Positions 1 to 64,000 of a DNA stretch of 64,000 nt are shown piece after piece (positions within the stretch are counted from its first letter, which is position 1; each line of letters starts with the position of its first letter). The translations under genes were made by a program, and so were the position numbers. Under the pieces are notes generated by a model. The model saw only the letters and a program-made list of their open reading frames with translations. It was not told the origin of the DNA and ran no database searches. The stretch is taken from positions 1,054,001 to 1,118,000 of the forward strand of contig NZ_JABBND010000001.1 of NCBI RefSeq assembly GCF_012933465.1, written 5' to 3'. Source of the DNA: Actinomycetospora sp. TBRC 11914 (GTDB lineage Bacteria > Actinomycetota > Actinomycetes > Mycobacteriales > Pseudonocardiaceae).

Positions 1-429
1 GGCCGGGCGGGTCTCGGCGTGGTGCGGGGCCAGGGTGAGCAGCCCGGCGAGCCCGGCCACCAGCACCGCGGCCGAGGCCCACTCCGCGCGGCGCACGGTG
101 CGGTGCTCGAGCCGGGCGTCCAACGGCAGCGCGAGCACGAGCGCCAGCACCCCCACCGGCTGCACGAGGGTCACCGACCCCAGCCCGAGGGCCACGACGT
201 GCACCGCGGCGCCGCACGCCATCGACCCGATCCCGGCCCACCACAGGGGCATCCGGACGAGGGCGGCGAAGAACTCCCGGCCGTCGCGGGGGTGGGTGCC
301 CTCGTGGGCGGCCCGCGCGGCGGCCAGGCGCTGCAGCGCGGCGGCCAGCGCGTAGAGGAACGCCGAGCACAGTGCCAGCAGGACCGCGGCGACGGGGTGG
401 GCCTCCAGCGGGGGCGCGGGGGGTCTCAC
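1..429 (-). CDS. DMT/EamA-like multi-spanning membrane protein (3' part missing)
   Basis: Reading the minus strand from a GTG at 429 gives 143 open codons that run off the left edge of the window. The visible part has at least three or four hydrophobic segments, with short sequences such as GLGSVTLVQPVGVLALVLAL and a later Ala/Leu/Val-rich helix. The helix spacing and the VTLVQPVGVL motif resemble drug/metabolite transporter (DMT/NIPA-like) proteins. A GGAGG lies about 26 bases upstream of the GTG, so the exact start is uncertain. Substrate cannot be inferred. The plus-strand reading of the same DNA is Arg/Pro/Gly-rich and not protein-like. Confidence 0.6.
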   Translation of the reverse strand, partial: MRPPAPPLEAHPVAAVLLALCSAFLYALAAALQRLAAARAAHEGTHPRDGREFFAALVRMPLWWAGIGSMACGAAVHVVALGLGSVTLVQPVGVLALVLALPLDARLEHRTVRRAEWASAAVLVAGLAGLLTLAPHHAETRPA

Positions 430-591
430 GTGCCCGACCGCCCCACCGTGCCGCCTCCCGCGAACCGCGCCGACCGACCCGTCGTCGTCACCGACGACCG
501 TACGGCGGGCGCGGCCGACGGGCGCATCCCCCCGCCCCCGCGCGCGGCCGACCCCGGCGGGTGACGTGGACGACACCGGCCGGCGTAGTCT

Positions 592-605
592 AATGTACGG
601 ACATT
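592..605. promoter_or_regulatory. AATGT-ACGG-ACATT inverted repeat upstream of the DUF202 pair
   Basis: Perfect 5-bp inverted repeat with a 4-base spacer, 20 bases upstream of the first DUF202 start. It sits in an AT-richer patch unlike the surrounding GC-rich DNA. It could be an operator or part of a promoter. No regulator can be assigned. Confidence 0.35.
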
Positions 606-625
606 CAACGAGCGGGAGGCGGGGG

Positions 626-1015
626 ATGAGCGAGGGCGTGGACGCCCGCGAGGAGCAGCGCACGGCCGGGCCCGACGACGAGCACGAGCCCGACTACCGG
701 TTCACGCTGGCCAACGAGCGGACCTTCCTCGCCTGGCTGCGCACCTCGCTCTCGCTGCTCGCGGCGGGGGTGGCCGTCGTCCAGCTGGTCCCCGCGTTCC
801 CGCTGCCGGGCGCCCGGGCCCTCGCCGGGGCCCTGCTGGCCGTCCTCGCCGTGGTGGCGGCGGCCGCCGGGGTGCTGCGCTGGCGCTCGGTGGAGACCGC
901 GATCCGCCGGGACCGCCCGCTGCCGCGCCAGCGCGTCCCGTGGGCCCTCGGGTCCGGCCTCGTCGTGCTCGCCCTCTTCGGGCTCGCGCTGATCGCGCTG
1001 CGGGGCGGGACGTGA
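626..1015 (+). CDS. DUF202 (YidH-family) membrane protein, first of pair
   Basis: The ATG at 626 follows a strong ribosome site (GGGAGGCGGGGG), giving 129 residues; an upstream in-frame ATG at 566 lacks one. The protein has an acidic cytoplasmic N-terminus, then the DUF202 signature around residues 25-45 (LANERTFLAWLRTSLSLLAA), followed by two more hydrophobic segments, for three transmembrane helices in total. Family length is typically 100-130 residues. Biochemical function is not established for the family. The gene overlaps the next DUF202 gene by 4 bases, so the two are translationally coupled and probably form a heteromeric membrane unit; adjacent DUF202 pairs are also known in mycobacteria. 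Confidence 0.85.
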   Translation: MSEGVDAREEQRTAGPDDEHEPDYRFTLANERTFLAWLRTSLSLLAAGVAVVQLVPAFPLPGARALAGALLAVLAVVAAAAGVLRWRSVETAIRRDRPLPRQRVPWALGSGLVVLALFGLALIALRGGT

Positions 1016-1335
1016 CCAGCCCGTCCGACGCGGGCCTGCAGGCCGAGCGCAGCGGGCTGGCGTGGAGCCGGACCTCGCTCGCCGTCGCCGCGAACGCGGT
1101 CCTGCTCGCCGCCCGCCAGCTCACCCACGCGCAGGTCTCGGTGGCCCTGGTCCCCGCGTCGATGGCGCTCCTGGTGGCGCTGGCCACCGCGGCGTACGGG
1201 GCGCACCGCACGCGGGTCCTGCGCCACGCCCCCCTGCCGCGTCCACTGGCGGCGCGGGGCGCTGTCCTGGCGCTGGGCTGGTCGGTGGTGGTCCTCGCGG
1301 TGGTGTCCGGCGTCGTCCTGGCCGTGGAGAGGTGA
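1012..1335 (+). CDS. DUF202 membrane protein, second of pair
   Basis: Starts at a GTG that overlaps the TGA of the preceding DUF202 gene (GTGA), giving 107 residues. It carries the shortened family motif LQAERSGLAWSRTSLAVAAN near residues 9-28 and three hydrophobic segments ending just before the C-terminus. It lacks the long acidic N-terminal tail of its partner. Its role is unknown. The 4-base overlap and matching topology suggest that the two products act together in the membrane. The next gene converges on it from the other strand. Confidence 0.85.
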   Translation: MTSPSDAGLQAERSGLAWSRTSLAVAANAVLLAARQLTHAQVSVALVPASMALLVALATAAYGAHRTRVLRHAPLPRPLAARGAVLALGWSVVVLAVVSGVVLAVER

Positions 1336-1371
1336 GCGAGGGCCCGCGCACCAGCCCGACCTCGGGTCAGG

Positions 1372-2772
1372 TCACCGCGCCCGCCCCGCCGGGCCCGGCG
1401 TCGGGACCCCGGCCGTCGCCCCGGGCACCGGGTCGCCGCCCTGTTCCACCGCCCGGCGGGCCTGCTCCGGGGTCAGGTAGTCGTCGGTGTGCTCGAACTC
1501 GGCCAGCCGCCCCGACGAGCGCGTGAGGAAGCCCAGCCGCACCGACGAGTTCCCCGTCGCGGCGTGCAGCGCCCAGTTGCCGGCCACCCGGGCCATCGCG
1601 ACCGGCGCGCCCATCGCGGCGAGGTGGTAGCCGCGGGTCACGACCTGGGCGGGCCGCCCCGAGAGGTCCACGTGCAGTGGCTTGGCCACCGCGTCGGGAC
1701 CGCCGAGGTCCACGACGAGGCCGAGGTCGCGGTGCCGGTAGCGGCGCAGCGGCCGGCCCCGCAGGCTCGCCACGACGTTGTCCGCCGCGACCGGGGCCTG
1801 CCGGGTCGCGTGCTGCGCGGTGGGTGGGCAGACCGCCCCGTCCCCGGCGGCGAGGTCGGGGACCGCGGCGCAGTCGCCGAGCGCGAACACCTCCGGGTGG
1901 CCGGGCACGGCGAGGTCGGCACCGACCACCAGCCGGCCCTTCTCGGTGTCCGCGCCGAGCCGGGAGACGAGCGGGTTCGGCGCCACCCCGGCCGTCCAGA
2001 CGAGCGTGTTCGTCTCCAGGCGCCGGCCGTCGGAGAGCGTGACCGAGCAGTCGTCGGCGGAGGTCAGGCTGGTGCGCAGGTCGACGTGGACGCCGCGGTG
2101 GCGCAGCACCCGCAGCGTGTCCTCGCCCAGCCGCGGCCCGAGCTCGGGCATCAGCTGGGCGCCGTGCTGCACGAGGTGCCACTGCACCTGCGCGGGGTCG
2201 AGCCGGCGGAAGTGCCGCGTGAGGCCCGACGTCATCAGCTGCAGGTTGGCGGTGGTCTCGACCCCGGCGTAGCCCCCGCCGACGACGACGAACCGCAGCC
2301 GCCGCGCGCGCTCCTCGGGGTCGTCGCTCACGTTGGCCACCTCGAGCTCGCCCAGGACGTGGTCGCGCAGGAACTGGGCCTCGGCCAGCGTCTTCATCCC
2401 GCGCCCGTAGTCACGCAGGCCGGGGATGTCCATCGTCCTCGTGATGCTGCCGGGGGCGAGCACGAGGCGGTCGTAGCCGAGGATCTCGCGGCGGCCGGTG
2501 ATGCTGGTCGACACGACGCAACGCCGGTCGAGGTCCACGCCGACGACGCGGCCGGGCACGAACGTGGTGCGGCGCAGGCGCCGGGCCAGCGACGCGGTCA
2601 CCGCGGCCGGCGGGAGCACCCCGGCGGCGACCTGCGGGAGCAGCGGCAGGTAGAGCATGTAGTCCTCGGGGCAGACGAGGCGCACGTCGGCGTCCGGCAT
2701 CCGGCGCTCGAGCCGGCGCGCCACGCCCAGCCCCGCGAACCCGCCCCCGACGACGACCACCCGGTCCGGCAC
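1372..2772 (-). CDS. Type II NADH dehydrogenase-like FAD oxidoreductase
   Basis: A 466-residue pyridine nucleotide-disulphide oxidoreductase-fold protein. Residues 4-20 hold the FAD-binding motif VVVVGGGFAGLGVARRL; a second Rossmann motif, FVVVGGGYAGVETTANL, lies near residue 160; LVWTAGVAPNPLV and VFALGDCAAV near residues 260-300 complete the FAD site. This order is that of NDH-2, the single-subunit NADH:quinone oxidoreductase that feeds electrons to menaquinone without pumping protons. The C-terminus lacks an obvious long amphipathic anchor, so a soluble ferredoxin or quinone reductase is an alternative. The GTG start has an excellent GGAGGAGGA site. It follows an acyl-CoA dehydrogenase on the same strand after 27 bases, probably as an operon. 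Confidence 0.8.
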   Translation of the reverse strand: MPDRVVVVGGGFAGLGVARRLERRMPDADVRLVCPEDYMLYLPLLPQVAAGVLPPAAVTASLARRLRRTTFVPGRVVGVDLDRRCVVSTSITGRREILGYDRLVLAPGSITRTMDIPGLRDYGRGMKTLAEAQFLRDHVLGELEVANVSDDPEERARRLRFVVVGGGYAGVETTANLQLMTSGLTRHFRRLDPAQVQWHLVQHGAQLMPELGPRLGEDTLRVLRHRGVHVDLRTSLTSADDCSVTLSDGRRLETNTLVWTAGVAPNPLVSRLGADTEKGRLVVGADLAVPGHPEVFALGDCAAVPDLAAGDGAVCPPTAQHATRQAPVAADNVVASLRGRPLRRYRHRDLGLVVDLGGPDAVAKPLHVDLSGRPAQVVTRGYHLAAMGAPVAMARVAGNWALHAATGNSSVRLGFLTRSSGRLAEFEHTDDYLTPEQARRAVEQGGDPVPGATAGVPTPGPAGRAR

Positions 2773-2799
2773 GGCGTCCTCCTCCTCGGTGCTCCGGGG

Positions 2800-4131
2800 T
2801 CAGCGGACGAACGCGCTGTGCCCCGTCACGGCCTTCCCCACGATGAGAGTGTTCATCTCGCGGGTCCCCTCGTAGGAGTACAGCGCCTCGGCGTCGGCGA
2901 AGTACCGCGCGATGCCGTTGCCAACGATGATGCCGTTGCCGCCGACCACCTGGCGGCCGAGCGCGACCGTCTCGCGCATCCGGTCGGCGCAGAACTGCTT
3001 GGCCAGCGCCGAGTGCGCGTCCGACCCGCCGCCACCGTCGATCAGCTGCGCGTTGCGGGCCGCCATGCCCAGCGACGCGGTGGTGTTGCCGAGCATCTGG
3101 ACCAGCGCGTCCTGGATCATCTGGAACCCCGCGATCGGGCGCCCGAACTGCTCGCGCTCCTGCGCGTAGGACAGCGCCAGCTCGTAGGCGGCCATCTGTA
3201 CCCCGGTGCAGGCCCAGGAGGCGTTGCCGCGGGTGCGACGCAGCACCGCCCCGGCGTCGGCGAACGTGCCCTTGCCGCCGGAGAGCCGGTTCTCCTCGGG
3301 GACCCGGACGCCGTCGAGGGTGATGTCGGCGTTCTGGGTGATGCGCAGCGAGGTCTTGCCCTCGATCTTGGTGGTGGTCAGGCCCGCGGTCTCGCGGGGG
3401 ACGACGAAGCCGCGCACGGCCCGGCCCTCCTCGCCGTCGGACACGTCACGCGCCCAGATCACGATGACGTCGGCGAAGGTGCCGTTGCCGATCCAGCGCT
3501 TGTGCCCGTCGATGACCCACGCGTCTCCCTCGCGCCGGGCCGTCGTCTCCATGCCGCCCGCGACGTCGGACCCGCCGTGCGGCTCGGTCAGCCCGAACGC
3601 GCCGAGCGTCTCCATCCGCGCCATCGGCGGCAGCCAGCGCTGCTTCTGCTCGGGGGTGCCGCAGGCGTCGATCGAGCCCATCGCGAGCCCGCAGTGCACC
3701 CCGAAGAAGCTGTTGGTCGAGGCGTCCACCCGCGCGATCTCGGCGTGCACGAACCCCATGAACACCCGCCGCGCCGGCTCGTCGGACCAGCCGGAGAGCC
3801 CGTAGGGCAGCCCGGCGAGGTCGAGGCCCGCGAAGCCGTCGACCAGCTGGTCCGGGAACGAGTCGCTGGCCCAGGCCTCGTCGACCACCGGCGCGACGTC
3901 GCTCGCCAGGTAGGCGCGCAGCCGGCGCAGGTGCTCGCGCTCGGCGTCGGTGAGCAGGTCCGCGTAGGCGTAGAAGTCCGCGAGGTGCGGCCCGTCGGGC
4001 TCGAGCGCCAGGTGCGGGCGCGGCAGCTCGTCGAACGGGTTCCGGACGGCCCCGGACTCCCCCGCCTCCTCGGGCGCGGGGGCGGAACGGTCGTCCTCGC
4101 TCGGGGGGCGGGAGTCGGTCGGCGCGGCCAT
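2800..4131 (-). CDS. Acyl-CoA dehydrogenase, glutaryl-CoA dehydrogenase-like
   Basis: A 443-residue flavin acyl-CoA dehydrogenase. The N-terminal 45 residues are disordered and acidic. The central FAD/substrate region has GAFGLTEPHGGSDVAGG; the C-terminal helical domain ends in SYEGTREMNTLIVGKAVTG, where the Glu of YEGT is the expected catalytic base. That ending resembles glutaryl-CoA dehydrogenases and related mycobacterial FadE enzymes, but the substrate cannot be fixed by reading alone. ATG 4131 is chosen because GGGGGGAGG lies 7-8 bases upstream; an in-frame start 12 codons earlier lacks such a site. It is the likely first gene of an operon with the NADH dehydrogenase-like gene. Confidence 0.85.
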   Translation of the reverse strand: MAAPTDSRPPSEDDRSAPAPEEAGESGAVRNPFDELPRPHLALEPDGPHLADFYAYADLLTDAEREHLRRLRAYLASDVAPVVDEAWASDSFPDQLVDGFAGLDLAGLPYGLSGWSDEPARRVFMGFVHAEIARVDASTNSFFGVHCGLAMGSIDACGTPEQKQRWLPPMARMETLGAFGLTEPHGGSDVAGGMETTARREGDAWVIDGHKRWIGNGTFADVIVIWARDVSDGEEGRAVRGFVVPRETAGLTTTKIEGKTSLRITQNADITLDGVRVPEENRLSGGKGTFADAGAVLRRTRGNASWACTGVQMAAYELALSYAQEREQFGRPIAGFQMIQDALVQMLGNTTASLGMAARNAQLIDGGGGSDAHSALAKQFCADRMRETVALGRQVVGGNGIIVGNGIARYFADAEALYSYEGTREMNTLIVGKAVTGHSAFVR

Positions 4132-4514
4132 GACCCGAGCCTCCCCCCGCCGTCGGGAGCCCGCCACGCGACCGCGGCGGTGATCGTGGTCCGAACCACC
4201 CGTGCGGGCGGCCCGGAGGAATTGCTTGTACTATTCAAGTGAAATCAGGGTGGTCCGGCGCGTACCGGGTGGCTGCCGTCCGTGCGGGCGAGCACAGTGG
4301 GCCCGGGCGGGATGCGAGCAGCCGGGAGACGTGTTGTCCCGACCGGGGCATCATCGGTGCGACCGGGTCATCAGCGGGGCGCGCGCCCGTCGTAGGCGAT
4401 GGAGCGGCGGCTCGCGGGTGCACGGGCGACGGGACCGCCGCGCGCGCACCGGGTCAGGTCGGCGGCGCCGGACACGGAGCCGGCGGCCCCGAGGCACAGC
4501 GGAGGAGTGCGACG
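4132..4514. other. Divergent intergenic region, 383 bases
   Basis: Separates the leftward acyl-CoA dehydrogenase operon from the rightward triple-module gene. Near 4217-4250 there is an AT-richer patch (GAATTGCTTGTACTATTCAAG) with a CTTG/CAAG inverted pair, the best candidate for a promoter or operator. The rest is open reading frame in one rightward frame but looks non-coding (Gly/Ala/Arg-rich, no domain). No RNA gene was recognised. Confidence 0.4.
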
Positions 4515-5504
4515 GTGGACGGACAGCAGCCGATCATGATCTTCGGTCGGGTGACGAGGGGGGACGGTGCGCCCCTCCCCGGGGCTGCGCTGACCCTCTG
4601 CGACCTCGCCGGTGACCAGCTCGACCGCACGGTGGCCGACGACGGCGGGCACTACCAGCTCGCGCCGTCCACCGGCGGCACCTTCCTGGTGATCTGCTCC
4701 TCGTCGACGCACCAGCCGAAGGCCTCCCTCGTCGCGGTGTCCGACCGCCCGCTGCGCCACGACGTGGCGCTCTCCGGCGGCGGCGCGGTCCTCGAGGGCA
4801 CCGTCGGGACCGGGCGCGAGCAGGGTGTCGTCGGGACGGCGGGCGTGGTCCTCACGCTCACCGACGTCCGCGGCACCGTCGTCGCCGTCGCCCGCTCGAA
4901 CGCCGACGGCACGTACCGCTTCGCCGACGTCGACGAGGGCTCTTACACGCTCACCGCCGCCGCGCCGGACACCACGCCGGTCGCCGAGACGGTGCAGATC
5001 CCGGCCGAGGGCCGTGTCACCCGCGACATCGCCCTCGCCACGCAGCTGCGCCTGACCGGCGTCGTGCGCTCGGCCTCGGGCGGCCGCCCGGTCGGTGAGG
5101 CGCTGGCCACGCTCGTGGGCTCCGACGGCAACGTCGTCGGAGCGGCCGTGACCGGCGACGACGGCACGTTCACCTTCCCCGAGGTCGCGCCCGGCACCTA
5201 CACGATCACCGCCAGCGGGTACGCCCCCGTGGCCAGCGAGATCGAGGTCGGGACCGGCCGTCCCTCCGAGGTCACCCTCACCCTGACCCCGCCCGCCCTC
5301 GGCCCGGCCGACGGCCCCGCCTCCGACGGCTGGTCCGACGGCCACGACTGGTCCCAGGGCTTCGGCTCCGAGGACTTCGGCAGCGACGCGGTCCCGGCCG
5401 GCGCCTCCACCAACGGGCACAACGGCCGCCACGCCTCGGGCCCCGCCGGCGAGCACCCGGGCGCGGACGACCTCGGCTTCGACGCCGACGGCGGGCGCCG
5501 ATGA
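4515..5504 (+). CDS. Triple carboxypeptidase-regulatory-like beta-sandwich protein
   Basis: A 329-residue protein made of three consecutive 80-85-residue modules (about 7-88, 91-176, 178-258) and a disordered acidic Gly/Ser/Asp-rich tail (259-329). Each module follows the pattern G-x-V...P-x-A-x-x-T-L-x-D-x-x-G...D-G-x-(Y/F)...G-x-(Y/F)-x-L of the carboxypeptidase regulatory-like (Cna-B type) beta-sandwich fold. No signal peptide or transmembrane segment is visible, so it appears cytoplasmic, unusual for this fold. GTG 4515 is chosen because GGAGGAG lies 8 bases upstream; the reading frame extends further 5' without protein-like sequence. It overlaps the next gene by 4 bases (ATGA). The same module recurs in three other genes of the window. 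Function unknown. Confidence 0.7.
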   Translation: MDGQQPIMIFGRVTRGDGAPLPGAALTLCDLAGDQLDRTVADDGGHYQLAPSTGGTFLVICSSSTHQPKASLVAVSDRPLRHDVALSGGGAVLEGTVGTGREQGVVGTAGVVLTLTDVRGTVVAVARSNADGTYRFADVDEGSYTLTAAAPDTTPVAETVQIPAEGRVTRDIALATQLRLTGVVRSASGGRPVGEALATLVGSDGNVVGAAVTGDDGTFTFPEVAPGTYTITASGYAPVASEIEVGTGRPSEVTLTLTPPALGPADGPASDGWSDGHDWSQGFGSEDFGSDAVPAGASTNGHNGRHASGPAGEHPGADDLGFDADGGRR

Positions 5505-6322
5505 CGGCGACGCAGAACGGGGTCCAGCGGGTCAGCGGCCGGGCCGTCACGAGCGACGGCTGGCCGGTGCCGTTCGCGGTCGTCACGATCATCGACGCGG
5601 CCGGGCAGCAGATCGGCGGCACGCCGGTCGGCGACGACGGGTCGTTCGTGGTCGACGACCTCCCCGCCGGCCCGTGCACCGTCATCACCTCCGCGGTCGG
5701 TCACACCCCGGCGGCGCGCCCGGTCGGGGGTGCCGGCTTCGGCGAGCTCGGGCGGGTCGTGCTGACCCGCACCGGCGCCCTCGAGCTGCCCGCCCCGGGC
5801 CGCTGGGAGATCGACCCGGTGCACTCCCGGATCTCCGCCTCGGCGTTCCACCTCGGGATCACGAAGGTGCACGGCCGGTTGCGCACCTTCACCGGGCACA
5901 TCGACATGGGGCCGGACCTGGCCGCGACGCGGGTCTCGGCGGCGATCGAGGCCGCGAGCGTCGACACCGACGACGAGCGCCGCGACGAGCACCTGCGCGC
6001 CCCGGACTTCCTCGACGTGCTCCGGTTCACCGAGATCCGGTTCGACTCCACCGAGATCGCGCAGCACACCGCCGACCACTGGACGATGTTCGGCGACCTG
6101 CGCCTCAAGGGCATGGCCAACCGGGTGGCCCTCGACGTCGTCTACCACGGCGCGGGCCCCGATCTCTGGGGTGGCGAGCGGGCCGGCTTCTCGGCCACCA
6201 CGCAGCTCTCCCGCGACGACTTCGACATCTCGTGGAACCAGTCGGTCATCGCCGGCATCTTCGCGATCGGCCGCACGCTGCGGATCGAGATCGACATCGA
6301 GGCGGTGCGGCTCCCCGGCTGA
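5501..6322 (+). CDS. Fusion of a regulatory-like module with a YceI domain
   Basis: A 273-residue protein. Residues 9-92 form one carboxypeptidase-regulatory-like module (VSGRAVTSDGWPVPFAVVTI...), closely resembling those of the preceding gene. Residues 98-270 form a YceI domain, recognisable by WEIDPVHSRISASAFHLG at its start, FTGHID, and the FDISWNQ segment near the end. YceI proteins are lipocalin-like beta-barrels that bind long-chain isoprenoids or other lipids. Here no signal peptide is present, whereas many YceI proteins are exported. The start codon overlaps the upstream stop (ATGA), so the two genes are coupled and the products probably interact. Specific ligand unknown. Confidence 0.8.
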   Translation: MTATQNGVQRVSGRAVTSDGWPVPFAVVTIIDAAGQQIGGTPVGDDGSFVVDDLPAGPCTVITSAVGHTPAARPVGGAGFGELGRVVLTRTGALELPAPGRWEIDPVHSRISASAFHLGITKVHGRLRTFTGHIDMGPDLAATRVSAAIEAASVDTDDERRDEHLRAPDFLDVLRFTEIRFDSTEIAQHTADHWTMFGDLRLKGMANRVALDVVYHGAGPDLWGGERAGFSATTQLSRDDFDISWNQSVIAGIFAIGRTLRIEIDIEAVRLPG

Positions 6323-6479
6323 GCCGGGCTCGGTGCTGCGCCGCGCGAGCGGCTGACGGTGTGCGCCGCGCACCCAACCCGCGTCCGCCGGCATCCGGGT
6401 TCCGACCGCACCGACGGAGCGGCCGGCTGAGGCGAGAGCCGCGGCGGCGGAGGCGCCAAGGGCCTCGGCGCCGCCGCGA

Positions 6480-6534
6480 GGGAGTCACCATGCGTCGATC
6501 GGATCTCCACCGACCGCGCAGCGACTCCCTGATC
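6480..6534. repeat. Imperfect palindromic repeat, copy 1
   Basis: Begins GGGAGTC and ends GACTCCC, with inner arms TGCGTCGATCGG and CCGACCGCGCA that also pair, so the unit can fold into one long imperfect hairpin. It matches copy 2, exactly 150 bases downstream, at its two ends and in the central GGATCTCCACCGACC. Confidence 0.6.
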
Positions 6535-6629
6535 ATCGATCCACGCCGAGTGGGTGTTCGGCGCCCAACCGACGTTCGGTTCCGCCCGCACCGACGCGCG
6601 GCGCACACAACCGTGTCGGCTCTCGAAGA

Positions 6630-6684
6630 AGGAGTCACCACACGGCATCCGGATCTCCACCGACCGGCCAGCGACTCCCTGATC
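6630..6684. repeat. Imperfect palindromic repeat, copy 2
   Basis: Shares GGAGTCACCA, GGATCTCCACCGACCG and GCGACTCCCTGATC with copy 1, while the left inner arm has diverged. The outer GGAGTC/GACTCC arms are kept. This pattern suggests the ends and the structure matter more than the inner sequence. Confidence 0.55.
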
Positions 6685-6878
6685 TTCGGCCCGGCCGGCT
6701 GAGATGTGTGCGCGGCGCGTCGGTTCTCCCAGACCCGATCGACGCGCGACCCGCGGTGTGTGTGCGGCGCGTCGGTCACCGAGGGCACCACCGACACCCG
6801 AGCGACCGGCCCGGAACGCGGACGCGCCCCGAGCCCCGGTCGGCGCCGAGGGAGGGGGAAGCGCAGACCGGGACGACC

Positions 6879-8999
6879 TCAGGACCGCCCGGCCGCCCGC
6901 CGGTCCAGCACGAGGTCGAGATCGACCGGCACCGTGCTCACCGACACCTGCGTCGCCCGCGGAGCCACGGAACCGTCGGAACCCTGGGGCGTGGCGATGA
7001 CGAGGAAGTCGCCCGGGGTCGGGGGCTCGAGCCGGAAGTGGCCGTCGTCGTCGGAGAGGGCCCGGCCGGCCTGGCGGCCCGCGCGGTCGACCAGGGTGAG
7101 GACGGCCGGCGTCGGGGTCGCGTCCGGTCCGAGCACGCGGCCCTGCAGCACGCGACCCGACACCGCCGTGCCGTTCCCCGCGCCGTTCCCGTACCCGTCC
7201 GACGACGCGCCGACCGCGGCGGGCGTGCGCTCGGGAGCGGTCACCGCGGCCTGGGCGACCGGGGCGCCGTCGACGACGTCGCCGGTCGCGCCGACCGCCG
7301 CCGGCTCCTGGTAGGCGTACTTGCCGCCGCGCAGCAGCGAGGCGAACGCGGCGACCACGCAGCAGGCGGCCGCGAAGACGAGCGCGAACGTCAGGCCGTC
7401 ACCGAACGGCCCGGAGATCAGCGACGGGAAGAACGAGCGGCCCGTGAGGTACTGGGCCTGCGCCGGGCCGACCTGCGCGAGGATCTGCGGGCCGAGCAGC
7501 GTCTGCATCGGGTTGTAGCCGAGCAGGGAGGCGAAGAGCGTGCTGACCGGTGGCAGCTCGGAGATGCGCTGGGCGGCGTCGGCCGGGACCCCGTGGGCGA
7601 GCAGGCCGCCGCGCAGCGCCTGGGGCAGCGAGCTCGACAGCCCGAGGATCAGCATCGAGAAGAAGATGCCGATCGAGAGCACCGTCGCGGCGTTCTGGAA
7701 CGTCGAGGTCATGCCGGCCGCGGCACCGCGCTGGCGGGGCGGCACCGAGTTCATGATCGCGGCCCGGTTGGGCGAGGAGAACAGGCCCATCGACAGGCCG
7801 TTGACCGCGAGGATGATCGCGAAGCCCCAGTAGGCGAAGTCGACCGGCAGGAACTTCAGGAGCAGGAAGCTCACGGCCGCGCCGACCATGCCGATCGTGG
7901 CGTAGGCGCGGGCACCGTGGCGGTCGGAGAGGACGCCCGAGATCGGTCCGGCCACGAGGAAGCCGATGGTCAGCGGCACCATGTAGATGCCGGCCCACAG
8001 CGGCGTCGACTCGTAGTCGTAGCCGTGCTGGGGCAACCAGATGCCCTGCAGCCAGATGATCAGGATGAACTGCAGACCGCCGCGTCCGAGCGCGGCGAGC
8101 AGGCTCGCGATGTTGCCGGCCGTGAACGCGCGGATCCGGAACAGCGACAGGTGGAACATCGGCTCCGCGACCTTCGTCTCGATCACCGCGAAGATCCCGA
8201 GCACGACGATGCCGCCGATGAGCAGACCGAGCACCATCGGGCTCGTCCAGCCCATGACGTGGCCGCCGTAGGGCTGGATGCCGTAGGTGATGCCCATGAG
8301 CACCGCGACGAGGCCGACGGCGAAGGTGATGTTGCCCCACCAGTCGATGCGCGCCGCGTGCCGCTCGCCGGCCTCCTTGAGCTTGAAGTAGGCCCACACG
8401 GTGCCGAAGACGCCGATCGGGACGCTGACGACGAACACGAGGTGCCAGCTGATCGGGGCGAGCACGCCGCCGATGACCAGGCCGATGAACGAGCCGGCGA
8501 TGGCCGCGATCGAGTTGATGCCGAGGGCGAGGCCGCGCTGGTGGGTCGGGAAGGCGTCGGTGAGGATCGCCGTCGAGTTCGCGAGCAGCAGCGCGCCGCC
8601 GATCCCCTGCAGGACGCGCATGATGATCAGCCACAGCGCGCCCGCGTCGCCCTGCAGCCAGGTGACGGCCAGCAGGATCGAGAAGAACGTGAAGACCGCG
8701 AACCCGAGGTTGTACATCCGGGTGCGGCCGTACATGTCGCCGATGCGCCCGAAGCTCACGACGAGGACCGCCGTGACCACGAGGTACCCCATGATCAGCC
8801 ACAGCAGGTAGCTGATGTTCGACGCCGCCAGCGGGTCGATGTCGATGCCGCGGAAGATGTCCGGCAGCGCGATCAGCAGGATCGACATGTTGATCGTCAC
8901 GATCAGCACGCCGAGCGTCGTGTTCGACAGCGCCACCCACTTGTAGCGGTCGGACCGCTGCCGCCCGGCGCCCGGTGCGGTCGGTGCCGTCGTCGTCAC
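6879..8999 (-). CDS. 14-TM DHA2/EmrB-type MFS exporter with C-terminal regulatory-like module
   Basis: A 706-residue protein. Residues 20-570 form a DHA2 (EmrB/QacA) drug:H+ antiporter-type MFS domain with about 14 helices; GRIGDMYGRTRMYNLG is the loop 2-3 signature and LLLANSTAILTDAFP lies in helix 5. A Gly/Ala/Asn-rich cytoplasmic linker (about 575-615) leads to one carboxypeptidase-regulatory-like module (617-706, LQGRVLGPDATPTPAVLTLV...). GTG 8999 is chosen for the GGGGGAGGGG site just upstream; a further 13-codon extension has none. It faces the two other module-bearing genes across a repeat region. Substrate unknown; export of a lipid or drug is a guess from family. Confidence 0.85.
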   Translation of the reverse strand: MTTTAPTAPGAGRQRSDRYKWVALSNTTLGVLIVTINMSILLIALPDIFRGIDIDPLAASNISYLLWLIMGYLVVTAVLVVSFGRIGDMYGRTRMYNLGFAVFTFFSILLAVTWLQGDAGALWLIIMRVLQGIGGALLLANSTAILTDAFPTHQRGLALGINSIAAIAGSFIGLVIGGVLAPISWHLVFVVSVPIGVFGTVWAYFKLKEAGERHAARIDWWGNITFAVGLVAVLMGITYGIQPYGGHVMGWTSPMVLGLLIGGIVVLGIFAVIETKVAEPMFHLSLFRIRAFTAGNIASLLAALGRGGLQFILIIWLQGIWLPQHGYDYESTPLWAGIYMVPLTIGFLVAGPISGVLSDRHGARAYATIGMVGAAVSFLLLKFLPVDFAYWGFAIILAVNGLSMGLFSSPNRAAIMNSVPPRQRGAAAGMTSTFQNAATVLSIGIFFSMLILGLSSSLPQALRGGLLAHGVPADAAQRISELPPVSTLFASLLGYNPMQTLLGPQILAQVGPAQAQYLTGRSFFPSLISGPFGDGLTFALVFAAACCVVAAFASLLRGGKYAYQEPAAVGATGDVVDGAPVAQAAVTAPERTPAAVGASSDGYGNGAGNGTAVSGRVLQGRVLGPDATPTPAVLTLVDRAGRQAGRALSDDDGHFRLEPPTPGDFLVIATPQGSDGSVAPRATQVSVSTVPVDLDLVLDRRAAGRS

Positions 9000-9107
9000 G
9001 CGACCCCTCCCCCTCGTTGTTAGCCTACGCAAGTACATCCTACGCCGAGCGGGTCACCGCGGCGTCGTGAGAGGCCGCGGCGTGCGCCGAGCGGGGCCGT
9101 ACCGGGC

Positions 9108-9767
9108 TCAGGAGCCCGCGGGGACCAGCACCGGGAGTACCCGCTGGGCGAGGTCGACGAGCACCGACCGCGCCTGGTCGGCCGAGAGCGACCCGCGGTT
9201 GAGCGCGAGGCTCACGGTCACCCGCCGGTAGGCCACCACGAGGATCGGCCCGTCGGGGTCGGAGAAGAAGGTGCCCGCGGCGGCGCCGATCGGGGTGTCG
9301 ACGCCGTTCACGCCCGAGCGCTGCTCGACCTGGTTGTTGACCGCCACCTGGGCCTGCGCGGCCTCCGGGGTGGTGTAGCCGCTGGCGAGCATCTTGAGGA
9401 CCTGCGAGCCCTGCGACGGGGCGCCCGCCCCGCCGGTGGAGGTGTAGGTGCAGGTGACCCGCTCGAGGCGCCCGACCGACGGCGCCGGGACGTCACGCAG
9501 CGCCCGGACGTCGATCGACCCGATCGGCAGCCCGAGCAGGTTCGGCAGCTCGTCCTTGGAGAGGATCTGGTTGCAGTCGGTCGGGATGAGCGTCGAGCGC
9601 GGCGCGGGGGTCGACGTCGGGGCGGCGGCACCCGGACCCGGGAAGGTCGGGATGGGCGGCGTCGTCAGCTCCGGGGTGGACGAGCACCCCGCGAGCAGCG
9701 CGGACAGCGCCAGCACCGCCACGACCGACCCCGTCGCCGCCCGCCGTCGTCCCGCTCGTCCCCGCAC
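9108..9767 (-). CDS. Lipoprotein, DUF3558-like
   Basis: A 219-residue protein. A basic N-terminus and hydrophobic stretch end in the lipobox LLAGC near residue 28, so it should be lipid-anchored on the outer face of the membrane. A Pro/Thr-rich linker follows, then a domain with two Cys residues (DCNQIL and VTCTYTS), which probably form a disulphide; this arrangement resembles actinobacterial DUF3558 lipoproteins. Function is unknown. A good ribosome site (GAGGGGACGAGG) precedes the GTG start. The downstream MFS gene on the same strand is 108 bases away, so co-transcription is possible but unproven. Confidence 0.75.
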   Translation of the reverse strand: MRGRAGRRRAATGSVVAVLALSALLAGCSSTPELTTPPIPTFPGPGAAAPTSTPAPRSTLIPTDCNQILSKDELPNLLGLPIGSIDVRALRDVPAPSVGRLERVTCTYTSTGGAGAPSQGSQVLKMLASGYTTPEAAQAQVAVNNQVEQRSGVNGVDTPIGAAAGTFFSDPDGPILVVAYRRVTVSLALNRGSLSADQARSVLVDLAQRVLPVLVPAGS

Positions 9768-9858
9768 CCTCGTCCCCTCGGCCGCCCCGCCCTGTGGGCG
9801 CCCACGGTAGTGGGCGCGGGTGGGCGGGTCCGCGCGCCGCCACGGCGTGCGTCGCGCG

Positions 9859-10245
9859 TCAGTCGTCGGGGATCTCCGCCAGCACCCGCTGCGCCACCCC
9901 GAACGCCCGGTTGGCCGCCGGGACCCCGGCGTACACCCCGACCTGCAGGAGGACCTCGCGGATCTCCTCGCGGGTGAGCCCGTTGCGCAGCGCGGCCCGC
10001 ACGTGCATGGCGAGCTCGCCGTCGTGGTGCAGCGCCGCGAGCACCGAGAGGGTGACGATGCTGCGCTGCCGCCGGTCGAGGCCCGGCCGGTTCCAGATGC
10101 CGTCCCAGGCGTAGCGGGTGATGAAGGCCTGGAAGTCGGCGGTGGTGTCGTCGACGGCCGCCAGCGCGCGGTCGACGTGCTCGTCGCCGAGGACCTCGCG
10201 GCGGGTCGCGAGGCCTGCGGGGTCGAGGTCGGGGGTCTCGGTCAC
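9859..10245 (-). CDS. pcaC: 4-carboxymuconolactone decarboxylase
   Basis: A 128-residue protein of the carboxymuconolactone decarboxylase/AhpD fold. It has the PcaC-type core RYAWDGIWNRPGLDRRQRS, then LHHDGELAMHVRAAL and EEIREVLLQVGVYAGVPAAN. PcaC converts gamma-carboxymuconolactone to beta-ketoadipate enol-lactone in protocatechuate breakdown. GTG 10245 has GAGGAG upstream. It lies 11 bases after pcaB on the same strand, so the two consecutive enzymes are co-transcribed. In many actinobacteria this domain is fused to PcaD as PcaL; here it stands alone and no PcaD is visible in the window. Confidence 0.9.
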   Translation of the reverse strand: MTETPDLDPAGLATRREVLGDEHVDRALAAVDDTTADFQAFITRYAWDGIWNRPGLDRRQRSIVTLSVLAALHHDGELAMHVRAALRNGLTREEIREVLLQVGVYAGVPAANRAFGVAQRVLAEIPDD

Positions 10246-10256
10246 GAGGGTGCTCC

Positions 10257-11621
10257 TCACCGGTGGCGGGCGTCCAGGAAGGCGTCGACGAGCTCGACGG
10301 CCTCGCCGACGTGCGACGACGGGTCCAGCGCGGCGTCGATCTCGGCGCGGGTGACGTCGGTGCCGGCGAGGGCGTCGGCCAGGACGTCGGCGAACGGCCG
10401 GTCCTCGTCGAGGCTCCGCGCCGCGGCCGCCGTGACCAGGCCCTTCGGGTCCCCGACGCGACCGCGCAGCGTCGTCGTGACGTTCTCGGCCAGGAGCAGG
10501 CCCCCGGTGACGTCGAGGGAGGCGGCGACGTGGGCCGGGTCCAGCGCGAGGTGGCCCAGGGAGTCCGCGAGCCAGGCGGCCCCGGACCCGACCGTGCGCA
10601 GCAGCTCCGCCGTCGGGCGCCACTCGGCGTGCCAGGGCCCGGCGGCGCGCTCGTACTCGTGGCCCGAGGCGGCCGTGAGCAGGGCGGCGACGAGCCCGGG
10701 CACGGCGATCGCCGCCGCGCGGGCGGAGATCGCGGCGACGGGGTTGCGCTTGTGGGGCAGCGTCGACGAGCCGCCCCTCCCGGGGACGTCCTCGCGGACC
10801 TCTCCGACCTCGGTCTGGGCCAGCAGCACCAGGTCCGTCGCGACCGACCCGACGGCGGCGCCCGCCCGGCCGAGGAGCCCGGCCAGTTCGGCGACCCGGC
10901 CGCGCTCGGCGTGCCACGCCAGGGCCGGCTCGGCGAGGTCGAGCCGCCGGGCGAGAGCCGCGCGCACCGCGCGGCCGCGGCCGGCGAACGCGGCGAGCGT
11001 CCCGACCGCCCCGCCGAGCTGGACCGCCGGGCGCCACGCCCGGAGGGCCCGCACGGCGTCGTCGAGGCCGCTCGCCCACCCTGCCGCGCGCAGCCCGACG
11101 GTGACCGGGGCGGCCTGCTGGAGCAGGGTGCGGCCGGCGGCGGCGCGGTCGCGGTGGATCCGGGCGAGGTCGGCCGCGGCGTCGGCCGCGGTCGTGAGGT
11201 CGGCGGTGACGACGGCGAGGGCCCGCCGGGTGACGAGGACGCTCGCGGTGTCCACGACGTCCTGGCTGGTGGCGCCGCGGTGGACCGCCGCCGCGGCCTC
11301 GTCGCCGGCCTCGGCGCGGACGGCCTCGCGCAGGGCTGCGACCAGCGGGACGACGGGGTTGCCGGCGGCCGCGGCGTCGACGGCGACCTCGGCCACGTCG
11401 AACCGCTCGGGCCGGCACGCCGCCGCGACCGCCTCGGCCGCGGCGGCGTCGAGCCCGCCCGCCTCGGCGGTCGCGTGGGCGAGGGCGGCCTCGACGTCGA
11501 GCATCGCGGCGACCCAGGCGGCGTCCGCGACGGCGTCCCGGACGCCGCCGCGGGCGAGGATCTCGTCGAACAGGCCGACGGAGCCGGAGCGCAGCGGGGC
11601 TCGACCATCGACGGGGCTCAT
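10257..11621 (-). CDS. pcaB: 3-carboxy-cis,cis-muconate cycloisomerase
   Basis: A 454-residue member of the fumarase/aspartase superfamily. The superfamily signature GGSSTLPHKRNPVA lies near residue 285, and RGATSQDVVDTA near 115 carries the region of the general acid. PcaB lactonises 3-carboxymuconate to gamma-carboxymuconolactone, the step after protocatechuate 3,4-dioxygenase. Neighbour pcaC catalyses the following step. The dioxygenase genes pcaG and pcaH are about 45 kb away in this window, so the pathway is split. No convincing ribosome site precedes ATG 11621, so the start is the least certain part. Confidence 0.9.
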   Translation of the reverse strand: MSPVDGRAPLRSGSVGLFDEILARGGVRDAVADAAWVAAMLDVEAALAHATAEAGGLDAAAAEAVAAACRPERFDVAEVAVDAAAAGNPVVPLVAALREAVRAEAGDEAAAAVHRGATSQDVVDTASVLVTRRALAVVTADLTTAADAAADLARIHRDRAAAGRTLLQQAAPVTVGLRAAGWASGLDDAVRALRAWRPAVQLGGAVGTLAAFAGRGRAVRAALARRLDLAEPALAWHAERGRVAELAGLLGRAGAAVGSVATDLVLLAQTEVGEVREDVPGRGGSSTLPHKRNPVAAISARAAAIAVPGLVAALLTAASGHEYERAAGPWHAEWRPTAELLRTVGSGAAWLADSLGHLALDPAHVAASLDVTGGLLLAENVTTTLRGRVGDPKGLVTAAAARSLDEDRPFADVLADALAGTDVTRAEIDAALDPSSHVGEAVELVDAFLDARHR

Positions 11622-11670
11622 CGGCGCATCATCGCGCGCCGGGTGCCCGGGCCGCCCAGAGCGCTTCCGC

Positions 11671-12210
11671 TCAGGCGAACTCCTTGAGCAGCGTCGAACA
11701 GAACGCGTCGAGGTCGTGCGGGTTCCGGCTGGTGATCAGGCCCTGGTCGACGACGACCTCCTCGTCGACGACGGTGCCGCCGGCGTTGCGGATGTCGGTG
11801 CGCAGGCTCGGGAACGACGTGAGGCGCTTCCCGCGCACGAGGTCGGCCTCCACCAGCGTCCACGGCGCGTGGCAGATCGCGGCGATCGGCTTGCCGGCCG
11901 CCGCGACCGCCTGGACGAACGCGATGACGTCGCCGTTCTGGCGCAGCGTGTCCGGGTTGCAGGTGCCGCCGGTCAGGATCAGCGCGTCGAAGTCGTCGGC
12001 CGAGACGTCGGCGATCGCGGCGTCCACCGGGAACGTGTCGGCCGGGTTGATGTCGCCGTTCATCGCCTGGATCTCGCCGGTGTCAATCGAGATCAGCGTG
12101 GTCGTGGCGCCCGCGTCGTCGGCGGTCTGACGCGGCTGGGTCAGCTCGACCTGCTCGACGCCGCTCGCCGCGAGGATCGCGACGCGCTTGCCCGAGAGTT
12201 CGTTCGCCAT
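11671..12210 (-). CDS. DJ-1/PfpI family protein
   Basis: A 179-residue type 1 glutamine amidotransferase-like protein. The nucleophile elbow AAICHAPWTL places the reactive Cys at residue 113 followed by His114, with Glu19 as the expected supporting acid, as in PfpI and related glyoxalase/deglycase or general-stress proteins. SRNPHDLDAFC near the C-terminus is typical of the PfpI subgroup. ATG 12210 is preceded by GAGGAG at good spacing; a longer frame upstream lacks family similarity. Proposed roles are stress protection or handling of glycated proteins. The reaction here is not determined. Confidence 0.85.
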   Translation of the reverse strand: MANELSGKRVAILAASGVEQVELTQPRQTADDAGATTTLISIDTGEIQAMNGDINPADTFPVDAAIADVSADDFDALILTGGTCNPDTLRQNGDVIAFVQAVAAAGKPIAAICHAPWTLVEADLVRGKRLTSFPSLRTDIRNAGGTVVDEEVVVDQGLITSRNPHDLDAFCSTLLKEFA

Positions 12211-12349
12211 GACGGGTGTCTCCTCACCGGGGGTGGCTGCGATGGCTCGGGCGGGTGCCCGGGTCCCGGCCGGCCCGAAACGGCGCCGGCGCACGTCAGC
12301 GAGGGTCCACCCCGACATCGGGTGTCAGCGGGGGACCACCGCCCCGGCC

Positions 12350-12862
12350 TCACCCGAGCAGTCGCGGCGCACCCCCCGCCCCCAGCTCCCCGCCGCCCTC
12401 GAGCGCGTCCGCCCGGTCCCGCGCCCAGCCGGTCAGCCGGGTCGCGTCCACCCCGTGCCGCGACGCCGTGCCCGCCCCGTCGCCGACGTTGTCCGCGCCC
12501 CGCCGGAGCAGCGACACCGCCCCCCGACGGTTCCCGCGCTGCTCGTGCGTGAGCCCGACGGCGAGCTGGGCGAGGCCCTGCCAGAAGGGGCGCTCGTCGT
12601 CGGGACCCGACTTCCACGCGCCCTCGAGGACCTCGTGGGCGTGGAAGGGCCAGCCGCCGTCGAGCAGCCGCTGGGCCTCGGCGAGCGCCTCGTCGGGCGG
12701 GAGCACGACGTCCTCGTCGACCCGCTCGACCCCCGCCTCCCCCGGCGCGAGGGGCCGCCCCGACGCGTCCCGCGGGCGGGCGTTGCGCGCCCGGCCCGCG
12801 GGGTCGCGGTCACGGGCTCGGTCGCGGTCAGGGCTGGCGCGTCGGGCTCCCGGTGCCGTCAT
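12350..12862 (-). CDS. DUF309 domain protein
   Basis: A 170-residue protein. The first 60 residues are Arg/Asp/Pro-rich and disordered; residues about 65-140 hold the DUF309 helical core, with PFHAHEVLEGAWKSGP and FWQGLAQLAVGLTHEQRGN, followed by a second helical repeat. The HAHEVLE motif suggests a metal or small-molecule site but no activity is known for the family. The start at ATG 12862 is tentative because only a very close GGAG precedes it. Its 5' end overlaps the 3' end of terC by 35 bases on the same strand. Confidence 0.75.
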   Translation of the reverse strand: MTAPGARRASPDRDRARDRDPAGRARNARPRDASGRPLAPGEAGVERVDEDVVLPPDEALAEAQRLLDGGWPFHAHEVLEGAWKSGPDDERPFWQGLAQLAVGLTHEQRGNRRGAVSLLRRGADNVGDGAGTASRHGVDATRLTGWARDRADALEGGGELGAGGAPRLLG

Positions 12863-13862
12863 GCTCCGAGCCTGACACGCGCGGCGCCGGCTCGTCGTCC
12901 GCCGCTCCACCGCCCCGGGTGGACACCAGGCTCGTGACCGTGACGACGGCGAGCGTGGCCACGATGACGGTCAGCGAGAGCCAGGTCGGCACCGCGGGGA
13001 CCGCGGCCGACACGTCCTCGTGCAGGTAGAGCATGATCAGCTTGACGCCGATGAAGGCGAGGATGAACGCGAGCCCGTAGCTCAGGTGCACCAGCCGGTC
13101 GAGCAGCCCGACGAGCAGGAAGTACAGGGCGCGCAGACCGAGCAGCGCGAGCGCGTTCGCGGTGAACACGAGGTACGCGTTCTGCGTGATCCCGAAGATC
13201 GCGGGGATCGAGTCGAGCGCGAAGACCAGGTCCACCGAGAGGATCACCGCGACGGCGATGAACAGCGGCGTGACGCCGAACCGGCCGTCGACGCGGCGGG
13301 TCAGCCGGCCGTCGTGCGGGTCGCCGTCCGCAGTCTCCTCCTCATGGACGGGGACGAGTCGGCGGGTGAGCCGGACGGCGACGTTGTCGCTCATGTCCTT
13401 CGGCTCCGAGCCGTGCGAGCGGACGAGCCCGACGGCGGTCCAGAGCAGGAACAGCCCGAAGACCACGAAGACGAACGCGAACGCCGAGATGACCGCGGCG
13501 CCGACGACGATGAACACCGCGCGCATCACCAGGGCCCCGACGACGCCCCAGAGCAGCACCTTCTGCTGGTGGCGCTTCGGGACGGCGAACTGGCCGAGGA
13601 TCACCGCGAAGATGAAGAGGTTGTCGACCGACAGGCTCTTCTCGACCAGCCAGCCCGAGAAGTACTCGATGCCGGACTGCGCCCCCATGAACCACCACAC
13701 GCCCACGCCGAACGCCAGCGCGACGACGACGTAGATCACCGACCACAGCGTCGCCTCGCGGAAGCTCACCTCGTGCGGCGAGCGCGCGTGCCAGATGTCG
13801 ACGGCGACCAGCACGGCGATCCCACCGATCGTCGCCGCCCACACCCAGAACGGGACCGTCAC
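12828..13862 (-). CDS. TerC-family membrane protein (candidate manganese exporter)
   Basis: A 344-residue integral membrane protein with about nine helices. It shows the family motifs EKSLSVDNLFIFAVI near residue 75 and SVDLVFALDSIPAIFGIT near 210, whose Asp residues are thought to bind metal. A hydrophilic loop at about 160-195 and a charged C-terminal tail are cytoplasmic or peripheral. TerC homologues such as Alx/MeeF-type proteins export Mn2+ and help load exported enzymes. GTG start with GGAGG upstream. A nested inverted repeat lies in the 5' leader region, suggesting regulation. The 3' end overlaps the DUF309 gene. Confidence 0.85.
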   Translation of the reverse strand: MTVPFWVWAATIGGIAVLVAVDIWHARSPHEVSFREATLWSVIYVVVALAFGVGVWWFMGAQSGIEYFSGWLVEKSLSVDNLFIFAVILGQFAVPKRHQQKVLLWGVVGALVMRAVFIVVGAAVISAFAFVFVVFGLFLLWTAVGLVRSHGSEPKDMSDNVAVRLTRRLVPVHEEETADGDPHDGRLTRRVDGRFGVTPLFIAVAVILSVDLVFALDSIPAIFGITQNAYLVFTANALALLGLRALYFLLVGLLDRLVHLSYGLAFILAFIGVKLIMLYLHEDVSAAVPAVPTWLSLTVIVATLAVVTVTSLVSTRGGGAADDEPAPRVSGSEHDGTGSPTRQP

Positions 13863-13891
13863 CCTGCCTCCTCGTGGCTCGTCTCCCCCTG

Positions 13892-13930
13892 ATGACGAAT
13901 GGGGAACTCTTGGGGTTCCCTTTACGTCAT
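13892..13930. promoter_or_regulatory. Nested inverted repeat in the terC upstream region
   Basis: Two symmetric arm pairs: ATGACG/CGTCAT outside and GGGAAC/GTTCCC inside, separated by 4 bases on each side, with a 7-base centre. It lies 30 bases upstream of the terC start, so it may be a two-part operator or a leader hairpin. I compared it by eye with the yybP-ykoY manganese riboswitch and it does not match. Confidence 0.5.
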
Positions 13931-14046
13931 GAGGTCGCCCACGTCACCCGACGAGGGGGACTCGCCCGCCCCCGCGCGCCGCGCGCATACCCCGGACCCG
14001 GTGATCGGGAACCGTGCGCCGCGGCGGCGAGCGGGGGGAGGGGCGG

Positions 14047-15276
14047 GTGGCGATCCGGGTGGTGCGGCCGCTCGCGGGCGGGGTCGCCGCGCTGGCGGTC
14101 CTGCTGGCCGTCGCACCGAGTGCGCTCGCCGGCCCCACTCCCCCGCCGCCACCGCCCGCAGGGGCGGTCCTGGACCAGGTCCTCGCCGCGCGCGGCGGCG
14201 ACGTGCCGGGCACCGAGTACCGCGAGTTCACGACGACGGTGGCCGCGGGCCGGGTACGCGGGCACGTGGTGCGGGTCGACCTGCGGAACCCGGGCCTCGC
14301 CGTGGTGCTGCTGCGCTCCCCCGTCGTCACCGCGACCGCGACGGTGCCCGACCTCGCCGGGCGGGTGGGCGCGATCGCCGGCGTGAACGGCGACTTCTTC
14401 GACGAGGGCGGCAGCGGCGCCCCGGTCGGGGCCGAGCTCTCCGGCGGCGTCCCGCTCACGTCCGCCGTCGTCCCCGGCCGCCGCCCGGCACCGCCCGGAC
14501 CGCCGGGCTCCGACCCCGACACCGTGCTGGGGATCGACGCGTCCGGCGCCGCCCGCATCGACACCGTGCGGTTCGCGGGCACCGTCACCACCGCGGGCGC
14601 CCCGCTCGCGCTCTCCGGCCTCAACACCTACGCGGTCCCGGTCGGCGGCATCGCGGCCTTCACGCCGGGATGGGGTGCGGCGCCGCGCACCCGCACCGTC
14701 TGCGGGTCGGACACCGACCCCCACGCGCCCTGCAGTCCCGACACCGTCGAGGTCGTCGTCCGAGACGGCCGGGTGGCGGCGTCGGGGCCCGTCGGGACGG
14801 CGGCGGTGCCCACCGGGGCCGTCGCGCTGGTCGGGCGCGACCGGGGTGCGGACGCGCTGCGCGGGCTGCGGGTCGGGGACCGGGCGGTGCCGCACTGGGA
14901 GCTGCGCGCGAGCGGTACCCCGGCGCTGCGGACGGCGCTGGGCGTGCTCCCGCTCGCCCGTGGCGGGGCACCGTGGCCCGGCCTGCAGGACACCGAGCGG
15001 GCGCCGCGCACCGCGGTGGGCCTGTCCGCCGACGGCCGCACGCTCGCCCTCGTCGCGGTCGACGGCCGCCAGCAGGCGAGCGTGGGGCTGACCCTCGCCC
15101 AGCTCGGCCGCCTCGTCGTCGAGCTGGGCTGGCCGCAGGCCGTGGCGCTCGACGGCGGCGGGTCGACCCAGATGGTCCGCCGGCCCGCCGGAGGCACGCT
15201 CGGCGTGGTCAACACCCCGTCCGACATGCCCCTGCGCCGGGTCCGCGACGGCGTCGGGGTGGTCCCCGCGCGGTGA
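14047..15276 (+). CDS. Secreted phosphodiester glycosidase-family protein
   Basis: A 409-residue protein with a signal peptide (residues 1-29, VAALAVLLAVAPSALAG before a Pro-rich stretch). The mature part is a phosphodiester glycosidase (NAGPA, DUF2233) domain. It has IAGVNGDFFDEGG near residue 112 and QAVALDGGGSTQMV near 365, the two most conserved motifs of the family, both intact. The family includes the eukaryotic enzyme that uncovers mannose-6-phosphate by removing GlcNAc. In bacteria the substrate is probably a sugar phosphodiester of the cell envelope or exopolysaccharide, but this is inference. GTG 14047 follows GGGGGAGGGG. It ends before a strong bidirectional terminator. Confidence 0.85.
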   Translation: MAIRVVRPLAGGVAALAVLLAVAPSALAGPTPPPPPPAGAVLDQVLAARGGDVPGTEYREFTTTVAAGRVRGHVVRVDLRNPGLAVVLLRSPVVTATATVPDLAGRVGAIAGVNGDFFDEGGSGAPVGAELSGGVPLTSAVVPGRRPAPPGPPGSDPDTVLGIDASGAARIDTVRFAGTVTTAGAPLALSGLNTYAVPVGGIAAFTPGWGAAPRTRTVCGSDTDPHAPCSPDTVEVVVRDGRVAASGPVGTAAVPTGAVALVGRDRGADALRGLRVGDRAVPHWELRASGTPALRTALGVLPLARGGAPWPGLQDTERAPRTAVGLSADGRTLALVAVDGRQQASVGLTLAQLGRLVVELGWPQAVALDGGGSTQMVRRPAGGTLGVVNTPSDMPLRRVRDGVGVVPAR

Positions 15277-15383
15277 CTCCGGCCACGGACGGAATTCGCG
15301 GCCCGGTGGAACACCGACCCGGGGATCGTGGTTGTATCGGGTGTCCGGGCCGGGCGCCATGTGCCCCCGGGTCTCAATGATAA

Positions 15384-15444
15384 GAGCCGCCAGGGACGAT
15401 CGTTCGGCTGAAGCCCTGGTGTGCCACGCGCCGCGAGGCGGCTC
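15384..15444. other. Structured intergenic segment (possible small RNA or processed 3' element)
   Basis: GAGCCGCC at 15384-15391 pairs perfectly with GGCGGCTC at 15437-15444. Nested inside, AGGG pairs with CCCT around a loop, and a GC-rich arm remains on the 3' side, giving a cloverleaf-like or Y-shaped fold. It lies between a glycosidase gene and a terminator. I could not match it to tRNA, SRP RNA or a riboswitch class. Confidence 0.3.
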
Positions 15445-15470
15445 ATCGCCCGGTTCGGACACCCTGCGCA

Positions 15471-15516
15471 CGACGACGGGCCCCTCACCTTCCCGCAGGT
15501 GAGGGGCCCGTCGTCG
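15471..15516. terminator. Bidirectional terminator hairpin
   Basis: Perfect 20-bp inverted repeat (arm CGACGACGGGCCCCTCACCT) around a 6-base loop, between convergent genes ending at 15276 and 15531. There is no U-tract, as is usual for actinomycete terminators. Confidence 0.85.
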
Positions 15517-15530
15517 TCGTGCGGGGTGGG

Positions 15531-16025
15531 TCAGCCGCCGCCGACCTGCTTCTGGACCTGCTGCTGGGCCTGCTGCGCGCAGATCTGCTGGGCCTGGGCG
15601 GCGGGCGTTCCCTGCGCCACCTGCTGGCGGACACACTGCTGGACCTGCTGCACGGTCTGGCCCAGACCGCCGGGGACGACCACGAGGAACACCGCCGAGA
15701 CGATCGTGATGACGACGGCGGCGAGCAGCGCGACGATCCCGACGACCAACCCGCCGATGGCGACCCCACGACGGGACGCCCCCTGGCGGGACGCGCGCCG
15801 CATCCCGGCGATCGCGAGCACGATCGCGATCACGGCGAGCACGATCGGGACGAGACCGAACCCGATGACCCCGCCACCGCCGATGAAGACCCCGAGGGTG
15901 GACAACCAGCACAGGAGCAGGGCGAGGATCGCGAGCACCAGCGACCAGGTGGCCGCGCCGTTCTTCGGCGGCGGCGGCATCACCTGGGCGTCACTGTTCC
16001 ACTGCCCGGCGGGATCGGTGGTCAC
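15531..16025 (-). CDS. DUF4190-like membrane protein with Gln-rich C-terminal tail
   Basis: A 164-residue protein. A Pro-rich cytoplasmic start is followed by two or three hydrophobic segments (about 28-72 and 88-112), with a basic loop RRASRQGASRRG between them, as in DUF4190-type proteins. The last 45 residues are dominated by Gln, with two Cys, and probably lie outside the membrane. That Gln-rich tail is unusual for the family. Function unknown. GTG 16025 is preceded by AGGAAGGA at good spacing. The stop codon is 15 bases from a strong terminator. Confidence 0.7.
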   Translation of the reverse strand: MTTDPAGQWNSDAQVMPPPPKNGAATWSLVLAILALLLCWLSTLGVFIGGGGVIGFGLVPIVLAVIAIVLAIAGMRRASRQGASRRGVAIGGLVVGIVALLAAVVITIVSAVFLVVVPGGLGQTVQQVQQCVRQQVAQGTPAAQAQQICAQQAQQQVQKQVGGG

Positions 16026-16093
16026 GTCGTGGTCCTTCCTCGTGCGGCGCACCGGGGGCGGCCGGACCGGTGCCGTGCCCACCCTGTACCCGG

Positions 16094-16117
16094 ACGACCC
16101 CCGTTCACACGGGTCGT
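16094..16117. terminator. Hairpin just past the acyl-CoA oxidase gene
   Basis: ACGACCC/GGGTCGT inverted repeat with a 10-base loop, ending 7 bases beyond the stop of the leftward gene. Probable terminator; could also mark the upstream region of the next leftward gene. Confidence 0.5.
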
Positions 16118-16123
16118 ACCCGA

Positions 16124-18160
16124 TCAGACCTGGTGCTCCCCGGCATCCGCGTGAGCGTGCGCGTCCGCTTCGCGCTGCCGGCGCTCCTCGTCGCCGGTGG
16201 CGATCGGGGCGCCGATCCAGGACTCCGGGATCCCGAACGCGTCGACGAGCGCGCGGGCGTGGGGCCGCAGGGACAGGCAGAGCCGGTTCACCTCGGCGGT
16301 CACGGCCTTGGACCGTGCGGCGGAGAGGCGGCCGTGCTCGAGGAACCAGCCCTTGTCGGCCTCGATCACCGAGAGCGCGTACAGGTCGCACACCTGGCGC
16401 ATCAGCTGCCGGGCCGCCGGGTCCTGCTGGGCCTCGCAGGCCCGGTTGAACGCGTCGAGGACGAGCCCGTCGAGGTGGCTGCGCGCGGCCTTCAGCAGGT
16501 GGTCCTGGGCCCGGTTGAAGATCTCGAACGCCCGGGCGGCGGACACCCCCTTGCCGCGGGCCGGCCGCAGCCGGCGGACGAGGGAGTCGAGCGTGTGCTC
16601 CTCGCGGTCGTCGAGCAGCTTGATCTGGGCGGAGGCGTCGAGGAGCTGGTCGTCGTCGCCCGCCGTCGCACCGCGCAGGCGCTCGGCGAGGGAGTGCAGC
16701 GAGGTGCGCTCCGCGACGGTGTCGAGGACCTGGTCGGCGACGAAGCGGATCGTGCCGAGCGTGTCGAGGTTGCCGAAGTCGTCGGCGTAGTCCGAGATGA
16801 GGCCCTTGGCCACCAGCTGGAGCAGGACGGTGTTGTCGCCCTCGAACGTCGTGAACACGTCGGTGTCGGTGCGCAGCGTCCCGAGGCGGTTCTCGGAGAG
16901 GAAGCCCTGCCCGCCGCAGGCCTCGCGGCAGACCTGGATGACCTCGGTGGCATTCCAGGTCGACAGGGCCTTGATGCCCGCGGCCCGTGACTCCAGCTCC
17001 CGCTGCCGCTTCTCGTCGACGTCGCCGCCCGCCTCCCGGGTGGTCTGGACGTCGTGGAGCATCTCCACGAGCTCGTCCTGGGCGAGGCGCAGCGCGTAGG
17101 TCCGGGCGAGCAGCGGCAGCAGCTTCCGCTGGTGGGCGAGGTAGTCGAGGATCGTGATCTCGCCGTCCCCGCCCGGCGCCGCGAACTGTCGCCGGGCCTC
17201 GGCGTAGCGGATCGCGATCGTCAGCGCGAGCTGCGCCGCGCCGACCGCCGAGCCCGAGACGCTGACCCGGCCGCGCACGAGCGCGCCGAGCATCGTGAAG
17301 AAGCGGCGGTTCTCGCTCTCGATCGAGCTCGAGTAGGTGCCGTCGGCGGCGACGCTGCCGTAGCGGTCGAGGAGGTTCTCGCGCGGCACGCGCACCCCGT
17401 GGAAGGCCAGTCGCCCGTTGTCGACGCCGTTGAGGCCCTCCTTGTGCCCGTCGTCGGTGATCTCGACGCCGGGCAGGACGGTGCCGTCCTCGTCGCGCAG
17501 CGGCACGAGCACCGCGTGCACCCCGTGGCGCTCCGGCTGCTCGCCCTCGGGCGCGGTGTAGAGCTGCACGAACACCACGGCCATCCGGCCGTCCCGCGCG
17601 GCGTTGCCGATGTAGTCCTTGCGCGCCGACTCGGTCGGGGTGTCGATGACGAACTCGCCCGTGCGCGGGTCGTAGGTCGCGGCGGTGTGCACCGACTGGA
17701 CGTCCGAGCCGTGGCCGGTCTCGGTCATGCCGAAGCAGCCCGGCAGGCTCAGGTCCATGACGCCGGGGAGGTAGCGGGCGTGCTGCTCGGCGTTGCCCAG
17801 CGCCTGGATCGCGCCGCCGAAGAGGCCCCACTGCACGCCGCTCTTGACCTGCAGGGACAGGTCGGCGAACGCGAGCATCTCGAACGAGGCGACGGAGCCC
17901 CCGATGTCGCCGTGGCCGCCGACCGAGGTGGGGAAGCCGTGCAGCGCGTGCCCGTCCGCCGCGAGCTGGGCGAGCATCTCCCACACGCGGTCGCGGTAGG
18001 TCTCGGTGTCGGTGCCCGGCGGGACGCGGAGCTGCGCGAAGTCGTCGCGCGCCCGGATCTCGTCGCGCAGGCTCGCCCACCGGCCGTCCAGCGACCGGCG
18101 CACGGCGACGACAGTCGCGGGGGTGACCGACCCGGGGTCGAGGGGGGTACTGGCGGTCAC
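16124..18160 (-). CDS. Large acyl-CoA dehydrogenase / acyl-CoA oxidase-type enzyme
   Basis: A 678-residue flavoprotein, longer than usual acyl-CoA dehydrogenases (380-450) and close to acyl-CoA oxidases. GCFGMTETGHGSDVQSV near residue 140 contacts FAD, and VFTTFEGDNTVLLQLVAKGL near 430 carries the catalytic Glu in the oxidase-type FEGDN context. The extra C-terminal 220 residues are helical, as in the ACOX domain. It should introduce the 2,3 double bond into an acyl-CoA; whether the acceptor is O2 or ETF is not decided. It begins with GTG after GGGAGGA. It sits next to a TetR gene and the fadA2-fabG4-htdX operon, with a shared operator-like motif. Confidence 0.85.
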   Translation of the reverse strand: MTASTPLDPGSVTPATVVAVRRSLDGRWASLRDEIRARDDFAQLRVPPGTDTETYRDRVWEMLAQLAADGHALHGFPTSVGGHGDIGGSVASFEMLAFADLSLQVKSGVQWGLFGGAIQALGNAEQHARYLPGVMDLSLPGCFGMTETGHGSDVQSVHTAATYDPRTGEFVIDTPTESARKDYIGNAARDGRMAVVFVQLYTAPEGEQPERHGVHAVLVPLRDEDGTVLPGVEITDDGHKEGLNGVDNGRLAFHGVRVPRENLLDRYGSVAADGTYSSSIESENRRFFTMLGALVRGRVSVSGSAVGAAQLALTIAIRYAEARRQFAAPGGDGEITILDYLAHQRKLLPLLARTYALRLAQDELVEMLHDVQTTREAGGDVDEKRQRELESRAAGIKALSTWNATEVIQVCREACGGQGFLSENRLGTLRTDTDVFTTFEGDNTVLLQLVAKGLISDYADDFGNLDTLGTIRFVADQVLDTVAERTSLHSLAERLRGATAGDDDQLLDASAQIKLLDDREEHTLDSLVRRLRPARGKGVSAARAFEIFNRAQDHLLKAARSHLDGLVLDAFNRACEAQQDPAARQLMRQVCDLYALSVIEADKGWFLEHGRLSAARSKAVTAEVNRLCLSLRPHARALVDAFGIPESWIGAPIATGDEERRQREADAHAHADAGEHQV

Positions 18161-18217
18161 GGTGTCCTCCCGGTGTGGAAGGGGCGGCGGCGGCGGCCGG
18201 CCGCCCTCGCCCTCAGG

Positions 18218-18232
18218 TTACCCGTGAGTAGC
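18218..18232 (+). promoter_or_regulatory. TetR operator-like motif, site 1
   Basis: TTACCCGTGAGTAGC, 58 bases upstream of the acyl-CoA oxidase-type gene. It matches site 2 (19107-19121, opposite strand) at all but three positions: TTAC-Y-CG-NN-AGTAGC. Confidence 0.5.
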
Positions 18233-18292
18233 TTCGCTACGTCGCTGGTCACCGCCCCGTTGAGGTGGTCACGGTCACGTGCCCGTCGGGCG

Positions 18293-19090
18293 TCAGGCCG
18301 ACGCGGCCGCCTCGTTCACGGTGCGCAGGAGCCCGAACCAGGCGAGGTCGGCGATCTCGGACGCGATCGTCTCCCGGGGCACATCGGGACGGACGGTCAG
18401 CCAGTGGTCGCCGACCGAGCGCACCATGCCGACCAGCGCGTGCCCCCACGTCGTCGCGGGGGTCGCGTCGCGGTTCTGGCGGTGCAGCTCGGTGGAGATG
18501 ATCTCGCCGACGAAGTCGCCGATGAACGACGTGAGGTCGCCGACGAAGTCGTTCGGGCCACCCGCCGACGACGACCGCTCCGAGGTGGGCGGGCGCATGA
18601 CGTAGCGGTAGATGTCCGGGTCGGCCTCGATGAGGGTGAGGTACGCGTCGACGCCCGAGAGCAGCGTCCGCTCCGGCGGGCCGGCCTCGCGCATCGCCTG
18701 CTGCACCTTGCCGACGATGACGGCGCCGACGCGCTCGCAGACCGCCTGGTAGAGGTCGAACTTGTCGGCGAAGTGCCGGTACACGACGGTCTTCGAGGTG
18801 CGCGCCTGCGCCGCGACCTGGCTCATGCCCACGTCCGCGCCGTGGGCGCGGATCGCGACGATGGTGGCGAGGGTCAGCTCCTGGCGGCGGGCCTTGCGGT
18901 GCTCGTCCCAGCGGCTGGAACGTTTGTCCCGGCGAGGGGGCGGGGCACTGTCCCGGCCAGCTGTCCCTGCGCCGTCGTCCGGCGGGTCGGCGGACGCGGC
19001 GTCGCCCGACGAGGAGCCCGGCCGGCCACGGCGGGATGCGTCGCGGCCGTTCCGCCCCTCGTCCTCGTGACGTTGCGAACGACGACTCAC
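18293..19090 (-). CDS. TetR-family regulator with disordered N-terminal extension
   Basis: A roughly 265-residue regulator. The first 65 residues are Arg/Asp/Ser-rich and disordered. The helix-turn-helix follows, with VGMSQVAAQARTSKTVVYRHFADK around residues 88-111 (TSKTVVYRHF is the recognition helix region). The ligand domain carries a TetR_C signature later on. It lies divergent from fadA2 and downstream of the acyl-CoA oxidase-type gene, and a shared motif sits upstream of both, so it likely represses fatty-acid degradation genes in response to an acyl-CoA. Start is uncertain: GTG 19090 or GTG 19099, neither with a strong ribosome site. Confidence 0.85.
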   Translation of the reverse strand: MSRRSQRHEDEGRNGRDASRRGRPGSSSGDAASADPPDDGAGTAGRDSAPPPRRDKRSSRWDEHRKARRQELTLATIVAIRAHGADVGMSQVAAQARTSKTVVYRHFADKFDLYQAVCERVGAVIVGKVQQAMREAGPPERTLLSGVDAYLTLIEADPDIYRYVMRPPTSERSSSAGGPNDFVGDLTSFIGDFVGEIISTELHRQNRDATPATTWGHALVGMVRSVGDHWLTVRPDVPRETIASEIADLAWFGLLRTVNEAAASA

Positions 19091-19106
19091 GGCACCCACG
19101 GTACCT

Positions 19107-19121
19107 GCTACTTTCGAGTAA
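19107..19121 (-). promoter_or_regulatory. TetR operator-like motif, site 2
   Basis: On the minus strand TTACTCGAAAGTAGC, in the 74-base gap between the divergent TetR and fadA2 genes. It contains TACT-N4-AGTA dyad symmetry. One bound dimer here could control both directions. Confidence 0.5.
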
Positions 19122-19164
19122 CACAGTTTCGCGTACGACACAGCCAGCACCCCTGGAGGACCCA

Positions 19165-20454
19165 GTGGCCAGCCCCCGTCGCGCGGCGGTCGTCGGTGCC
19201 AACCGCATCCCGTTCGCCCGCTCCAACGGCGCGTACGCGCGCGCCTCGAACTCCGACATGCTCACCGCGGCGCTCGACGGACTCGTCGCCCGCTTCGGGC
19301 TCGCCGACGAACGGGTCGGCGAGGTGGTCGCCGGCGCCGTGCTCAAGCACAGCCGCGACTTCAACCTCACCCGCGAGGCGGTGCTCGCGAGCCGGCTCTC
19401 GCCCTGGACGCCCACCTACGACGTCCAGCAGGCCTGCGGCACCGGACTCGAGGCCGCCGTCCTGATCGCCAACAAGATCGCGCTCGGCCAGGTCGAGTCC
19501 GGGATCGCCGGCGGCGTCGACACCACCAGCGACGCGCCGATCGCGGTCAACGAGGACCTCCGCGAGGTCCTGCTCGCCGCGAACCGCGCGAAGTCCACGG
19601 CCGGCGTCGTCAAGGCCCTCGCCGGGCTGCGCCCGGGCCAGATCGTCCCCGAGATCCCGGCCAACCGGGAGCCCGGCACCGGGATGAGCATGGGCGAGCA
19701 CACGGCGATCACGGCCGCGCACTGGGCGATCTCGCGCACCGCGCAGGACGAGCTCACCGCGCTCTCGCACCAGAACCTGGCCAAGGCCTACGACGCCGGG
19801 TTCTTCGACGACCTCATGACGCCCTACCTCGGGCTCACCAAGGACAACAACCTGCGGGCCGACTCGTCCGTCGAGAAGCTCGGCAAGCTCAAGCCGGTCT
19901 TCTTCCCCGCCGGGGCCGACAAGGCCGAGGCGACGATGACCGCGGGCAACTCGACGCCGCTCACCGACGGCGCCGCCACCGTGCTGCTCGCCAGCGACGA
20001 GTGGGCCGCCGAGCGCGGCCTGCCGGTGCTCGCGCACGTCGTCGACGCCGAGACCGCCGCGGTGGACTACGTGCACGGCGACGAGGGCCTGCTCATGGCC
20101 CCGGCCTACGCCGTGCCGCGGATGCTCGAGCGCAACGGCCTCACGCTGCAGGACTTCGACTTCTACGAGATCCACGAGGCGTTCGCCTCCACGGTCCTCG
20201 CGACGCTCGCCGCGTGGGAGAGCCCGCAGTTCTGCAAGGAGCGCCTGGGGCTCGACGCGCCGCTCGGCTCGATCGACCGCGGCAAGCTCAACGTCCACGG
20301 TTCGTCGCTCGCGGCCGGCCACCCGTTCGCCGCGACCGGCGCCCGGATCGTCCCGACCCTCGCGAAGATCCTCCACGAGAACGGTGGGGGTCGCGGGCTC
20401 ATCTCCATCTGCGCGGCCGGCGGCCAGGGCGTCGTCGCCATCCTCGAGGCCTGA
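19165..20454 (+). CDS. fadA2: Acetyl-CoA C-acyltransferase (FadA2/FadI-type thiolase)
   Basis: A 429-residue thiolase. The nucleophilic Cys is in DVQQACGTGLEAA near residue 92; the catalytic His residues are in YEIHEAFAS (about 338) and AAGHPFAATGAR (about 390); the second Cys is in ISICAAGGQG near the end. This is the full thiolase set. It cleaves 3-ketoacyl-CoA to acyl-CoA plus acetyl-CoA. It is followed after 14 bases by fabG4 and then htdX, the same three genes found clustered in mycobacteria (fadA2, fabG4, htdX). GTG 19165 has a strong GGAGGA site. Likely under the divergent TetR. Confidence 0.9.
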   Translation: MASPRRAAVVGANRIPFARSNGAYARASNSDMLTAALDGLVARFGLADERVGEVVAGAVLKHSRDFNLTREAVLASRLSPWTPTYDVQQACGTGLEAAVLIANKIALGQVESGIAGGVDTTSDAPIAVNEDLREVLLAANRAKSTAGVVKALAGLRPGQIVPEIPANREPGTGMSMGEHTAITAAHWAISRTAQDELTALSHQNLAKAYDAGFFDDLMTPYLGLTKDNNLRADSSVEKLGKLKPVFFPAGADKAEATMTAGNSTPLTDGAATVLLASDEWAAERGLPVLAHVVDAETAAVDYVHGDEGLLMAPAYAVPRMLERNGLTLQDFDFYEIHEAFASTVLATLAAWESPQFCKERLGLDAPLGSIDRGKLNVHGSSLAAGHPFAATGARIVPTLAKILHENGGGRGLISICAAGGQGVVAILEA

Positions 20455-20468
20455 CAGGAGCTCCTACG

Positions 20469-21851
20469 ATGTCCCACGACTGGTACTCCGACTTCGTCAA
20501 CTCCGGCATCGGCAAGACGATCGCCGGCAACCTGGGCCTCCCGCCCGTCCCGGTGCTGCGGCGCTGGGAGCCCGGCCAGCCGCTGCTGTCCGGGGCCGCC
20601 CTGCTCGGGACCGCGACCGCGAACGGCCGCGTGGCCAAGGTGGTGCGGGCCGTGCTGTCCGACGCGGGCGTGGAGGTCCACGAGGACCCGCAGGCCCCGA
20701 TCGGCGGCGGGTCGTCGACGTCGAAGGTCGCCGCGGCGGTCGTCGACGCCACCGGCCTCTCGAGCCCGTCGGACCTGGCCGCGATCCAGGGGTTCCTCAC
20801 CCCGGTGATGCGCCGGGTCGGGAGCTCGGGCCGCATCCTCGTGATCGGCGACGTCCCGGCCGAGGCCGACCGCCCCGCGGTCCGCGCCGCCCGCCGCGCG
20901 CTCGAGGGCCTCGTGCGCTCGGCGGCGAAGGAGGCCCGCTACGGCGCGACGGTCAACCTGGTCCACGTCGCCGACGGCGCCGAGAACGACCTCGAGTCGA
21001 CGCTGCGGTTCTTCCTCTCGTCGCGCTCGGCCTTCGTCGACGGCCAGCGGCTCGACGTGGGGACGGTGCCGGGCTACGCGGGCTCGTCCGCCGGTACCGA
21101 CTGGGACCGGCCGATCGCCGGGAAGGTCGCCGTCGTCACCGGCGCGGCCCGCGGCATCGGCCGCACGGTCGCGACGACCCTGGCGCGCGACGGCGCCACC
21201 GTGGTCTGCGTCGACGTCCCGTCCGCGGGCGACGCCCTGGCGCGCACGGCCAACGACGTCGGCGGCACCGCGCTGCAGCTCGACATCACCGGCGAGGGCG
21301 CGGGCGAGGCGATCCTGTCGCACGCGCAGCGCCACGGCGGCATCGACATCGTCGTGCACAACGCCGGCATCACCCGCGACAAGCTGCTGGCCAACCAGGA
21401 CACCGACCGCTGGAACTCGGTGATCGACGTCAACCTGAACTCCCAGCTGGCGATCAACGACATCCTCATCGGCTCCCCCGACGACACCGGCTTCCACCGC
21501 GGCGGCCGCATCGTCACCGTGTCGTCGATGGCCGGGATCGCCGGCAACCGCGGGCAGACGTCCTACGCCGCCTCGAAGGCCGGCGTCATCGGGCTCGTCG
21601 ACGCCACGGCCCCGCTGCTCGCCCCCAAGGACGCGACGATCAACGCCGTCGCGCCCGGGTTCATCGAGACGGCGATGACGGCGGCGATGCCGGTCGGGAC
21701 CCGCGAGGCCGGGCGCCGGCTCTCGTCGCTGACCCAGGGCGGGCTGCCGGTCGACGTCGCCGAGACGATCGCCTACTTCGCGCAGGGTGCGTCGTACGCG
21801 GTCAACGGCCAGGTGCTGCGCGTCGACGGCCAGAACCTGCTGGGGGCCTGA
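20469..21851 (+). CDS. fabG4: High-molecular-weight 3-oxoacyl reductase FabG4
   Basis: A 460-residue protein, far longer than standard FabG (about 245) and matching mycobacterial FabG4. The N-terminal 215 residues form a flavodoxin-like non-catalytic Rossmann domain with a short conserved start (DWYSDFVNSGIGKTIAGNLG). The C-terminal half is a classical SDR: VVTGAARGIGR binds NAD(H), VHNAGIT follows, and the catalytic Ser, Tyr and Lys lie in VSSMAG and SYAASKAG. It reduces 3-oxoacyl-CoA or works in reverse during beta-oxidation. Located between fadA2 and htdX, with 3 bases to the latter. ATG start after CAGGAG. Confidence 0.9.
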   Translation: MSHDWYSDFVNSGIGKTIAGNLGLPPVPVLRRWEPGQPLLSGAALLGTATANGRVAKVVRAVLSDAGVEVHEDPQAPIGGGSSTSKVAAAVVDATGLSSPSDLAAIQGFLTPVMRRVGSSGRILVIGDVPAEADRPAVRAARRALEGLVRSAAKEARYGATVNLVHVADGAENDLESTLRFFLSSRSAFVDGQRLDVGTVPGYAGSSAGTDWDRPIAGKVAVVTGAARGIGRTVATTLARDGATVVCVDVPSAGDALARTANDVGGTALQLDITGEGAGEAILSHAQRHGGIDIVVHNAGITRDKLLANQDTDRWNSVIDVNLNSQLAINDILIGSPDDTGFHRGGRIVTVSSMAGIAGNRGQTSYAASKAGVIGLVDATAPLLAPKDATINAVAPGFIETAMTAAMPVGTREAGRRLSSLTQGGLPVDVAETIAYFAQGASYAVNGQVLRVDGQNLLGA

Positions 21852-21854
21852 GGC

Positions 21855-22712
21855 ATGGCGACCGAGACGCTGGACGCACCCCCCACGCTGGGAGCGCTCT
21901 ACGGGCGGGCGCTGCTCACCGCGCGCTCGGGCGGCGACACGCTCCCCGACCGGACGCTCGAGCTCGCCGGGACCACCATCGACGCGGACGCGGTGGCGGA
22001 CTACGCCCACGTGTGCGGGTTCCGGGTCGGCGGCGACGTGCCGCTGACCTACCCGCACATGCTGGCGTTCCCGCTGCAGATGCGGCTGATGACCGACCGG
22101 GAGTTCCCGCTGCCGGCGCCGGGCATGGTGCACCTGCGCAACGTCATCAGCCAGCGCCGCGCCCTCGAGGTCGGCGAGCCGCTGACGCTGCGGGTCCACG
22201 CCGAGCGGCTGGTCTCGCACCCCAAGGGCGCGCAGGTCGACCTCGTCGCGAACGTCAGCACCCCCGACGGCGAGGACACCTGGCACTCGCGGTCGACGTA
22301 CTTCGTGCGCGGGGCACAGGCCGACGACGCCGCCGAGCCGGCCCCGCCCGAGCCCGCCCCCGTCGTCGGGGACCGGCCGCACGCGGTGTGGAAGGTGCCG
22401 GGCGACATCGGCCGGCGCTACGCGGCGGTGTCGGGCGACGTCAACCCGATCCACATCAACTCCCTCGCCGCGAAGGCGTTCGGGATGCCGGGCACGATCG
22501 CGCACGGCATGTGGTCGAAGGCGCGGGTGCTCGCCGCGCTGTCCGGGCGCTACGGCCCGGCCTCGACGGTCGACGCCGTGTTCCGGGCGCCGCTGCGGAC
22601 GCCGTCGACGGCGCTGCTCTACACGGCCGCGGCGAAGGACGGGTGGGACGCCGCGCTGCGCTCCAGCAAGGGCAAGGACCACCTGCTGCTGACGATCCGG
22701 CCGTCGTCGTAG
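21855..22712 (+). CDS. htdX: MaoC-type (R)-specific enoyl hydratase/dehydratase
   Basis: A 285-residue double-hotdog protein. The C-terminal half has the hydratase 2 motif YAAVSGDVNPIHINSLAAKA followed by FGMPGTIAHGMWS, containing the expected Asp and His. The N-terminal half is a degenerate hotdog, as in mycobacterial HtdX. It interconverts trans-2-enoyl and (R)-3-hydroxyacyl thioesters, the step adjacent to FabG4. It is the third and last gene of the operon; a GC-rich hairpin terminator begins 10 bases downstream. Start ATG overlaps no gene and is 3 bases from the fabG4 stop. Confidence 0.88.
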   Translation: MATETLDAPPTLGALYGRALLTARSGGDTLPDRTLELAGTTIDADAVADYAHVCGFRVGGDVPLTYPHMLAFPLQMRLMTDREFPLPAPGMVHLRNVISQRRALEVGEPLTLRVHAERLVSHPKGAQVDLVANVSTPDGEDTWHSRSTYFVRGAQADDAAEPAPPEPAPVVGDRPHAVWKVPGDIGRRYAAVSGDVNPIHINSLAAKAFGMPGTIAHGMWSKARVLAALSGRYGPASTVDAVFRAPLRTPSTALLYTAAAKDGWDAALRSSKGKDHLLLTIRPSS

Positions 22713-22721
22713 GGCTGCTCT

Positions 22722-22772
22722 GAGCGAGGGGCCCCTTCGGTCGATCTTCTCGACGAAAGGGGCCCTTCGCTC
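22722..22772. terminator. Terminator after fadA2-fabG4-htdX
   Basis: 23-base arms beginning GAGCGAGGGGCCCCTT and ending AAGGGGCCCTTCGCTC, with few mismatches and a short loop, directly after the htdX stop. No U-tract. Confidence 0.85.
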
Positions 22773-22978
22773 GTTCCGGGGGCGGCGCGGTCCGACATTC
22801 CTCGCCGAGTGGGCCGTGGTGGTCGCGGTCGCCGCCGTGGGAGTCCACTCGGTGCTCCGTGCCCCTGGTGACCCGTCACTCACACCGCGCTCCGCGTCGG
22901 GGCGGGACCTTCGAGCACACCGCGGGACGAACCGGGCCGGGCCGCGGCTCACCAGATGGGGGCTTCACCGTTACGCCG

Positions 22979-23001
22979 CAGGTCATGTGCACGATGACCT
23001 G
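22979..23001. promoter_or_regulatory. CAGGTCAT-N7-ATGACCTG inverted repeat abutting a start codon
   Basis: Perfect 8-bp inverted repeat with a 7-base spacer, ending 2 bases before GTG 23004. It occupies the place where a ribosome site should be, so it could act as an operator or as an RNA hairpin limiting translation. Confidence 0.5.
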
Positions 23002-23003
23002 TC

Positions 23004-24650
23004 GTGGCCCCTCATCCCTCGTCCGCCCTGGCGGCCCCGGACACCGGACCGACCGGCCGGGTCGACGTGCCCGACGACGACCGTGCGGCCGAGGAGCAGG
23101 CGACGTGGGAGGGCCTCGACGGGCCCACGGTGACCACGTCCGCCGTCGGGACGCCGCAGGACGAGGACGACGAGCACGCCGAGCCCGACGACGGCACGAC
23201 GGACACCGACGAGGCGGACCCCGCCCCCGAGCCCGACGACGAGGCCGACGACGACGCCCACACGGAGTCCGTCCCGGCCACCGGGCCCGAGGACGACGAG
23301 GCGGACGACCACGCCGACCCGGTCGGCGCGAGCACCGTGCCGGTGGCACCCGTCGAGCCGCCCGAGGGCGGCGATCCGGCGGAGGCAGACACCACGACCT
23401 TCCCGGCCGCTGGGCGGCGGCGCCGGTTCCGGGTTCTCCCCCGGTCCCGGTGGCTCCGCCGCTCGCTCGCCGCGCTGGCCGCCGTCGTGCTGGTGCTCGC
23501 CGCCGTCGCCACGCCCTCGCTGGTCCACGCGCTGACCCGGCGGGGCTCGGACACGGTCCCGGCCCGGCTGGCCGAGTGGGGCCGCGACCACGGGCTCGGA
23601 CCGCTCGTGACCTGGGCCGAGGCCCGCCAGTACGACCTGGACCAGCCGGCCACCGGGGGCACACCCGCCGGGGGCATCCCGCACGCCACCGGCGCGGTGG
23701 TCGACCACCCCGGCGGCAGCCCCGCCCCGCCGCCCCTGCCGGCGCCAGCCGGCCTCGCACCGCTGCCCGGCGAGGGCCAGTGGCAGACCGTGGTGGCCAC
23801 CCCCCACGGCGACGCGGTCCGCCTGACGACGGTCCGCCCCGACGCGGCGCACACCTCGTTCCTGGTCGGCGTGCTGTGGCTGAACCCGACGCTGGTGCGC
23901 GGTGTGCTGCACCCCGGCACGGAGGACCCGGGCGGCGACTTCCCGGTGCCGCCCTCGGTCGACAGCACCGAGCAGCGCACCGTCGTCAGTGCCTTCTCCG
24001 CGGGCTTCCGCCTTCAGGGCGACAGCCACGGCGGCTGGTACCTCGACGGCAAGGAGGCCCGGCCGCTCGTGCCGGGCGCCGCGAGCCTGGTCATCCACCG
24101 CGACGGCAACGCCGACGTCGGCGCCTGGGGCAGCGAGGTGCGGATGACCCCTGACGTGGTCGCGGTCCGGCAGAACCTGGTCCCGCTCGTCGACCACGGT
24201 GTCGTCAACCCGACGTGCGCGACCGGCGGGACCGCGGAGTGGGGCTCGACCGTCGGGCAGGCCGCCTACATCAACCGCTCCGCGTTCGGGGTCACCGCGA
24301 CCGGCGCGGAGATCTACGTCGGCGGCCCGGCGCTGTCGGTGTGCACCCTCGGCGAGATCCTGCGGTCCGCGGGCGCGGTGCGCGGGATGGAACTGGACAT
24401 CAACCCGGCCTGGGTGTCGGGCGCGTACTTCCACCCGACCGGGCAGCCGCGCCCGGACGCGTTCCAGCTCTTCCCCGACGAGCAGGTCGGCGCCCAGCAC
24501 TACCTGCAGACCTCGAGCCGGGACTTCGTCTCGTTCGACCTGCGCTCGCTCGCCGACGCGACCGGGGCCGGGACCGTCGCGCCGTCGTCGCAGCACCACG
24601 GGACGCGGCACGGCGGGTCGAACCCCTCGGGCGACAAGCACCACCCCTGA
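23004..24650 (+). CDS. Membrane-anchored phosphodiester glycosidase-like protein with acidic N-terminal tail
   Basis: A 548-residue protein in three parts. Residues 1-130 are strongly acidic (runs of Asp/Glu) and disordered. A basic patch (GRRRRFRVLPRSRWLRR) is followed by one transmembrane helix at about 153-176. The outer part (about 260-525) resembles a phosphodiester glycosidase domain, with VVSAFSAGFRLQGDSHGGWY and GMELDINPAWVSGAYF. The usual glycine-rich DGGGS motif is replaced by LDINPAW, so activity may differ from its relative at 14.0-15.3 kb. No normal ribosome site precedes GTG 23004; a perfect inverted repeat does. A later GTG start would shorten the acidic tail. Confidence 0.75.
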   Translation: MAPHPSSALAAPDTGPTGRVDVPDDDRAAEEQATWEGLDGPTVTTSAVGTPQDEDDEHAEPDDGTTDTDEADPAPEPDDEADDDAHTESVPATGPEDDEADDHADPVGASTVPVAPVEPPEGGDPAEADTTTFPAAGRRRRFRVLPRSRWLRRSLAALAAVVLVLAAVATPSLVHALTRRGSDTVPARLAEWGRDHGLGPLVTWAEARQYDLDQPATGGTPAGGIPHATGAVVDHPGGSPAPPPLPAPAGLAPLPGEGQWQTVVATPHGDAVRLTTVRPDAAHTSFLVGVLWLNPTLVRGVLHPGTEDPGGDFPVPPSVDSTEQRTVVSAFSAGFRLQGDSHGGWYLDGKEARPLVPGAASLVIHRDGNADVGAWGSEVRMTPDVVAVRQNLVPLVDHGVVNPTCATGGTAEWGSTVGQAAYINRSAFGVTATGAEIYVGGPALSVCTLGEILRSAGAVRGMELDINPAWVSGAYFHPTGQPRPDAFQLFPDEQVGAQHYLQTSSRDFVSFDLRSLADATGAGTVAPSSQHHGTRHGGSNPSGDKHHP

Positions 24651-24686
24651 CGCGTGACCACGCGCACGGGTCGTCCGGTTCCGCCG

Positions 24687-24713
24687 CCAGACATGGGATG
24701 TCAGGATGTCTGG
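24687..24713. promoter_or_regulatory. CCAGACAT-N11-ATGTCTGG operator overlapping the GntR start
   Basis: Perfect 8-bp inverted repeat; the right arm includes the ATG at 24706. Related ATGTC lies in the spacer. FadR-type GntR regulators often bind such sites in their own promoters, so autoregulation is likely. Confidence 0.65.
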
Positions 24714-25404
24714 CGTGCCCCTGCAGAGCCCGCGGCGCGGCAGCGTCATCGGTGACGTGATTGCCCAGATGGAGACGATGGTCGTCTCCGGGGAGTGGCC
24801 GGTCGGGACGCGGATCCCGCCGGAACCGGAGCTGGTGGCGGCCCTCGGCGTCGGGCGGAACTCCGTGCGCGAGGCCGTCCGGGCGCTGGCGCACACCGGG
24901 ATGCTCGAGGTCCGCCAGGGCGACGGCACCTGGGTGCGGGCCGCGAGCGGCCTGGGCACGGTCCTCGACCGCTACGTCCGGCGTGCCGACGCCCGCCACG
25001 TCCTCGAGGTCCGGCGTGGCCTGGAGCGGGAGGCCGCGCGGCTCGCCGCCCGCCGCCGGACCGACGACGACCTCGAGCGGCTCACCGCGGCGCTGGCCCG
25101 CCAGCACGAGCTGGCCGCGGCCGACGACCCGGCCGGCTTCGTGCGCGGCGACCTCGAGTTCCACCGGCTGGTCGCGGCGGCCGCCCACAACCCCGTGCTC
25201 ACCGACCTGCTCGACCACCTCGGCGAGGCGCTCACCGACACGATCGCCGTCACCGTCGACGCGCAGCGCGCCGTCGGCTCGCCCCGGTTCCACGTGCACA
25301 CCGACCTGCTCGACGCCGTCCGCGCCGGCGACGCGGACGCCGCGGGCCGCGCCTCGGACGCCCTGCTCGACGAGCTCCTCGCCCTCCTCGGGGATCCGGC
25401 GTGA
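24706..25404 (+). CDS. GntR/FadR-subfamily transcriptional regulator
   Basis: A 232-residue regulator. Residues 12-75 form the winged helix-turn-helix (GTRIPPEPELVAALGVGRNS, then SVREAVRALAHTGMLEVRQG). Residues 90-225 form the all-helical FCD ligand domain with DLEFHRLVAAAAHNPVL and FHVHTDLLDAV, whose Asp and His residues usually bind a metal and an organic acid. ATG 24706 lies in the operator and would make the transcript leaderless or nearly so; GTG 24715 with AGGA 8 bases upstream is an alternative. The stop overlaps the MFS transporter start by 4 bases, so it probably controls that transporter. Confidence 0.88.
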   Translation: MSGVPLQSPRRGSVIGDVIAQMETMVVSGEWPVGTRIPPEPELVAALGVGRNSVREAVRALAHTGMLEVRQGDGTWVRAASGLGTVLDRYVRRADARHVLEVRRGLEREAARLAARRRTDDDLERLTAALARQHELAAADDPAGFVRGDLEFHRLVAAAAHNPVLTDLLDHLGEALTDTIAVTVDAQRAVGSPRFHVHTDLLDAVRAGDADAAGRASDALLDELLALLGDPA

Positions 25405-27023
25405 GCCGGGCCCGCACGGCGGCGCTGGTGGTCGCGGTCCTACTGATCGCGCTGAACCTGCGCCCGGCCGTCGTCGCCGTCTCCCCGCTGCTGTCGCAGA
25501 TCCGGACCGACCTCGGCATCGGCGGCGCCGTCGGCGGCCTGCTCACGACCCTGCCGGTGCTCTGCTTCGGCCTCCTCGCGCCGTTCGCGGGACGGTTCGC
25601 CCGCCGGATCGGGCTCGAGACGACCCTGTTCGTCGCGCTGCTCGTGCTCGGGGCGGGCATCCTCGTGCGGCTCGTGCCGGCGCTCGGCGCGGTGCTCGCC
25701 GGCAGCGTGCTCGCCGGGATCGCGATCGCCATCGGCAACACGCTGATGCCGGTGGTCGTCAAGCGCGACTTCCCGCACCGCACCGGCGTGATGACCGGCG
25801 CGTACTCGACGATGATCTCCGGCGGCGGCGCGCTGGCCGCGGCGGTGATGGTGCCCGTCGAGCACGCGACGGGACTCGGGTGGCGCCCGTCGCTGGCGCT
25901 GTGGGCCGTGCTCGTGGCGCTCGCGCTGGTGCTCTGGCTCCCCTGGGTGGTCCGCGCCCGCCGTCGGGCGGCCGCCGCGCCGCCCGCCGCCCCGGCGGCC
26001 CCGGTGCGCGGACTGTGGGGCAGCGCGCTCGCGTGGCAGGTCACGCTGTTCATGGGGCTGCAGTCGCTGCAGTTCTACGCGCTCACCGCCTGGGCCCCGA
26101 CGATCTTCGTCGACGGCGGCCGCTCCGCGACCGCGGCCGGGCTGCTGCTCTCCCTCGCCGGGGTCTCCTCGCTGGTGACCTCCGCGATCACCCCGGTGCT
26201 GGCCGCCCGCGCCCGCCGTCAGCACCACCTCGTCGTGCTGCTGCTCGCGCTCTGGGTGGTCGGCTACCTCGGGCTACTGCTCGCGCCGGGTGCCCTCGCG
26301 CCGCTGTGGATGGTGCTCATCGGGCTCGGGCAGGGCGTGGGCATCAGCCTCGGCCTGACCCTGATCACGCTGCGCTCCCCCGACGCGGCCCACACCTCGG
26401 AGCTCTCGGGGATGGCCCAGGGCGTGGGCTACGTGCTCGCCGCGGCCGGCCCGCTCGCGCTCGGCGCGATCCACGACGCCACCGGCGGCTGGACCGTCCC
26501 GATCGCCACGCTGCTCGTGCTGCTGGTCCCGCTCGCGGTGGCCGGAGCCGGGGCGGCGCGGAACCGGCACGTCTCGGGAACGGGGCACCCCACCGCCGAT
26601 CCCGCCCCCGACGGAAGCAATGGCGCATTCCTCCCACCCGGCGACAGGACGGCGCCACTCGCTCACGACGACGGCCCGGCCCCGGCCCCGGCCCCGTCCG
26701 GAAGCAATGGCGCATTCCTCCCGCCCGGCGACAGGACGGCGCCACTCCCTCACGACGGGGTGCGCCCCACCCTGCGCGGCACCGTGCGTACGGCGGGCGG
26801 AGCCCCGCTCCCCGGCGCGACCGTCACCCTCGTCGACGACCACGGCCACCAGCTCGGGGCGATGCGTACCGACGAGGCCGGCGACTACGAGGTACCCGTG
26901 CCGCCGACCCCGTGCATGCTGGTGTGCGCCGCGCCCGAGCACTCTCCCGTCGCCCGGCGGGCCGCCCCCGGCCGGGTCGACGTCGTGCTCGAGCCGCGCC
27001 CGGCCCCCGTCGTCGGGACCTGA
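25401..27023 (+). CDS. CynX-type 12-TM MFS transporter with C-terminal regulatory-like module
   Basis: A 540-residue protein. Residues 1-395 are a 12-helix MFS domain of the cyanate/CynX type (ALNLRPAVVAVSPLL in helix 1; GNTLMPVVVKRDFP before helix 5). Residues 400-453 are a low-complexity linker that contains two near-identical copies of a 59-bp DNA repeat (residues about 405-423 and 434-452). Residues 455-540 form a carboxypeptidase-regulatory-like module (LRGTVRTAGGAPLPGATVTL...), the same type as at 4.5-9 kb. GTG start overlaps the GntR stop (GTGA). Substrate unknown, perhaps a small organic anion or drug. Confidence 0.85.
   Translation: MSRARTAALVVAVLLIALNLRPAVVAVSPLLSQIRTDLGIGGAVGGLLTTLPVLCFGLLAPFAGRFARRIGLETTLFVALLVLGAGILVRLVPALGAVLAGSVLAGIAIAIGNTLMPVVVKRDFPHRTGVMTGAYSTMISGGGALAAAVMVPVEHATGLGWRPSLALWAVLVALALVLWLPWVVRARRRAAAAPPAAPAAPVRGLWGSALAWQVTLFMGLQSLQFYALTAWAPTIFVDGGRSATAAGLLLSLAGVSSLVTSAITPVLAARARRQHHLVVLLLALWVVGYLGLLLAPGALAPLWMVLIGLGQGVGISLGLTLITLRSPDAAHTSELSGMAQGVGYVLAAAGPLALGAIHDATGGWTVPIATLLVLLVPLAVAGAGAARNRHVSGTGHPTADPAPDGSNGAFLPPGDRTAPLAHDDGPAPAPAPSGSNGAFLPPGDRTAPLPHDGVRPTLRGTVRTAGGAPLPGATVTLVDDHGHQLGAMRTDEAGDYEVPVPPTPCMLVCAAPEHSPVARRAAPGRVDVVLEPRPAPVVGT
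26612..26670 (+). repeat. 59-bp palindromic repeat inside a coding linker, copy A
   Basis: Contains TGGCGC...GCGCCA and inner TCCT...AGGA arms, so it can form a hairpin. It is read in frame as the start of a Gly-Ser-Asn-Gly segment ending in His-Asp. It differs from copy B (87 bases, exactly 29 codons, downstream) at only two positions. Confidence 0.8.
26699..26757 (+). repeat. 59-bp palindromic repeat inside a coding linker, copy B
   Basis: Near-identical to copy A and in the same reading frame. Together they build most of the linker between the transporter and its C-terminal module. A third, more diverged copy lies in an intergenic gap at 58544-58601. Confidence 0.8.
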
Positions 27024-27025
27024 GA

Positions 27026-28042
27026 TCAGACCGCCACCAGCATCTTCCCGGTGTTCTCGCCGCGCAGCAGGCCCTGGAACGCCTCGACCGCGTGGTCCAC
27101 GCCCTCGACGACGGTCTCGGCGAACCGCACCCGGCCCTGCGCCACCCACGGCGTGACCTCCTCGAGGAACGCCGGGAAGCGGTCCAGCGAGTCGGTGACG
27201 ATGAAGCCCTGGATCGACAGCCGCTTCTTCACGATCTTGAACAGGTTGCGCGGGCCGGGCGTGGGGTCGTCCTCGGTGTCGTTGTAGTGCGCGATCGCCC
27301 CGCAGGCGGCGACGCGGGCGTGGTCGTTCGCGACGTCGATGGCGGCCTCGAGGTGCTCCGCCCCGACGTTGTCGAAGTAGACGTCCAGGCCGTCGGGCAT
27401 CGCCTTCGCGAGCTGCTCGGCCACCGGCCCGTCCTTGTAGTTGAACGCCGCGTCGTAGCCCAGCTCGTCGGTCAGCCAGGCGACCTTCTCGGCGCTGCCG
27501 GCGCTGCCGACCACCCGTGACGCGCCCTTGGCCTCCGCGATCTGCCCGACGAGGCTGCCGACGGCGCCCGCGGCGCCGGACACGAAGACGGCGTCCCCCG
27601 GCCGGAACGACGCCTTGTCCAGCAGGCCCACCCACGCGGTCAGCCCGGGGGCGCCGAGCACGCCGAGGTAGGCCTTCGGGTCGACGCCCTCGACGTCGGG
27701 GACCTTCTGCAGGTGCCGCGCCTTCGAGATGCCGTGGTCGCGCCAGGCGAGATTGGCCAGGACGAGGTCGCCGACCGCGACGTCGGTCACGCCGTCGCCC
27801 ACCGCGGTCACCTCGCCGACCGAGCGGCCGTCCATGGCCTCGTCCAGCCGGAAGGGCGCCACGTAGCTGGGGACGTCGTTCATCCGCCCGCGCATGTACG
27901 GGTCGACGGAGAAGGCGCGGTTGCCGACGACGACCTCGTCGGACGCCGGCGCGGGGAGCTCGCGCTCGACGAGGGAGAAGTCGTCGGCGTTCGGGAAGCC
28001 GTGGGGACGGCGGACCAGGTGGACCTCGTGAGCGGTCGTCAT
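27026..28042 (-). CDS. NADP-dependent medium-chain reductase (zinc-independent, PTGR/CurA-type)
   Basis: A 338-residue zinc-independent medium-chain dehydrogenase/reductase. FSVDPYMRGRMND near residue 43 is the signature of the leukotriene B4 dehydrogenase/curcumin reductase group. VFVSGAAGAVGSLVGQIAEA near 145 is the NADP-binding glycine motif, and DVYFDNVGAEHLEAAI follows. These enzymes reduce alkenal or enone double bonds and detoxify reactive aldehydes. ATG 28042 is chosen by family length; the ribosome site is weak. The gene diverges from the ClpC-like gene across an HspR-type operator and could share its heat or stress control. Confidence 0.88.
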   Translation of the reverse strand: MTTAHEVHLVRRPHGFPNADDFSLVERELPAPASDEVVVGNRAFSVDPYMRGRMNDVPSYVAPFRLDEAMDGRSVGEVTAVGDGVTDVAVGDLVLANLAWRDHGISKARHLQKVPDVEGVDPKAYLGVLGAPGLTAWVGLLDKASFRPGDAVFVSGAAGAVGSLVGQIAEAKGASRVVGSAGSAEKVAWLTDELGYDAAFNYKDGPVAEQLAKAMPDGLDVYFDNVGAEHLEAAIDVANDHARVAACGAIAHYNDTEDDPTPGPRNLFKIVKKRLSIQGFIVTDSLDRFPAFLEEVTPWVAQGRVRFAETVVEGVDHAVEAFQGLLRGENTGKMLVAV

Positions 28043-28134
28043 GTCGGCAGGACTACCCGCGATGACGGGGGTGTGTCGCGCGGTCGCGATCGGGAACACC
28101 TGAGCCGGGTCGGCGCATCCCCACCGGGCAGACA

Positions 28135-28151
28135 TGAGTCACACCGACTCA
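28135..28151. promoter_or_regulatory. HAIR element (HspR operator)
   Basis: TGAGT-N7-ACTCA, matching the core of the HspR consensus CTTGAGT-N7-ACTCAAG with the correct spacer. It lies 91 bases upstream of the ClpC-like start and 92 bases upstream of the divergent reductase. Confidence 0.75.
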
Positions 28152-28242
28152 GGAATGAAACCGGGAGCCGGGTTGCTGATCTCCCTGACAGCCGCCGCAG
28201 GCACCACGCCACAGGCGGCAGGACCCCCGCAGAGAGGTACGC

Positions 28243-30792
<2,550 letters not shown>

Positions 30793-30828
30793 TCCCGCTG
30801 CCGCTCCGGCAGGAGCAGTACGCATCGG

Positions 30829-30868
30829 AGGGCCCCTCCGGTCGATCTCGATCGACCGGAGGGGCCCT
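30829..30868. terminator. Terminator after the ClpC-like gene
   Basis: Perfect 19-bp inverted repeat (AGGGCCCCTCCGGTCGATC and its complement) with almost no loop, 37 bases after the stop. It ends 78 bases before the next gene. Confidence 0.88.
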
Positions 30869-30946
30869 TCCTGTGTGTCGCCGGTGATCTCCGCGGCGCT
30901 CCGGGGTACCTGTCGGGGACGAGCCCGTCCGCGAGGGGAGCCAGCC

Positions 30947-31282
30947 GTGAGCGCGAACGTCGGGGACCGCATCCGCCTGCACGCCAACACCGTCGACGCA
31001 CCGGACCGCACCGGCACGATCGTCGGGGTCCTCGGGGCCGACGGGCCGCCCTACCGGGTGCGCTTCGACAACGGCGACGAGACGATCCTGACGCCGGGCC
31101 CCGACGCCACCATCGACGCCCCGAGCGTGGGTGAGCGCCTCGAGCAGGTGGCGGAGAAGGCCGGCGAGGTCGCGGGCGAGGCCGCCGACAGGGCGCGGGA
31201 GGCCGCCGAGGACGTCACCGGGCGCGCGGCGCGCGCGGTGTCGGACGTGGCGGCGACGGTCGCGGACCGCCTGCAGCGCTGA
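30947..31282 (+). CDS. DUF1918 domain protein with amphipathic C-terminal helix
   Basis: A 111-residue protein. Residues 3-52 form the DUF1918 beta-barrel (VGDRIRLHANTVDAPDRTGT, then PPYRVRFDNGDETILTPGPD), an SH3-like fold common in actinobacteria. Residues 60-111 form a long Ala/Glu/Arg-rich amphipathic helix with a heptad-like pattern, similar to apolipoprotein or phasin-type helices. No activity is known. GTG 30947 follows GAGGGGAG. It stands between the Clp terminator and a convergent sensor kinase gene. Confidence 0.78.
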   Translation: MSANVGDRIRLHANTVDAPDRTGTIVGVLGADGPPYRVRFDNGDETILTPGPDATIDAPSVGERLEQVAEKAGEVAGEAADRAREAAEDVTGRAARAVSDVAATVADRLQR

Positions 31283-31287
31283 GGGCC

Positions 31288-32820
31288 TCAGCCTCGACCG
31301 GCCACCGGCGCGCGCGCCGACGGCCGCACCGGGCCCTGCCGGTCGGCGGCCGGGAGCTCGACGGTGAACCGGGTGTCGCCGGGCACGCTGGTGACCCCGA
31401 GCCGTCCCCCGTGCTCGGTGACGACGGCGGACACGATCGAGAGCCCGAGGCCGGTGCTGCCGGTGCTGCGGGCCCGGCCGGTCTCACCGCGGGCGAAGCG
31501 CTCGAAGACGTGGTCGAGCAGCTCCGGCGCGATGCCGGGCCCGTCGTCGGCGACCTCGAGCCGCACCACGTCCGCGCCCCGGGAGAGCCCGGCGACCACC
31601 CGCGTGCCGGGTCTGGTGTGGGTGCGGGCGTTGGCCAGGAGGTTCGCGACGACCTGGTGGAGGCGCTCGGGGTCCCCGACGACGTCGAACCCGGTCTCCG
31701 CGGGGTCCTCGGGCAGCCGCAGCGACCACCGGTGCCCGGGCGCGGTCGCGTGGGCGTCGGCGACGGCGTCGGCCACGAGCCGCGCGAGGTCGACGCGCTC
31801 CCGGGCCAGCGGCCGGCCGGCGTCCAGGCGCGCGAGCAGCAGCAGGTCCTCGACCAGCAGCGTCATGCGCTCGGTCTGGGAGCCGACGCGCTCCAGCATC
31901 GCCGCGACCTCCGGGGGCAGGTCGTCGGTCCGGCGGCGGGCGAGCTCGGAGTAGCCGCGGATCGCGGCGAGCGGGGTGCGCAGCTCGTGGGAGGCGTCCG
32001 CGACGAAGCGGCGGACCCGGGTCTCGGACTCCTGGCGGACCTCGAGCGCGCCGGCGACGTGGCCGAGCATGCGGTTGAAGGCGACCCCCACCTGCCCCAC
32101 CTCGGTGCGCGGGTCGGCGTCGGCCTCGGGCACGCGGTCGTCGAGCTCCACCTCGCCGCGCTCGAGCGGCAGTTCCGAGACCCGGCGGGCGATCGCGGAG
32201 ACCCGGTGGAGGGGACGCAGCGTCGCGCGCGTCGCGAAGGCGGCGGCCACCCCGGCCACGGCCACCCCGATCGCGAAGATGACGATCTCGATGAGGGCGA
32301 GCCGCCCGACGGTGGCGTCCATCCGGCTCGTCGAGATGCCGACCGCCACCACGGAGCCGTCCGAGGTGTAGCGGGCCTGGACGAGGTAGGTGCCGAGGCC
32401 GGGCAGCGACACCGGCTGGGTGGTGTTCGGGTCGATCCCGGGGCCGCGCTGCAGCGGGGTCACCGCCAGCACGGGCGCGACCTGGCTGTCGTCGAGGGGC
32501 TGGTCGCCGGAGCGGAAGTTCCCCAGCGTCGAGGCGGACACCACCTGGCCGTCGACGCTGCGCACCTGGATCCGGCTCGTGCCGTCCCCACCCCCGAAGC
32601 CGCTGCCGGCGTCGGGCGGCGGCGGCCGGTTCCCGGAGTCGTCGCCGCCGGGCGGGCCGGCCGCGAAGCCCACGGTGCGCGACACCTCCTGGGCGAGCTG
32701 CTCGCCCAGGTAGTGCCGCAGCGACACCGCCGCGCCCACGCCCACGACCGCGCACACCACGGCCAACAGGACCACCGTCGTGAGGACGATCCGGGCCTGC
32801 AGTGAGCGCATCCAGGTCAT
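31288..32820 (-). CDS. Membrane sensor histidine kinase (two-component)
   Basis: A 510-residue HAMP-containing histidine kinase. The first helix is at about 8-32, an outer sensing region rich in Pro/Gly at 33-165, and the second helix at about 172-198, followed by HAMP. The dimerisation domain has FVADASHELRTPLAAIRGYS with the phosphorylated His. The ATPase domain has NLLANARTHT, VADDGPGIAPE, and STGLGLSIVSAVV. The architecture resembles mycobacterial TcrY/TrcS kinases. It lies 10 bases after its response regulator on the same strand. Stimulus unknown. Confidence 0.88.
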   Translation of the reverse strand: MTWMRSLQARIVLTTVVLLAVVCAVVGVGAAVSLRHYLGEQLAQEVSRTVGFAAGPPGGDDSGNRPPPPDAGSGFGGGDGTSRIQVRSVDGQVVSASTLGNFRSGDQPLDDSQVAPVLAVTPLQRGPGIDPNTTQPVSLPGLGTYLVQARYTSDGSVVAVGISTSRMDATVGRLALIEIVIFAIGVAVAGVAAAFATRATLRPLHRVSAIARRVSELPLERGEVELDDRVPEADADPRTEVGQVGVAFNRMLGHVAGALEVRQESETRVRRFVADASHELRTPLAAIRGYSELARRRTDDLPPEVAAMLERVGSQTERMTLLVEDLLLLARLDAGRPLARERVDLARLVADAVADAHATAPGHRWSLRLPEDPAETGFDVVGDPERLHQVVANLLANARTHTRPGTRVVAGLSRGADVVRLEVADDGPGIAPELLDHVFERFARGETGRARSTGSTGLGLSIVSAVVTEHGGRLGVTSVPGDTRFTVELPAADRQGPVRPSARAPVAGRG

Positions 32821-32830
32821 GATGCTCCCC

Positions 32831-33559
32831 TCACCCCGCGGGCTTGAGGACGTACCCCGCCCCGCGCACGGTGTGGATCATCGGGGCACGCCCGGCGTCG
32901 ATCTTCTTGCGCAGGTAGGAGATGTAGAGCTCGACGATGTTCGACTGGCCGCCGAAGTCGTAGTTCCACACCCGGTCGAGGATCTGGGCCTTCGAGAGCA
33001 CCCGGCGCGGGTTGCGCATGAGGAAGCGCAGCAGCTCGAACTCGGTGGCGGTCAGCTCGACCTGGGAGCCGCCGCGGAACACCTCGTGGGAGTCCTCGTC
33101 GAGGGTCAGGTCGCCGACGACGAGGCCGGCGTCACCGCGGACCACGGTGGCCACCGCGGCGCGGCGCAGCAGGCCCCGCAGCCGGGCGACGACCTCCTCG
33201 AGGCTGAACGGCTTGGTGACGTAGTCGTCGCCGCCGGCCGTGATGCCCGCGACCCGGTCCTCCACGGCGTCGCGCGCGGTGAGGAAGAGCACCGGCACGT
33301 CGGGGATGTCGGCGCGGAGCCGGCGGAGCACCTCGAACCCGTCGATGTCGGGGAGCATGACGTCGAGCACGACGACGTCGGGGCGGAACTCGCGGCCCTG
33401 GGTGACCGCGCCGAGGCCGTCCCCGGCGCTGCGGACGTCCCACCCCTCGTAGCGCAGCGCCATGGACAGGAGGTCGGCCAGCGTCGGCTCGTCGTCGACG
33501 ACGAGGGCGCGGACGGGGCTGCCGTCGGGCCGGCGCAGCTCGGCACGGGTCGCGGTCAT
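32831..33559 (-). CDS. OmpR-family response regulator
   Basis: A 242-residue regulator. The receiver domain has ALVVDDEPTLADLLSMAL, the phospho-acceptor Asp in VVVLDVMLPDIDG, and the conserved Lys in DDYVTKPFSLEEV. The C-terminal winged helix has ELTATEFELLRFLMRNP and ends HTVRGAGYVLKPAG, as in PhoB/TcrX-type regulators. It pairs with the downstream sensor kinase. Start at ATG 33559 is by family length; GTG 33568 is an alternative and neither has a clear ribosome site. An 8-bp perfect inverted repeat lies 22 bases upstream. Confidence 0.88.
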   Translation of the reverse strand: MTATRAELRRPDGSPVRALVVDDEPTLADLLSMALRYEGWDVRSAGDGLGAVTQGREFRPDVVVLDVMLPDIDGFEVLRRLRADIPDVPVLFLTARDAVEDRVAGITAGGDDYVTKPFSLEEVVARLRGLLRRAAVATVVRGDAGLVVGDLTLDEDSHEVFRGGSQVELTATEFELLRFLMRNPRRVLSKAQILDRVWNYDFGGQSNIVELYISYLRKKIDAGRAPMIHTVRGAGYVLKPAG

Positions 33560-33581
33560 GGTTACCACGATGGCACCGACC

Positions 33582-33604
33582 GATTCGCCCGTGCTGGGCG
33601 AATC
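33582..33604. promoter_or_regulatory. GATTCGCC-N7-GGCGAATC inverted repeat
   Basis: Perfect 8-bp inverted repeat between the P450 stop (33638) and the response regulator start (33559), both leftward. It may be an operator of the two-component system or a terminator of the P450 transcript. Confidence 0.45.
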
Positions 33605-33637
33605 CTGTGATCCCGCTGTGTGGGCGAGCGGGACGGC

Positions 33638-35014
33638 TCACGCCCGGACGGGCACCGTCTCCCAGCCCCGCAGGATGATCGTCGGGCGCCGGACGGCCGA
33701 CCCGGCCGGAGCGAGGTCGGGGAAGCGGGTGAACAGCGCCCGCAGCGCGACCTCGCCCTCCATGCGCGCGAGCGCCGCGCCGAGGCAGTAGTGGATGCCG
33801 CTGGAGAACGCGACGTGCTCCTTGGCGTTGCGGCGGGCGACGTCGAAGCGGTCGGGGTCGGTGAACACCGCCGGGTCGCGGTTGGCCGCGCCGAGCACCG
33901 TCACGACGATCTCGCCCTCCGCCACCGGCACGCCCTCCACCTCGGTGTCGCGGCGCGCCATGCGGGCGGTCCGCTGGACCGGGGAGTCGTGGCGCAGCAC
34001 CTCGTCGACGGCGTTCGACCACAGCGACGGATCCTCGGCGAGCACGGCGCGCTGGTCGGGGTGCTCGAAGAGCCGGACCGTGCCGTTGGAGATGAGGTTG
34101 ACCGTCGTCTCGAACCCGGCCGCGAGGATCAGCATCGAGGTCGCGACGAGCTCCTGCTCGGTGAGCCCGGACCCGTCGTCGTCGGCGACCTGCACCAGCT
34201 TCGAGAGCAGGTCCTCGCCGGGGTCGGCGCGCAACGAGCGCAGGTGCCCGCGCAGCCAGGAGTCGAACGCGGCGAGCGAGCGCTCCGCGCGGGCGTAGCG
34301 CTGCCACGGCAGGCCCATGTCCAGGCTCGCCGCCGCGCCGTCGCCCCAGGTCAGCAGGGTCCCGCGCATCTCCGGCGGGACCCCGAGCATCTCGGCGATC
34401 ACGGTGACCGGCACCTGCGCGGCGTAGCGGCGGACCAGGTCCACGGAACCGTCGCGCGCGAAGCCCGCGGCCAGGTCGTCGAGCAGCTCGGCGGTGATCT
34501 CCTCGGTGCGGGTCCGCAGGGCCGCGACGGCCTTGGCGGTGAACGCGCGGGAGACCAGCCGGCGGTAGCGGGTGTGATCCGGCGGGTCGACGACGAGCAT
34601 CGAGGGCGGGGTGTCGACGCCGGCGTAGCGGCGGTGCCCGACGAGCCCGAGCCCGGCCCGCACCGGCGCGGGGAGCACCCGGTCGCGGTCGGCGACCCCG
34701 AAGTCGTCGCTGCGCAGGAGCGCGGTGGCGACGTCGTGGTGGGCGGTGACATTGCCGAGCGGGCCCTGCGCGAACGGCCGGTGCGCGCGCAGGTCGCGGT
34801 AGTGGTCCCAGGGCTCGGCCTGCAGCTCGGGGGTGCGCAGGAGGGTCGCGTCGGCGCTGCCACGGCGCGCCCGCGACGCCAGCACGGTCCGCAGGAGCCC
34901 GTGCGAGAGGCCCCACCGGGCGGCGAGGAGCGGGGTCGACGGGGCGGCGTGGAGTCCGGGGGCGCCGTCGGCGAGCGCCGGGCGCAGCAGGGAGGACGCA
35001 GGAGCCGTTGCCAT
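33638..35014 (-). CDS. Cytochrome P450
   Basis: A 458-residue soluble P450. The I-helix motif is AAGFETTVNLISNG (about 290). The K-helix ExxR is EVLRHDSPVQR, and the heme-binding loop is FSSGIHYCLGAALARMEGEV near 405, with the axial Cys. PPDHTRYRRLVSRAFTAK near 137 supports family assignment. It oxidises an unknown hydrophobic substrate and needs a ferredoxin that is not encoded nearby. ATG 35014 is preceded by GAGAGGTGA. It is divergent from a TetR gene, with an operator-like palindrome between them, so it is probably derepressed by a TetR ligand. Confidence 0.9.
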   Translation of the reverse strand: MATAPASSLLRPALADGAPGLHAAPSTPLLAARWGLSHGLLRTVLASRARRGSADATLLRTPELQAEPWDHYRDLRAHRPFAQGPLGNVTAHHDVATALLRSDDFGVADRDRVLPAPVRAGLGLVGHRRYAGVDTPPSMLVVDPPDHTRYRRLVSRAFTAKAVAALRTRTEEITAELLDDLAAGFARDGSVDLVRRYAAQVPVTVIAEMLGVPPEMRGTLLTWGDGAAASLDMGLPWQRYARAERSLAAFDSWLRGHLRSLRADPGEDLLSKLVQVADDDGSGLTEQELVATSMLILAAGFETTVNLISNGTVRLFEHPDQRAVLAEDPSLWSNAVDEVLRHDSPVQRTARMARRDTEVEGVPVAEGEIVVTVLGAANRDPAVFTDPDRFDVARRNAKEHVAFSSGIHYCLGAALARMEGEVALRALFTRFPDLAPAGSAVRRPTIILRGWETVPVRA

Positions 35015-35046
35015 GGGGATCACCTCTCGCGGACCGTCCGTCGGTC

Positions 35047-35063
35047 ACATACTCCGGGTATGT
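35047..35063. promoter_or_regulatory. ACATAC-N5-GTATGT operator between P450 and TetR genes
   Basis: Perfect 6-bp inverted repeat with a 5-base spacer in the centre of the 63-base divergent gap, the expected place for a TetR operator controlling both genes. Confidence 0.65.
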
Positions 35064-35077
35064 AGCTGACGGCGACT

Positions 35078-35704
35078 ATGCTCGCGGCCGTGGCCGAGGT
35101 CAAGAGCCGTCGCGGGGAGTACACCGAGGCCACCCGGCGCGCCCTGCTCGACGCCGCGGCGGACCTCTTCACCGAGCGCGGCTTCGCGCACACCTCGCTC
35201 GACGACGTGGCCGCCGTCGCGCGGGTGACCAAGGGCGCGATCTACCACCACTTCGCGAGCAAGCCCGGGCTGTTCGAGGCGGTCTTCGAGGAGCTGGAGC
35301 GCAGCGAGAACGGCGCGGCGCGCGCGGCGTTCGACGCGGAGACGGACCCGACGGCGGGAGCGCTGGCCGCACTCGACCAGTTCCTGCTCGCCTGCTCCGA
35401 GCCGGTCTACGGCGCGCTGGTGTTCCGCGAGGCCCCGATCGCGATGGGGTGGGAGGCCTGGCGGCGCTGCGAGGAGAAGTACTCCTACGCGCTGCTGGAC
35501 GACATGCTCGGCGCGCTCGCCGCCGCCGGCCGCATCCCGGAGCACCACGGGGAGGCGCTGCCGAGCATCGCCTTCGGCATGCTCGGCGCGGCGGGCCAGC
35601 TGCTCGCGCGCACCCCGGCCGAGGACCGCGCGCGGGTGCGCGCCGAATGCCGGGCGCCGTTCGTGGCGCTCCTGGCCGGCCTGGGTGCGCTACCGCGCTC
35701 GTGA
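35078..35704 (+). CDS. TetR-family regulator, likely controlling the P450
   Basis: A 208-residue regulator. The helix-turn-helix is at about 35-55, with SLDDVAAVARVTKGAIYHHF and FASKPGLFEAVFEEL following. The C-terminal ligand domain is helical without recognisable specificity. The ATG at 35078 lacks a strong ribosome site; GTG 35090 is an alternative. It is divergently transcribed from the P450 gene across a perfect inverted repeat, the standard arrangement for a local repressor. Its stop codon lies inside a 40-base palindrome shared with the convergent small gene. Confidence 0.88.
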   Translation: MLAAVAEVKSRRGEYTEATRRALLDAAADLFTERGFAHTSLDDVAAVARVTKGAIYHHFASKPGLFEAVFEELERSENGAARAAFDAETDPTAGALAALDQFLLACSEPVYGALVFREAPIAMGWEAWRRCEEKYSYALLDDMLGALAAAGRIPEHHGEALPSIAFGMLGAAGQLLARTPAEDRARVRAECRAPFVALLAGLGALPRS

Positions 35705-35740
35705 GCAGAAAGTGTCGGTATAGCGACAGTTAGTGCTCAC
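35701..35740. terminator. Bidirectional palindrome overlapping two stop codons
   Basis: GTGAGCA...TGCTCAC outer arms and TGTCG...CGACA inner arms around a TATA-like centre. Both the TetR stop (TGA 35702-35704) and the stop of the convergent small gene (TAA 35732-35730) fall inside it. AT-richer than other terminators here. Confidence 0.6.
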
Positions 35741-35951
35741 GGGCCCGGAGGGCACCTCGGCACCAGCCGCCGCGGGTGGTCGACATCCGGCGCCGCGTCG
35801 ACGGCAGGAGCTCGCCGTGCAGGACGAGATCGCCGTCCTCCCACGCCCAGTGGAGGTACCGCTCCTCCCACGGGCGCTCCAGCAGGCTCAGCCGCTCGCC
35901 GATCTCCTTCTGCTCCGTCCAGAACCGGGCCAACGCCTCCCACGTCTTCAC
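35730..35951 (-). CDS. Small conserved-type hypothetical protein, Trp/Arg-rich
   Basis: A 73-residue protein read from GTG 35951. It is rich in Trp, Glu and Arg (RFWTEQKEIGERLSLLERPW, then YLHWAWEDGDLVLHGELLP) and ends in TRGGWCRGALRAREH. The composition is protein-like and unlike the other frames here, which supports coding. No signal peptide or transmembrane helix is visible. Function unknown; similar small proteins occur in other actinomycetes as far as I recall. The GTG has GAGG very close, so the start is tentative. It diverges from the LysR gene. Confidence 0.5.
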   Translation of the reverse strand: MKTWEALARFWTEQKEIGERLSLLERPWEERYLHWAWEDGDLVLHGELLPSTRRRMSTTRGGWCRGALRAREH

Positions 35952-36023
35952 GTCCTCGATGGTCGGCCGACCCGAGCCGCGCGACCAGCGAATATCCCGC
36001 GGGCCCGCGTTAAGCTGGGCTTC

Positions 36024-36929
36024 ATGCTCGACGCCCGGCGGCTCCTCGTCCTGCGGTCCGTGGTCCGCTCCGGGTCGATGACGGCGGCCGCGACCGAGCT
36101 GGGCTACACGCCGTCGGCGGTGTCGCAGCAGGTCGCGGCGCTCGAACGCGAGGTCGCGACACCGCTCCTGGTCCGCCACGCCCGCGGCGTGCTGCCGACC
36201 GAGGCCGGCACGCTGCTGGTGGAGCACGCCGACGTCGTCGCGGGCCGCCTGGAGCGGGCGCAGGAGGAGGTGGCCGACCTCACGGCCCTGCGCGCGGGCC
36301 GGCTGCGCCTCGCGGCCTTCGCGAGCGCGGGGGCCCGGCTGCTCCCGGGAGCCATCGGGGTGTTCCGCCGCCGCCACCCGGACGTACGGCTCTCCCTCGC
36401 GCTGCACGAGCCCGAGGACTGCCCCGACCTGGTGCGCGAGGGCGAGCTCGACCTCGCCATCAGCTTCGGCTACGTCCCCGGCGACGAGCCCGACACCGAG
36501 GGCCTGACGAGCACCTGGCTGCTCGACGACGTCGTCAACGTCGCCCTCCCGGCCGGGCACCCGGCCCTGGAGGACGCCGGGTTCTCCGCCACCGACGCGA
36601 TCGAGGTCTCGACGCTGCGCGACGCGGCCTGGATCCGCGACTCCGGCCAGGTGTGCCGCACCCAGCTGGTCGAGATGTGCGCGGCCGCCGGGTTCACCCC
36701 GAACGTCGCCTTCGACTCCGATGACTTCCCGATGGTGAGCGGGCTCGTCGAGTCCGGGGTCGGCGTCGCGCTCGTCCCCGACCTCGCGGTGCACCAGATG
36801 GGCCGGCGCGTCGTGCTGCGCCGGCTGCGCCCGGGCGTCGTGCGGCGCATCCACGCGCTCACCCCGCTGCACCCCTCCCCGGCCGCCGCCGCGATGCTCG
36901 AGGTGCTCACGTCGCGCCGGGCCGCGTGA
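36024..36929 (+). CDS. LysR-family transcriptional regulator
   Basis: A 301-residue regulator. Residues 1-60 form the winged helix-turn-helix (SMTAAATELGYTPSAVSQQV, ALEREVATPLLVRHARG). The rest is the two-lobed periplasmic-binding-like effector domain (LRLAAFASAGARLLPGAI; VESGVGVALVPDLAV). ATG 36024 is followed by typical LysR sequence; a TTAAGCT box 8-14 bases upstream resembles a -10 element, so the mRNA may be leaderless. No adjacent enzyme suggests a target; the divergent small gene at 35730-35951 is the nearest candidate. It converges on meaB 10 bases away. Confidence 0.88.
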   Translation: MLDARRLLVLRSVVRSGSMTAAATELGYTPSAVSQQVAALEREVATPLLVRHARGVLPTEAGTLLVEHADVVAGRLERAQEEVADLTALRAGRLRLAAFASAGARLLPGAIGVFRRRHPDVRLSLALHEPEDCPDLVREGELDLAISFGYVPGDEPDTEGLTSTWLLDDVVNVALPAGHPALEDAGFSATDAIEVSTLRDAAWIRDSGQVCRTQLVEMCAAAGFTPNVAFDSDDFPMVSGLVESGVGVALVPDLAVHQMGRRVVLRRLRPGVVRRIHALTPLHPSPAAAAMLEVLTSRRAA

Positions 36930-36939
36930 CCCGCCGTCG

Positions 36940-37911
36940 TCAGGACCCGAAGGCGTCGAGGATCCGGTCGGCCGCGAGCGCGGGCGTGAGCTCGCCGTCG
37001 AGGACCTCGCGCTCGGTCTCGGCGCGGATGTCCTTGACCGCCGGGTGATCGCGCAGCCGACCCAGCAGCCGCTCGCGCACCATCTGCCACGTCCAGTCCA
37101 CCTGCTGGCGGGCGCGCTTCGCGGCGAGCTCGTCGCGGGAGTCGAGGAACTCCTGGTGGCGGACCAGCGCCGACCAGACGTCGTCGAGACCCGTGCGCTC
37201 CTGGGCCGAGCAGGTGAGCACCGGCACCTGCCACGGGTCGCGCTCCCCGCGCAGCATCTTCAGCGCGGACTCCAGCTCCCGGGCCGCGCGCTGGGCGTCG
37301 CGGGCGTGCGGACCGTCGGCCTTGTTGACCGCGATGACGTCGGCGATCTCGAGGATGCCGCGCTTGATGCCCTGCAGGGAGTCGCCGGTGCGCGCCAGGG
37401 TGAGGAAGAGGAACGAGTCGACCATCTCGGCGACCGCCGTCTCGGACTGCCCGACGCCCACGGTCTCGACGATGACGACGTCGTAGCCCGCCGCCTCCAT
37501 CACCACCATCGTCTCGCGGGTGGCCTTGGCGACCCCGCCGAGCGTGCCCGCCGTCGGGCTCGGCCGGATGAAGGCGTCGTCGTCGGTGGCCAGGGCGTCC
37601 ATGCGGGTCTTGTCGCCGAGGATGGAGCCGCCGGAGCGCGTCGAGCTGGGGTCGACGGCGAGGACCGCCACCTTGCTGCCGCCCGCGGTCAGCTGTGAGC
37701 CGAGCGCCCCGATGAAGGTCGACTTCCCGACGCCGGGCACCCCCGAGATCCCGATGCGCCGCGCGCCCCCGGCCTGCGGCAGCAGCTCGACGAGGAGCTC
37801 CTGGGCGGCGTCGCGGTGGTCGGCGCGCGTCGACTCGACGAGCGTGATCGCCCGGCCGATCCAGAGCCGCGAGCCCGAGCGGACGCCCTCGACGTACTTC
37901 TCCAGGTCCAT
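36940..37911 (-). CDS. meaB: MeaB/ArgK GTPase, chaperone of methylmalonyl-CoA mutase
   Basis: A 323-residue G3E-family P-loop GTPase. The Walker A is GISGVPGVGKSTFIGAL near residue 54; VDPSSTRSGGSILGDKTRM follows as the family signature; ETVGVGQSETAVAEMVD carries switch residues; and NKADG near 197 is the guanine-specificity motif. It guards loading and protects the cobalamin cofactor of methylmalonyl-CoA mutase. It is on the same strand as mutA-mutB, but a SNF2 gene on the other strand and a VapBC pair separate them. It starts 10 bases after vapC and may be co-transcribed with it. Confidence 0.92.
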   Translation of the reverse strand: MDLEKYVEGVRSGSRLWIGRAITLVESTRADHRDAAQELLVELLPQAGGARRIGISGVPGVGKSTFIGALGSQLTAGGSKVAVLAVDPSSTRSGGSILGDKTRMDALATDDDAFIRPSPTAGTLGGVAKATRETMVVMEAAGYDVVIVETVGVGQSETAVAEMVDSFLFLTLARTGDSLQGIKRGILEIADVIAVNKADGPHARDAQRAARELESALKMLRGERDPWQVPVLTCSAQERTGLDDVWSALVRHQEFLDSRDELAAKRARQQVDWTWQMVRERLLGRLRDHPAVKDIRAETEREVLDGELTPALAADRILDAFGS

Positions 37912-37921
37912 CGCGGCCTCC

Positions 37922-38326
37922 CTACACCTTCACCACGACGAGCCCGCGCACGCCGTCGAGGGGGTCGAAGTCGTCGTCCTGGGTCACGATCGGCAGCCGG
38001 TGCGCGACGGCGCTGGCAGCGATCCAGAGATCGTTCACGTTCACTCGGCGACCTCGCTCGGCGAGATGGACCCGCAGGCGCGCCCACTCCGCGGCGGTCT
38101 CCTCCCCGATGCCGAACACCTTCATCCAGGCGATTCGATCGAGGGTGGCCATCCGCCGTCCGCGTGCCTCGGAGTCCCGTGCAGCGAGGACGCCCGCCTG
38201 CAACTCCGCGAGGGTCACCACCGAGACCGCTGCCTTCTCGGGAAGCGCCGAGTCGTCCACCGGGCGCCCGACCTCCGTCGCGATGAGAACGCTCGTGTCG
38301 AGGAGCGCCCGCTCGGGTCCGGTCAC
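37922..38326 (-). CDS. vapC: VapC-type PIN-domain toxin
   Basis: A 134-residue PIN-domain ribonuclease. The acidic metal site is visible: Asp10 in LLDTSVLI, Glu41 in VTLAELQAG, Asp99 in VNVNDLWIAA and Asp117/118 in VTQDDDF. VapC toxins cut RNA, usually tRNA or rRNA, and are held inactive by the antitoxin. Its start overlaps the vapB antitoxin by 4 bases, so translation is coupled. The downstream meaB begins 10 bases later, placing a metabolic chaperone in the toxin-antitoxin transcript. Confidence 0.88.
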   Translation of the reverse strand: MTGPERALLDTSVLIATEVGRPVDDSALPEKAAVSVVTLAELQAGVLAARDSEARGRRMATLDRIAWMKVFGIGEETAAEWARLRVHLAERGRRVNVNDLWIAASAVAHRLPIVTQDDDFDPLDGVRGLVVVKV

Positions 38327-38583
38327 CGAATGGGACCGAGGTCGTCGGTCGTCTCCCCGGCCAGCTCACGGAGGTCGTCCCGCAGCCCGGGATCGGCCTG
38401 CGCCTCATGGAGGACCCTGACGAGCTCCTCACGCGTCATCCAGCGACGCTCCGCGCGGGGGACGGGCACGAGCTGGGCCACCGGACGCCCGTTCGAGGTG
38501 ACCGTCAGGGTCTCGCCGGCCTCGACGCGGCGGAGCACGCCCGCCGTGTCGTTCCGCAGTTCGCGGGACGCGATCTCGGTCAT
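38323..38583 (-). CDS. vapB: VapB-type antitoxin (Phd/YefM fold)
   Basis: An 86-residue protein. Residues 1-45 form the DNA-binding antitoxin fold (EIASRELRNDTAGVLRRVEA, then LTVTSNGRPVAQLVP). The C-terminal 40 residues are acidic and flexible and should block the VapC active site. An excellent AGGAGG precedes ATG 38583; a TACACT box about 40 bases upstream could be the -10 element. The complex probably represses its own promoter. Confidence 0.85.
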   Translation of the reverse strand: MTEIASRELRNDTAGVLRRVEAGETLTVTSNGRPVAQLVPVPRAERRWMTREELVRVLHEAQADPGLRDDLRELAGETTDDLGPIR

Positions 38584-38708
38584 GGCGGCCTCCTGGTGTC
38601 GCAGCCCGTAGTGAAGTGTAGCCCTCGGCCTGGCGGGAGTGCCCGGACGAGACTGTCGGACCCCGTCGCTACCTTCCGCCCCATCAGCAGGTGAGCAGGG
38701 GGTCGGAC

Positions 38709-41700
38709 ATGGCAGGACACGTGACCGTCGAGGGTCTCCGGGCCGACGACGTGGCCGAGGCGCTCGGCCCGACCGTGACGGAGCGGGGGCGCCGCTACGC
38801 CCGGGACGGCGCCGTCCTGTACTCGGAGTGGCACCGGGGCGCCCTCCAGCTGCGCGCCGTGGTCCGGGGCGGCGAGGGGCAGGTCTACTCGACCATCGTG
38901 CACTTCGACGCCGACCCCGGCGGCGGGCTCGAGCTCGTCGACGGGGAGTGCTCGTGCCCGGTCGGCGCGATGTGCAAGCACGTCGCGGCGGCCGCGCTGA
39001 GCGCGGTGCCGACCGCGGGCTCCGCCGCCGCCCCGGCCTGGGAGTCCCGGCTCGACGCGCTCCTCGGAGCGTCCGCGAGCGGCCCTCCCCGGGGCACCGG
39101 CACCCTGGGGATCGAGCTCACGCCCGACGGCGCGGGTGGGCTGATGGCCCGCCTGGTGCGCCCCGGGGGCTCGAAGGGCTGGGTGTACGGCGGGCTGCTG
39201 TGGAACCGGATGCTGCAGCCCGCGGCGCAGGCCGAGCACCACCCGGACCACCTGGCCGTCGTGCGGGAGCTGTACCTGCTCCACCACGCCGCGCAGGCCG
39301 CCTCCCCCGGCTTCTCCCCGTACCGGTACTACGGCTACGGCGCGTCCGAGAAGTCGATCGACCTCGCGGAGATCGCGAGCCCGCGGCTGTGGACGCTGCT
39401 CGACGCCGCCGCCGAGGTCGGCCTCCCCCTCCTGCCCTCCCGCCACCGGCTCGGGCCCGTCGACCACCGCGGCCGTGCCTCCCTCTCCCTCGACGTCGCG
39501 GCCGGTGCCGACGCCGGGTCGCTCGCGATCCGCCCCGTCCTGCGCTTCGAGGGCGCCGACGCGCCGGACCCCGACGCCCGGGCCGTCGCGTTCCTGGGTG
39601 GCGACACCGCGCACGGCGTCGCGATCGTCTCGCGCGCGGAGGGCCTGGCCCCGGTCTCGTGCCGCCTGACGATGGCCCGGCTCGACCCGCCGGTGGCCCG
39701 CGCGGTCTGGCAGGTGGCCCTCGACGACGCCGACATCGCGGTGCCGGCCGACCAGCTCCCCCGGTTCCGCGAACGGTTCGCGCCGCGCCTGGCCGAGCTC
39801 CGCTCCGTGGTCTCCTCCGACGGCTCGTTCACCCCGCCACGGATCGGCCCACCGGTCCTGGTCCTGCGGGCCGCGTTCGGCGACGAGCACGTCCTCGGCC
39901 TCTCCTGGCACTGGTCCTACGACGTCGACGGCACCGACGTCCGGGTCCCGGTCGACCGCCCGTCCGATCACCGGTTCCGGGACGACCTGGCCGAGGAGGC
40001 GGTGCTCGACGTCCTCGACGCCCTCCCGGTCGACTGGGAGCGGTTCCGCATCCACCCGACCGAGCACCCCGGCCCGCACCGGCTCGCCGGCCTGCACACG
40101 GCCGCGTTCGTCACCGAGGCGCTCCCGGTGCTCGCCGACGCCGAGGGCGTCCGGGTCGAGCACGACGGCGAGGCCGCCGACTACCGCGAGGTGGGCGACG
40201 CGCTGGCCATCGGCGTGTCGACCACCGAGTCCGACGCCGGCACCGACTGGTTCGACCTCGGGATCACCATCACCCTCGAGGGCCGGGCGCTGCCGTTCGC
40301 GGAGGTGTTCGCCGCGCTCACCCGCGGCGAGACCCACCTGCTGCTCCCCGACGGCGCCTACTTCTCGCTCGAGAAGCCCGAGCTCGTCGCGCTGCGCGCC
40401 CTGATCGAGGAGGCCCGGGCGCTGCAGGAGACGCCGTCCGACACGATCCGGCTCACGCGCTACCAGGCCGGGTGGTGGGAGGAGCTCGCCGAGCTCGGGA
40501 TCGTCGACGCCCAGGCCGAGGCCTGGCAGCAGCAGGTCGGGGGGCTCCTCCGCGCCGGCGCGGTCGACGCGGCCGCGGTGCCCGAGGGGCTGCGGGCCGA
40601 CCTGCGGCCCTACCAGCGCGAGGGCTTCGAGTGGCTCGCGTTCCTCTGGCGTCACGGCCTCGGCGGCGTGCTCGCCGACGACATGGGACTCGGCAAGACC
40701 GTCCAGGCCCTCGCGGTGATCCTCCACGCGCGGGAGCGCGACCCGGACGCCGGCCCGGTGCTGATCGTCGCGCCGACGAGCGTGGTGCCGAACTGGACGC
40801 TCGAGGCCGCCCGGTTCACTCCGGGCCTGCGGGTGGTCGCCCTGACCGACACGCTGCGGCGGCGCGGGGAGGAGCTCGAGGCCGTGGTCGGCGACGCCGA
40901 CGTCGTCGTCACCTCGTACACGCTGTTCCGGCTCGACGCCGCGGCGCACGAGCGGATCAGCTGGTCCGGCGTGCTCTTCGACGAGGCGCAGTTCCTCAAG
41001 AACCGGCAGTCGAAGGTCCACCAGTGCGCCCGGCGGGTCCCGGCGCCGGTCAAGGTCGCCGTCACCGGCACCCCGATGGAGAACGACCTCATGGAGCTGT
41101 GGGCGCTCCTCTCGATCACCTCGCCCGGTCTCTTCCCGAGCCCGGACCGGTTCCGTGAGAGCTTCGCGCGGCCCATCGAGAAGGGAGACGCCGAGACCCT
41201 CGGCCGGCTCCGCCGCCGGGTGCGGCCGCTGGTGCTGCGCCGCACGAAGGAGCAGGTCTCCCCCGAGCTGCCGGCCAAGCAGCAGCAGGTGCTGCCCGTG
41301 GATCTGGCGCCCGCGCACCGCCGGCTCTACGACCGCACCCTCCAGCGGGAGCGCCAGAAGATCCTCGCGCTGCTCGACGACGTCGACGGGAACCGGTTCA
41401 CGATCCTGGCGTCGATCACGCGGATGCGGCAGCTCGCCCTGCACCCGGCCCTCGGCGGCGGTGACGGCGCGGGTGGCGGGAGCGCGAAGATCGACCTGCT
41501 CGTCGAGCAGCTCCGCGACGTCATCGCGTCGGGTCACCGCGCCCTGGTGTTCAGCCAGTTCACCGGCTTCCTCGCGCACGTCCGGGACGCGCTCGAGGCG
41601 GCGGGCATCGCCCACGCCTACCTCGACGGCACCACCCGCGACCGGGCGGCCGCGATCGCCGGCTTCACCGACGGCGGGGCGCCGGTCTTCCTCATCAGCC

Positions 41701-41984
41701 TCAAGGCGGGCGGGTTCGGCCTCAACCTCACCGAGGCCGACTACTGCTTCCTGCTCGACCCGTGGTGGAACCCCGCCACCGAGGCCCAGGCGATCGACCG
41801 GGCCCACCGGATCGGCCAGGACCGCACGGTGATGGTCTACCGGCTGATCGCCCGCGACACCATCGAGGAGAAGGTCCGGGCCCTCGCCGCGCGCAAGGAG
41901 GGCCTCGTCGCCGGGGTCATGGACGACGGCGCGGAGTTCGCCGGCGGGCTGTCCGCCGACGACATCCGCGCCCTCGTCTCGTGA
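38709..41984 (+). CDS. SWIM zinc-finger SNF2-family helicase
   Basis: A 1091-residue Swi2/Snf2 ATPase. A SWIM zinc finger lies at residues 81-91 (Cys81, Cys83, Cys89, His91). The middle region to about 620 is specific to bacterial SNF2 proteins. The motor has DDMGLGKT near 657, DEAQ near 757, and the second lobe has VFSQFTGFLAHV, LISLKAGGFGLNLTEAD and IDRAHRIGQDRTVMVYRLI, with the typical arginine fingers. It should move along DNA and displace proteins. ATG 38709 is chosen; GTG 38691 is an alternative. The gene runs against all its neighbours between mutB and the vapBC-meaB genes. Confidence 0.9.
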   Translation: MAGHVTVEGLRADDVAEALGPTVTERGRRYARDGAVLYSEWHRGALQLRAVVRGGEGQVYSTIVHFDADPGGGLELVDGECSCPVGAMCKHVAAAALSAVPTAGSAAAPAWESRLDALLGASASGPPRGTGTLGIELTPDGAGGLMARLVRPGGSKGWVYGGLLWNRMLQPAAQAEHHPDHLAVVRELYLLHHAAQAASPGFSPYRYYGYGASEKSIDLAEIASPRLWTLLDAAAEVGLPLLPSRHRLGPVDHRGRASLSLDVAAGADAGSLAIRPVLRFEGADAPDPDARAVAFLGGDTAHGVAIVSRAEGLAPVSCRLTMARLDPPVARAVWQVALDDADIAVPADQLPRFRERFAPRLAELRSVVSSDGSFTPPRIGPPVLVLRAAFGDEHVLGLSWHWSYDVDGTDVRVPVDRPSDHRFRDDLAEEAVLDVLDALPVDWERFRIHPTEHPGPHRLAGLHTAAFVTEALPVLADAEGVRVEHDGEAADYREVGDALAIGVSTTESDAGTDWFDLGITITLEGRALPFAEVFAALTRGETHLLLPDGAYFSLEKPELVALRALIEEARALQETPSDTIRLTRYQAGWWEELAELGIVDAQAEAWQQQVGGLLRAGAVDAAAVPEGLRADLRPYQREGFEWLAFLWRHGLGGVLADDMGLGKTVQALAVILHARERDPDAGPVLIVAPTSVVPNWTLEAARFTPGLRVVALTDTLRRRGEELEAVVGDADVVVTSYTLFRLDAAAHERISWSGVLFDEAQFLKNRQSKVHQCARRVPAPVKVAVTGTPMENDLMELWALLSITSPGLFPSPDRFRESFARPIEKGDAETLGRLRRRVRPLVLRRTKEQVSPELPAKQQQVLPVDLAPAHRRLYDRTLQRERQKILALLDDVDGNRFTILASITRMRQLALHPALGGGDGAGGGSAKIDLLVEQLRDVIASGHRALVFSQFTGFLAHVRDALEAAGIAHAYLDGTTRDRAAAIAGFTDGGAPVFLISLKAGGFGLNLTEADYCFLLDPWWNPATEAQAIDRAHRIGQDRTVMVYRLIARDTIEEKVRALAARKEGLVAGVMDDGAEFAGGLSADDIRALVS

Positions 41985-42007
41985 CCACCGGCCGCCCCGC
42001 GGGCGGG

Positions 42008-44215
42008 TCAGGAGGCGGCGTGCCCCAGCTTCTCCGACAGGCTCCCGAGCAGCTGGGTCGCCGCGTCCGCGATCACGGTGCCCGGCCCGAAGATGGCCGA
42101 CGCCCCGTTCGCGAGGAGTTCCTCGTGGTCGCCCGGCGGGATGACGCCGCCGGCGACGATGAGGATCTCCTCCGCGCCGAGCTCGGCGAGCGCGTCGCGC
42201 AGCGCCGGGACCAGGCTCAGGTGGCCCGCCGCGAGCGAGGACACCCCGACGACGTGCACGTCGGACTCGACGGCCTGCCGCGCGACCTCCTCGGGGGTCT
42301 GGAACAGCGGGCCCACGTCGACGTCGAAGCCGAGGTCGGCGAACGCGGTCGCGATGACCTTCTGCCCGCGGTCGTGCCCGTCCTGGCCCATCTTCGCGAC
42401 GAGGATGCGGGGCCGGCGGCCCTCGGCCTCCTCGAACTCCGCCGCCGCGGCCCGCGCCTGCTCCACCGCGGAGTTCTCGCCCACCTCGTCACGGTAGACC
42501 CCGGAGATCGTCCGGACGTCCGAGCGGTGCCGGCCGTAGACCTTCTCGAGGGCGTCGGAGATCTCGCCGACGCTCGCGTGCGCCCGGGCGGCGTCGATCG
42601 CCAGCTTGAGCAGGTTGCCGTCGAGGCCCCGCTCCCGCGTACCGTCCTGCGCCGCCTGCGCGGCGTTGGTCAGGGCGTCGAGCGCCGACTCCACCGCCTG
42701 GCCGTCGCGGTCGCGACGCAGCTCGGCGAGCCGCGCGACCTGCTGGCGCAGCACGTCGGCGTTGTCGACCTTGAGCACCTCGACGTCCTCGCCGCCGAGC
42801 AGCGGGTACTTGTTGACGCCGATGAGCGCCTGGCGGCCGGAGTCGATGCGCGCCTGGGTGCGGGCGGCCGCCTCCTCGATGCGCATCTTCGGCAGGCCCT
42901 CGTCGATGGCCTTGGCCATGCCGCCGGTCTTCTCGACCTCCTCGATGTGCGCCCAGGCGCGCCCCGCGAGCTCGCGGGTCAGACGCTCGACGTAGGCCGA
43001 GCCGCCCCACGGGTCGACGGTCCGCGTCGTGCCCGACTCCTGCTGGAGCAGCAGCTGGGTGTTGCGCGCGATCCGGGCGGAGAAGTCGGTGGGCAGCGCG
43101 AGCGCCTCGTCGAGGGCGTTGGTGTGCAGCGACTGGGTGTGGCCCTGGGTCGCGGCCATCGCCTCGACGGCGGTGCGGACGACGTTGTTGTAGACGTCCT
43201 GCGCGGTGAGCGACCACCCCGAGGTCTGGGAGTGGGTGCGCAGCGAGAGCGACTTGTCGTTCGTCGCGCCGAAGTCCTTGACGAGCTTCGCCCACAGCAG
43301 CCGCGCCGCCCGCAGCTTCGCGATCTCCATGAAGTAGTTCATGCCGATGCCCCAGAAGAACGACAGGCGCGGCGCGAACCTGTCGACGTCCAGCCCGGCG
43401 TCCCGCCCGGCCCGCAGGTACTCCACGCCGTCGGCGAGGGTGTAGGCGAGCTCCAGGTCGGCCGAGGCCCCGGCCTCCTGGATGTGGTAGCCCGAGATGG
43501 AGATCGAGTTGAACTTGGGCATCTTCTCGGACGTGTAGCTGAAGATGTCCGAGATGATCTGCATCGAGGGTTGCGGCGGGTAGATGTAGGTGTTGCGGAC
43601 CATGAACTCCTTGAGGATGTCGTTCTGGATGGTCCCGGCGAGCTGTTCGGGCTCGACGCCCTGCTCGGAGGCCGCGGCCACGTAGAGCGCCATCACGGGG
43701 AGCACCGCCCCGTTCATGGTCATGGACACCGACATCCGGTCCAGCGGGATGCCGTCGAAGAGCTGCCGCATGTCGAGGATCGAGTCGATCGACACCCCGG
43801 CCATGCCGACGTCCCCGGCCACCCGGGGGTTGTCGGAGTCGTATCCGCGGTGGGTGGGCAGGTCGAACGCGACCGAGAGGCCCTTCTGCCCGGCCGCGAG
43901 GTTGCGGCGGTAGAAGGCGTTCGACTCCTTGGCCGTGGAGAACCCGGCGTACTGGCGCACGGTCCAGGGCTGGGTGACGTACATCGTCGGGTACGGGCCG
44001 CGCAGGAACGGCGGCAGGCCCGGCAGGGTCTCGAGGAAGTCCAGCCCCTCGGTGTCGGCCGCGGTGTACAGCGGCTTGACCCCGATCCCCTCCGGGGTCT
44101 CCCAGAGCAGGTCGTCGGGCCCCTTGCCGGTGGCGTGCTCGAGCGCCTCGTCCCAGGTGCCGCGCGGGTCGGCCGGTTCCCCCAGCTCGACGTCCGCGAA
44201 CGATTCGATCCCCAT
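42008..44215 (-). CDS. mutB: Methylmalonyl-CoA mutase large subunit
   Basis: A 735-residue catalytic subunit. The (beta/alpha)8 barrel covers about residues 30-555, with [16 protein letters not shown] and [10 protein letters not shown]. The C-terminal B12-binding domain carries the cobalt-ligating [11 protein letters not shown], then [10 protein letters not shown] and [15 protein letters not shown]. It interconverts L-methylmalonyl-CoA and succinyl-CoA in propionate, odd-chain and branched-chain catabolism. Its start overlaps the mutA stop by 1 base (TGATG), so the two subunits are coupled. It converges on the SNF2 gene 23 bases away. Confidence 0.95.
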
Positions 44216-46149
44216 CAGGCGGGCTCCCCTTCTGTCGTGCTCGAGCCGAGCAGGAGGTCGAGCAGGTCGGTGAGCAGGCCCGCGGCGTCGCACCCCGTGT
44301 ACAGGTACCCGGTGAGCGCGGTGTCGTCGTCGGGCCCGAGGCCCGACGTCCTCGGCGACCCGGCCAGGACCACCCGCTGCGCGCCGGCGTCGGCCAGCGC
44401 CCGCGCGAGGGGGGCGGCGTGCTCGGCGTAGACCTTGTCGCCGGAGGCGATCACCGCGACCGGTGTCCCGGCCTCGCGGAACGCGGCGACGATCTCGTCG
44501 ACGTCGGTGCCGCCCGGGCCCTCGACGACGTCGATCCCGCCGGCGTGCAGCAGGTTGGTCGTGAACGACAGGCGGGCGGTGTACTGCGCGAGGCTGCCGA
44601 GGGTCGCCAGGAACGCGGTGGGCCGCTGCGCGGCCGCGTCGGCCCGGTCCCGGAGCTCCTCGAAGACCTGGGCGTACCGGCGACGGGGCAGGCCGCCGGA
44701 GTGCTCGTCGGCCGGGGCCGGCTCGCGCTCGGGGAGCAACTCCGCGAGGTTCGGGAACTCGCTGACCCCGGTGATCGGGTCCCGGCGGTGCGCGATCCGC
44801 TCGGCCCGCCGCGACCAGGTCTCCTCGAGCGCCGCGGCCACGGACCCGTCGTCGAGGGCCGCGGCCGCGCCCCCCGCGCCCTCGATCGTCGTGAAGACGT
44901 CCCAGGCGGCGTGGGCGAGCGAGTCGGTCAGCGACTCGACGTACCAGGAGCCGCCCGCGGGGTCGATGACGTGCGCGAGGTGGGACTCCTCGAGCAGCAG
45001 CGCCTGGGTGTTGCGGGCGACGCGGCGGGAGAAGTCGTCGGGGAGGCCGAGGGCGGCGTCGAACGGCAGGACCGTCACCGCGTCGGCGCCGCCCAGGCCC
45101 GCGGCCACGCAGGCGACGGTGGTGCGGAGGATGTTCACCCACGGGTCGCGGGCGGTCATCATCGCCGGGGACGTCACGGCGTGGGTGCGCAGCGCCCGTG
45201 CCTGCTCCGCGGCGCCCGCGACCGCGCCGATGCGGTCCCAGCACCGGCGGGCGGCGCGGAGCTTGGCGAGCGTCGCGAACTGGTCGGCCGTGGCGGCCAG
45301 GCGGAACTCGACGCGGGCGAACGCGTCGTCCACCCCGAGCCCGGCGTCGGTGAGCAGGCGTACCGCGTGGAGCCCGGCCGCCAGCGCCGCCCCGAGCTCC
45401 TGGCCGTCCGAGCCGCCGGCCTCGTGGTACGGGAGCCCGTCGGCGACGACCGTGGCGAGCGCCGGGTGGTCGGCGGCGGCGGTGCGGGAGTGCTCGACCA
45501 TCGCGTCGAGGTAGCCGTCGGACAGCGCCGGACCGCCCCGGGTCCGGGCCAGCAGCGGGTCGTAGCCCAGCGAGCCGCCGAGCGCCGACGTCACGCCGTG
45601 CTCGCCGGCCAGGCGCAGCAGCGCCGCGGCGGCGTCGGGGGTGTCGCGGCCCGCGGAGAGCGCGATCGGGGCGAGGTCGAGGAGGACACCCTCGAGCAGC
45701 GTCGGGAGGGACCCGACCGCCGGGCCGCCCGCTTCGCCGAGCACCAGCCACAGCGACGAGACCCCGCCCTCGAGGTCGGCCATGAGGACGTCGTGGGCGC
45801 CGGCGAGGTCGGCTTCCGCGGGGAAGGCGTGCCGCTGGCGCACCCCCCAGCCCTCGGCGACGTGCCCCTCGGGCCGCGAGGCCCGCGTGAACGGCGGCAG
45901 GCCCGGCACCCCGGTGGCGACGCCGGGCGCGTCCTGCGCGGTGTAGAGGGCCTCGATCCCGAACCCGTCGTCGGTCAGGGTCGCGATCGCGGCCTCGGCG
46001 TCCTCGGGACGGACCTCGCGGCCGGTCTTCGAGAGCGCCCCCGCCACGAGCTCGCGCCAGCGGGCGCGGTCCGGGGTCTCGAACTCCCCCGCGAGCACGA
46101 GCTCCTCGGGCGCCTGCGGGGACCCCGACGTCGATGGTCCGGCTGTCAT
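44215..46149 (-). CDS. mutA: Methylmalonyl-CoA mutase small subunit
   Basis: A 644-residue non-catalytic partner of MutB. It has the same barrel plus a degenerate B12-like domain; the cobalt-binding DxHxxG motif is missing, as expected for Mut[21 protein letters not shown] near 385 and [10 protein letters not shown] near 465 are conserved in mutases. The product forms a heterodimer with MutB. ATG 46149 has no ribosome site, but TACGAT lies 7 bases upstream and resembles a -10 box, so the mRNA is probably leaderless. The 298-base gap upstream holds a duplicated GC-rich sequence. Confidence 0.92.
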
Positions 46150-46311
46150 GCGCGGGATCGTAGAACGGTCAGCCCGGACCGGTTCGGCGTGATGGCCCAC
46201 GCCACCGGGGCGAGCGGGCCGGATCGGTTCAGGTCGGGGCCACCGGGACCGCCGCCCGACGACCGTTCGGTGACCACGAGCACACGGCGCAGCCGCGGAG
46301 CGCGGCGCGGA

Positions 46312-46427
46312 TGCGCCCCGTGCCCCTCGCCGCAGCGGAGCGGACCCCCCGGGCCGGCCGCCGACCACCAGGGGCGCACCACGCACCCGCGGAGCCCCGC
46401 GGACCTGCGCCCCGTGCCCCTCGCCGC
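46312..46427. repeat. 22-bp direct repeat within a duplicated intergenic stretch
   Basis: TGCGCCCCGTGCCCCTCGCC recurs at 46312 and 46406 (22 bp identical, ending in GC), embedded in a roughly 75-bp partly duplicated segment. It lies between the aroF stop and the mutA start; nothing else was recognised in this 298-base gap. Confidence 0.6.
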
Positions 46428-46447
46428 CTGCCCCCGCCGACCACCCC

Positions 46448-47536
46448 TCACCGGCGGCGCCGGGCCCGGACCGCGCCCGCCAGCTCGTCAAGGAGGGCGA
46501 CGGTGGTGTCCCAGCCGACGCAGGAGTCGGTGACGCTGCACCCGCGCACCATCTCGGGGCCGATCTCCTGGCGTCCCTCGACCAGGAAGCTCTCGACCAT
46601 CACCCCGGCCACCGGACCGCCCGCGGCCACCTGGGCGGCGAGGTCGGCGACGACGCCGGGCTGGCGGCGGTGGTCCTTGCCGGAGTTGCCGTGGCTCGCG
46701 TCGACCACCACGCGGCCGTCGCGGCCCGCCGCGCGCAGCCGGTCGACCGCCGCCCCGACGGAGGCGGCGTCGAAGTTCGGGCCGGACGACCCGCCGCGCA
46801 GGATGAGGTGGGCGTCGGCGTTGCCGGTGGTGGTGATGAGCCCGGCGAGGCCCTCCGTCGTCACGCCCATGAACGCGTGGGGGGCGGCGGCGGCCCCGAT
46901 CGCGTCGATCGCGACGCCCACGTCGCCGTCGGTCCCGTTCTTGATCCCCACCGGCATCGACAGGCCGCTGGCGAGCTGACGGTGCACCTGGCTGGCGGCG
47001 GTTCGCGCGCCGATGGAGCCCCAGGCGACGAGGTCGGCCAGGTACTGCGGCGTGATCGGGTCGAGGAACTCGCAGCCCAGCGGCAGGCCGAGCTCCGCCA
47101 GGTCGAGCATCAGCGCCCGGGCGGTCCGCAGCCCGCGGGCGACGTCGAACCCGCCGTCGAGCCCGGGGTCGTTGATCAGGCCCTTCCAGCCGACCGTGGA
47201 GCGCGGCTTCTCGAAGTACGTGCGCATCACCACGTGGAGGTCCTCGGCGTGGGCGGCGGCCCGCTCGGCGAGGCGGGCGCCGTACTCGCGCGCGGCGTCG
47301 TCGTCGTGGATCGAGCAGGGCCCGACGACGACGAGCAGGCGGTCGTCGCCGTGGCTCGAGCCGTGCAGCACGTCGACGGCGGCGGCGCGGCCGCGGCGCA
47401 CGGCGTCGGCCGCGGCGGGACCCGCCGGCAGCTCGTGGCGCAGCAGCGCCGGCGAGGGCAACGGGGTGACGGCGGCCGTGCGGGCGCCGTCGAGGGGAGC
47501 GGCGTCGACGGTCCGTTCGAGGGCCGGGGCGGTCAT
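46448..47536 (-). CDS. aroF: DAHP synthase, class I (AroF/AroG type)
   Basis: A 362-residue 3-deoxy-D-arabino-heptulosonate-7-phosphate synthase of the E. coli AroG class. LLVVVGPCSIHDDDAAREYG near 75, RTYFEKPRSTVGWKGLINDP near 112, and the metal ligands in the later DASHGNSGKDH and GVMVESFLVEGRQ are all present. It joins phosphoenolpyruvate and erythrose-4-phosphate, the entry to aromatic amino acid synthesis. ATG 47536 has a perfect CGGAGGAA site. Upstream lies a short peptide with Trp-Tyr-Arg-Phe and a GC hairpin, consistent with attenuation by aromatic amino acid supply. Confidence 0.93.
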   Translation of the reverse strand: MTAPALERTVDAAPLDGARTAAVTPLPSPALLRHELPAGPAAADAVRRGRAAAVDVLHGSSHGDDRLLVVVGPCSIHDDDAAREYGARLAERAAAHAEDLHVVMRTYFEKPRSTVGWKGLINDPGLDGGFDVARGLRTARALMLDLAELGLPLGCEFLDPITPQYLADLVAWGSIGARTAASQVHRQLASGLSMPVGIKNGTDGDVGVAIDAIGAAAAPHAFMGVTTEGLAGLITTTGNADAHLILRGGSSGPNFDAASVGAAVDRLRAAGRDGRVVVDASHGNSGKDHRRQPGVVADLAAQVAAGGPVAGVMVESFLVEGRQEIGPEMVRGCSVTDSCVGWDTTVALLDELAGAVRARRRR

Positions 47537-47590
47537 CGGGTTCCTCCGGGTGGTCATCACGACCCGGGCCCCGGCCCGCCACGATCCCGC

Positions 47591-47613
47591 CGAGCCGGTC
47601 CGGGTCCGGCTCG
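47591..47613 (-). terminator. Attenuator-type hairpin in the aroF leader
   Basis: CGAGCCGG/CCGGCTCG arms with a 7-base loop, located after the leader peptide stop (47625) and 55 bases before the aroF start. Additional GC-rich pairing is possible with the upstream GGCCCGGG segment as an alternative fold. Confidence 0.55.
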
Positions 47614-47624
47614 CGGGTGGGGGG

Positions 47625-47699
47625 TCAGCGCAGCGGTCTACCCGCCGACCCCTCCCGGGCCGGGCACGTAAACCGGTACCAGCGCTGCACGGCGATCAC
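47625..47699 (-). CDS. Aromatic leader peptide of aroF
   Basis: A 24-residue open frame from GTG 47699 encodes VIAVQRWYRFTCPAREG followed by seven residues and a stop. It has Trp, Tyr and Phe within four codons, which is very unlikely by chance in this GC-rich DNA (UGG, UAC, UUU). A hairpin follows and aroF begins 89 bases after the peptide stop. Stalling at these codons when aromatic amino acids are scarce should favour read-through. Attenuation peptides upstream of amino acid genes are known in actinobacteria. A competing short frame (ATG AGC ACC AGG...) ends across the GTG, so the true start may differ. Confidence 0.65.
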   Translation of the reverse strand: MIAVQRWYRFTCPAREGSAGRPLR

Positions 47700-47860
47700 C
47701 CTACAGGTCGCCTGGTGCTCATGCGCCCGATGTGAGCCGGATGGCGGTGCGCGGTCGCCCGGACACCGAGAGCGAGGATCGTCGGGACCCGGCAGACTCG
47801 TCGTGACGGTCCACGACGTGCCGTCGTACACGGCGCCGACTCCCAGGGAGTGACCGCTTC

Positions 47861-48856
47861 GTGCCTTCCGCGCCCGCCATCCTTCCCCGCCCCCTCGCCC
47901 CCCACGTCATGACCTACCTCGCGGTGCTGGTGCCGTTCGCGGCGCTGCTCGCGGCGATCCCGCTGGCCTGGGGGTGGGGCCTGTCGTGGCTCGACGCCGG
48001 GCTCGCCGTCGGCTTCTACGTGGTCTCGATGCTCGGCGTCACCGTCGGGTTCCACCGCTACTTCACCCACGGCGCGTTCCGCTGCGGGCGGGCGCTGAAG
48101 ATCGCGCTGGCCGTCGCGGGGAGCCTCGCCGTGCAGGGTCCGGTGACGCACTGGGTCGCCGACCACCGCCGTCACCACGCCTTCGCCGACAAGGAGGGCG
48201 ACCCGCACTCGCCGTGGCGCTACGGCACCTCGCCCGCGGCCCTGGTCCGCGGCTTCTGGCACGCCCACCTCGGCTGGATCCTCGAGCGCACCCTGTCCGA
48301 CCAGCGCCGTTACTGCCCCGACCTGCTCGACGACCCCGACGTCGTCCGGGCCAGCCGGTGGTTCGGGTGGATCACGTTCGCGTCGTTCGCGGGGCCGGCC
48401 CTCATCGGCGGGCTCGTCACCTGGTCGTTGTGGGGCGCGGTCACCGCCTTCTTCTGGGCGGGGCTCGTCCGCATCGCGCTCTCCCACCACGTGGCCTGGT
48501 CGACGAACTCGATCTGCCACATGGTCGGCGAGCGGCCCTGGCGGGTGCGCGACCGGTCGACGAACGTGTGGCCGCTGGCGCTGCTGTCGATGGGCGAGTC
48601 GTGGCACAACCTGCACCACGCCGACCCGACGTCGGCCCGTCACGGGGTCGGGCGCTTCGAGATCGATCTGTCGGCCGAGACCATCGCGGCGTTCGAGAAG
48701 CTCGGCTGGGCCTGGAACGTCCGCTGGCCGCGGGAGGAGCGCCTCGAGCGGCTCCGCGTGATCCGGCCCGGGGCCGAGACCGAGACCGGGACCGAGACCG
48801 GGACCGAGACCGAGACGCCGACCGGGCCCCGGGCCGAGCCGCAGGCCCAGGCGTAG
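47861..48856 (+). CDS. Acyl-CoA (or acyl-lipid) fatty acid desaturase
   Basis: A 331-residue membrane desaturase of the stearoyl-CoA type. The three His boxes are present: HRYFTH near residue 65, HRRHH near 103 and HNLHH near 249; together they bind two irons. Four hydrophobic segments surround them. It likely makes oleate-type unsaturated chains, as DesA3 does in mycobacteria. The C-terminal 25 residues are an unusual Glu-Thr-Gly-Thr repeat encoded by a GAGACCGGGACC-type microsatellite. GTG 47861 follows GGGAGTG. It converges on matB 10 bases away. Confidence 0.9.
   Translation: MPSAPAILPRPLAPHVMTYLAVLVPFAALLAAIPLAWGWGLSWLDAGLAVGFYVVSMLGVTVGFHRYFTHGAFRCGRALKIALAVAGSLAVQGPVTHWVADHRRHHAFADKEGDPHSPWRYGTSPAALVRGFWHAHLGWILERTLSDQRRYCPDLLDDPDVVRASRWFGWITFASFAGPALIGGLVTWSLWGAVTAFFWAGLVRIALSHHVAWSTNSICHMVGERPWRVRDRSTNVWPLALLSMGESWHNLHHADPTSARHGVGRFEIDLSAETIAAFEKLGWAWNVRWPREERLERLRVIRPGAETETGTETGTETETPTGPRAEPQAQA
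48776..48816 (+). repeat. GAGACC/GGGACC hexamer microsatellite in a coding tail
   Basis: Six to seven tandem hexamers alternating GAGACC and GGGACC at the 3' end of the desaturase gene. Copy-number change by slippage would lengthen or shorten the acidic tail without a frameshift. Confidence 0.75.
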
Positions 48857-48866
48857 GGCCCCGGGC

Positions 48867-50321
48867 TCAGTCCCGGCGCAGCCGCGCCTTCTGCACCTTG
48901 CCCATCGCGTTCCGCGGCAGCTCGTCGACGACGACGACCTCCCGCGGGCGCTTGTGCTTCGAGAGCCGCTCGCCGACGAAGTCCATGACCTCCTGGGCGT
49001 CCACCGGGCCGTCGGGACAGACGACGTGGGCGACGATGCGCTGCCCGAGGTCGTCGTCGGGCTCCCCCACCACCGCCGCCTCGCTGATCCCGGCGTGGGC
49101 GAGCAGCGCGGTCTCCACCTCGCCGGCGCCGATGCGGTAGCCGCCGGACTTGATGAGGTCGACCGAGCGGCGCCCGACGATGCGGTGGTAGCCGGCCCCG
49201 TCGACCACGGCCGCGTCGCCGGTGCGGAACCACCCGTCGTCGGTCCAGGTCTCGGCGGTGGCCTCGGGCCGGTTGAGGTAGCCGTCGAAGAGCGACGGGC
49301 CCCGGACCTGCAGCTCGCCGATCGACTCGCCGTCGGCGGGGACGTCGTCGTCGGTCGTGCGCGGCTCGCCGTCGGGACCGTCCACCACGGCCCGCAGCCG
49401 GGTCTCGACCCCGGCCACCGGCACCCCGACCCAACCGGGCCGGCGCTCGCCGTCGGCCCGCACCGCCAGCGTGATCATCGTCTCGCTCATCCCATAGCGC
49501 TCCAGCGGCGCCTGGCCGGTGTGCTCCCGGACGCGCTCGAACACCGGGACGGGGAGCGGCGCGGACCCGCTGACGAGCAGCCGGGCGTCGGTGAGGGCGG
49601 CGGCCGACGCCGGGTCGTCCCCGATGCGCGACCACACCGTCGGCACCCCGAAGAAGAGCGAACCGCCGTGCTCGCGGGCCGCCCGCGCGTAGTTCTCGGG
49701 CGTCGGACGACCGGTGTGCACCAGCCGCGACCCGGTCCGCAGCGCCCCGAACACCCCGAGCACCAGCCCGTGGACGTGGAAGAGCGGCAGCCCGTGGGCG
49801 AGGGTGTCGGCCGCGGTCCAGGCCCAGGCGTCGGCGAGCCCGTCGAGGCCCGCGGCCATCGCGTCGGCCGAGAGCAGCACGCCCTTGGGCGAGCCGGTGG
49901 TGCCCGAGGTGTAGAGGATCAGGGCGGGCCCGTCGCCGGTGGGCTCGCGGACCTCGTGGCCGGCGCGCCGGGAGAGGTCCACGCGGCGGCACGGCAGCGT
50001 CACGTCGCGCGGCTTGTCGCCGAACCAGGTGGTGGCGCCGGAGTCGGAGAGCAGGTGCCCGCGCTCGGCCAGGCCGCTGTCGGGCGGGACCGGCACGACG
50101 GGCGCCCCGGCGAGCAGCGCCCCGACCACCGCGACGACGGTCTCCGCGCTCGCCGTCGCCGACACCGCGACCGGCGAGGTGGGGGCGGACCGCTCGCCGA
50201 TCTCGTCGGCGACGACGGCCGCGGCGCCCAGGAGCTCCGGCCCGGAGAACGCGGTGTCGCCGATCCGGACGGCCTCCGGGTCGTCGAGGCCGCCGTCGAG
50301 CAGCGCGCGCAGCAGGGGCAC
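48867..50321 (-). CDS. matB: Malonyl-CoA synthetase-like AMP-forming ligase
   Basis: A 484-residue ANL-superfamily ligase, the same length as MatB. LILYTSGTTGSPKGVLLS is the phosphate loop, ERYGMSETM the aromatic motif, GWFRTGDAA the adenylate Asp region, DLIKSGGYRIGAGEVE is characteristic of MatB and ACSF3, and PRNAMGKVQK carries the catalytic Lys. It should activate malonate or methylmalonate to the CoA thioester, useful for polyketides or lipids. GTG 50321 has GGAGG at ideal spacing; a longer frame upstream lacks one. A MarR gene diverges from it. Confidence 0.85.
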   Translation of the reverse strand: MPLLRALLDGGLDDPEAVRIGDTAFSGPELLGAAAVVADEIGERSAPTSPVAVSATASAETVVAVVGALLAGAPVVPVPPDSGLAERGHLLSDSGATTWFGDKPRDVTLPCRRVDLSRRAGHEVREPTGDGPALILYTSGTTGSPKGVLLSADAMAAGLDGLADAWAWTAADTLAHGLPLFHVHGLVLGVFGALRTGSRLVHTGRPTPENYARAAREHGGSLFFGVPTVWSRIGDDPASAAALTDARLLVSGSAPLPVPVFERVREHTGQAPLERYGMSETMITLAVRADGERRPGWVGVPVAGVETRLRAVVDGPDGEPRTTDDDVPADGESIGELQVRGPSLFDGYLNRPEATAETWTDDGWFRTGDAAVVDGAGYHRIVGRRSVDLIKSGGYRIGAGEVETALLAHAGISEAAVVGEPDDDLGQRIVAHVVCPDGPVDAQEVMDFVGERLSKHKRPREVVVVDELPRNAMGKVQKARLRRD

Positions 50322-50460
50322 CGTCGCACCTCCGGGGGACGCCGGGTGGAGCGCCGGCCGCGGGGACGGCACGACGCCGGGGAGCGCGCCCATTGTCGCC
50401 CCCGCGGCCACCGGCGCGCGCGTCCGATGGCGCGGCGCCGGGCGTGGGAGGATCCACCGG

Positions 50461-50913
50461 GTGAGCCAGGGGTCCCCCGCCACCGCGCGGCAGCGCCCGC
50501 GTCCGTCCCTGCTCTACGCGGTCAAGCAGGTCGAGCTGATCGTGCGGGCGCACCTCGACGACCTGCTGCGCGACTCCGGGGTGACCGCGCTGCAGTACAC
50601 CGCGCTGACCGTCCTGGCCCGCCGCGACGGGCTGACCTCCGCCGAGCTCGCCCGCAACTCGTTCGTGACGCCGCAGGCGATGGCCGACCTGGTGAACTCC
50701 CTGGAGCGCGGCGGTTTCATCGTGCGCCGCCGCAACCCCGAGAACCGCCGCCAACTGCTGATCAGCCTCACGGCCGACGGCGACGCGCTCCTGGCACGGT
50801 TCGACGACCCGGTGGCGCGGATCGAGACCCGGATGCTCGACGGGTTCGACGACGCCGACCGGGAGCGGTTCCGCGACTACCTCAACCGGGCGCGGTCGTC
50901 GTTGGAGGGTTAG
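50461..50913 (+). CDS. MarR-family regulator
   Basis: A 150-residue winged helix-turn-helix regulator. LTSAELARNSFVTPQAMADL is the recognition region, and IVRRRNPENRRQLLISLTAD the wing. MarR proteins next to hydroxycinnamate genes often sense the CoA thioester of the substrate. It lies between matB (divergent) and fcs (convergent, overlapping its 3' end by 32 bases), so it may regulate either or both; the perfect operator upstream of ech favours the hydroxycinnamate genes. GTG start without an obvious ribosome site. Confidence 0.85.
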   Translation: MSQGSPATARQRPRPSLLYAVKQVELIVRAHLDDLLRDSGVTALQYTALTVLARRDGLTSAELARNSFVTPQAMADLVNSLERGGFIVRRRNPENRRQLLISLTADGDALLARFDDPVARIETRMLDGFDDADRERFRDYLNRARSSLEG

Positions 50914-52387
50914 GACCCCGCCGGGCGCGCAGCGCGACCTTGTCGAGCTTCCCGGTCGGGTTGCGGGGCAGGGCGTCGACGACCTCGACGGTGCGCGGGT
51001 GCTTGAACCGCGCGAGCCGGCCGTCGAGGAACGCGACGACGTCGGCCGGGGTCGCGGTGGCGCCCTCGGCGAGCACCACCCACGCGTGCCCGGTCTCGCC
51101 CCACCGCTCGTCCGGCACCCCGACCACCGCCGCGTCGACGACGTCCGGGTGCCCGACGAGCACCCCCTCCACCTCCGCGGGCGAGACGTTCTCGCCGCCG
51201 GAGATGTAGAGGTCCTTGACCCGGTCGACGATGCGGTGGAAGCCCTCGTCGTCGACGGTCGCGACGTCGCCCGAGCGGAACCAGCCCTCGTCGTCGAACG
51301 CCGCCCCGGTCTCGGCGGTGCGCCGCCAGTACCCGTCGACGACGTTCGGGCCGCGGACGAGGATCTCGCCCGCGTCGGAGAGCCGGACGTCGGAGAAGAA
51401 GTGCGGCCGGCCCGCGGTGCCGGTCTTCTCGCGGGCGTGCTCGCGGTCGAGCAGCAGGACGCCGGGCGCGGCCTCGGTCATGCCGTAGCCCTGCAGGAAC
51501 ACGAGCCCCCGCGCGGCGTAGGTCTCGAGCAGCGACGGCGGCACCGGCGCGCCGCCGCAGAGCAGGTAGCGCACGCTGGAGAGGTCGGTGCCGGCGAAGC
51601 GCGGTGAGCGGGCGAGCGCCGCGAACATCGTCGGGACCCCGAACATGACCGTCACGCCCTCGGCCGGCACCAGGTCCAGGGTGCGCTCGACGTCGAACGC
51701 CTCCTCGAGCACCAGCGTGCCGCCCTTGAGCAGCACCGGCAGGCACGTCATCCCGAGCGCCGCGGCGTGGAAGAGCGGCGCGGAGAGCAGGCAGACCTCA
51801 TCGCGCGCGAGGTCGACGTCGACGAGGACGTTGAGGGCGTTCCAGGTCAGGTTCGCGTGGGAGAGCCGCGCCGCCTTGGGCCGGCCGGTGGTGCCGGAGG
51901 TGTAGAGGAGGACGGCGGTGTGGTCGGGGTCGACGTCGACCGGGTCCCGACGATCCGTGGTGGCGGCGATCAGCTCGTCGTAGGTTCCGCCGACCTCCAG
52001 TGTCAGGAACGTGGCGTTGCTGTCACTCGGTGTCCGCAACGACTCTTTCCTGACATCGGCCGCGTGGACGAGGACGCGCGCCTCGGTGTCGGCCAGCGCG
52101 AACACGTGCTCGTCGGGCGCGAGCCGGACGTTGAGCGGGACGAACACCGCGCCGAGGGCCGTCGTCGCGAACAGGGTCTCGACGAAGGCCGGGTGGTTCG
52201 GCCCCAGGTGGGCCACGCGGTCGCCCCGCGCGACGCCGAGACCGGCGAGCCCGGCCGCCAGCGCCCGCGCGCGGTCGTCGAGCTCCGCGTAGGTGACCCG
52301 ACGGGCGCCGTGGACCAGCGCCGTGCGCTCCGGCGTCGCGCGGGCCCGCCGGGCGGTCCAGGAGCCGAGGCCGGGCGGCGGGGTCAT
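50882..52387 (-). CDS. fcs: Hydroxycinnamoyl (feruloyl/p-coumaroyl)-CoA synthetase, with in-frame palindromic insert
   Basis: A 501-residue ANL ligase. AVLLYTSGTTGRPKAARLSH is the phosphate loop, QGYGMTEAAPG the aromatic motif, GWFRSGDVA the Asp region, DLYISGGENVSPAEVE the hinge and PTGKLDKVALR the catalytic Lys. Substrate is inferred from context: the next gene upstream in the operon (3-base gap) is a clear hydroxycinnamoyl-CoA hydratase-lyase. Around residues 111-130 the protein reads VRKESLRTPSDSNATFLTLE, an atypical Lys/Ser/Thr-rich segment encoded by a DNA palindrome (52001-52055). A general fatty acyl-CoA ligase is the alternative. It overlaps the convergent MarR gene. Confidence 0.78.
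   Translation of the reverse strand: MTPPPGLGSWTARRARATPERTALVHGARRVTYAELDDRARALAAGLAGLGVARGDRVAHLGPNHPAFVETLFATTALGAVFVPLNVRLAPDEHVFALADTEARVLVHAADVRKESLRTPSDSNATFLTLEVGGTYDELIAATTDRRDPVDVDPDHTAVLLYTSGTTGRPKAARLSHANLTWNALNVLVDVDLARDEVCLLSAPLFHAAALGMTCLPVLLKGGTLVLEEAFDVERTLDLVPAEGVTVMFGVPTMFAALARSPRFAGTDLSSVRYLLCGGAPVPPSLLETYAARGLVFLQGYGMTEAAPGVLLLDREHAREKTGTAGRPHFFSDVRLSDAGEILVRGPNVVDGYWRRTAETGAAFDDEGWFRSGDVATVDDEGFHRIVDRVKDLYISGGENVSPAEVEGVLVGHPDVVDAAVVGVPDERWGETGHAWVVLAEGATATPADVVAFLDGRLARFKHPRTVEVVDALPRNPTGKLDKVALRARRGPNPPTTTAPG
52001..52055. repeat. Palindromic element within the fcs coding sequence
   Basis: TGTCAGGAA/TTCCTGACA outer arms (perfect, 9 bp) and GTTGC/GCAAC inner arms around a TGTCACTCGGTGTCC centre. 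It is AT-richer than the flanking coding DNA and translates to a segment foreign to the family. Confidence 0.7.
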
Positions 52388-52390
52388 CGC

Positions 52391-53260
52391 TCAGCCGCGC
52401 TCAGCCGCGGCGGAGCCGAACCTGTCGTAGGCGCCGAGGCCGGGGCGGTAGGTCTTGTCGTCGAGGAACTGCTGCAGGCCCCGCTGCTTGCCCTGCTCCG
52501 GGTCGTGGCCGGTCGCGGCGTCGAGCTTGGCGTACAGGTAGTCCTCGGCGGTGTCCCACGACATCTGGCGGACCTTCTTCACGCCGACCTTCGCGGCCCG
52601 CAGCACGTGGGTGTTCATCCCGGCCAGCTTGCCCGCCACCTCGACGGTCCGCTCGCGCAGCCGCTCGCCGGGCACGGCCTCGTTGACCAGCCGCATCGCC
52701 GAGGCCTCCCGGCCGTCGAAGCGCTCCCCGGTCATGACGTACCACTGGGCGTCGCGGGCGGACATCGTCTCGGCGAGCGCCCGGCTGACCAGGCCGCCCG
52801 GCGGGATGCCCCAGTTGACCTCGGAGAGGCCGAAGGAGGCGTCCTCCGCCGCGATCGCGAGGTCGCAGCACACCAGCGGGGTGAACGCGCCGCCGAAGCA
52901 CCAGCCGTTGACCATGGCGATCGTCGGCTTCGGGAAGTGGATGAGCCGGCGCCACTGCCACTCGGCGGAGTCGCGCCGGGCGCGGACTTCGACGTGCGGG
53001 GGCGCCGCGTCCACCTCGCGGAAGTACTCCTGGAGGTCCATCCCGGCCGACCAGGCGTCGCCGCGGCCGGTGAGGACGACGACCCGGACGTCGTCCGCGG
53101 CCTCCAGCCAGTCGAGCGCGGCGATCATCTCCCGGTTCAGGGTCGGGTTCATCGCGTTGCGCTTGTCCGGCCGGTCGAAGAACAGCCAGCCGATCCCGGC
53201 CTCGTCGGGCGCCCGCCCGACCTCGATCCCGACGGTCTCGAACGTGGGCGGCTCGGACAT
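52391..53260 (-). CDS. ech: p-Hydroxycinnamoyl-CoA hydratase/lyase (vanillin synthase type)
   Basis: A 289-residue crotonase-fold enzyme closely resembling Pseudomonas HCHL. KRNAMNPTLNREM, SAGMDLQEYFREVD, PTIAMVNGWCFGGAFTPLV and FGLSEVNWGIPPGG align with it; the Glu of GLSEVNWG, the Met and Tyr of GMDLQEYF, and the Tyr of EDYLYAKLD match known active-site positions. It hydrates feruloyl/coumaroyl/caffeoyl-CoA and splits off acetyl-CoA, leaving vanillin or hydroxybenzaldehydes. The first gene of an operon with fcs; ATG after GGGAGC. A perfect inverted repeat overlaps its probable promoter. No vanillin dehydrogenase gene is in the window. Confidence 0.92.
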   Translation of the reverse strand: MSEPPTFETVGIEVGRAPDEAGIGWLFFDRPDKRNAMNPTLNREMIAALDWLEAADDVRVVVLTGRGDAWSAGMDLQEYFREVDAAPPHVEVRARRDSAEWQWRRLIHFPKPTIAMVNGWCFGGAFTPLVCCDLAIAAEDASFGLSEVNWGIPPGGLVSRALAETMSARDAQWYVMTGERFDGREASAMRLVNEAVPGERLRERTVEVAGKLAGMNTHVLRAAKVGVKKVRQMSWDTAEDYLYAKLDAATGHDPEQGKQRGLQQFLDDKTYRPGLGAYDRFGSAAAERG

Positions 53261-53299
53261 GGGCGTGCTCCCGGGTGGGCGACGGTGCCCGGCGAGAGT

Positions 53300-53314
53300 A
53301 TCAGGATTCCTGAT
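53300..53314. promoter_or_regulatory. ATCAGG-ATT-CCTGAT operator at the ech-fcs promoter
   Basis: Perfect 6-3-6 inverted repeat. On the minus strand it is immediately followed by GATACT, which fits a -10 box, about 35 bases before the ech start. A MarR dimer bound here would block the promoter. Confidence 0.65.
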
Positions 53315-53421
53315 GATTGCGCGGTGGTGCGGGCGGGGTCACGCCGGTCGTGATCACGAGGACGTCGGGCAGGCCGAACGACCCGCGGACCTGCCCCACG
53401 TACCCCTCGACCCGTCAGGGG

Positions 53422-54363
53422 TCAGACGTGCTCCGGCTCCCGCGGCTCCGAGCGCGTCGGCACCGACCCCACATCGACCGACCGCGCCGCCACCCGGCTC
53501 CGGCGGGCGTCGGCGAGCACCGCGAGGGTCACGCCGCCGAGGATCGCCACCTCGCCGGCGAGCGCGAGCGGACCGGGCAGACCGCCCTCGGCGACCGCCG
53601 AGAACACGAACCCCCACGCGGTCTCCAGCGCCATGAGCTGGCTGACCAGCACCGGCGAGAGGTACCCCGCCGCGGCGTGCCAGAGCCGGACCGCCAGCCA
53701 CGAGGACACCAGACCCAGGAACAGCACGACGGCGAGCGCGCGCAGTGGCTGCGCGGGCACCCCCTCGAGGAGCACCAGCGTGACGGCGGCCGGGACGGCC
53801 AGCGCGCCGGCGGCCAGGCCCTGGGCGCCGGCGAGCACGGGCGCGAGGTCGGGCCGGTCGTGGAGGAGCTTGTGCGAGTCCAGCCCATACCAGGACCAGG
53901 ACGCGAGCGCGAGCACCGCGAGCCCCAGCCCGACCAGGGCGGAGAGCGACCAGTCCTGTCCGGGGCCGACGTGGAGCAGCACCTGGCCGACGCCGACGAG
54001 CGCGAGCGCCGGGACGAGGCCGGCCACGCGGCCGGTCCCCCGGGCCGAGACCAGCGCCATCACGACCGGGACGAGGCCGATGGTCGCGACGGCGACCGTG
54101 GGCCCGGCGAGGCGGACCGACACGGCGACGAGGGCGTAGTAGAGCACCGAGCCGGTCAGCGCGTGCGCGATCACGCGGCCCCACGGGACGTCCGCCCGCA
54201 GGACCCGCCTGACCTGGGGCAACGACACCGCCCCGAACGCCACGAACCGTCCCGTCGCCAGCAGCAGCGCGGGCGCGAGCGGCGCCAGTCCGGGCGCCAC
54301 GAACACCGCTCCCCATGCCGCCCCGGCGATCACCATCGCCAGCAGGGCCACCTTCCTCGTCAT
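53422..54363 (-). CDS. EamA-family (DMT) transporter
   Basis: A 313-residue protein with about ten hydrophobic helices in two five-helix halves, the EamA arrangement. The start reads VIAGAAWGAVFVAPGLAP and the second half has LALASWSWYGLDSHKL and FSAVAEGGLPGPLALAGE. Such proteins export amino acids or metabolites. An Lrp/AsnC regulator gene diverges from it 80 bases away, and Lrp proteins frequently control neighbouring amino acid exporters, so an amino acid substrate is plausible. ATG 54363 by family start; close GGAAG upstream. Confidence 0.83.
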   Translation of the reverse strand: MTRKVALLAMVIAGAAWGAVFVAPGLAPLAPALLLATGRFVAFGAVSLPQVRRVLRADVPWGRVIAHALTGSVLYYALVAVSVRLAGPTVAVATIGLVPVVMALVSARGTGRVAGLVPALALVGVGQVLLHVGPGQDWSLSALVGLGLAVLALASWSWYGLDSHKLLHDRPDLAPVLAGAQGLAAGALAVPAAVTLVLLEGVPAQPLRALAVVLFLGLVSSWLAVRLWHAAAGYLSPVLVSQLMALETAWGFVFSAVAEGGLPGPLALAGEVAILGGVTLAVLADARRSRVAARSVDVGSVPTRSEPREPEHV

Positions 54364-54443
54364 GCTTCCAGCGTGCGCCCGCGGAGGTGGGCGATGCCGG
54401 GCGATCTCGGACGCCGCGGACCCCGATGGTGCACGATCCACCC

Positions 54444-54926
54444 ATGACGAGCTCGACGACTGAACGTTCCGCCCACCTCGACCGGATCGACCGCGCGATC
54501 CTCGCCCACCTCGTCGACCACGGGCGCTCCAGCCTGGCCGACCTCGCCGAGTCCGTGTCGATCTCGGCGTCCTCGGCGCAGCGGCGGATGCGGCGGCTGG
54601 AGACCGAGCACGTGATCCGCGGCTACCGGGCCGTCCTCGATCCGGAGGCGATCGGCCGCTCCCTCGTCGTCCACCTCTCGGTGGTGCTCGTCGACCACGG
54701 CTCGGAGACCGTGAGCCGCTTCGAGCGCTGGATCGTCGACCTCGACGGGCTGGTGAGCTGCCACCACGTGACCGGCGACGTGGACTACCTGCTGCGCGTC
54801 GACGTCGCCGACGTGCACGCCCTCGACGTCCTGCTGCGTCGGACCCTCGCCCAGGTGCCGGGGGTCGCGCGGTTCACGACGATGGTCGCGACGTCGGCCC
54901 TGGTGGACCGCTTCTCGCGCCTGTGA
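54444..54926 (+). CDS. Lrp/AsnC-family regulator
   Basis: A 160-residue regulator. Residues 10-58 hold the helix-turn-helix (LDRIDRAILAHLVDHGRSSL; SISASSAQRRMRRLE). Residues 70-155 form the RAM (alpha-beta sandwich) domain, with HHVTGDVDYLLRVDVADV and PGVARFTTMVA, which binds amino acids and oligomerises. ATG 54444 lacks a ribosome site; CACGAT 12 bases upstream may be a -10 element, suggesting a leaderless mRNA. The likely target is the divergent EamA transporter. Its stop abuts the pobA stop with no gap. Confidence 0.9.
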   Translation: MTSSTTERSAHLDRIDRAILAHLVDHGRSSLADLAESVSISASSAQRRMRRLETEHVIRGYRAVLDPEAIGRSLVVHLSVVLVDHGSETVSRFERWIVDLDGLVSCHHVTGDVDYLLRVDVADVHALDVLLRRTLAQVPGVARFTTMVATSALVDRFSRL

Positions 54927-56117
54927 CTACGCGCCGCCCAGCGCGAGCCCCCGGTAGTTCTCGGCGATCGTGCGGCGCTCGCTGTCCGAGGACTCGATGA
55001 GCCGCAGGTGCGAGAGCGCCAGCTGCTCGTCGAACGGGTCGGCACCGGGGTCGCGGTGCAGCATCGTCGTCATCGTCCAGGAGAAGTGCGAGGCCCTCCA
55101 GACGCGGCGCAGCGCGGTCCCGGAGTAGGCGTCGAGCAGCGCCTCGTCCTTGGACGCGTACCACTCCCCCAGCGCCTCGGCGAGGAGCCGGACGTCGGCG
55201 ACGGCGAGGTTGAGCCCCTTCGCGCCGGTCGGCGGGACGATGTGGGCGGCGTCGCCGGCCAGGAAGAGCCGCCCGTGGCGCATCGGCGCGCCGACGAAGC
55301 TGCGCATCGCGGTGACCGACTTGTCGGTGATCGGGCCCCGCGCCAGCGTGAACGACCCATCGTCGAGCGCGAACCGGTCCGCGAGCTCGTCCCAGATCGC
55401 GTCGTCCGACCACGACGACGCGTCGGTGCCGTTGGGCACCTGGATGTAGGCCCGGGTCACCGTCGGCGAGCGCATCGAGGCCAGCGCGAACCCGCGGGCG
55501 CCGCGGGCGTAGATCAGCTCGTGCGACGACGGCGCGACGTCGGCGAGGATCCCGAGCCACGAGTACGGGTAGACCCGCTCGTAGGTCGTCACCCGCGACG
55601 CCGGGATCGCCGCGCGGGCGACGCCGTGGAACCCGTCCGCGCCCACGACGACGTCGGCGCGCAGCTCGCGCTCGACGCCCTCGTACCGGTAGCGCACCCG
55701 CGGCGCGTCGGTGCCCACGTCCTCGACGGCGAGCACCTCGGCGGAGAACAGCAGGGGCTCGCCCTGCTCGAGGCGCAGCGCGATGAGGTCCTTGGTGATC
55801 TCGGTCTGGGCCCAGATCATGACGTTGCGGCCGGTCAGCTCCTGCATGTCCACCCGCACGCCGCGCCCGTCGAACCGCAGCTCGAACCCGTCGTGCGGCA
55901 GGCCGAGCCGGTCCATGCGCCCGGCGGCGCCGATCTCGCGGAGCACGTCGACGGTGCCGTGCTCGAGGATGCCCGCGCGCTGCCGGGTCTCCACGCGCTC
56001 GCGGGGCCGCGCCTCGAGGACCACCGAGTCGATCCCGCGGGCCCGCAGCAGGTGCGAGAGCAACAGGCCCGCCGGGCCGCCGCCGACGATCGCGACCTGG
56101 GTGCGCTCGGCGCTCAC
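54927..56117 (-). CDS. pobA: 4-hydroxybenzoate 3-monooxygenase
   Basis: A 396-residue flavoprotein hydroxylase, the normal length for PobA. VAIVGGGPAGLLLSHLL binds FAD near residue 8, RQRAGILEHGTVDVLRE near 45 and VVGADGFHGVARAAIP near 158 are PobA-like, and GDAAHIVPPTGAKGLNLA near 288 contacts the flavin. It hydroxylates 4-hydroxybenzoate to protocatechuate with NAD(P)H and O2. It is the last gene of a pcaH-pcaG-pobA operon and overlaps pcaG by 4 bases (GTGA). The order joins the enzyme making protocatechuate to the enzyme that cleaves it. Confidence 0.95.
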   Translation of the reverse strand: MSAERTQVAIVGGGPAGLLLSHLLRARGIDSVVLEARPRERVETRQRAGILEHGTVDVLREIGAAGRMDRLGLPHDGFELRFDGRGVRVDMQELTGRNVMIWAQTEITKDLIALRLEQGEPLLFSAEVLAVEDVGTDAPRVRYRYEGVERELRADVVVGADGFHGVARAAIPASRVTTYERVYPYSWLGILADVAPSSHELIYARGARGFALASMRSPTVTRAYIQVPNGTDASSWSDDAIWDELADRFALDDGSFTLARGPITDKSVTAMRSFVGAPMRHGRLFLAGDAAHIVPPTGAKGLNLAVADVRLLAEALGEWYASKDEALLDAYSGTALRRVWRASHFSWTMTTMLHRDPGADPFDEQLALSHLRLIESSDSERRTIAENYRGLALGGA

Positions 56118-56734
56118 GCCCCCTCGCCCCGACCTGCGCTGGTCGAGCTCCGCTCCGCTCCGTCCCCGAGGAAGTCCAGGAACACCGTCTCCCCGGGGCC
56201 CTGGAGCCGGACGTCGAAGCGGTAGCCCGGGCCGCCGAACCAGCCGTCGGGCACGGCCAGCAGCGTCGCCGCGCGCTCCGGGGGCAGCGAGGCGAGCAGC
56301 GGGTCGGCCGCGTTCGCCTCGGTGTGGTTCGGGAAGTAGACGCGGGTGAAGAGGTGGTGCAGCAACCCGCGCGCGAACACCGTCACCGCCAGGTGCGGGG
56401 CTTCGGAGGTCCCGACGACGGCGGCCGGGCGCAGCGTGCGCACGGCGTAGTCCCCGGCGCGGTCGGTCGGCACCCGGGCGAACCCGGTGAAGGTGCGGCC
56501 GTCGCGGGCCATCGACCCGCCGCGGGTGGGCAGCTGCCCGTCGGGGCCGGCCTGCCAGAACTCCAGCAGGGCGTCCGGCACCGGCACGCCCGCGCCGTCG
56601 CGGACCGTGCCGTGCAGCGAGATCGCGCCCGCGGTGCCGGGCGCGACGACGTCGCCGCCCCCGGAGAAGGGCAGCCCGAACGCGAAGAACGGGCCGACCG
56701 TCTGCGAGGGGGTCGGTTCGGAGGTGGCCGTCAT
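56114..56734 (-). CDS. pcaG: Protocatechuate 3,4-dioxygenase alpha subunit
   Basis: A 206-residue intradiol dioxygenase subunit. TPSQTVGPFFAFGLP near residue 8 is the usual PcaG start, and HLAVTVFARGLLHHLFTRVY and YRFDVRLQGPGETVFLDF follow. It lacks the iron ligands of the beta subunit, as expected, and pairs with PcaH. The C-terminus has about 14 extra Ser/Gly/Arg-rich residues. ATG 56734 is 4 bases past the pcaH stop. Part of the pcaH-pcaG-pobA operon. Confidence 0.93.
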   Translation of the reverse strand: MTATSEPTPSQTVGPFFAFGLPFSGGGDVVAPGTAGAISLHGTVRDGAGVPVPDALLEFWQAGPDGQLPTRGGSMARDGRTFTGFARVPTDRAGDYAVRTLRPAAVVGTSEAPHLAVTVFARGLLHHLFTRVYFPNHTEANAADPLLASLPPERAATLLAVPDGWFGGPGYRFDVRLQGPGETVFLDFLGDGAERSSTSAGRGEGA

Positions 56735-56738
56735 CGCC

Positions 56739-57527
56739 TCACACCTCGTCCGGGTCGGGCGGGGTGGCGCCGGGACCGTCGAGCACGATGTCCCACTGGT
56801 AGCCCAGCGCCCACTCCGCGACGGTCGTGTCGTGGTCGTAGCGCGCGATCATCCGCTGCTGCGCCTTCTCGTCGGTGACCGACGAGAAGATCGGGTCCAG
56901 CGCGAAGAGCTGGTCGCCCGGGAAGTACATCTGCGTGACGAGGCGCTGCGTGAACGCCGTCCCGAACAGCGAGAAGTGGATGTGCGCCGGCCGCCACGCG
57001 TTGTGGTGGTTCCGCCACGGGTAGGCGCCGGGCTTGATCGTCACGAAGCGGTAGCGGCCGTCGTCGTCGGTCAGACAGCGGCCGCCGCCGAAGAAGTGCG
57101 GGTCGAGCGGCGCCGGGTGCAGGTCGCCGTCGTGGCGGTAGCGCCCGGCGGCGTTGGCCTGCCAGACCTCGACGAGCTGGCCCCGCACCGGCCGGCCGGA
57201 CGCGTCGAGCACCCGCCCGGTGACGACGATCCGCTCGCCGAGGGGCTCCCCGGTCGAGCGGATCGTGAGGTCGGCGTCGATCGGGGCGACGTCCTGGGGA
57301 CCGAACACCGGCGCGGTCCGCTCGACGGCACTCGGCGACGCGACCACCAGCGGCTGGGTGGGCGCCCGCAGGGCCGTCGACCGGTAGGGCCCGTAGGCGC
57401 GGTCGGGGTGGCCGCCGCGCAGGGGCGGCGCGCTCGTGGCGGCGAGGATCTCGGCGGTGACGCGGTCCTGCTCGGTGGCTTCTCGCGCGGGACTCCCCGC
57501 GGACGGGTCGGCGGGTGGCGTGCTCAC
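56739..57527 (-). CDS. pcaH: Protocatechuate 3,4-dioxygenase beta subunit
   Basis: A 262-residue catalytic subunit. Iron ligands can be placed: Tyr in NAAGRYRHDGD, Tyr in IKPGAYPW, and two His in WRPAHIHFSLFG. LIVEVWQ-type LVEVWQANAAG precedes them. It opens protocatechuate between its two hydroxyls to give 3-carboxymuconate, the PcaB substrate. First gene of the operon. GTG 57527 is chosen; ATG 57557 is an in-frame alternative. A perfect inverted repeat between it and the divergent IclR gene is the probable control site. Confidence 0.93.
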   Translation of the reverse strand: MSTPPADPSAGSPAREATEQDRVTAEILAATSAPPLRGGHPDRAYGPYRSTALRAPTQPLVVASPSAVERTAPVFGPQDVAPIDADLTIRSTGEPLGERIVVTGRVLDASGRPVRGQLVEVWQANAAGRYRHDGDLHPAPLDPHFFGGGRCLTDDDGRYRFVTIKPGAYPWRNHHNAWRPAHIHFSLFGTAFTQRLVTQMYFPGDQLFALDPIFSSVTDEKAQQRMIARYDHDTTVAEWALGYQWDIVLDGPGATPPDPDEV

Positions 57528-57569
57528 GACGCCCAGAGTGGCGGGGATCGCGGGCATGCGAGAGGCTGC

Positions 57570-57586
57570 CTTCCGTTCACCGGAAG
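57570..57586. promoter_or_regulatory. CTTCCG-TTCAC-CGGAAG operator between pcaH and the IclR gene
   Basis: Perfect 6-5-6 inverted repeat in the 76-base gap between the divergent starts (57527 and 57604). Its right arm lies just before the IclR ribosome site AAAGGAG, so binding could both activate the operon and limit the regulator. Confidence 0.65.
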
Positions 57587-57603
57587 CAAAGGAGCCGCCG
57601 GGC

Positions 57604-58521
57604 GTGTCGTCGACGACCGATGCCGAACCGAGCCCCGAAGCCCGCGCTCCGCGACCCCGGGGACGTGCCCGCCGCGGGCTGCCCGAGGGCAGCGGGCTGA
57701 GCTCCTCGAGTGGCCGCCGCGCCCCCAGCGTCACCGGCCGCGTCTTCTCGATCCTCGAGGCGTTCGACGGCGACCACCGGGCGCTCACCCTCACCGAGAT
57801 CGCCCGGGCCGCCGCGCTGCCGGTCTCCACGGCGCACCGCCTGGTGGGCGAGCTGGCCGCCTGGGGCGCGCTCGAGCGGGGCCCCGACGGCGCCTACCGG
57901 ATCGGGCTGCGGCTCTGGGAGGTCGGCTCGCTGGCCCCGCGCAGCGTCGGCCTCCGCGAGCGGGCCATGCCGATCCTCGAGGACCTCTACGAGGCGGTCC
58001 GCCAGAACGTCCAGCTGGCGGTCCGCGACGGCCACGAGATCGTCTACGTCGAACGGCTGGCGCACCCGGAGGCGGTGCGGGTGTTCTCGCGCGTCGGTGG
58101 CCGGTGGCCGCTGCACCCGACCGCCGTCGGTCAGGTGCTGCTCGCGTACGCCCCGCCGGTGGTGCAGGAGTCGGTGCTCGCCGAACGGCTGGCCGCCTAC
58201 ACGTCGCGGACCATCACCGACCCGGCCGTGCTGCGGCGGGTGCTCGCCGCGGTGCGCCGCGACGGGGTGGCGGTGTGCGACGGCATGATCGACCTCGCCG
58301 CGCTCTCGGTCGCGGCCCCCGTCCGCGGGGAGGACGACACCGTCGTCGCCGCCCTGTCGGTGGTCGTCCCGTCGCCGAGCGAGGGCGGCGGGATCGAGCC
58401 CCGGACGCTGGTGCCGGCGGTGCGGGCCGCCGCGCGCGGCATCTCGCGGGCGCTCGGCGCCCCGACCGCGCTGCGCTCCGACGCCGTGCCCCGCGCGGAG
58501 GGGCGGCGCGCCGAGTCGTGA
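57604..58521 (+). CDS. IclR-family regulator of the pca/pob operon
   Basis: A 305-residue regulator. The first 40 residues are Pro/Arg/Ser-rich and disordered. The helix-turn-helix is at about 45-90 (LTEIARAAALPVSTAHRLVG). The GAF-like effector domain has VYVERLAHPEAVRVFSRVGG, HPTAVGQVLLAYAPP and GMIDLAALSVAAPVRGED. IclR proteins of this type (PcaR, PobR, PcaU) respond to protocatechuate, 4-hydroxybenzoate or beta-ketoadipate. It diverges from pcaH with an operator between, the standard arrangement. GTG 57604 has AAAGGAG 9 bases upstream. Confidence 0.9.
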   Translation: MSSTTDAEPSPEARAPRPRGRARRGLPEGSGLSSSSGRRAPSVTGRVFSILEAFDGDHRALTLTEIARAAALPVSTAHRLVGELAAWGALERGPDGAYRIGLRLWEVGSLAPRSVGLRERAMPILEDLYEAVRQNVQLAVRDGHEIVYVERLAHPEAVRVFSRVGGRWPLHPTAVGQVLLAYAPPVVQESVLAERLAAYTSRTITDPAVLRRVLAAVRRDGVAVCDGMIDLAALSVAAPVRGEDDTVVAALSVVVPSPSEGGGIEPRTLVPAVRAAARGISRALGAPTALRSDAVPRAEGRRAES

Positions 58522-58543
58522 CGGCGCCCCTCGCCCCCGTGCC

Positions 58544-58601
58544 AGCAATGGCACATTCCTCCCGTCCAGCGCCAGAACGGCGCCGCTCACCCACCGACGG
58601 G
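58544..58601 (+). repeat. Third copy of the palindromic repeat, intergenic
   Basis: AGCAATGGCACATTCCTCCCG starts the copy (first 20 bases shown as AGCAATGGCACATTCCTCCC); it continues through AACGGCGCCGCTCA and aligns along its length with the two coding copies at 26.6-26.8 kb, with about ten mismatches. It lies 22 bases after the IclR stop. Confidence 0.65.
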
Positions 58602-58618
58602 TAGCGCACCCGTTGGTC

Positions 58619-58632
58619 CGAACGGTCGTTCG
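58619..58632. promoter_or_regulatory. CGAACG-GT-CGTTCG palindrome upstream of the lipase gene
   Basis: Perfect 6-2-6 inverted repeat ending 6 bases before the GTG start of the secreted lipase. Possible operator; the regulator is not known. Confidence 0.4.
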
Positions 58633-58638
58633 AGGTGC

Positions 58639-59676
58639 GTGCGATGGATCACGGGCAGGGCGCGGGCCGGCCGGGCGGTACGCGCCGCGGTCGTGGTGCT
58701 GGCGGCGGCGACCGCCCTCGTCGTCGGGAGCAGCACCGCGTCGGCGGGGGTGCCGGCCTGGGGCTCCGGTGGCTCGGGGCCCGCCTTCGACGTCCCGCAG
58801 AGCGCCCTCGACGCGGCCCTGACCTGCGGCCCCGGCACGACCGACGCGTCGCGCCCGGTGGCGCTGTTCATCGCCGGGACGACGCTGACCCCGCAGGAGA
58901 ACTTCTCCTGGAACTACTTCCGGGCCTTCACCGCCGCGGGCCGGCCGTTCTGCTCGGTCGAGCTGCCGAACCACGCGATGAGCGACATCCAGGTCTCCGC
59001 CGAGTACGTCGTCAACGCGATCCGCGCGGTGTCGCAGCGCAGCGGCCGCAAGGTCGCGATCGTCGGCTTCTCGCAGGGCGGCATGATCGGGCGCTGGGCG
59101 CTGAAGTACTGGCCCGACACCCGCGGCGACGTCGGGGACTACGTCGGGATCGACCCGTCGAACCACGGCACCCTCGACGCCTACCCCGCCTGCGCCGCCG
59201 CGGGCTGCGCGCCCGCGTTCTTCCAGCAGCAGTCGTACTCGCACTTCACGACGGCGCTGAACTCCGGTCCCGAGACCTTCGCCGGGATCGACTACACGAC
59301 GGTGTACACCCCCACCGACGAGGTCGTCGTCCCCAACCTGCCGCCGGCCCCGAGCTCGGCGCTGACCACCGGAGCCGGGCGCCGCGAGAACATCTCGACC
59401 TTCGACGTGTGCCCCGGCCACGTCGCCGACCACCTCTCGATGGGCTCGTTCGACGCGCTGGCCTACGCGGTCGTGATCGACGCGCTCGACCACGACGGGC
59501 CGGCCGCCCCGGCCCGCATCGACCGCGGGGTGTGCCTGCAGCCGCTGCAGCCCGGCGTCGACCCCGCGACGTTCCCGGCGAACCTGGCCGGCTACCTCGC
59601 GGGCGTCGGGTTCCAGGTGGCGACCTACCCGCACGTGCTCGCCGAGCCGCCGCTGAAGCCGTACGCGCGGGGCTGA
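58639..59676 (+). CDS. Secreted alpha/beta-hydrolase lipase
   Basis: A 345-residue exported hydrolase. Residues 1-36 form a signal peptide (twin Arg-containing basic start, AAVVVLAAATALVVGSSTASA). The mature enzyme resembles fungal lipase B-type triacylglycerol lipases: IVGFSQGGMIGRW holds the nucleophilic Ser, YTPTDEVVVPN the Asp, and CPGHVADHLSM the His. Several Cys residues can form disulphides. It should release fatty acids from lipids outside the cell. GTG 58639 follows CGAGG closely. It ends before a convergent coiled-coil protein gene. Confidence 0.87.
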   Translation: MRWITGRARAGRAVRAAVVVLAAATALVVGSSTASAGVPAWGSGGSGPAFDVPQSALDAALTCGPGTTDASRPVALFIAGTTLTPQENFSWNYFRAFTAAGRPFCSVELPNHAMSDIQVSAEYVVNAIRAVSQRSGRKVAIVGFSQGGMIGRWALKYWPDTRGDVGDYVGIDPSNHGTLDAYPACAAAGCAPAFFQQQSYSHFTTALNSGPETFAGIDYTTVYTPTDEVVVPNLPPAPSSALTTGAGRRENISTFDVCPGHVADHLSMGSFDALAYAVVIDALDHDGPAAPARIDRGVCLQPLQPGVDPATFPANLAGYLAGVGFQVATYPHVLAEPPLKPYARG

Positions 59677-59749
59677 GCCTCGGCGGGATGCCAGCGGAGC
59701 GTCGTTGCTTGCATCCAGTGGCAGGAAAGCCGCGTCGTCGAACGGCCGC

Positions 59750-60718
59750 TCACTCCAGGTCGGCCCGCTCCGCCTCGGCCTGGTCGAGGGCGCGGCGGGC
59801 CTCGTCGGCGGCGGTCTCGGCGTCCTCGCGGGCCTGGCTCGCCTCGTCCCGCTGCTCGCGGGCCCGCTCCTGCGCCGCCTCGGCCCGCTCCAGGCGCTCG
59901 CGCAGCCCGCGGACGGTCTCCTCGGCATCGTCGAGGTCCGACCCGGCCTGCTCGGCCCGCGCCCGGGTGCGCTCGAGGGCCCGGTCGGCGTCGTCGCGCT
60001 CCTCCCGGGCCCGTTCCACCGCGCGGTCGGCCGCCTCCCGGGCCCGGCGCCGCTCCTCCTCCTGCTCCTCCCGCTGCTCCTGCTCCCGACGGTCCTCGAC
60101 ATCGCCGCCACCCGCGGAGCCGGTCTCCACGCCGCCCGACGACGGACGACGCGGCGGCGGCCGCCGGGTCGTGGTCGCCGAGCCCCGCCGTCCGCCCCCC
60201 GCCGGCTGCGAACCCCCCGAGAACCCCACCCCGGGCTCGAGGCCGGTCGTGAGCCGCCCCTCGGCGAAGGCGCGCGCGGCGTCCCCGTCGGCGAGCGCCG
60301 CGGCGATCGTGTTCTCGAGGTCCCGCGCCACCGAGTCGCCGACCCCGACACCGTCCTGGCGCGCCAGCCGCCGCGCCCGCGCGACGAGCGCGCCCACCAG
60401 CTCCCGACGTTGCCGGGTCAGGGTCCGCAGCGCGTCCCCGGAGAGCTCCTCCTGGGCCGAGCGCAGCGAGCCGCCGAGCTCCTCGAGCGCCGCCACCTCG
60501 TCGGGCGACTCCCGGGCGAGCACGTTGGCCAGCCACGCGCCGAGCGAGGGCTTGCGGAGGGCCCCGATGGCGGTGGCGGCCTCCCGGTCCTTCGCGGCGC
60601 GGGCGGCCTTGACGAGCTCGGTACGCCGCGGGACGAACTGGTCGGGGTGCAGGCCGTAGAGCTCGTCGGCGGCGTCGTCGACATCCGGGGCCCCGCCTGC
60701 GTCGTCGTCCTGCGCCAC
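59750..60718 (-). CDS. Actinobacterial coiled-coil protein of unknown function
   Basis: A 322-residue soluble protein. The N-terminal 150 residues hold a conserved helical region (DELYGLHPDQFVPRRTELVK and LRKPSLGAWLANVLAR) found in many actinobacterial proteins. A Gly/Ser/Arg/Pro linker follows, and from about residue 205 to the end a long coiled coil of Glu, Arg and Ala with a Gln/Glu-rich beginning. No enzyme motif is visible. It may be structural or DNA-associated. GTG 60718 has AGGA 8 bases upstream. The FUSC gene upstream on the same strand is 27 bases away and could form an operon with it. Confidence 0.75.
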   Translation of the reverse strand: MAQDDDAGGAPDVDDAADELYGLHPDQFVPRRTELVKAARAAKDREAATAIGALRKPSLGAWLANVLARESPDEVAALEELGGSLRSAQEELSGDALRTLTRQRRELVGALVARARRLARQDGVGVGDSVARDLENTIAAALADGDAARAFAEGRLTTGLEPGVGFSGGSQPAGGGRRGSATTTRRPPPRRPSSGGVETGSAGGGDVEDRREQEQREEQEEERRRAREAADRAVERAREERDDADRALERTRARAEQAGSDLDDAEETVRGLRERLERAEAAQERAREQRDEASQAREDAETAADEARRALDQAEAERADLE

Positions 60719-60745
60719 GGCGGCATCCTGCCGTGCCGGGAGCCC

Positions 60746-61867
60746 TCAGCCCACCGTCTGGCTGCGCGGCGGGTCGGTGAGCGCGTCGACGTCCTCGGCG
60801 AGCAGGTGGAGCTGGGTCGCGAGCCGGGCCGGGCCGCCCGGCCAGGCGTCGGGATCGGTCCGTGCCAGCGACTCGGCGACCCCGTGGGCGTCGCGGGAGC
60901 GGCCGGACCCGGCCACGGGGTCGGCCTCGCGGGGGTGCTCGGCCAGCGACCGGACGACGCCGGCGAGGTCGGCGACGCCGTCCACCAGCTCCGTCGGTAC
61001 GGTGTCGCCCCGCTCGGCGACGTCGGCCGCGGTCCGCGCGAGGAGCACCGCCCCGGCGTGCACGTACTCCAGTCCCGCTAGACGGCCCGTGACCGCCGCC
61101 AGCGTCGAGCGCTCCCGACGGCCCCGCACCGTGGACCGGGCGAGGTGCTGCGAGGTGTCGCGGGTGTCGAGCACCGCGGCCACGTCGGCGTGACCGCTCC
61201 GCAGCCGCTCGGCCGCCCGGCGGGCCGCGTCCGCCGCGTCGGGATCTCCGCCGGACGCCGCCCGCAGCGCCCCGGCCACGTCGTCGAGACCGTCGGCGAT
61301 GCCCCGCAGCGCCGTCGAGGCCGCGTCGGTGAACCGCCGGACGGGGCTCGGCGTGACGAGCACCTGGCTCACCACCAGCGCGATCACCCCACCGATGATC
61401 GCGCTCGCGAGGCGTGACCAGCCGGCCTGCGAGGACCCGATCCCGACGACGAGCAGCGCTGCGATCCCGGACTGCAGCAGCGCGAGCGGGTTGATGCTGC
61501 CCAGCGAGACCACGAGCATCCCGACGACGACGGCCGCACCCACCTGCAGCCACCCGCTGCCGATCACGAGCCTGGCGAGCTCCCCGACCGCCACCCCGGC
61601 CACGACGCCGAGCAGCAGCCGCGCCGCCCGCAGGCCCCGCTTCTCGGCGCTGTCGGTCAGGCACACCACGGCGGCGATCGGGGCGAAGATCGGGGTCGCC
61701 TGCCGGAGGAGCAGCTGCGCGACGAGGAAGGCGACGACGGCGACGACGCCGTCGAGGGCGATCCGGACCCAGGCCTGCCGCAGCCGGTCGGCGGCGCGGC
61801 CGGGCAGACCCGCCAGCACCTCCCGGGCGCGGGCGGCCGGGGACGACGACGGGCGGGCGGTGGTCAC
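60746..61867 (-). CDS. FUSC-family (aromatic acid exporter-like) membrane protein
   Basis: A 373-residue protein. Six hydrophobic segments lie at about 25-160 (AVVAFLVAQLLLRQATPIFA; GVAVGELARLVIGSGWLQVG; LQSGIAALLVVGIGSS), with short RAAR motifs between, as in the FUSC family that includes the hydroxybenzoate efflux protein AaeB. The remaining 210 residues are soluble helices. Single-unit length is about half that of AaeB, so it probably works as an oligomer. Proximity to the pob/pca genes makes aromatic acid export a reasonable guess only. GTG 61867 follows AGGTGG. Confidence 0.78.
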   Translation of the reverse strand: MTTARPSSSPAARAREVLAGLPGRAADRLRQAWVRIALDGVVAVVAFLVAQLLLRQATPIFAPIAAVVCLTDSAEKRGLRAARLLLGVVAGVAVGELARLVIGSGWLQVGAAVVVGMLVVSLGSINPLALLQSGIAALLVVGIGSSQAGWSRLASAIIGGVIALVVSQVLVTPSPVRRFTDAASTALRGIADGLDDVAGALRAASGGDPDAADAARRAAERLRSGHADVAAVLDTRDTSQHLARSTVRGRRERSTLAAVTGRLAGLEYVHAGAVLLARTAADVAERGDTVPTELVDGVADLAGVVRSLAEHPREADPVAGSGRSRDAHGVAESLARTDPDAWPGGPARLATQLHLLAEDVDALTDPPRSQTVG

Positions 61868-61908
61868 CGGGACCACCTACCCGCCCGTCGTGGACGCCGA
61901 ACGAAGGG

Positions 61909-63558
61909 CTACTGGTGCAGCGTCTCCTCGTCCGCGGCCGCGTCGGCGGCCTCCTCCTCGACCTGGGCGGCCACCGCCTCGCGCGGCATCACCATGCGCT
62001 CCGCCAGGTAGTAGATGACCAGCGACCACACCGCGACGAGGGCCAGGTCCCACCACTCGGGGATGACCGTGACCCACGCGTCGTACTGCCCGAGCGCCGA
62101 GATGACCCCGATCCCGACCAGCCACGGAAGGATCCAGGCGAGACTGCGGACCTGCAGGTCCTTGGCGGCCGCGGGGATGCTGTGCCGGGAGGCCTGCACC
62201 GCGCGGTAGACGGCGAAGAGCACGAAGCCGATGACGATCGCGACGTAGAGCTTCCAGAGGGTCGTCCAGCCCGACCAGTAGATGATCTCGTTCGCGGCGA
62301 TGAACGACAGCGGGGCGATGACGCCGGCCGCGGGCATCTTGTAGGGCCGGGTCCGGTCCGGGTCGGCCCGGCGCAGCGCCGCGAGCGTGAGCGGCGCGAA
62401 CCCGTACATGATCACCGTCGCGGACGTGACGAGCGAGACCAGCGACTGCCAGCTCGGGAACGGCAGGAACGCGATGATCCCGACGACGAACGCCACCGCG
62501 GTCGAGACCCACGGGATACCACGCTTCGAGATCTTCGACAGCCCCTTGGGCGCGAACCCGGACTGGCTGAGCGCGTACGACAGGCGCGCCGAGGTCGCGA
62601 CGTAGACCAGGCCGGTACCGGCCGGCGAGATGAACGCGTCGACGTAGAGCAGGATCGACAGCCAGGTCAGACCGAGGGCGCCGGCGATCGTCACGTAGGG
62701 CCCGAAGTCGCCCTTGCCGATCGGGTCGGCCCAGCCGCCCGCCAGGTTGGCCGGGTCGAGGGCACCGATGAACGCGACCTCGAGGGCCAGGTAGATCACG
62801 ACACCGACCGCGACGGCCCCGATCAGGGCCCGCGGCATGTCCCGCTGCGGGTTGCGCGCCTCGCCACCCATCTGGGCAGCCTGCTCGAAGCCCTGCAGGG
62901 CGAACACCACCCCCAGCGGCAGGGCGGCGAACACCCCGTGCGCACCGAACGGGGCGAAGCCGCCGCCCGCGGTGAAGTTCGACCCGTGGAAGGAGACGAA
63001 GACCAGCACGATCACCGTGAGCACCGGGATCGCGATCTTCCACAGCACCGTGATCCGGTTGGTCTCGGCGAGGAAGGCCACCCCGAGCAGGTTGATGCCG
63101 GTGAACAGCACCATCAGCGCCGCGGCGAGCAGGAAGCCGACGCCGGTGAGGTTGCCGTTGTCGTCGACCAGCCCGTGGACGAGGTGGTCGAGGTAGGACA
63201 GCGCCGCCTCCACCTCGATCGGGGCGATCGCCACCGCCTGGATCCAGCCGACCCACCCGGCCGCGAACCCGGCGATCGAGCCGAACGCCAGCCGGGGGTA
63301 GCGGGCCGTGCCGCCGGCCACCGGGTAGGTCGAGCCGAGCTCGGCGTGGACCAGGGCCAGCAGGATGACGATGACCCCGGCGAGCACCCAGGACAGGATG
63401 GACGCCCCGCCGGCCGACTTCGCGGCCGTGAGCGCGCCGAGCAGCCAGCCCGACCCGATGATCGAGCCGAGCGAGATGAACATCAGGGCGCTGAACCCGA
63501 CGGTGCGGCGCAGGCCGGTGCCCGTGGTGACCACGGGTCCTTCGGCGGTGGTGGACAT
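61909..63558 (-). CDS. APC-superfamily amino acid permease
   Basis: A 549-residue transporter with about 12 helices. LMFISLGSIIGSGWLLG near residue 24 is the unwound helix 1 that binds the amino group; AELGSTYPVAGGTARYPRLA follows in helix 2, and QGFEQAAQMGGEARNPQRDMP near 215 lies before helix 6/7. This matches the AAT/aspartate-proton symporter-like permeases. Substrate not resolved. ATG 63558 follows GGGAG. The 270 bases upstream show a TGCGC-N8-GCGCA inverted repeat near 63625 and an AT-rich patch near 63680, possible control elements. No nearby regulator. Confidence 0.88.
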   Translation of the reverse strand: MSTTAEGPVVTTGTGLRRTVGFSALMFISLGSIIGSGWLLGALTAAKSAGGASILSWVLAGVIVILLALVHAELGSTYPVAGGTARYPRLAFGSIAGFAAGWVGWIQAVAIAPIEVEAALSYLDHLVHGLVDDNGNLTGVGFLLAAALMVLFTGINLLGVAFLAETNRITVLWKIAIPVLTVIVLVFVSFHGSNFTAGGGFAPFGAHGVFAALPLGVVFALQGFEQAAQMGGEARNPQRDMPRALIGAVAVGVVIYLALEVAFIGALDPANLAGGWADPIGKGDFGPYVTIAGALGLTWLSILLYVDAFISPAGTGLVYVATSARLSYALSQSGFAPKGLSKISKRGIPWVSTAVAFVVGIIAFLPFPSWQSLVSLVTSATVIMYGFAPLTLAALRRADPDRTRPYKMPAAGVIAPLSFIAANEIIYWSGWTTLWKLYVAIVIGFVLFAVYRAVQASRHSIPAAAKDLQVRSLAWILPWLVGIGVISALGQYDAWVTVIPEWWDLALVAVWSLVIYYLAERMVMPREAVAAQVEEEAADAAADEETLHQ

Positions 63559-63829
63559 GGGTCTCCCGGGATCACGAGGTGGCCAGTCGGTGGGCGTGCT
63601 CGGTGGGCCGGGCACACCCGGTTGCGCGGAATGGTGCGCACCAGTGGGCCGCCGCGCGACTCGGACAAAGCACGCGAAAACATGATCATCTTCGCGTAAC
63701 GGTCGACAAACCCCCCGAAAACCGACACGTCGTAATCAGACCGTCACGTCCGGACGCGATTTCAGCGGTTGAGCCGCCCATCCGAGTGGGCACGCGCGCG
63801 CGTTGGGATACGAAGCGTCAGCCCGTGTC

Positions 63830-64000
63830 TCAGACGGCGAGCGGTGGTCCGTCCCCCTCGTCGGCCCGCACCTGGGCCTCCACCTGGGCGCGCAGCTGCG
63901 CCAGCGTCCGGGTCAGCAGCCGCGAGACGTGCATCTGCGAGATGCACAGCACCGCCGCGATCTCGGCCTGGGTCTGCTCGTGCACGAACCGCAGGGCCAG
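63830..64000 (-). CDS. SigF/SigB-like sigma factor, C-terminal fragment
   Basis: The last 56 residues of a gene that continues beyond the right edge. LRFVHEQTQAEIAAVLCISQ and MHVSRLLTRTLAQLR are the sigma region 4.2 helix-turn-helix, and the QMHVSRLL wording is typical of the SigF/SigB/SigI stress group. The tail is acidic. Such factors are usually held by an anti-sigma factor, which is not visible here. The 271-base gap to the permease gene holds no recognisable gene. Confidence 0.85.
   Translation of the reverse strand: MALRFVHEQTQAEIAAVLCISQMHVSRLLTRTLAQLRAQVEAQVRADEGDGPPLAV

Follow-up and report, generated by a model that had tools for sequence, protein, structure and literature searches.

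A dyad-symmetric repeat of about 50 bp in Actinomycetospora, found between genes and in coding linkers, with species-specific types at shared sites

The window (the whole stretch of 64,000 nucleotides of Actinomycetospora sp. TBRC 11914 analysed here) contains copies of a palindromic repeat of about 50 bp, which is probably an interspersed, non-autonomous element specific to the genus that works in the manner of REPs or of Rickettsia palindromic elements (RPEs). The repeat is not a demonstrated member of either class. With one exception, copies that occupy the same site in two species are no more alike than unrelated copies. A sequence-only reading of the window had proposed a mobile or amplified palindromic element that supplies protein sequence. 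The dispersal of the repeat on both strands, with 39 of 46 clusters outside genes, bears out the element itself, but the coding copies turned out to be a minority. We infer mobility from this dispersal and from sites that lack a copy in a relative.

The copies in the window, the gene that holds two of them and a further candidate are as follows.
25401-27023 (+), MFS transporter gene by our own gene call; MFS_1 with a C-terminal CarboxypepD_reg
26612-26670 (+), coding copy 1 of the repeat; top-strand frame 0, MFS linker; R1 profile E 7.3e-17
26699-26757 (+), coding copy 2 of the repeat; frame as in copy 1; R1 profile E 6.7e-16
58540-58598 (+), copy between genes, 22 bp downstream of a called stop codon; R1 profile E 2.1e-17
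51994-52070 (no strand assigned), possible decayed inverted pair of half-elements; R1 E 0.002 and 0.006, borderline

A Pfam search with the protein of 25401-27023 placed MFS_1 (PF07690) at residues 26-346 (E 1.2e-26) and CarboxypepD_reg (PF13620) at residues 457-520 (E 6.2e-11). As had been read from the letters, the two 59-bp coding copies have 2 mismatches, start 87 bp (29 codons) apart, share one frame of the ORF 25401-27023 and build most of the linker between transporter and module. Coding copy 2 would most simply be a local tandem duplication. The third copy was confirmed as non-coding, since its profile match lies between genes. Both coding copies have the proposed hairpin arms, TGGCGC/GCGCCA and TCCT/AGGA; in the third copy the outer arm is broken (TGGCAC versus GCGCCG). 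The half-elements at 51994-52070 are weak; they lie inside a gene called at 50882-52387 (-), directly before a TSGTTG motif, and the length of this place also differs in A. endophytica. A second dispersed repeat of 61 bp was observed at 6478-6538 and 6628-6688 of the window (84% alike, GGGAGTC/GACTCCC ends), with a third copy on another contig of the TBRC 11914 genome (L092:3921-3984). A further repeat family lies at 46273-46333, 46367-46427 and 53382-53409 of the window and has weaker matches elsewhere in the genome (L081, L062).

The TBRC 11914 genome (6.52 Mb, 63 contigs) was searched with the 14-base pattern GCAATGGCNCATTC, allowing up to one mismatch, and the pattern read backwards was used as a control. 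We observed 63 matches (34 forward, 29 reverse) compared to 0 for the reversed control, and blastn with the 59-bp unit gave 48 matches. By their left and right cores, 71 copies were selected, two left-left palindromes in L069 and L070 being excluded, and 9 more were added by the sequence-only profile R1, resulting in an examined set of 80 copies in 46 clusters. The three copies in the window thus belong to a family of about 80. The repeat core is AGCAATGGCRCATTCCTSSCRYCNGAYGCSAGGACGGCGCCGYTCRCYCRY, and the core-to-core distance was 30 in all 71 copies, allowing a gap-free alignment over 62 columns. Column entropy was symmetric about position 23 (rho 0.64, p 0.001, the best of 18 centres tried). 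Eleven of 51 columns were invariant, and 569 of 3621 cells differed from the majority, 18 of the 569 being seen once. The repeat occurs as singles and in head-to-tail tandem arrays, in which 24 of 27 intergenic same-strand spacings were 74, 75 or 76 bp. Copy likeness was 0.883 within a cluster, compared to 0.771 between different loci. The mutual information of variable columns was slightly above that of shuffles (20.98 versus 17.65, sd 0.65), indicating that subfamily structure remains; free reassortment of variable positions is therefore not complete, and weak linkage is left.

We then searched relatives with R1 at E <=0.01, scoring the best 150 candidates per genome. Matches were found in at least 16 of the 18 genomes of the genus. 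There were at least 92 in TBRC 11914 itself (G000; overlapping partial opposite-strand matches included) and at least 33, 30, 26, 22 and 20, respectively, in G012, A. endophytica TBRC 5722 (G015), G006, A. termitidis Odt1-22 (G007) and A. chiangmaiensis DSM 45062 (G014). At least 15 each were found in A. sp. NBRC 106378 (G001) and G003, at least 14 in the MAG GZL_HY_2_bin.147 (G013; 59% complete), at least 10 in G016, and 0 to 5 in the rest. The GCAATGGCNCATTC pattern was near control level in 99 relatives, the 17 other genomes of the genus having 0 to 4 matches each, and each species carries its own variant of the repeat. A family-wide scan with stricter filters found matches at E <=1e-4 in 7 of 120 genomes, five of them of the genus Actinomycetospora. 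In the relatives' scan, 10 of the 28 stretches came from other genera, with one match each, which we took as chance. In loci of G006, G010, G011 and G012 the matches form a second palindrome (CTGGCGTCNGACGCCAG) that shares the centre but is longer and better; they are 80 to 97% alike mutually, so that the repeats of the genus make up a superfamily whose types differ by clade. We rejected the view that the weak profile matches of G006 and G012 (at least 26 and 33) are noise, since they were real relatives in the four loci looked at. A perfect palindrome of G002, at L146:1501-1560, contains AACGGCGC/GCGCCGTT and may represent a further type of this kind. We found no earlier report of Actinomycetospora repeats in the open-licence PMC literature. 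In the available part of PMC12306157, Actinomycetota are named a single time, in a table.

For 15 of the 46 clusters a flank was present in the A. endophytica DNA compared, and 11 of these were resolved, all but L062, L063, L081 and L082. Five were occupied in A. endophytica, five were without a recognisable copy and one had other palindromes. The sites occupied in both species are listed below.
MFS linker: two copies in TBRC 11914, one in A. endophytica
PutA: one copy in each
LytB: two copies in TBRC 11914, one partial copy in A. endophytica (weak, E 0.038)
L067: two copies in TBRC 11914, one in A. endophytica
L194: two copies in TBRC 11914, one in A. endophytica, beside which there is about 1.9 kb more

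No recognisable copy was found in A. endophytica at L065, L068, L195, L198 or window position 58540. The matching flanks of L065, L068 and L198 lie within about 12 bp of each other in that species, and those of L195 and window 58540 are separated by diverged DNA. At L197, where TBRC 11914 has two copies, A. endophytica has other palindromic repeats (GAAGGGCACCTTCG type, L276:13791-13944). No target-site duplication was clear by eye in the alignments of shared and empty sites, the flanks of which have diverged. At the MFS site the distance from anchor to element is 49 nt in both species, so that the A. endophytica copy sits at the same base and in the same frame; at the PutA site it is 17 nt in both.

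MFS orthologues with and without the repeat were also compared. The orthologues of G014, G001, G016 and G003 end after the transporter, that of G007 includes the C-terminal module but no copy that the profile recognises at E up to 1, and the contig of G013 ends early. We did not find the same linker peptide written in other codons among the MFS orthologues aligned, and the A. endophytica copy, at the same base, is of that species' own type. The fusion of transporter and CarboxypepD_reg is common to the window, A. endophytica and A. termitidis, G001, G003, G014 and G016 being without it. In the PutA linker, for which 16 orthologues were aligned (2 of the 18 genomes are without the locus), a recognisable copy was present in TBRC 11914 and A. 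endophytica. An insert equal in length is present at this place in G013 but is not recognised by the profile, eight orthologues have a short linker, G009, G010 and G011 carry another insert, and G002 and G017 (L242, L243) have a long in-frame palindrome of different sequence, as judged by eye. For LytB, inspection by eye showed two or three half-units in G001 and G014, each of its own type, and none in G006. The AMP-binding enzyme of A. endophytica gave a partial match (E 0.002), the others having short or unlike stretches. At L071 there are two copies in TBRC 11914 and one in G013; at L094, the two plus two copies of G001 are arranged and oriented as in TBRC 11914.

In a further step, copies at the MFS, PutA, L067 and L194 sites were scored for species type by log-odds, the LytB and AMP-binding copies being left out. 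The TBRC 11914 copies scored 15.1 and 13.2 (MFS), 23.0 (PutA) and 19.2 and 17.0 (L067); those of A. endophytica scored -19.3 (MFS), -23.8 (PutA), -17.3 (L067) and -11.3 (L194). Other copies ranged from 10.2 to 27.7 in TBRC 11914 (64 copies) and from -27.6 to -10.7 in A. endophytica (9 copies), ranges that are flattered because these copies served as training. At eight diagnostic positions both window copies were ambiguous (3 own-type versus 3 A. endophytica-type), the log-odds being clear. Site memory was measured as the fraction of unrelated own copies that are at least as similar as the orthologous copy. Ten shared-site comparisons with G015, G013, G014 or G001, four of them at two clusters of L094 and leaving out a handful of relative copies that were gapped or matched over a short stretch, gave fractions of 0.42, 0.69, 0.26, 0.01, 0.54, 0.67, 0.75, 0.16, 0.70 and 0.55, with a mean near 0.48. 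The exception with site memory is L067 (0.01). The orthology of the G014 pair (L075, L182) is uncertain since its flanks are only 73 to 77% identical, and because relative copies were found with the own-family model, the contrast should be conservative. An identical insertion point combined with species-specific sequence points either to genome-wide homogenisation or to copies that follow a changing recognition factor. The species type at shared sites suggests that the copies evolve in concert, or that selection on the DNA follows the species.

We next considered whether the dyad behaves as a helix or as a DNA site. Read as a helix, it paired in 82.3% of cells, compared to 28 to 49% with the partner slid. 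There was no compensatory covariation in the dyad (score 0.111 versus 0.115 in shuffles; paired cells 82.3% versus 82.7%). A hairpin kept by pairing was rejected, since covariation was lacking both in the whole dyad and in an alternative 5' hairpin. The hairpin had been proposed for folding as RNA and DNA; it folds modestly better than dinucleotide shuffles (mean z of -1.5 and -1.4 for RNA, -0.9 and -1.0 for DNA), but it is not kept by compensatory change. The absent covariation fits better with a recognised DNA dyad than with a selected hairpin.

A possible history of the MFS linker can be outlined. The repeat would have entered it before TBRC 11914 and A. endophytica split, may then have been duplicated in tandem in the TBRC 11914 species, and gene conversion or templated re-copying would later have brought the copies into line with the local family. 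A sequence-specific factor recognising the double-stranded dyad may drive or permit both spread and homogenisation. Higgins et al. in 1988 reportedly raised a gene-conversion origin of REPs. It is quite possible, if somewhat short of probable, that in each species a genome-wide process acting through a dyad-recognising factor other than RAYT rewrites the copies in step, those predicted to be translated included, so that unrelated linker peptides evolve with intergenic DNA and not with their orthologues.

Selection could also account for part of these observations. If each copy were a putative site for a dimeric DNA-binding protein, such as a chromosome organiser, whose specificity shifts between species, selection without conversion would produce species-specific types, and coding copies would be tolerated bystanders. 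The dyad-symmetric variability, the lack of base-pair covariation and the 11 invariant columns among 51 are consistent with such sites. However, the greater likeness within clusters shows local copying, copies in linkers predicted to be translated follow the same type, and many sites are absent in a close relative; we thus consider host binding sites unlikely. Homogenisation is favoured over selection on the basis of the likeness of 0.883 within a cluster compared to 0.771 between loci. Conversion is not separated from selection by the pattern of changes, since the invariant columns and the 18 once-seen among 569 changes fit strong constraint as well.

The placement of the repeat was analysed using gene calls from our own codon-model caller. 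The repeat was strongly under-represented in genes, with 7 of 46 clusters touching called genes compared to a coding fraction of 89.5% in the first set of loci. The 39 intergenic clusters lay between unidirectional (17), convergent (16) and divergent genes (6), and convergent regions were enriched (16 of 39 versus 13 of 151 other intergenic regions of at least 60 bp in the same loci, p 6e-6). Readthrough of upstream genes into the repeat was rejected, since distances past stop codons were not in a single phase. At the RNA level, the repeat might end transcripts or stabilise their 3' ends, a role that has been proposed for some REPs. Such a role would agree with the enrichment of convergent regions, with the RNA folds and with the frequent position of first copies some tens of bases downstream of a stop codon. 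Such an RNA element is nevertheless improbable, given that the copy nearest a gene end showed no orientation bias (18 in the gene's orientation, 15 opposite), that covariation was absent and that no Rfam family matched the four loci scanned at E up to 1.

In six clusters, in-frame read-through of the repeat is predicted, in four reading frames, and the seventh overlaps a start codon.
Window: MFS linker, top frame 0
L064: PutA-like protein, between Pro_dh and Aldedh
L066: LytB-like protein, upstream of the LYTB domain, antisense
L071: ORF without Pfam match
L082: AMP-binding enzyme, within the region matched by the AMP-binding domain, antisense
L091: histidine kinase, just after HATPase_c, antisense
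L088: overlaps a called start codon

The frames used in genes were top 0, top 1, bottom 0 and bottom 1, in which a stop occurred in 0, 1, 4 and 12 of 71 copies, respectively; in the two unused frames it occurred in 12 and 27 of 71. Same-strand spacing was a multiple of three in 5 of 5 in-gene pairs compared to 11 of 27 intergenic pairs (p 0.022). Linkers may tolerate the repeat because of its constant length and because four of its six frames are mostly stop-free. Variability per codon position in the MFS frame was 0.45, 0.34 and 0.73, highest at the third (permutation p 0.04), as would be expected if the linker peptide itself were the selected repeat. Since third codon positions coincide with the dyad axis, this periodicity is not independent coding evidence. 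The use of four frames, sense and antisense, argues against a single conserved peptide, as do the 39 intergenic clusters and the 16 of 27 intergenic spacings that break the frame. A conserved linker peptide was thus ruled out as an explanation, and protein-level conservation appears very improbable. The dispersal, the sites without a copy and the frame-preserving use together indicate a DNA element and not a peptide family. Chance similarity, or an artefact of GC-rich sequence or assembly, is practically negligible, being backed by nothing beyond a GC-rich genome in 63 contigs and opposed by the 63 versus 0 matches of pattern and control and by the presence of the family in independently assembled relatives.

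Like REPs of the GTAG and CGTC classes, the repeat is short, high-copy and palindromic and lies mostly between convergent or unidirectional genes; it is mainly extragenic and near gene ends (80 copies, 46 clusters, 39 intergenic). It differs from REPs in its common head-to-tail tandem arrays and in having no compensatory pairing, no RAYT and no end tag. Y1_Tnp/RAYT (PF01797) was found in 0 of 18 genomes of the genus, 5 of 14 control genomes being positive, and a RAYT-driven REP was rejected on this basis. GTAG was present in 0 of 71 copies, and CGTC in the 3' end region of 11 of 71 and in the 5' end region of 0 of 71. Lacking both a Y1/RAYT gene and a GTAG/CGTC end tag, the repeat stands outside the known REP classes. 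The available part of PMC3733652 reports intragenic REPs in linkers and CGTC REPs that are likewise without a dedicated transposase.

Similarly to RPEs, the repeat is palindromic and is found both elsewhere and in frame in genes of unrelated function, linkers or loops taking both; its predicted in-frame read-through concerns MFS, PutA-like, LytB-like, AMP-binding and histidine kinase proteins and one ORF without Pfam match. RPEs are described, in the available part of PMC10969869, as ten families of about 150 bp with nearly half in genes. In contrast, and as far as a comparison by description goes, the Actinomycetospora repeat is one family of about 50 bp, uses four frames, touches genes in 7 of 46 clusters, resides in a free-living high-GC actinomycete and shows the species-type effect at shared sites. 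MITEs are, according to the same part of PMC10969869, short non-autonomous dispersed repeats able to fuse in frame with genes, as the present repeat is. MITEs are further marked by a duplicated target site and by terminal inverted repeats that match those of an insertion sequence; in the present alignments, with their diverged flanks, no clear duplication was seen by eye. MIRUs are actinobacterial, intergenic, head-to-tail units of broadly similar length to the repeat. MIRUs are not known to be palindromic or to insert in frame into linkers.

The best-known palindromic repeats that lie in frame within genes are those of the obligately intracellular genus Rickettsia. Comparable in-frame repeats are now found in a free-living high-GC actinomycete genus, in which relatives at several distances are at hand for comparison. 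Since no RAYT was found in the 18 genomes of the genus, the repeats also offer a way to discover the agent behind them. Homogenisation by conversion, and its effects on proteins, could be tested directly at the insertion points that agree between species in base and frame but hold species-specific sequence.
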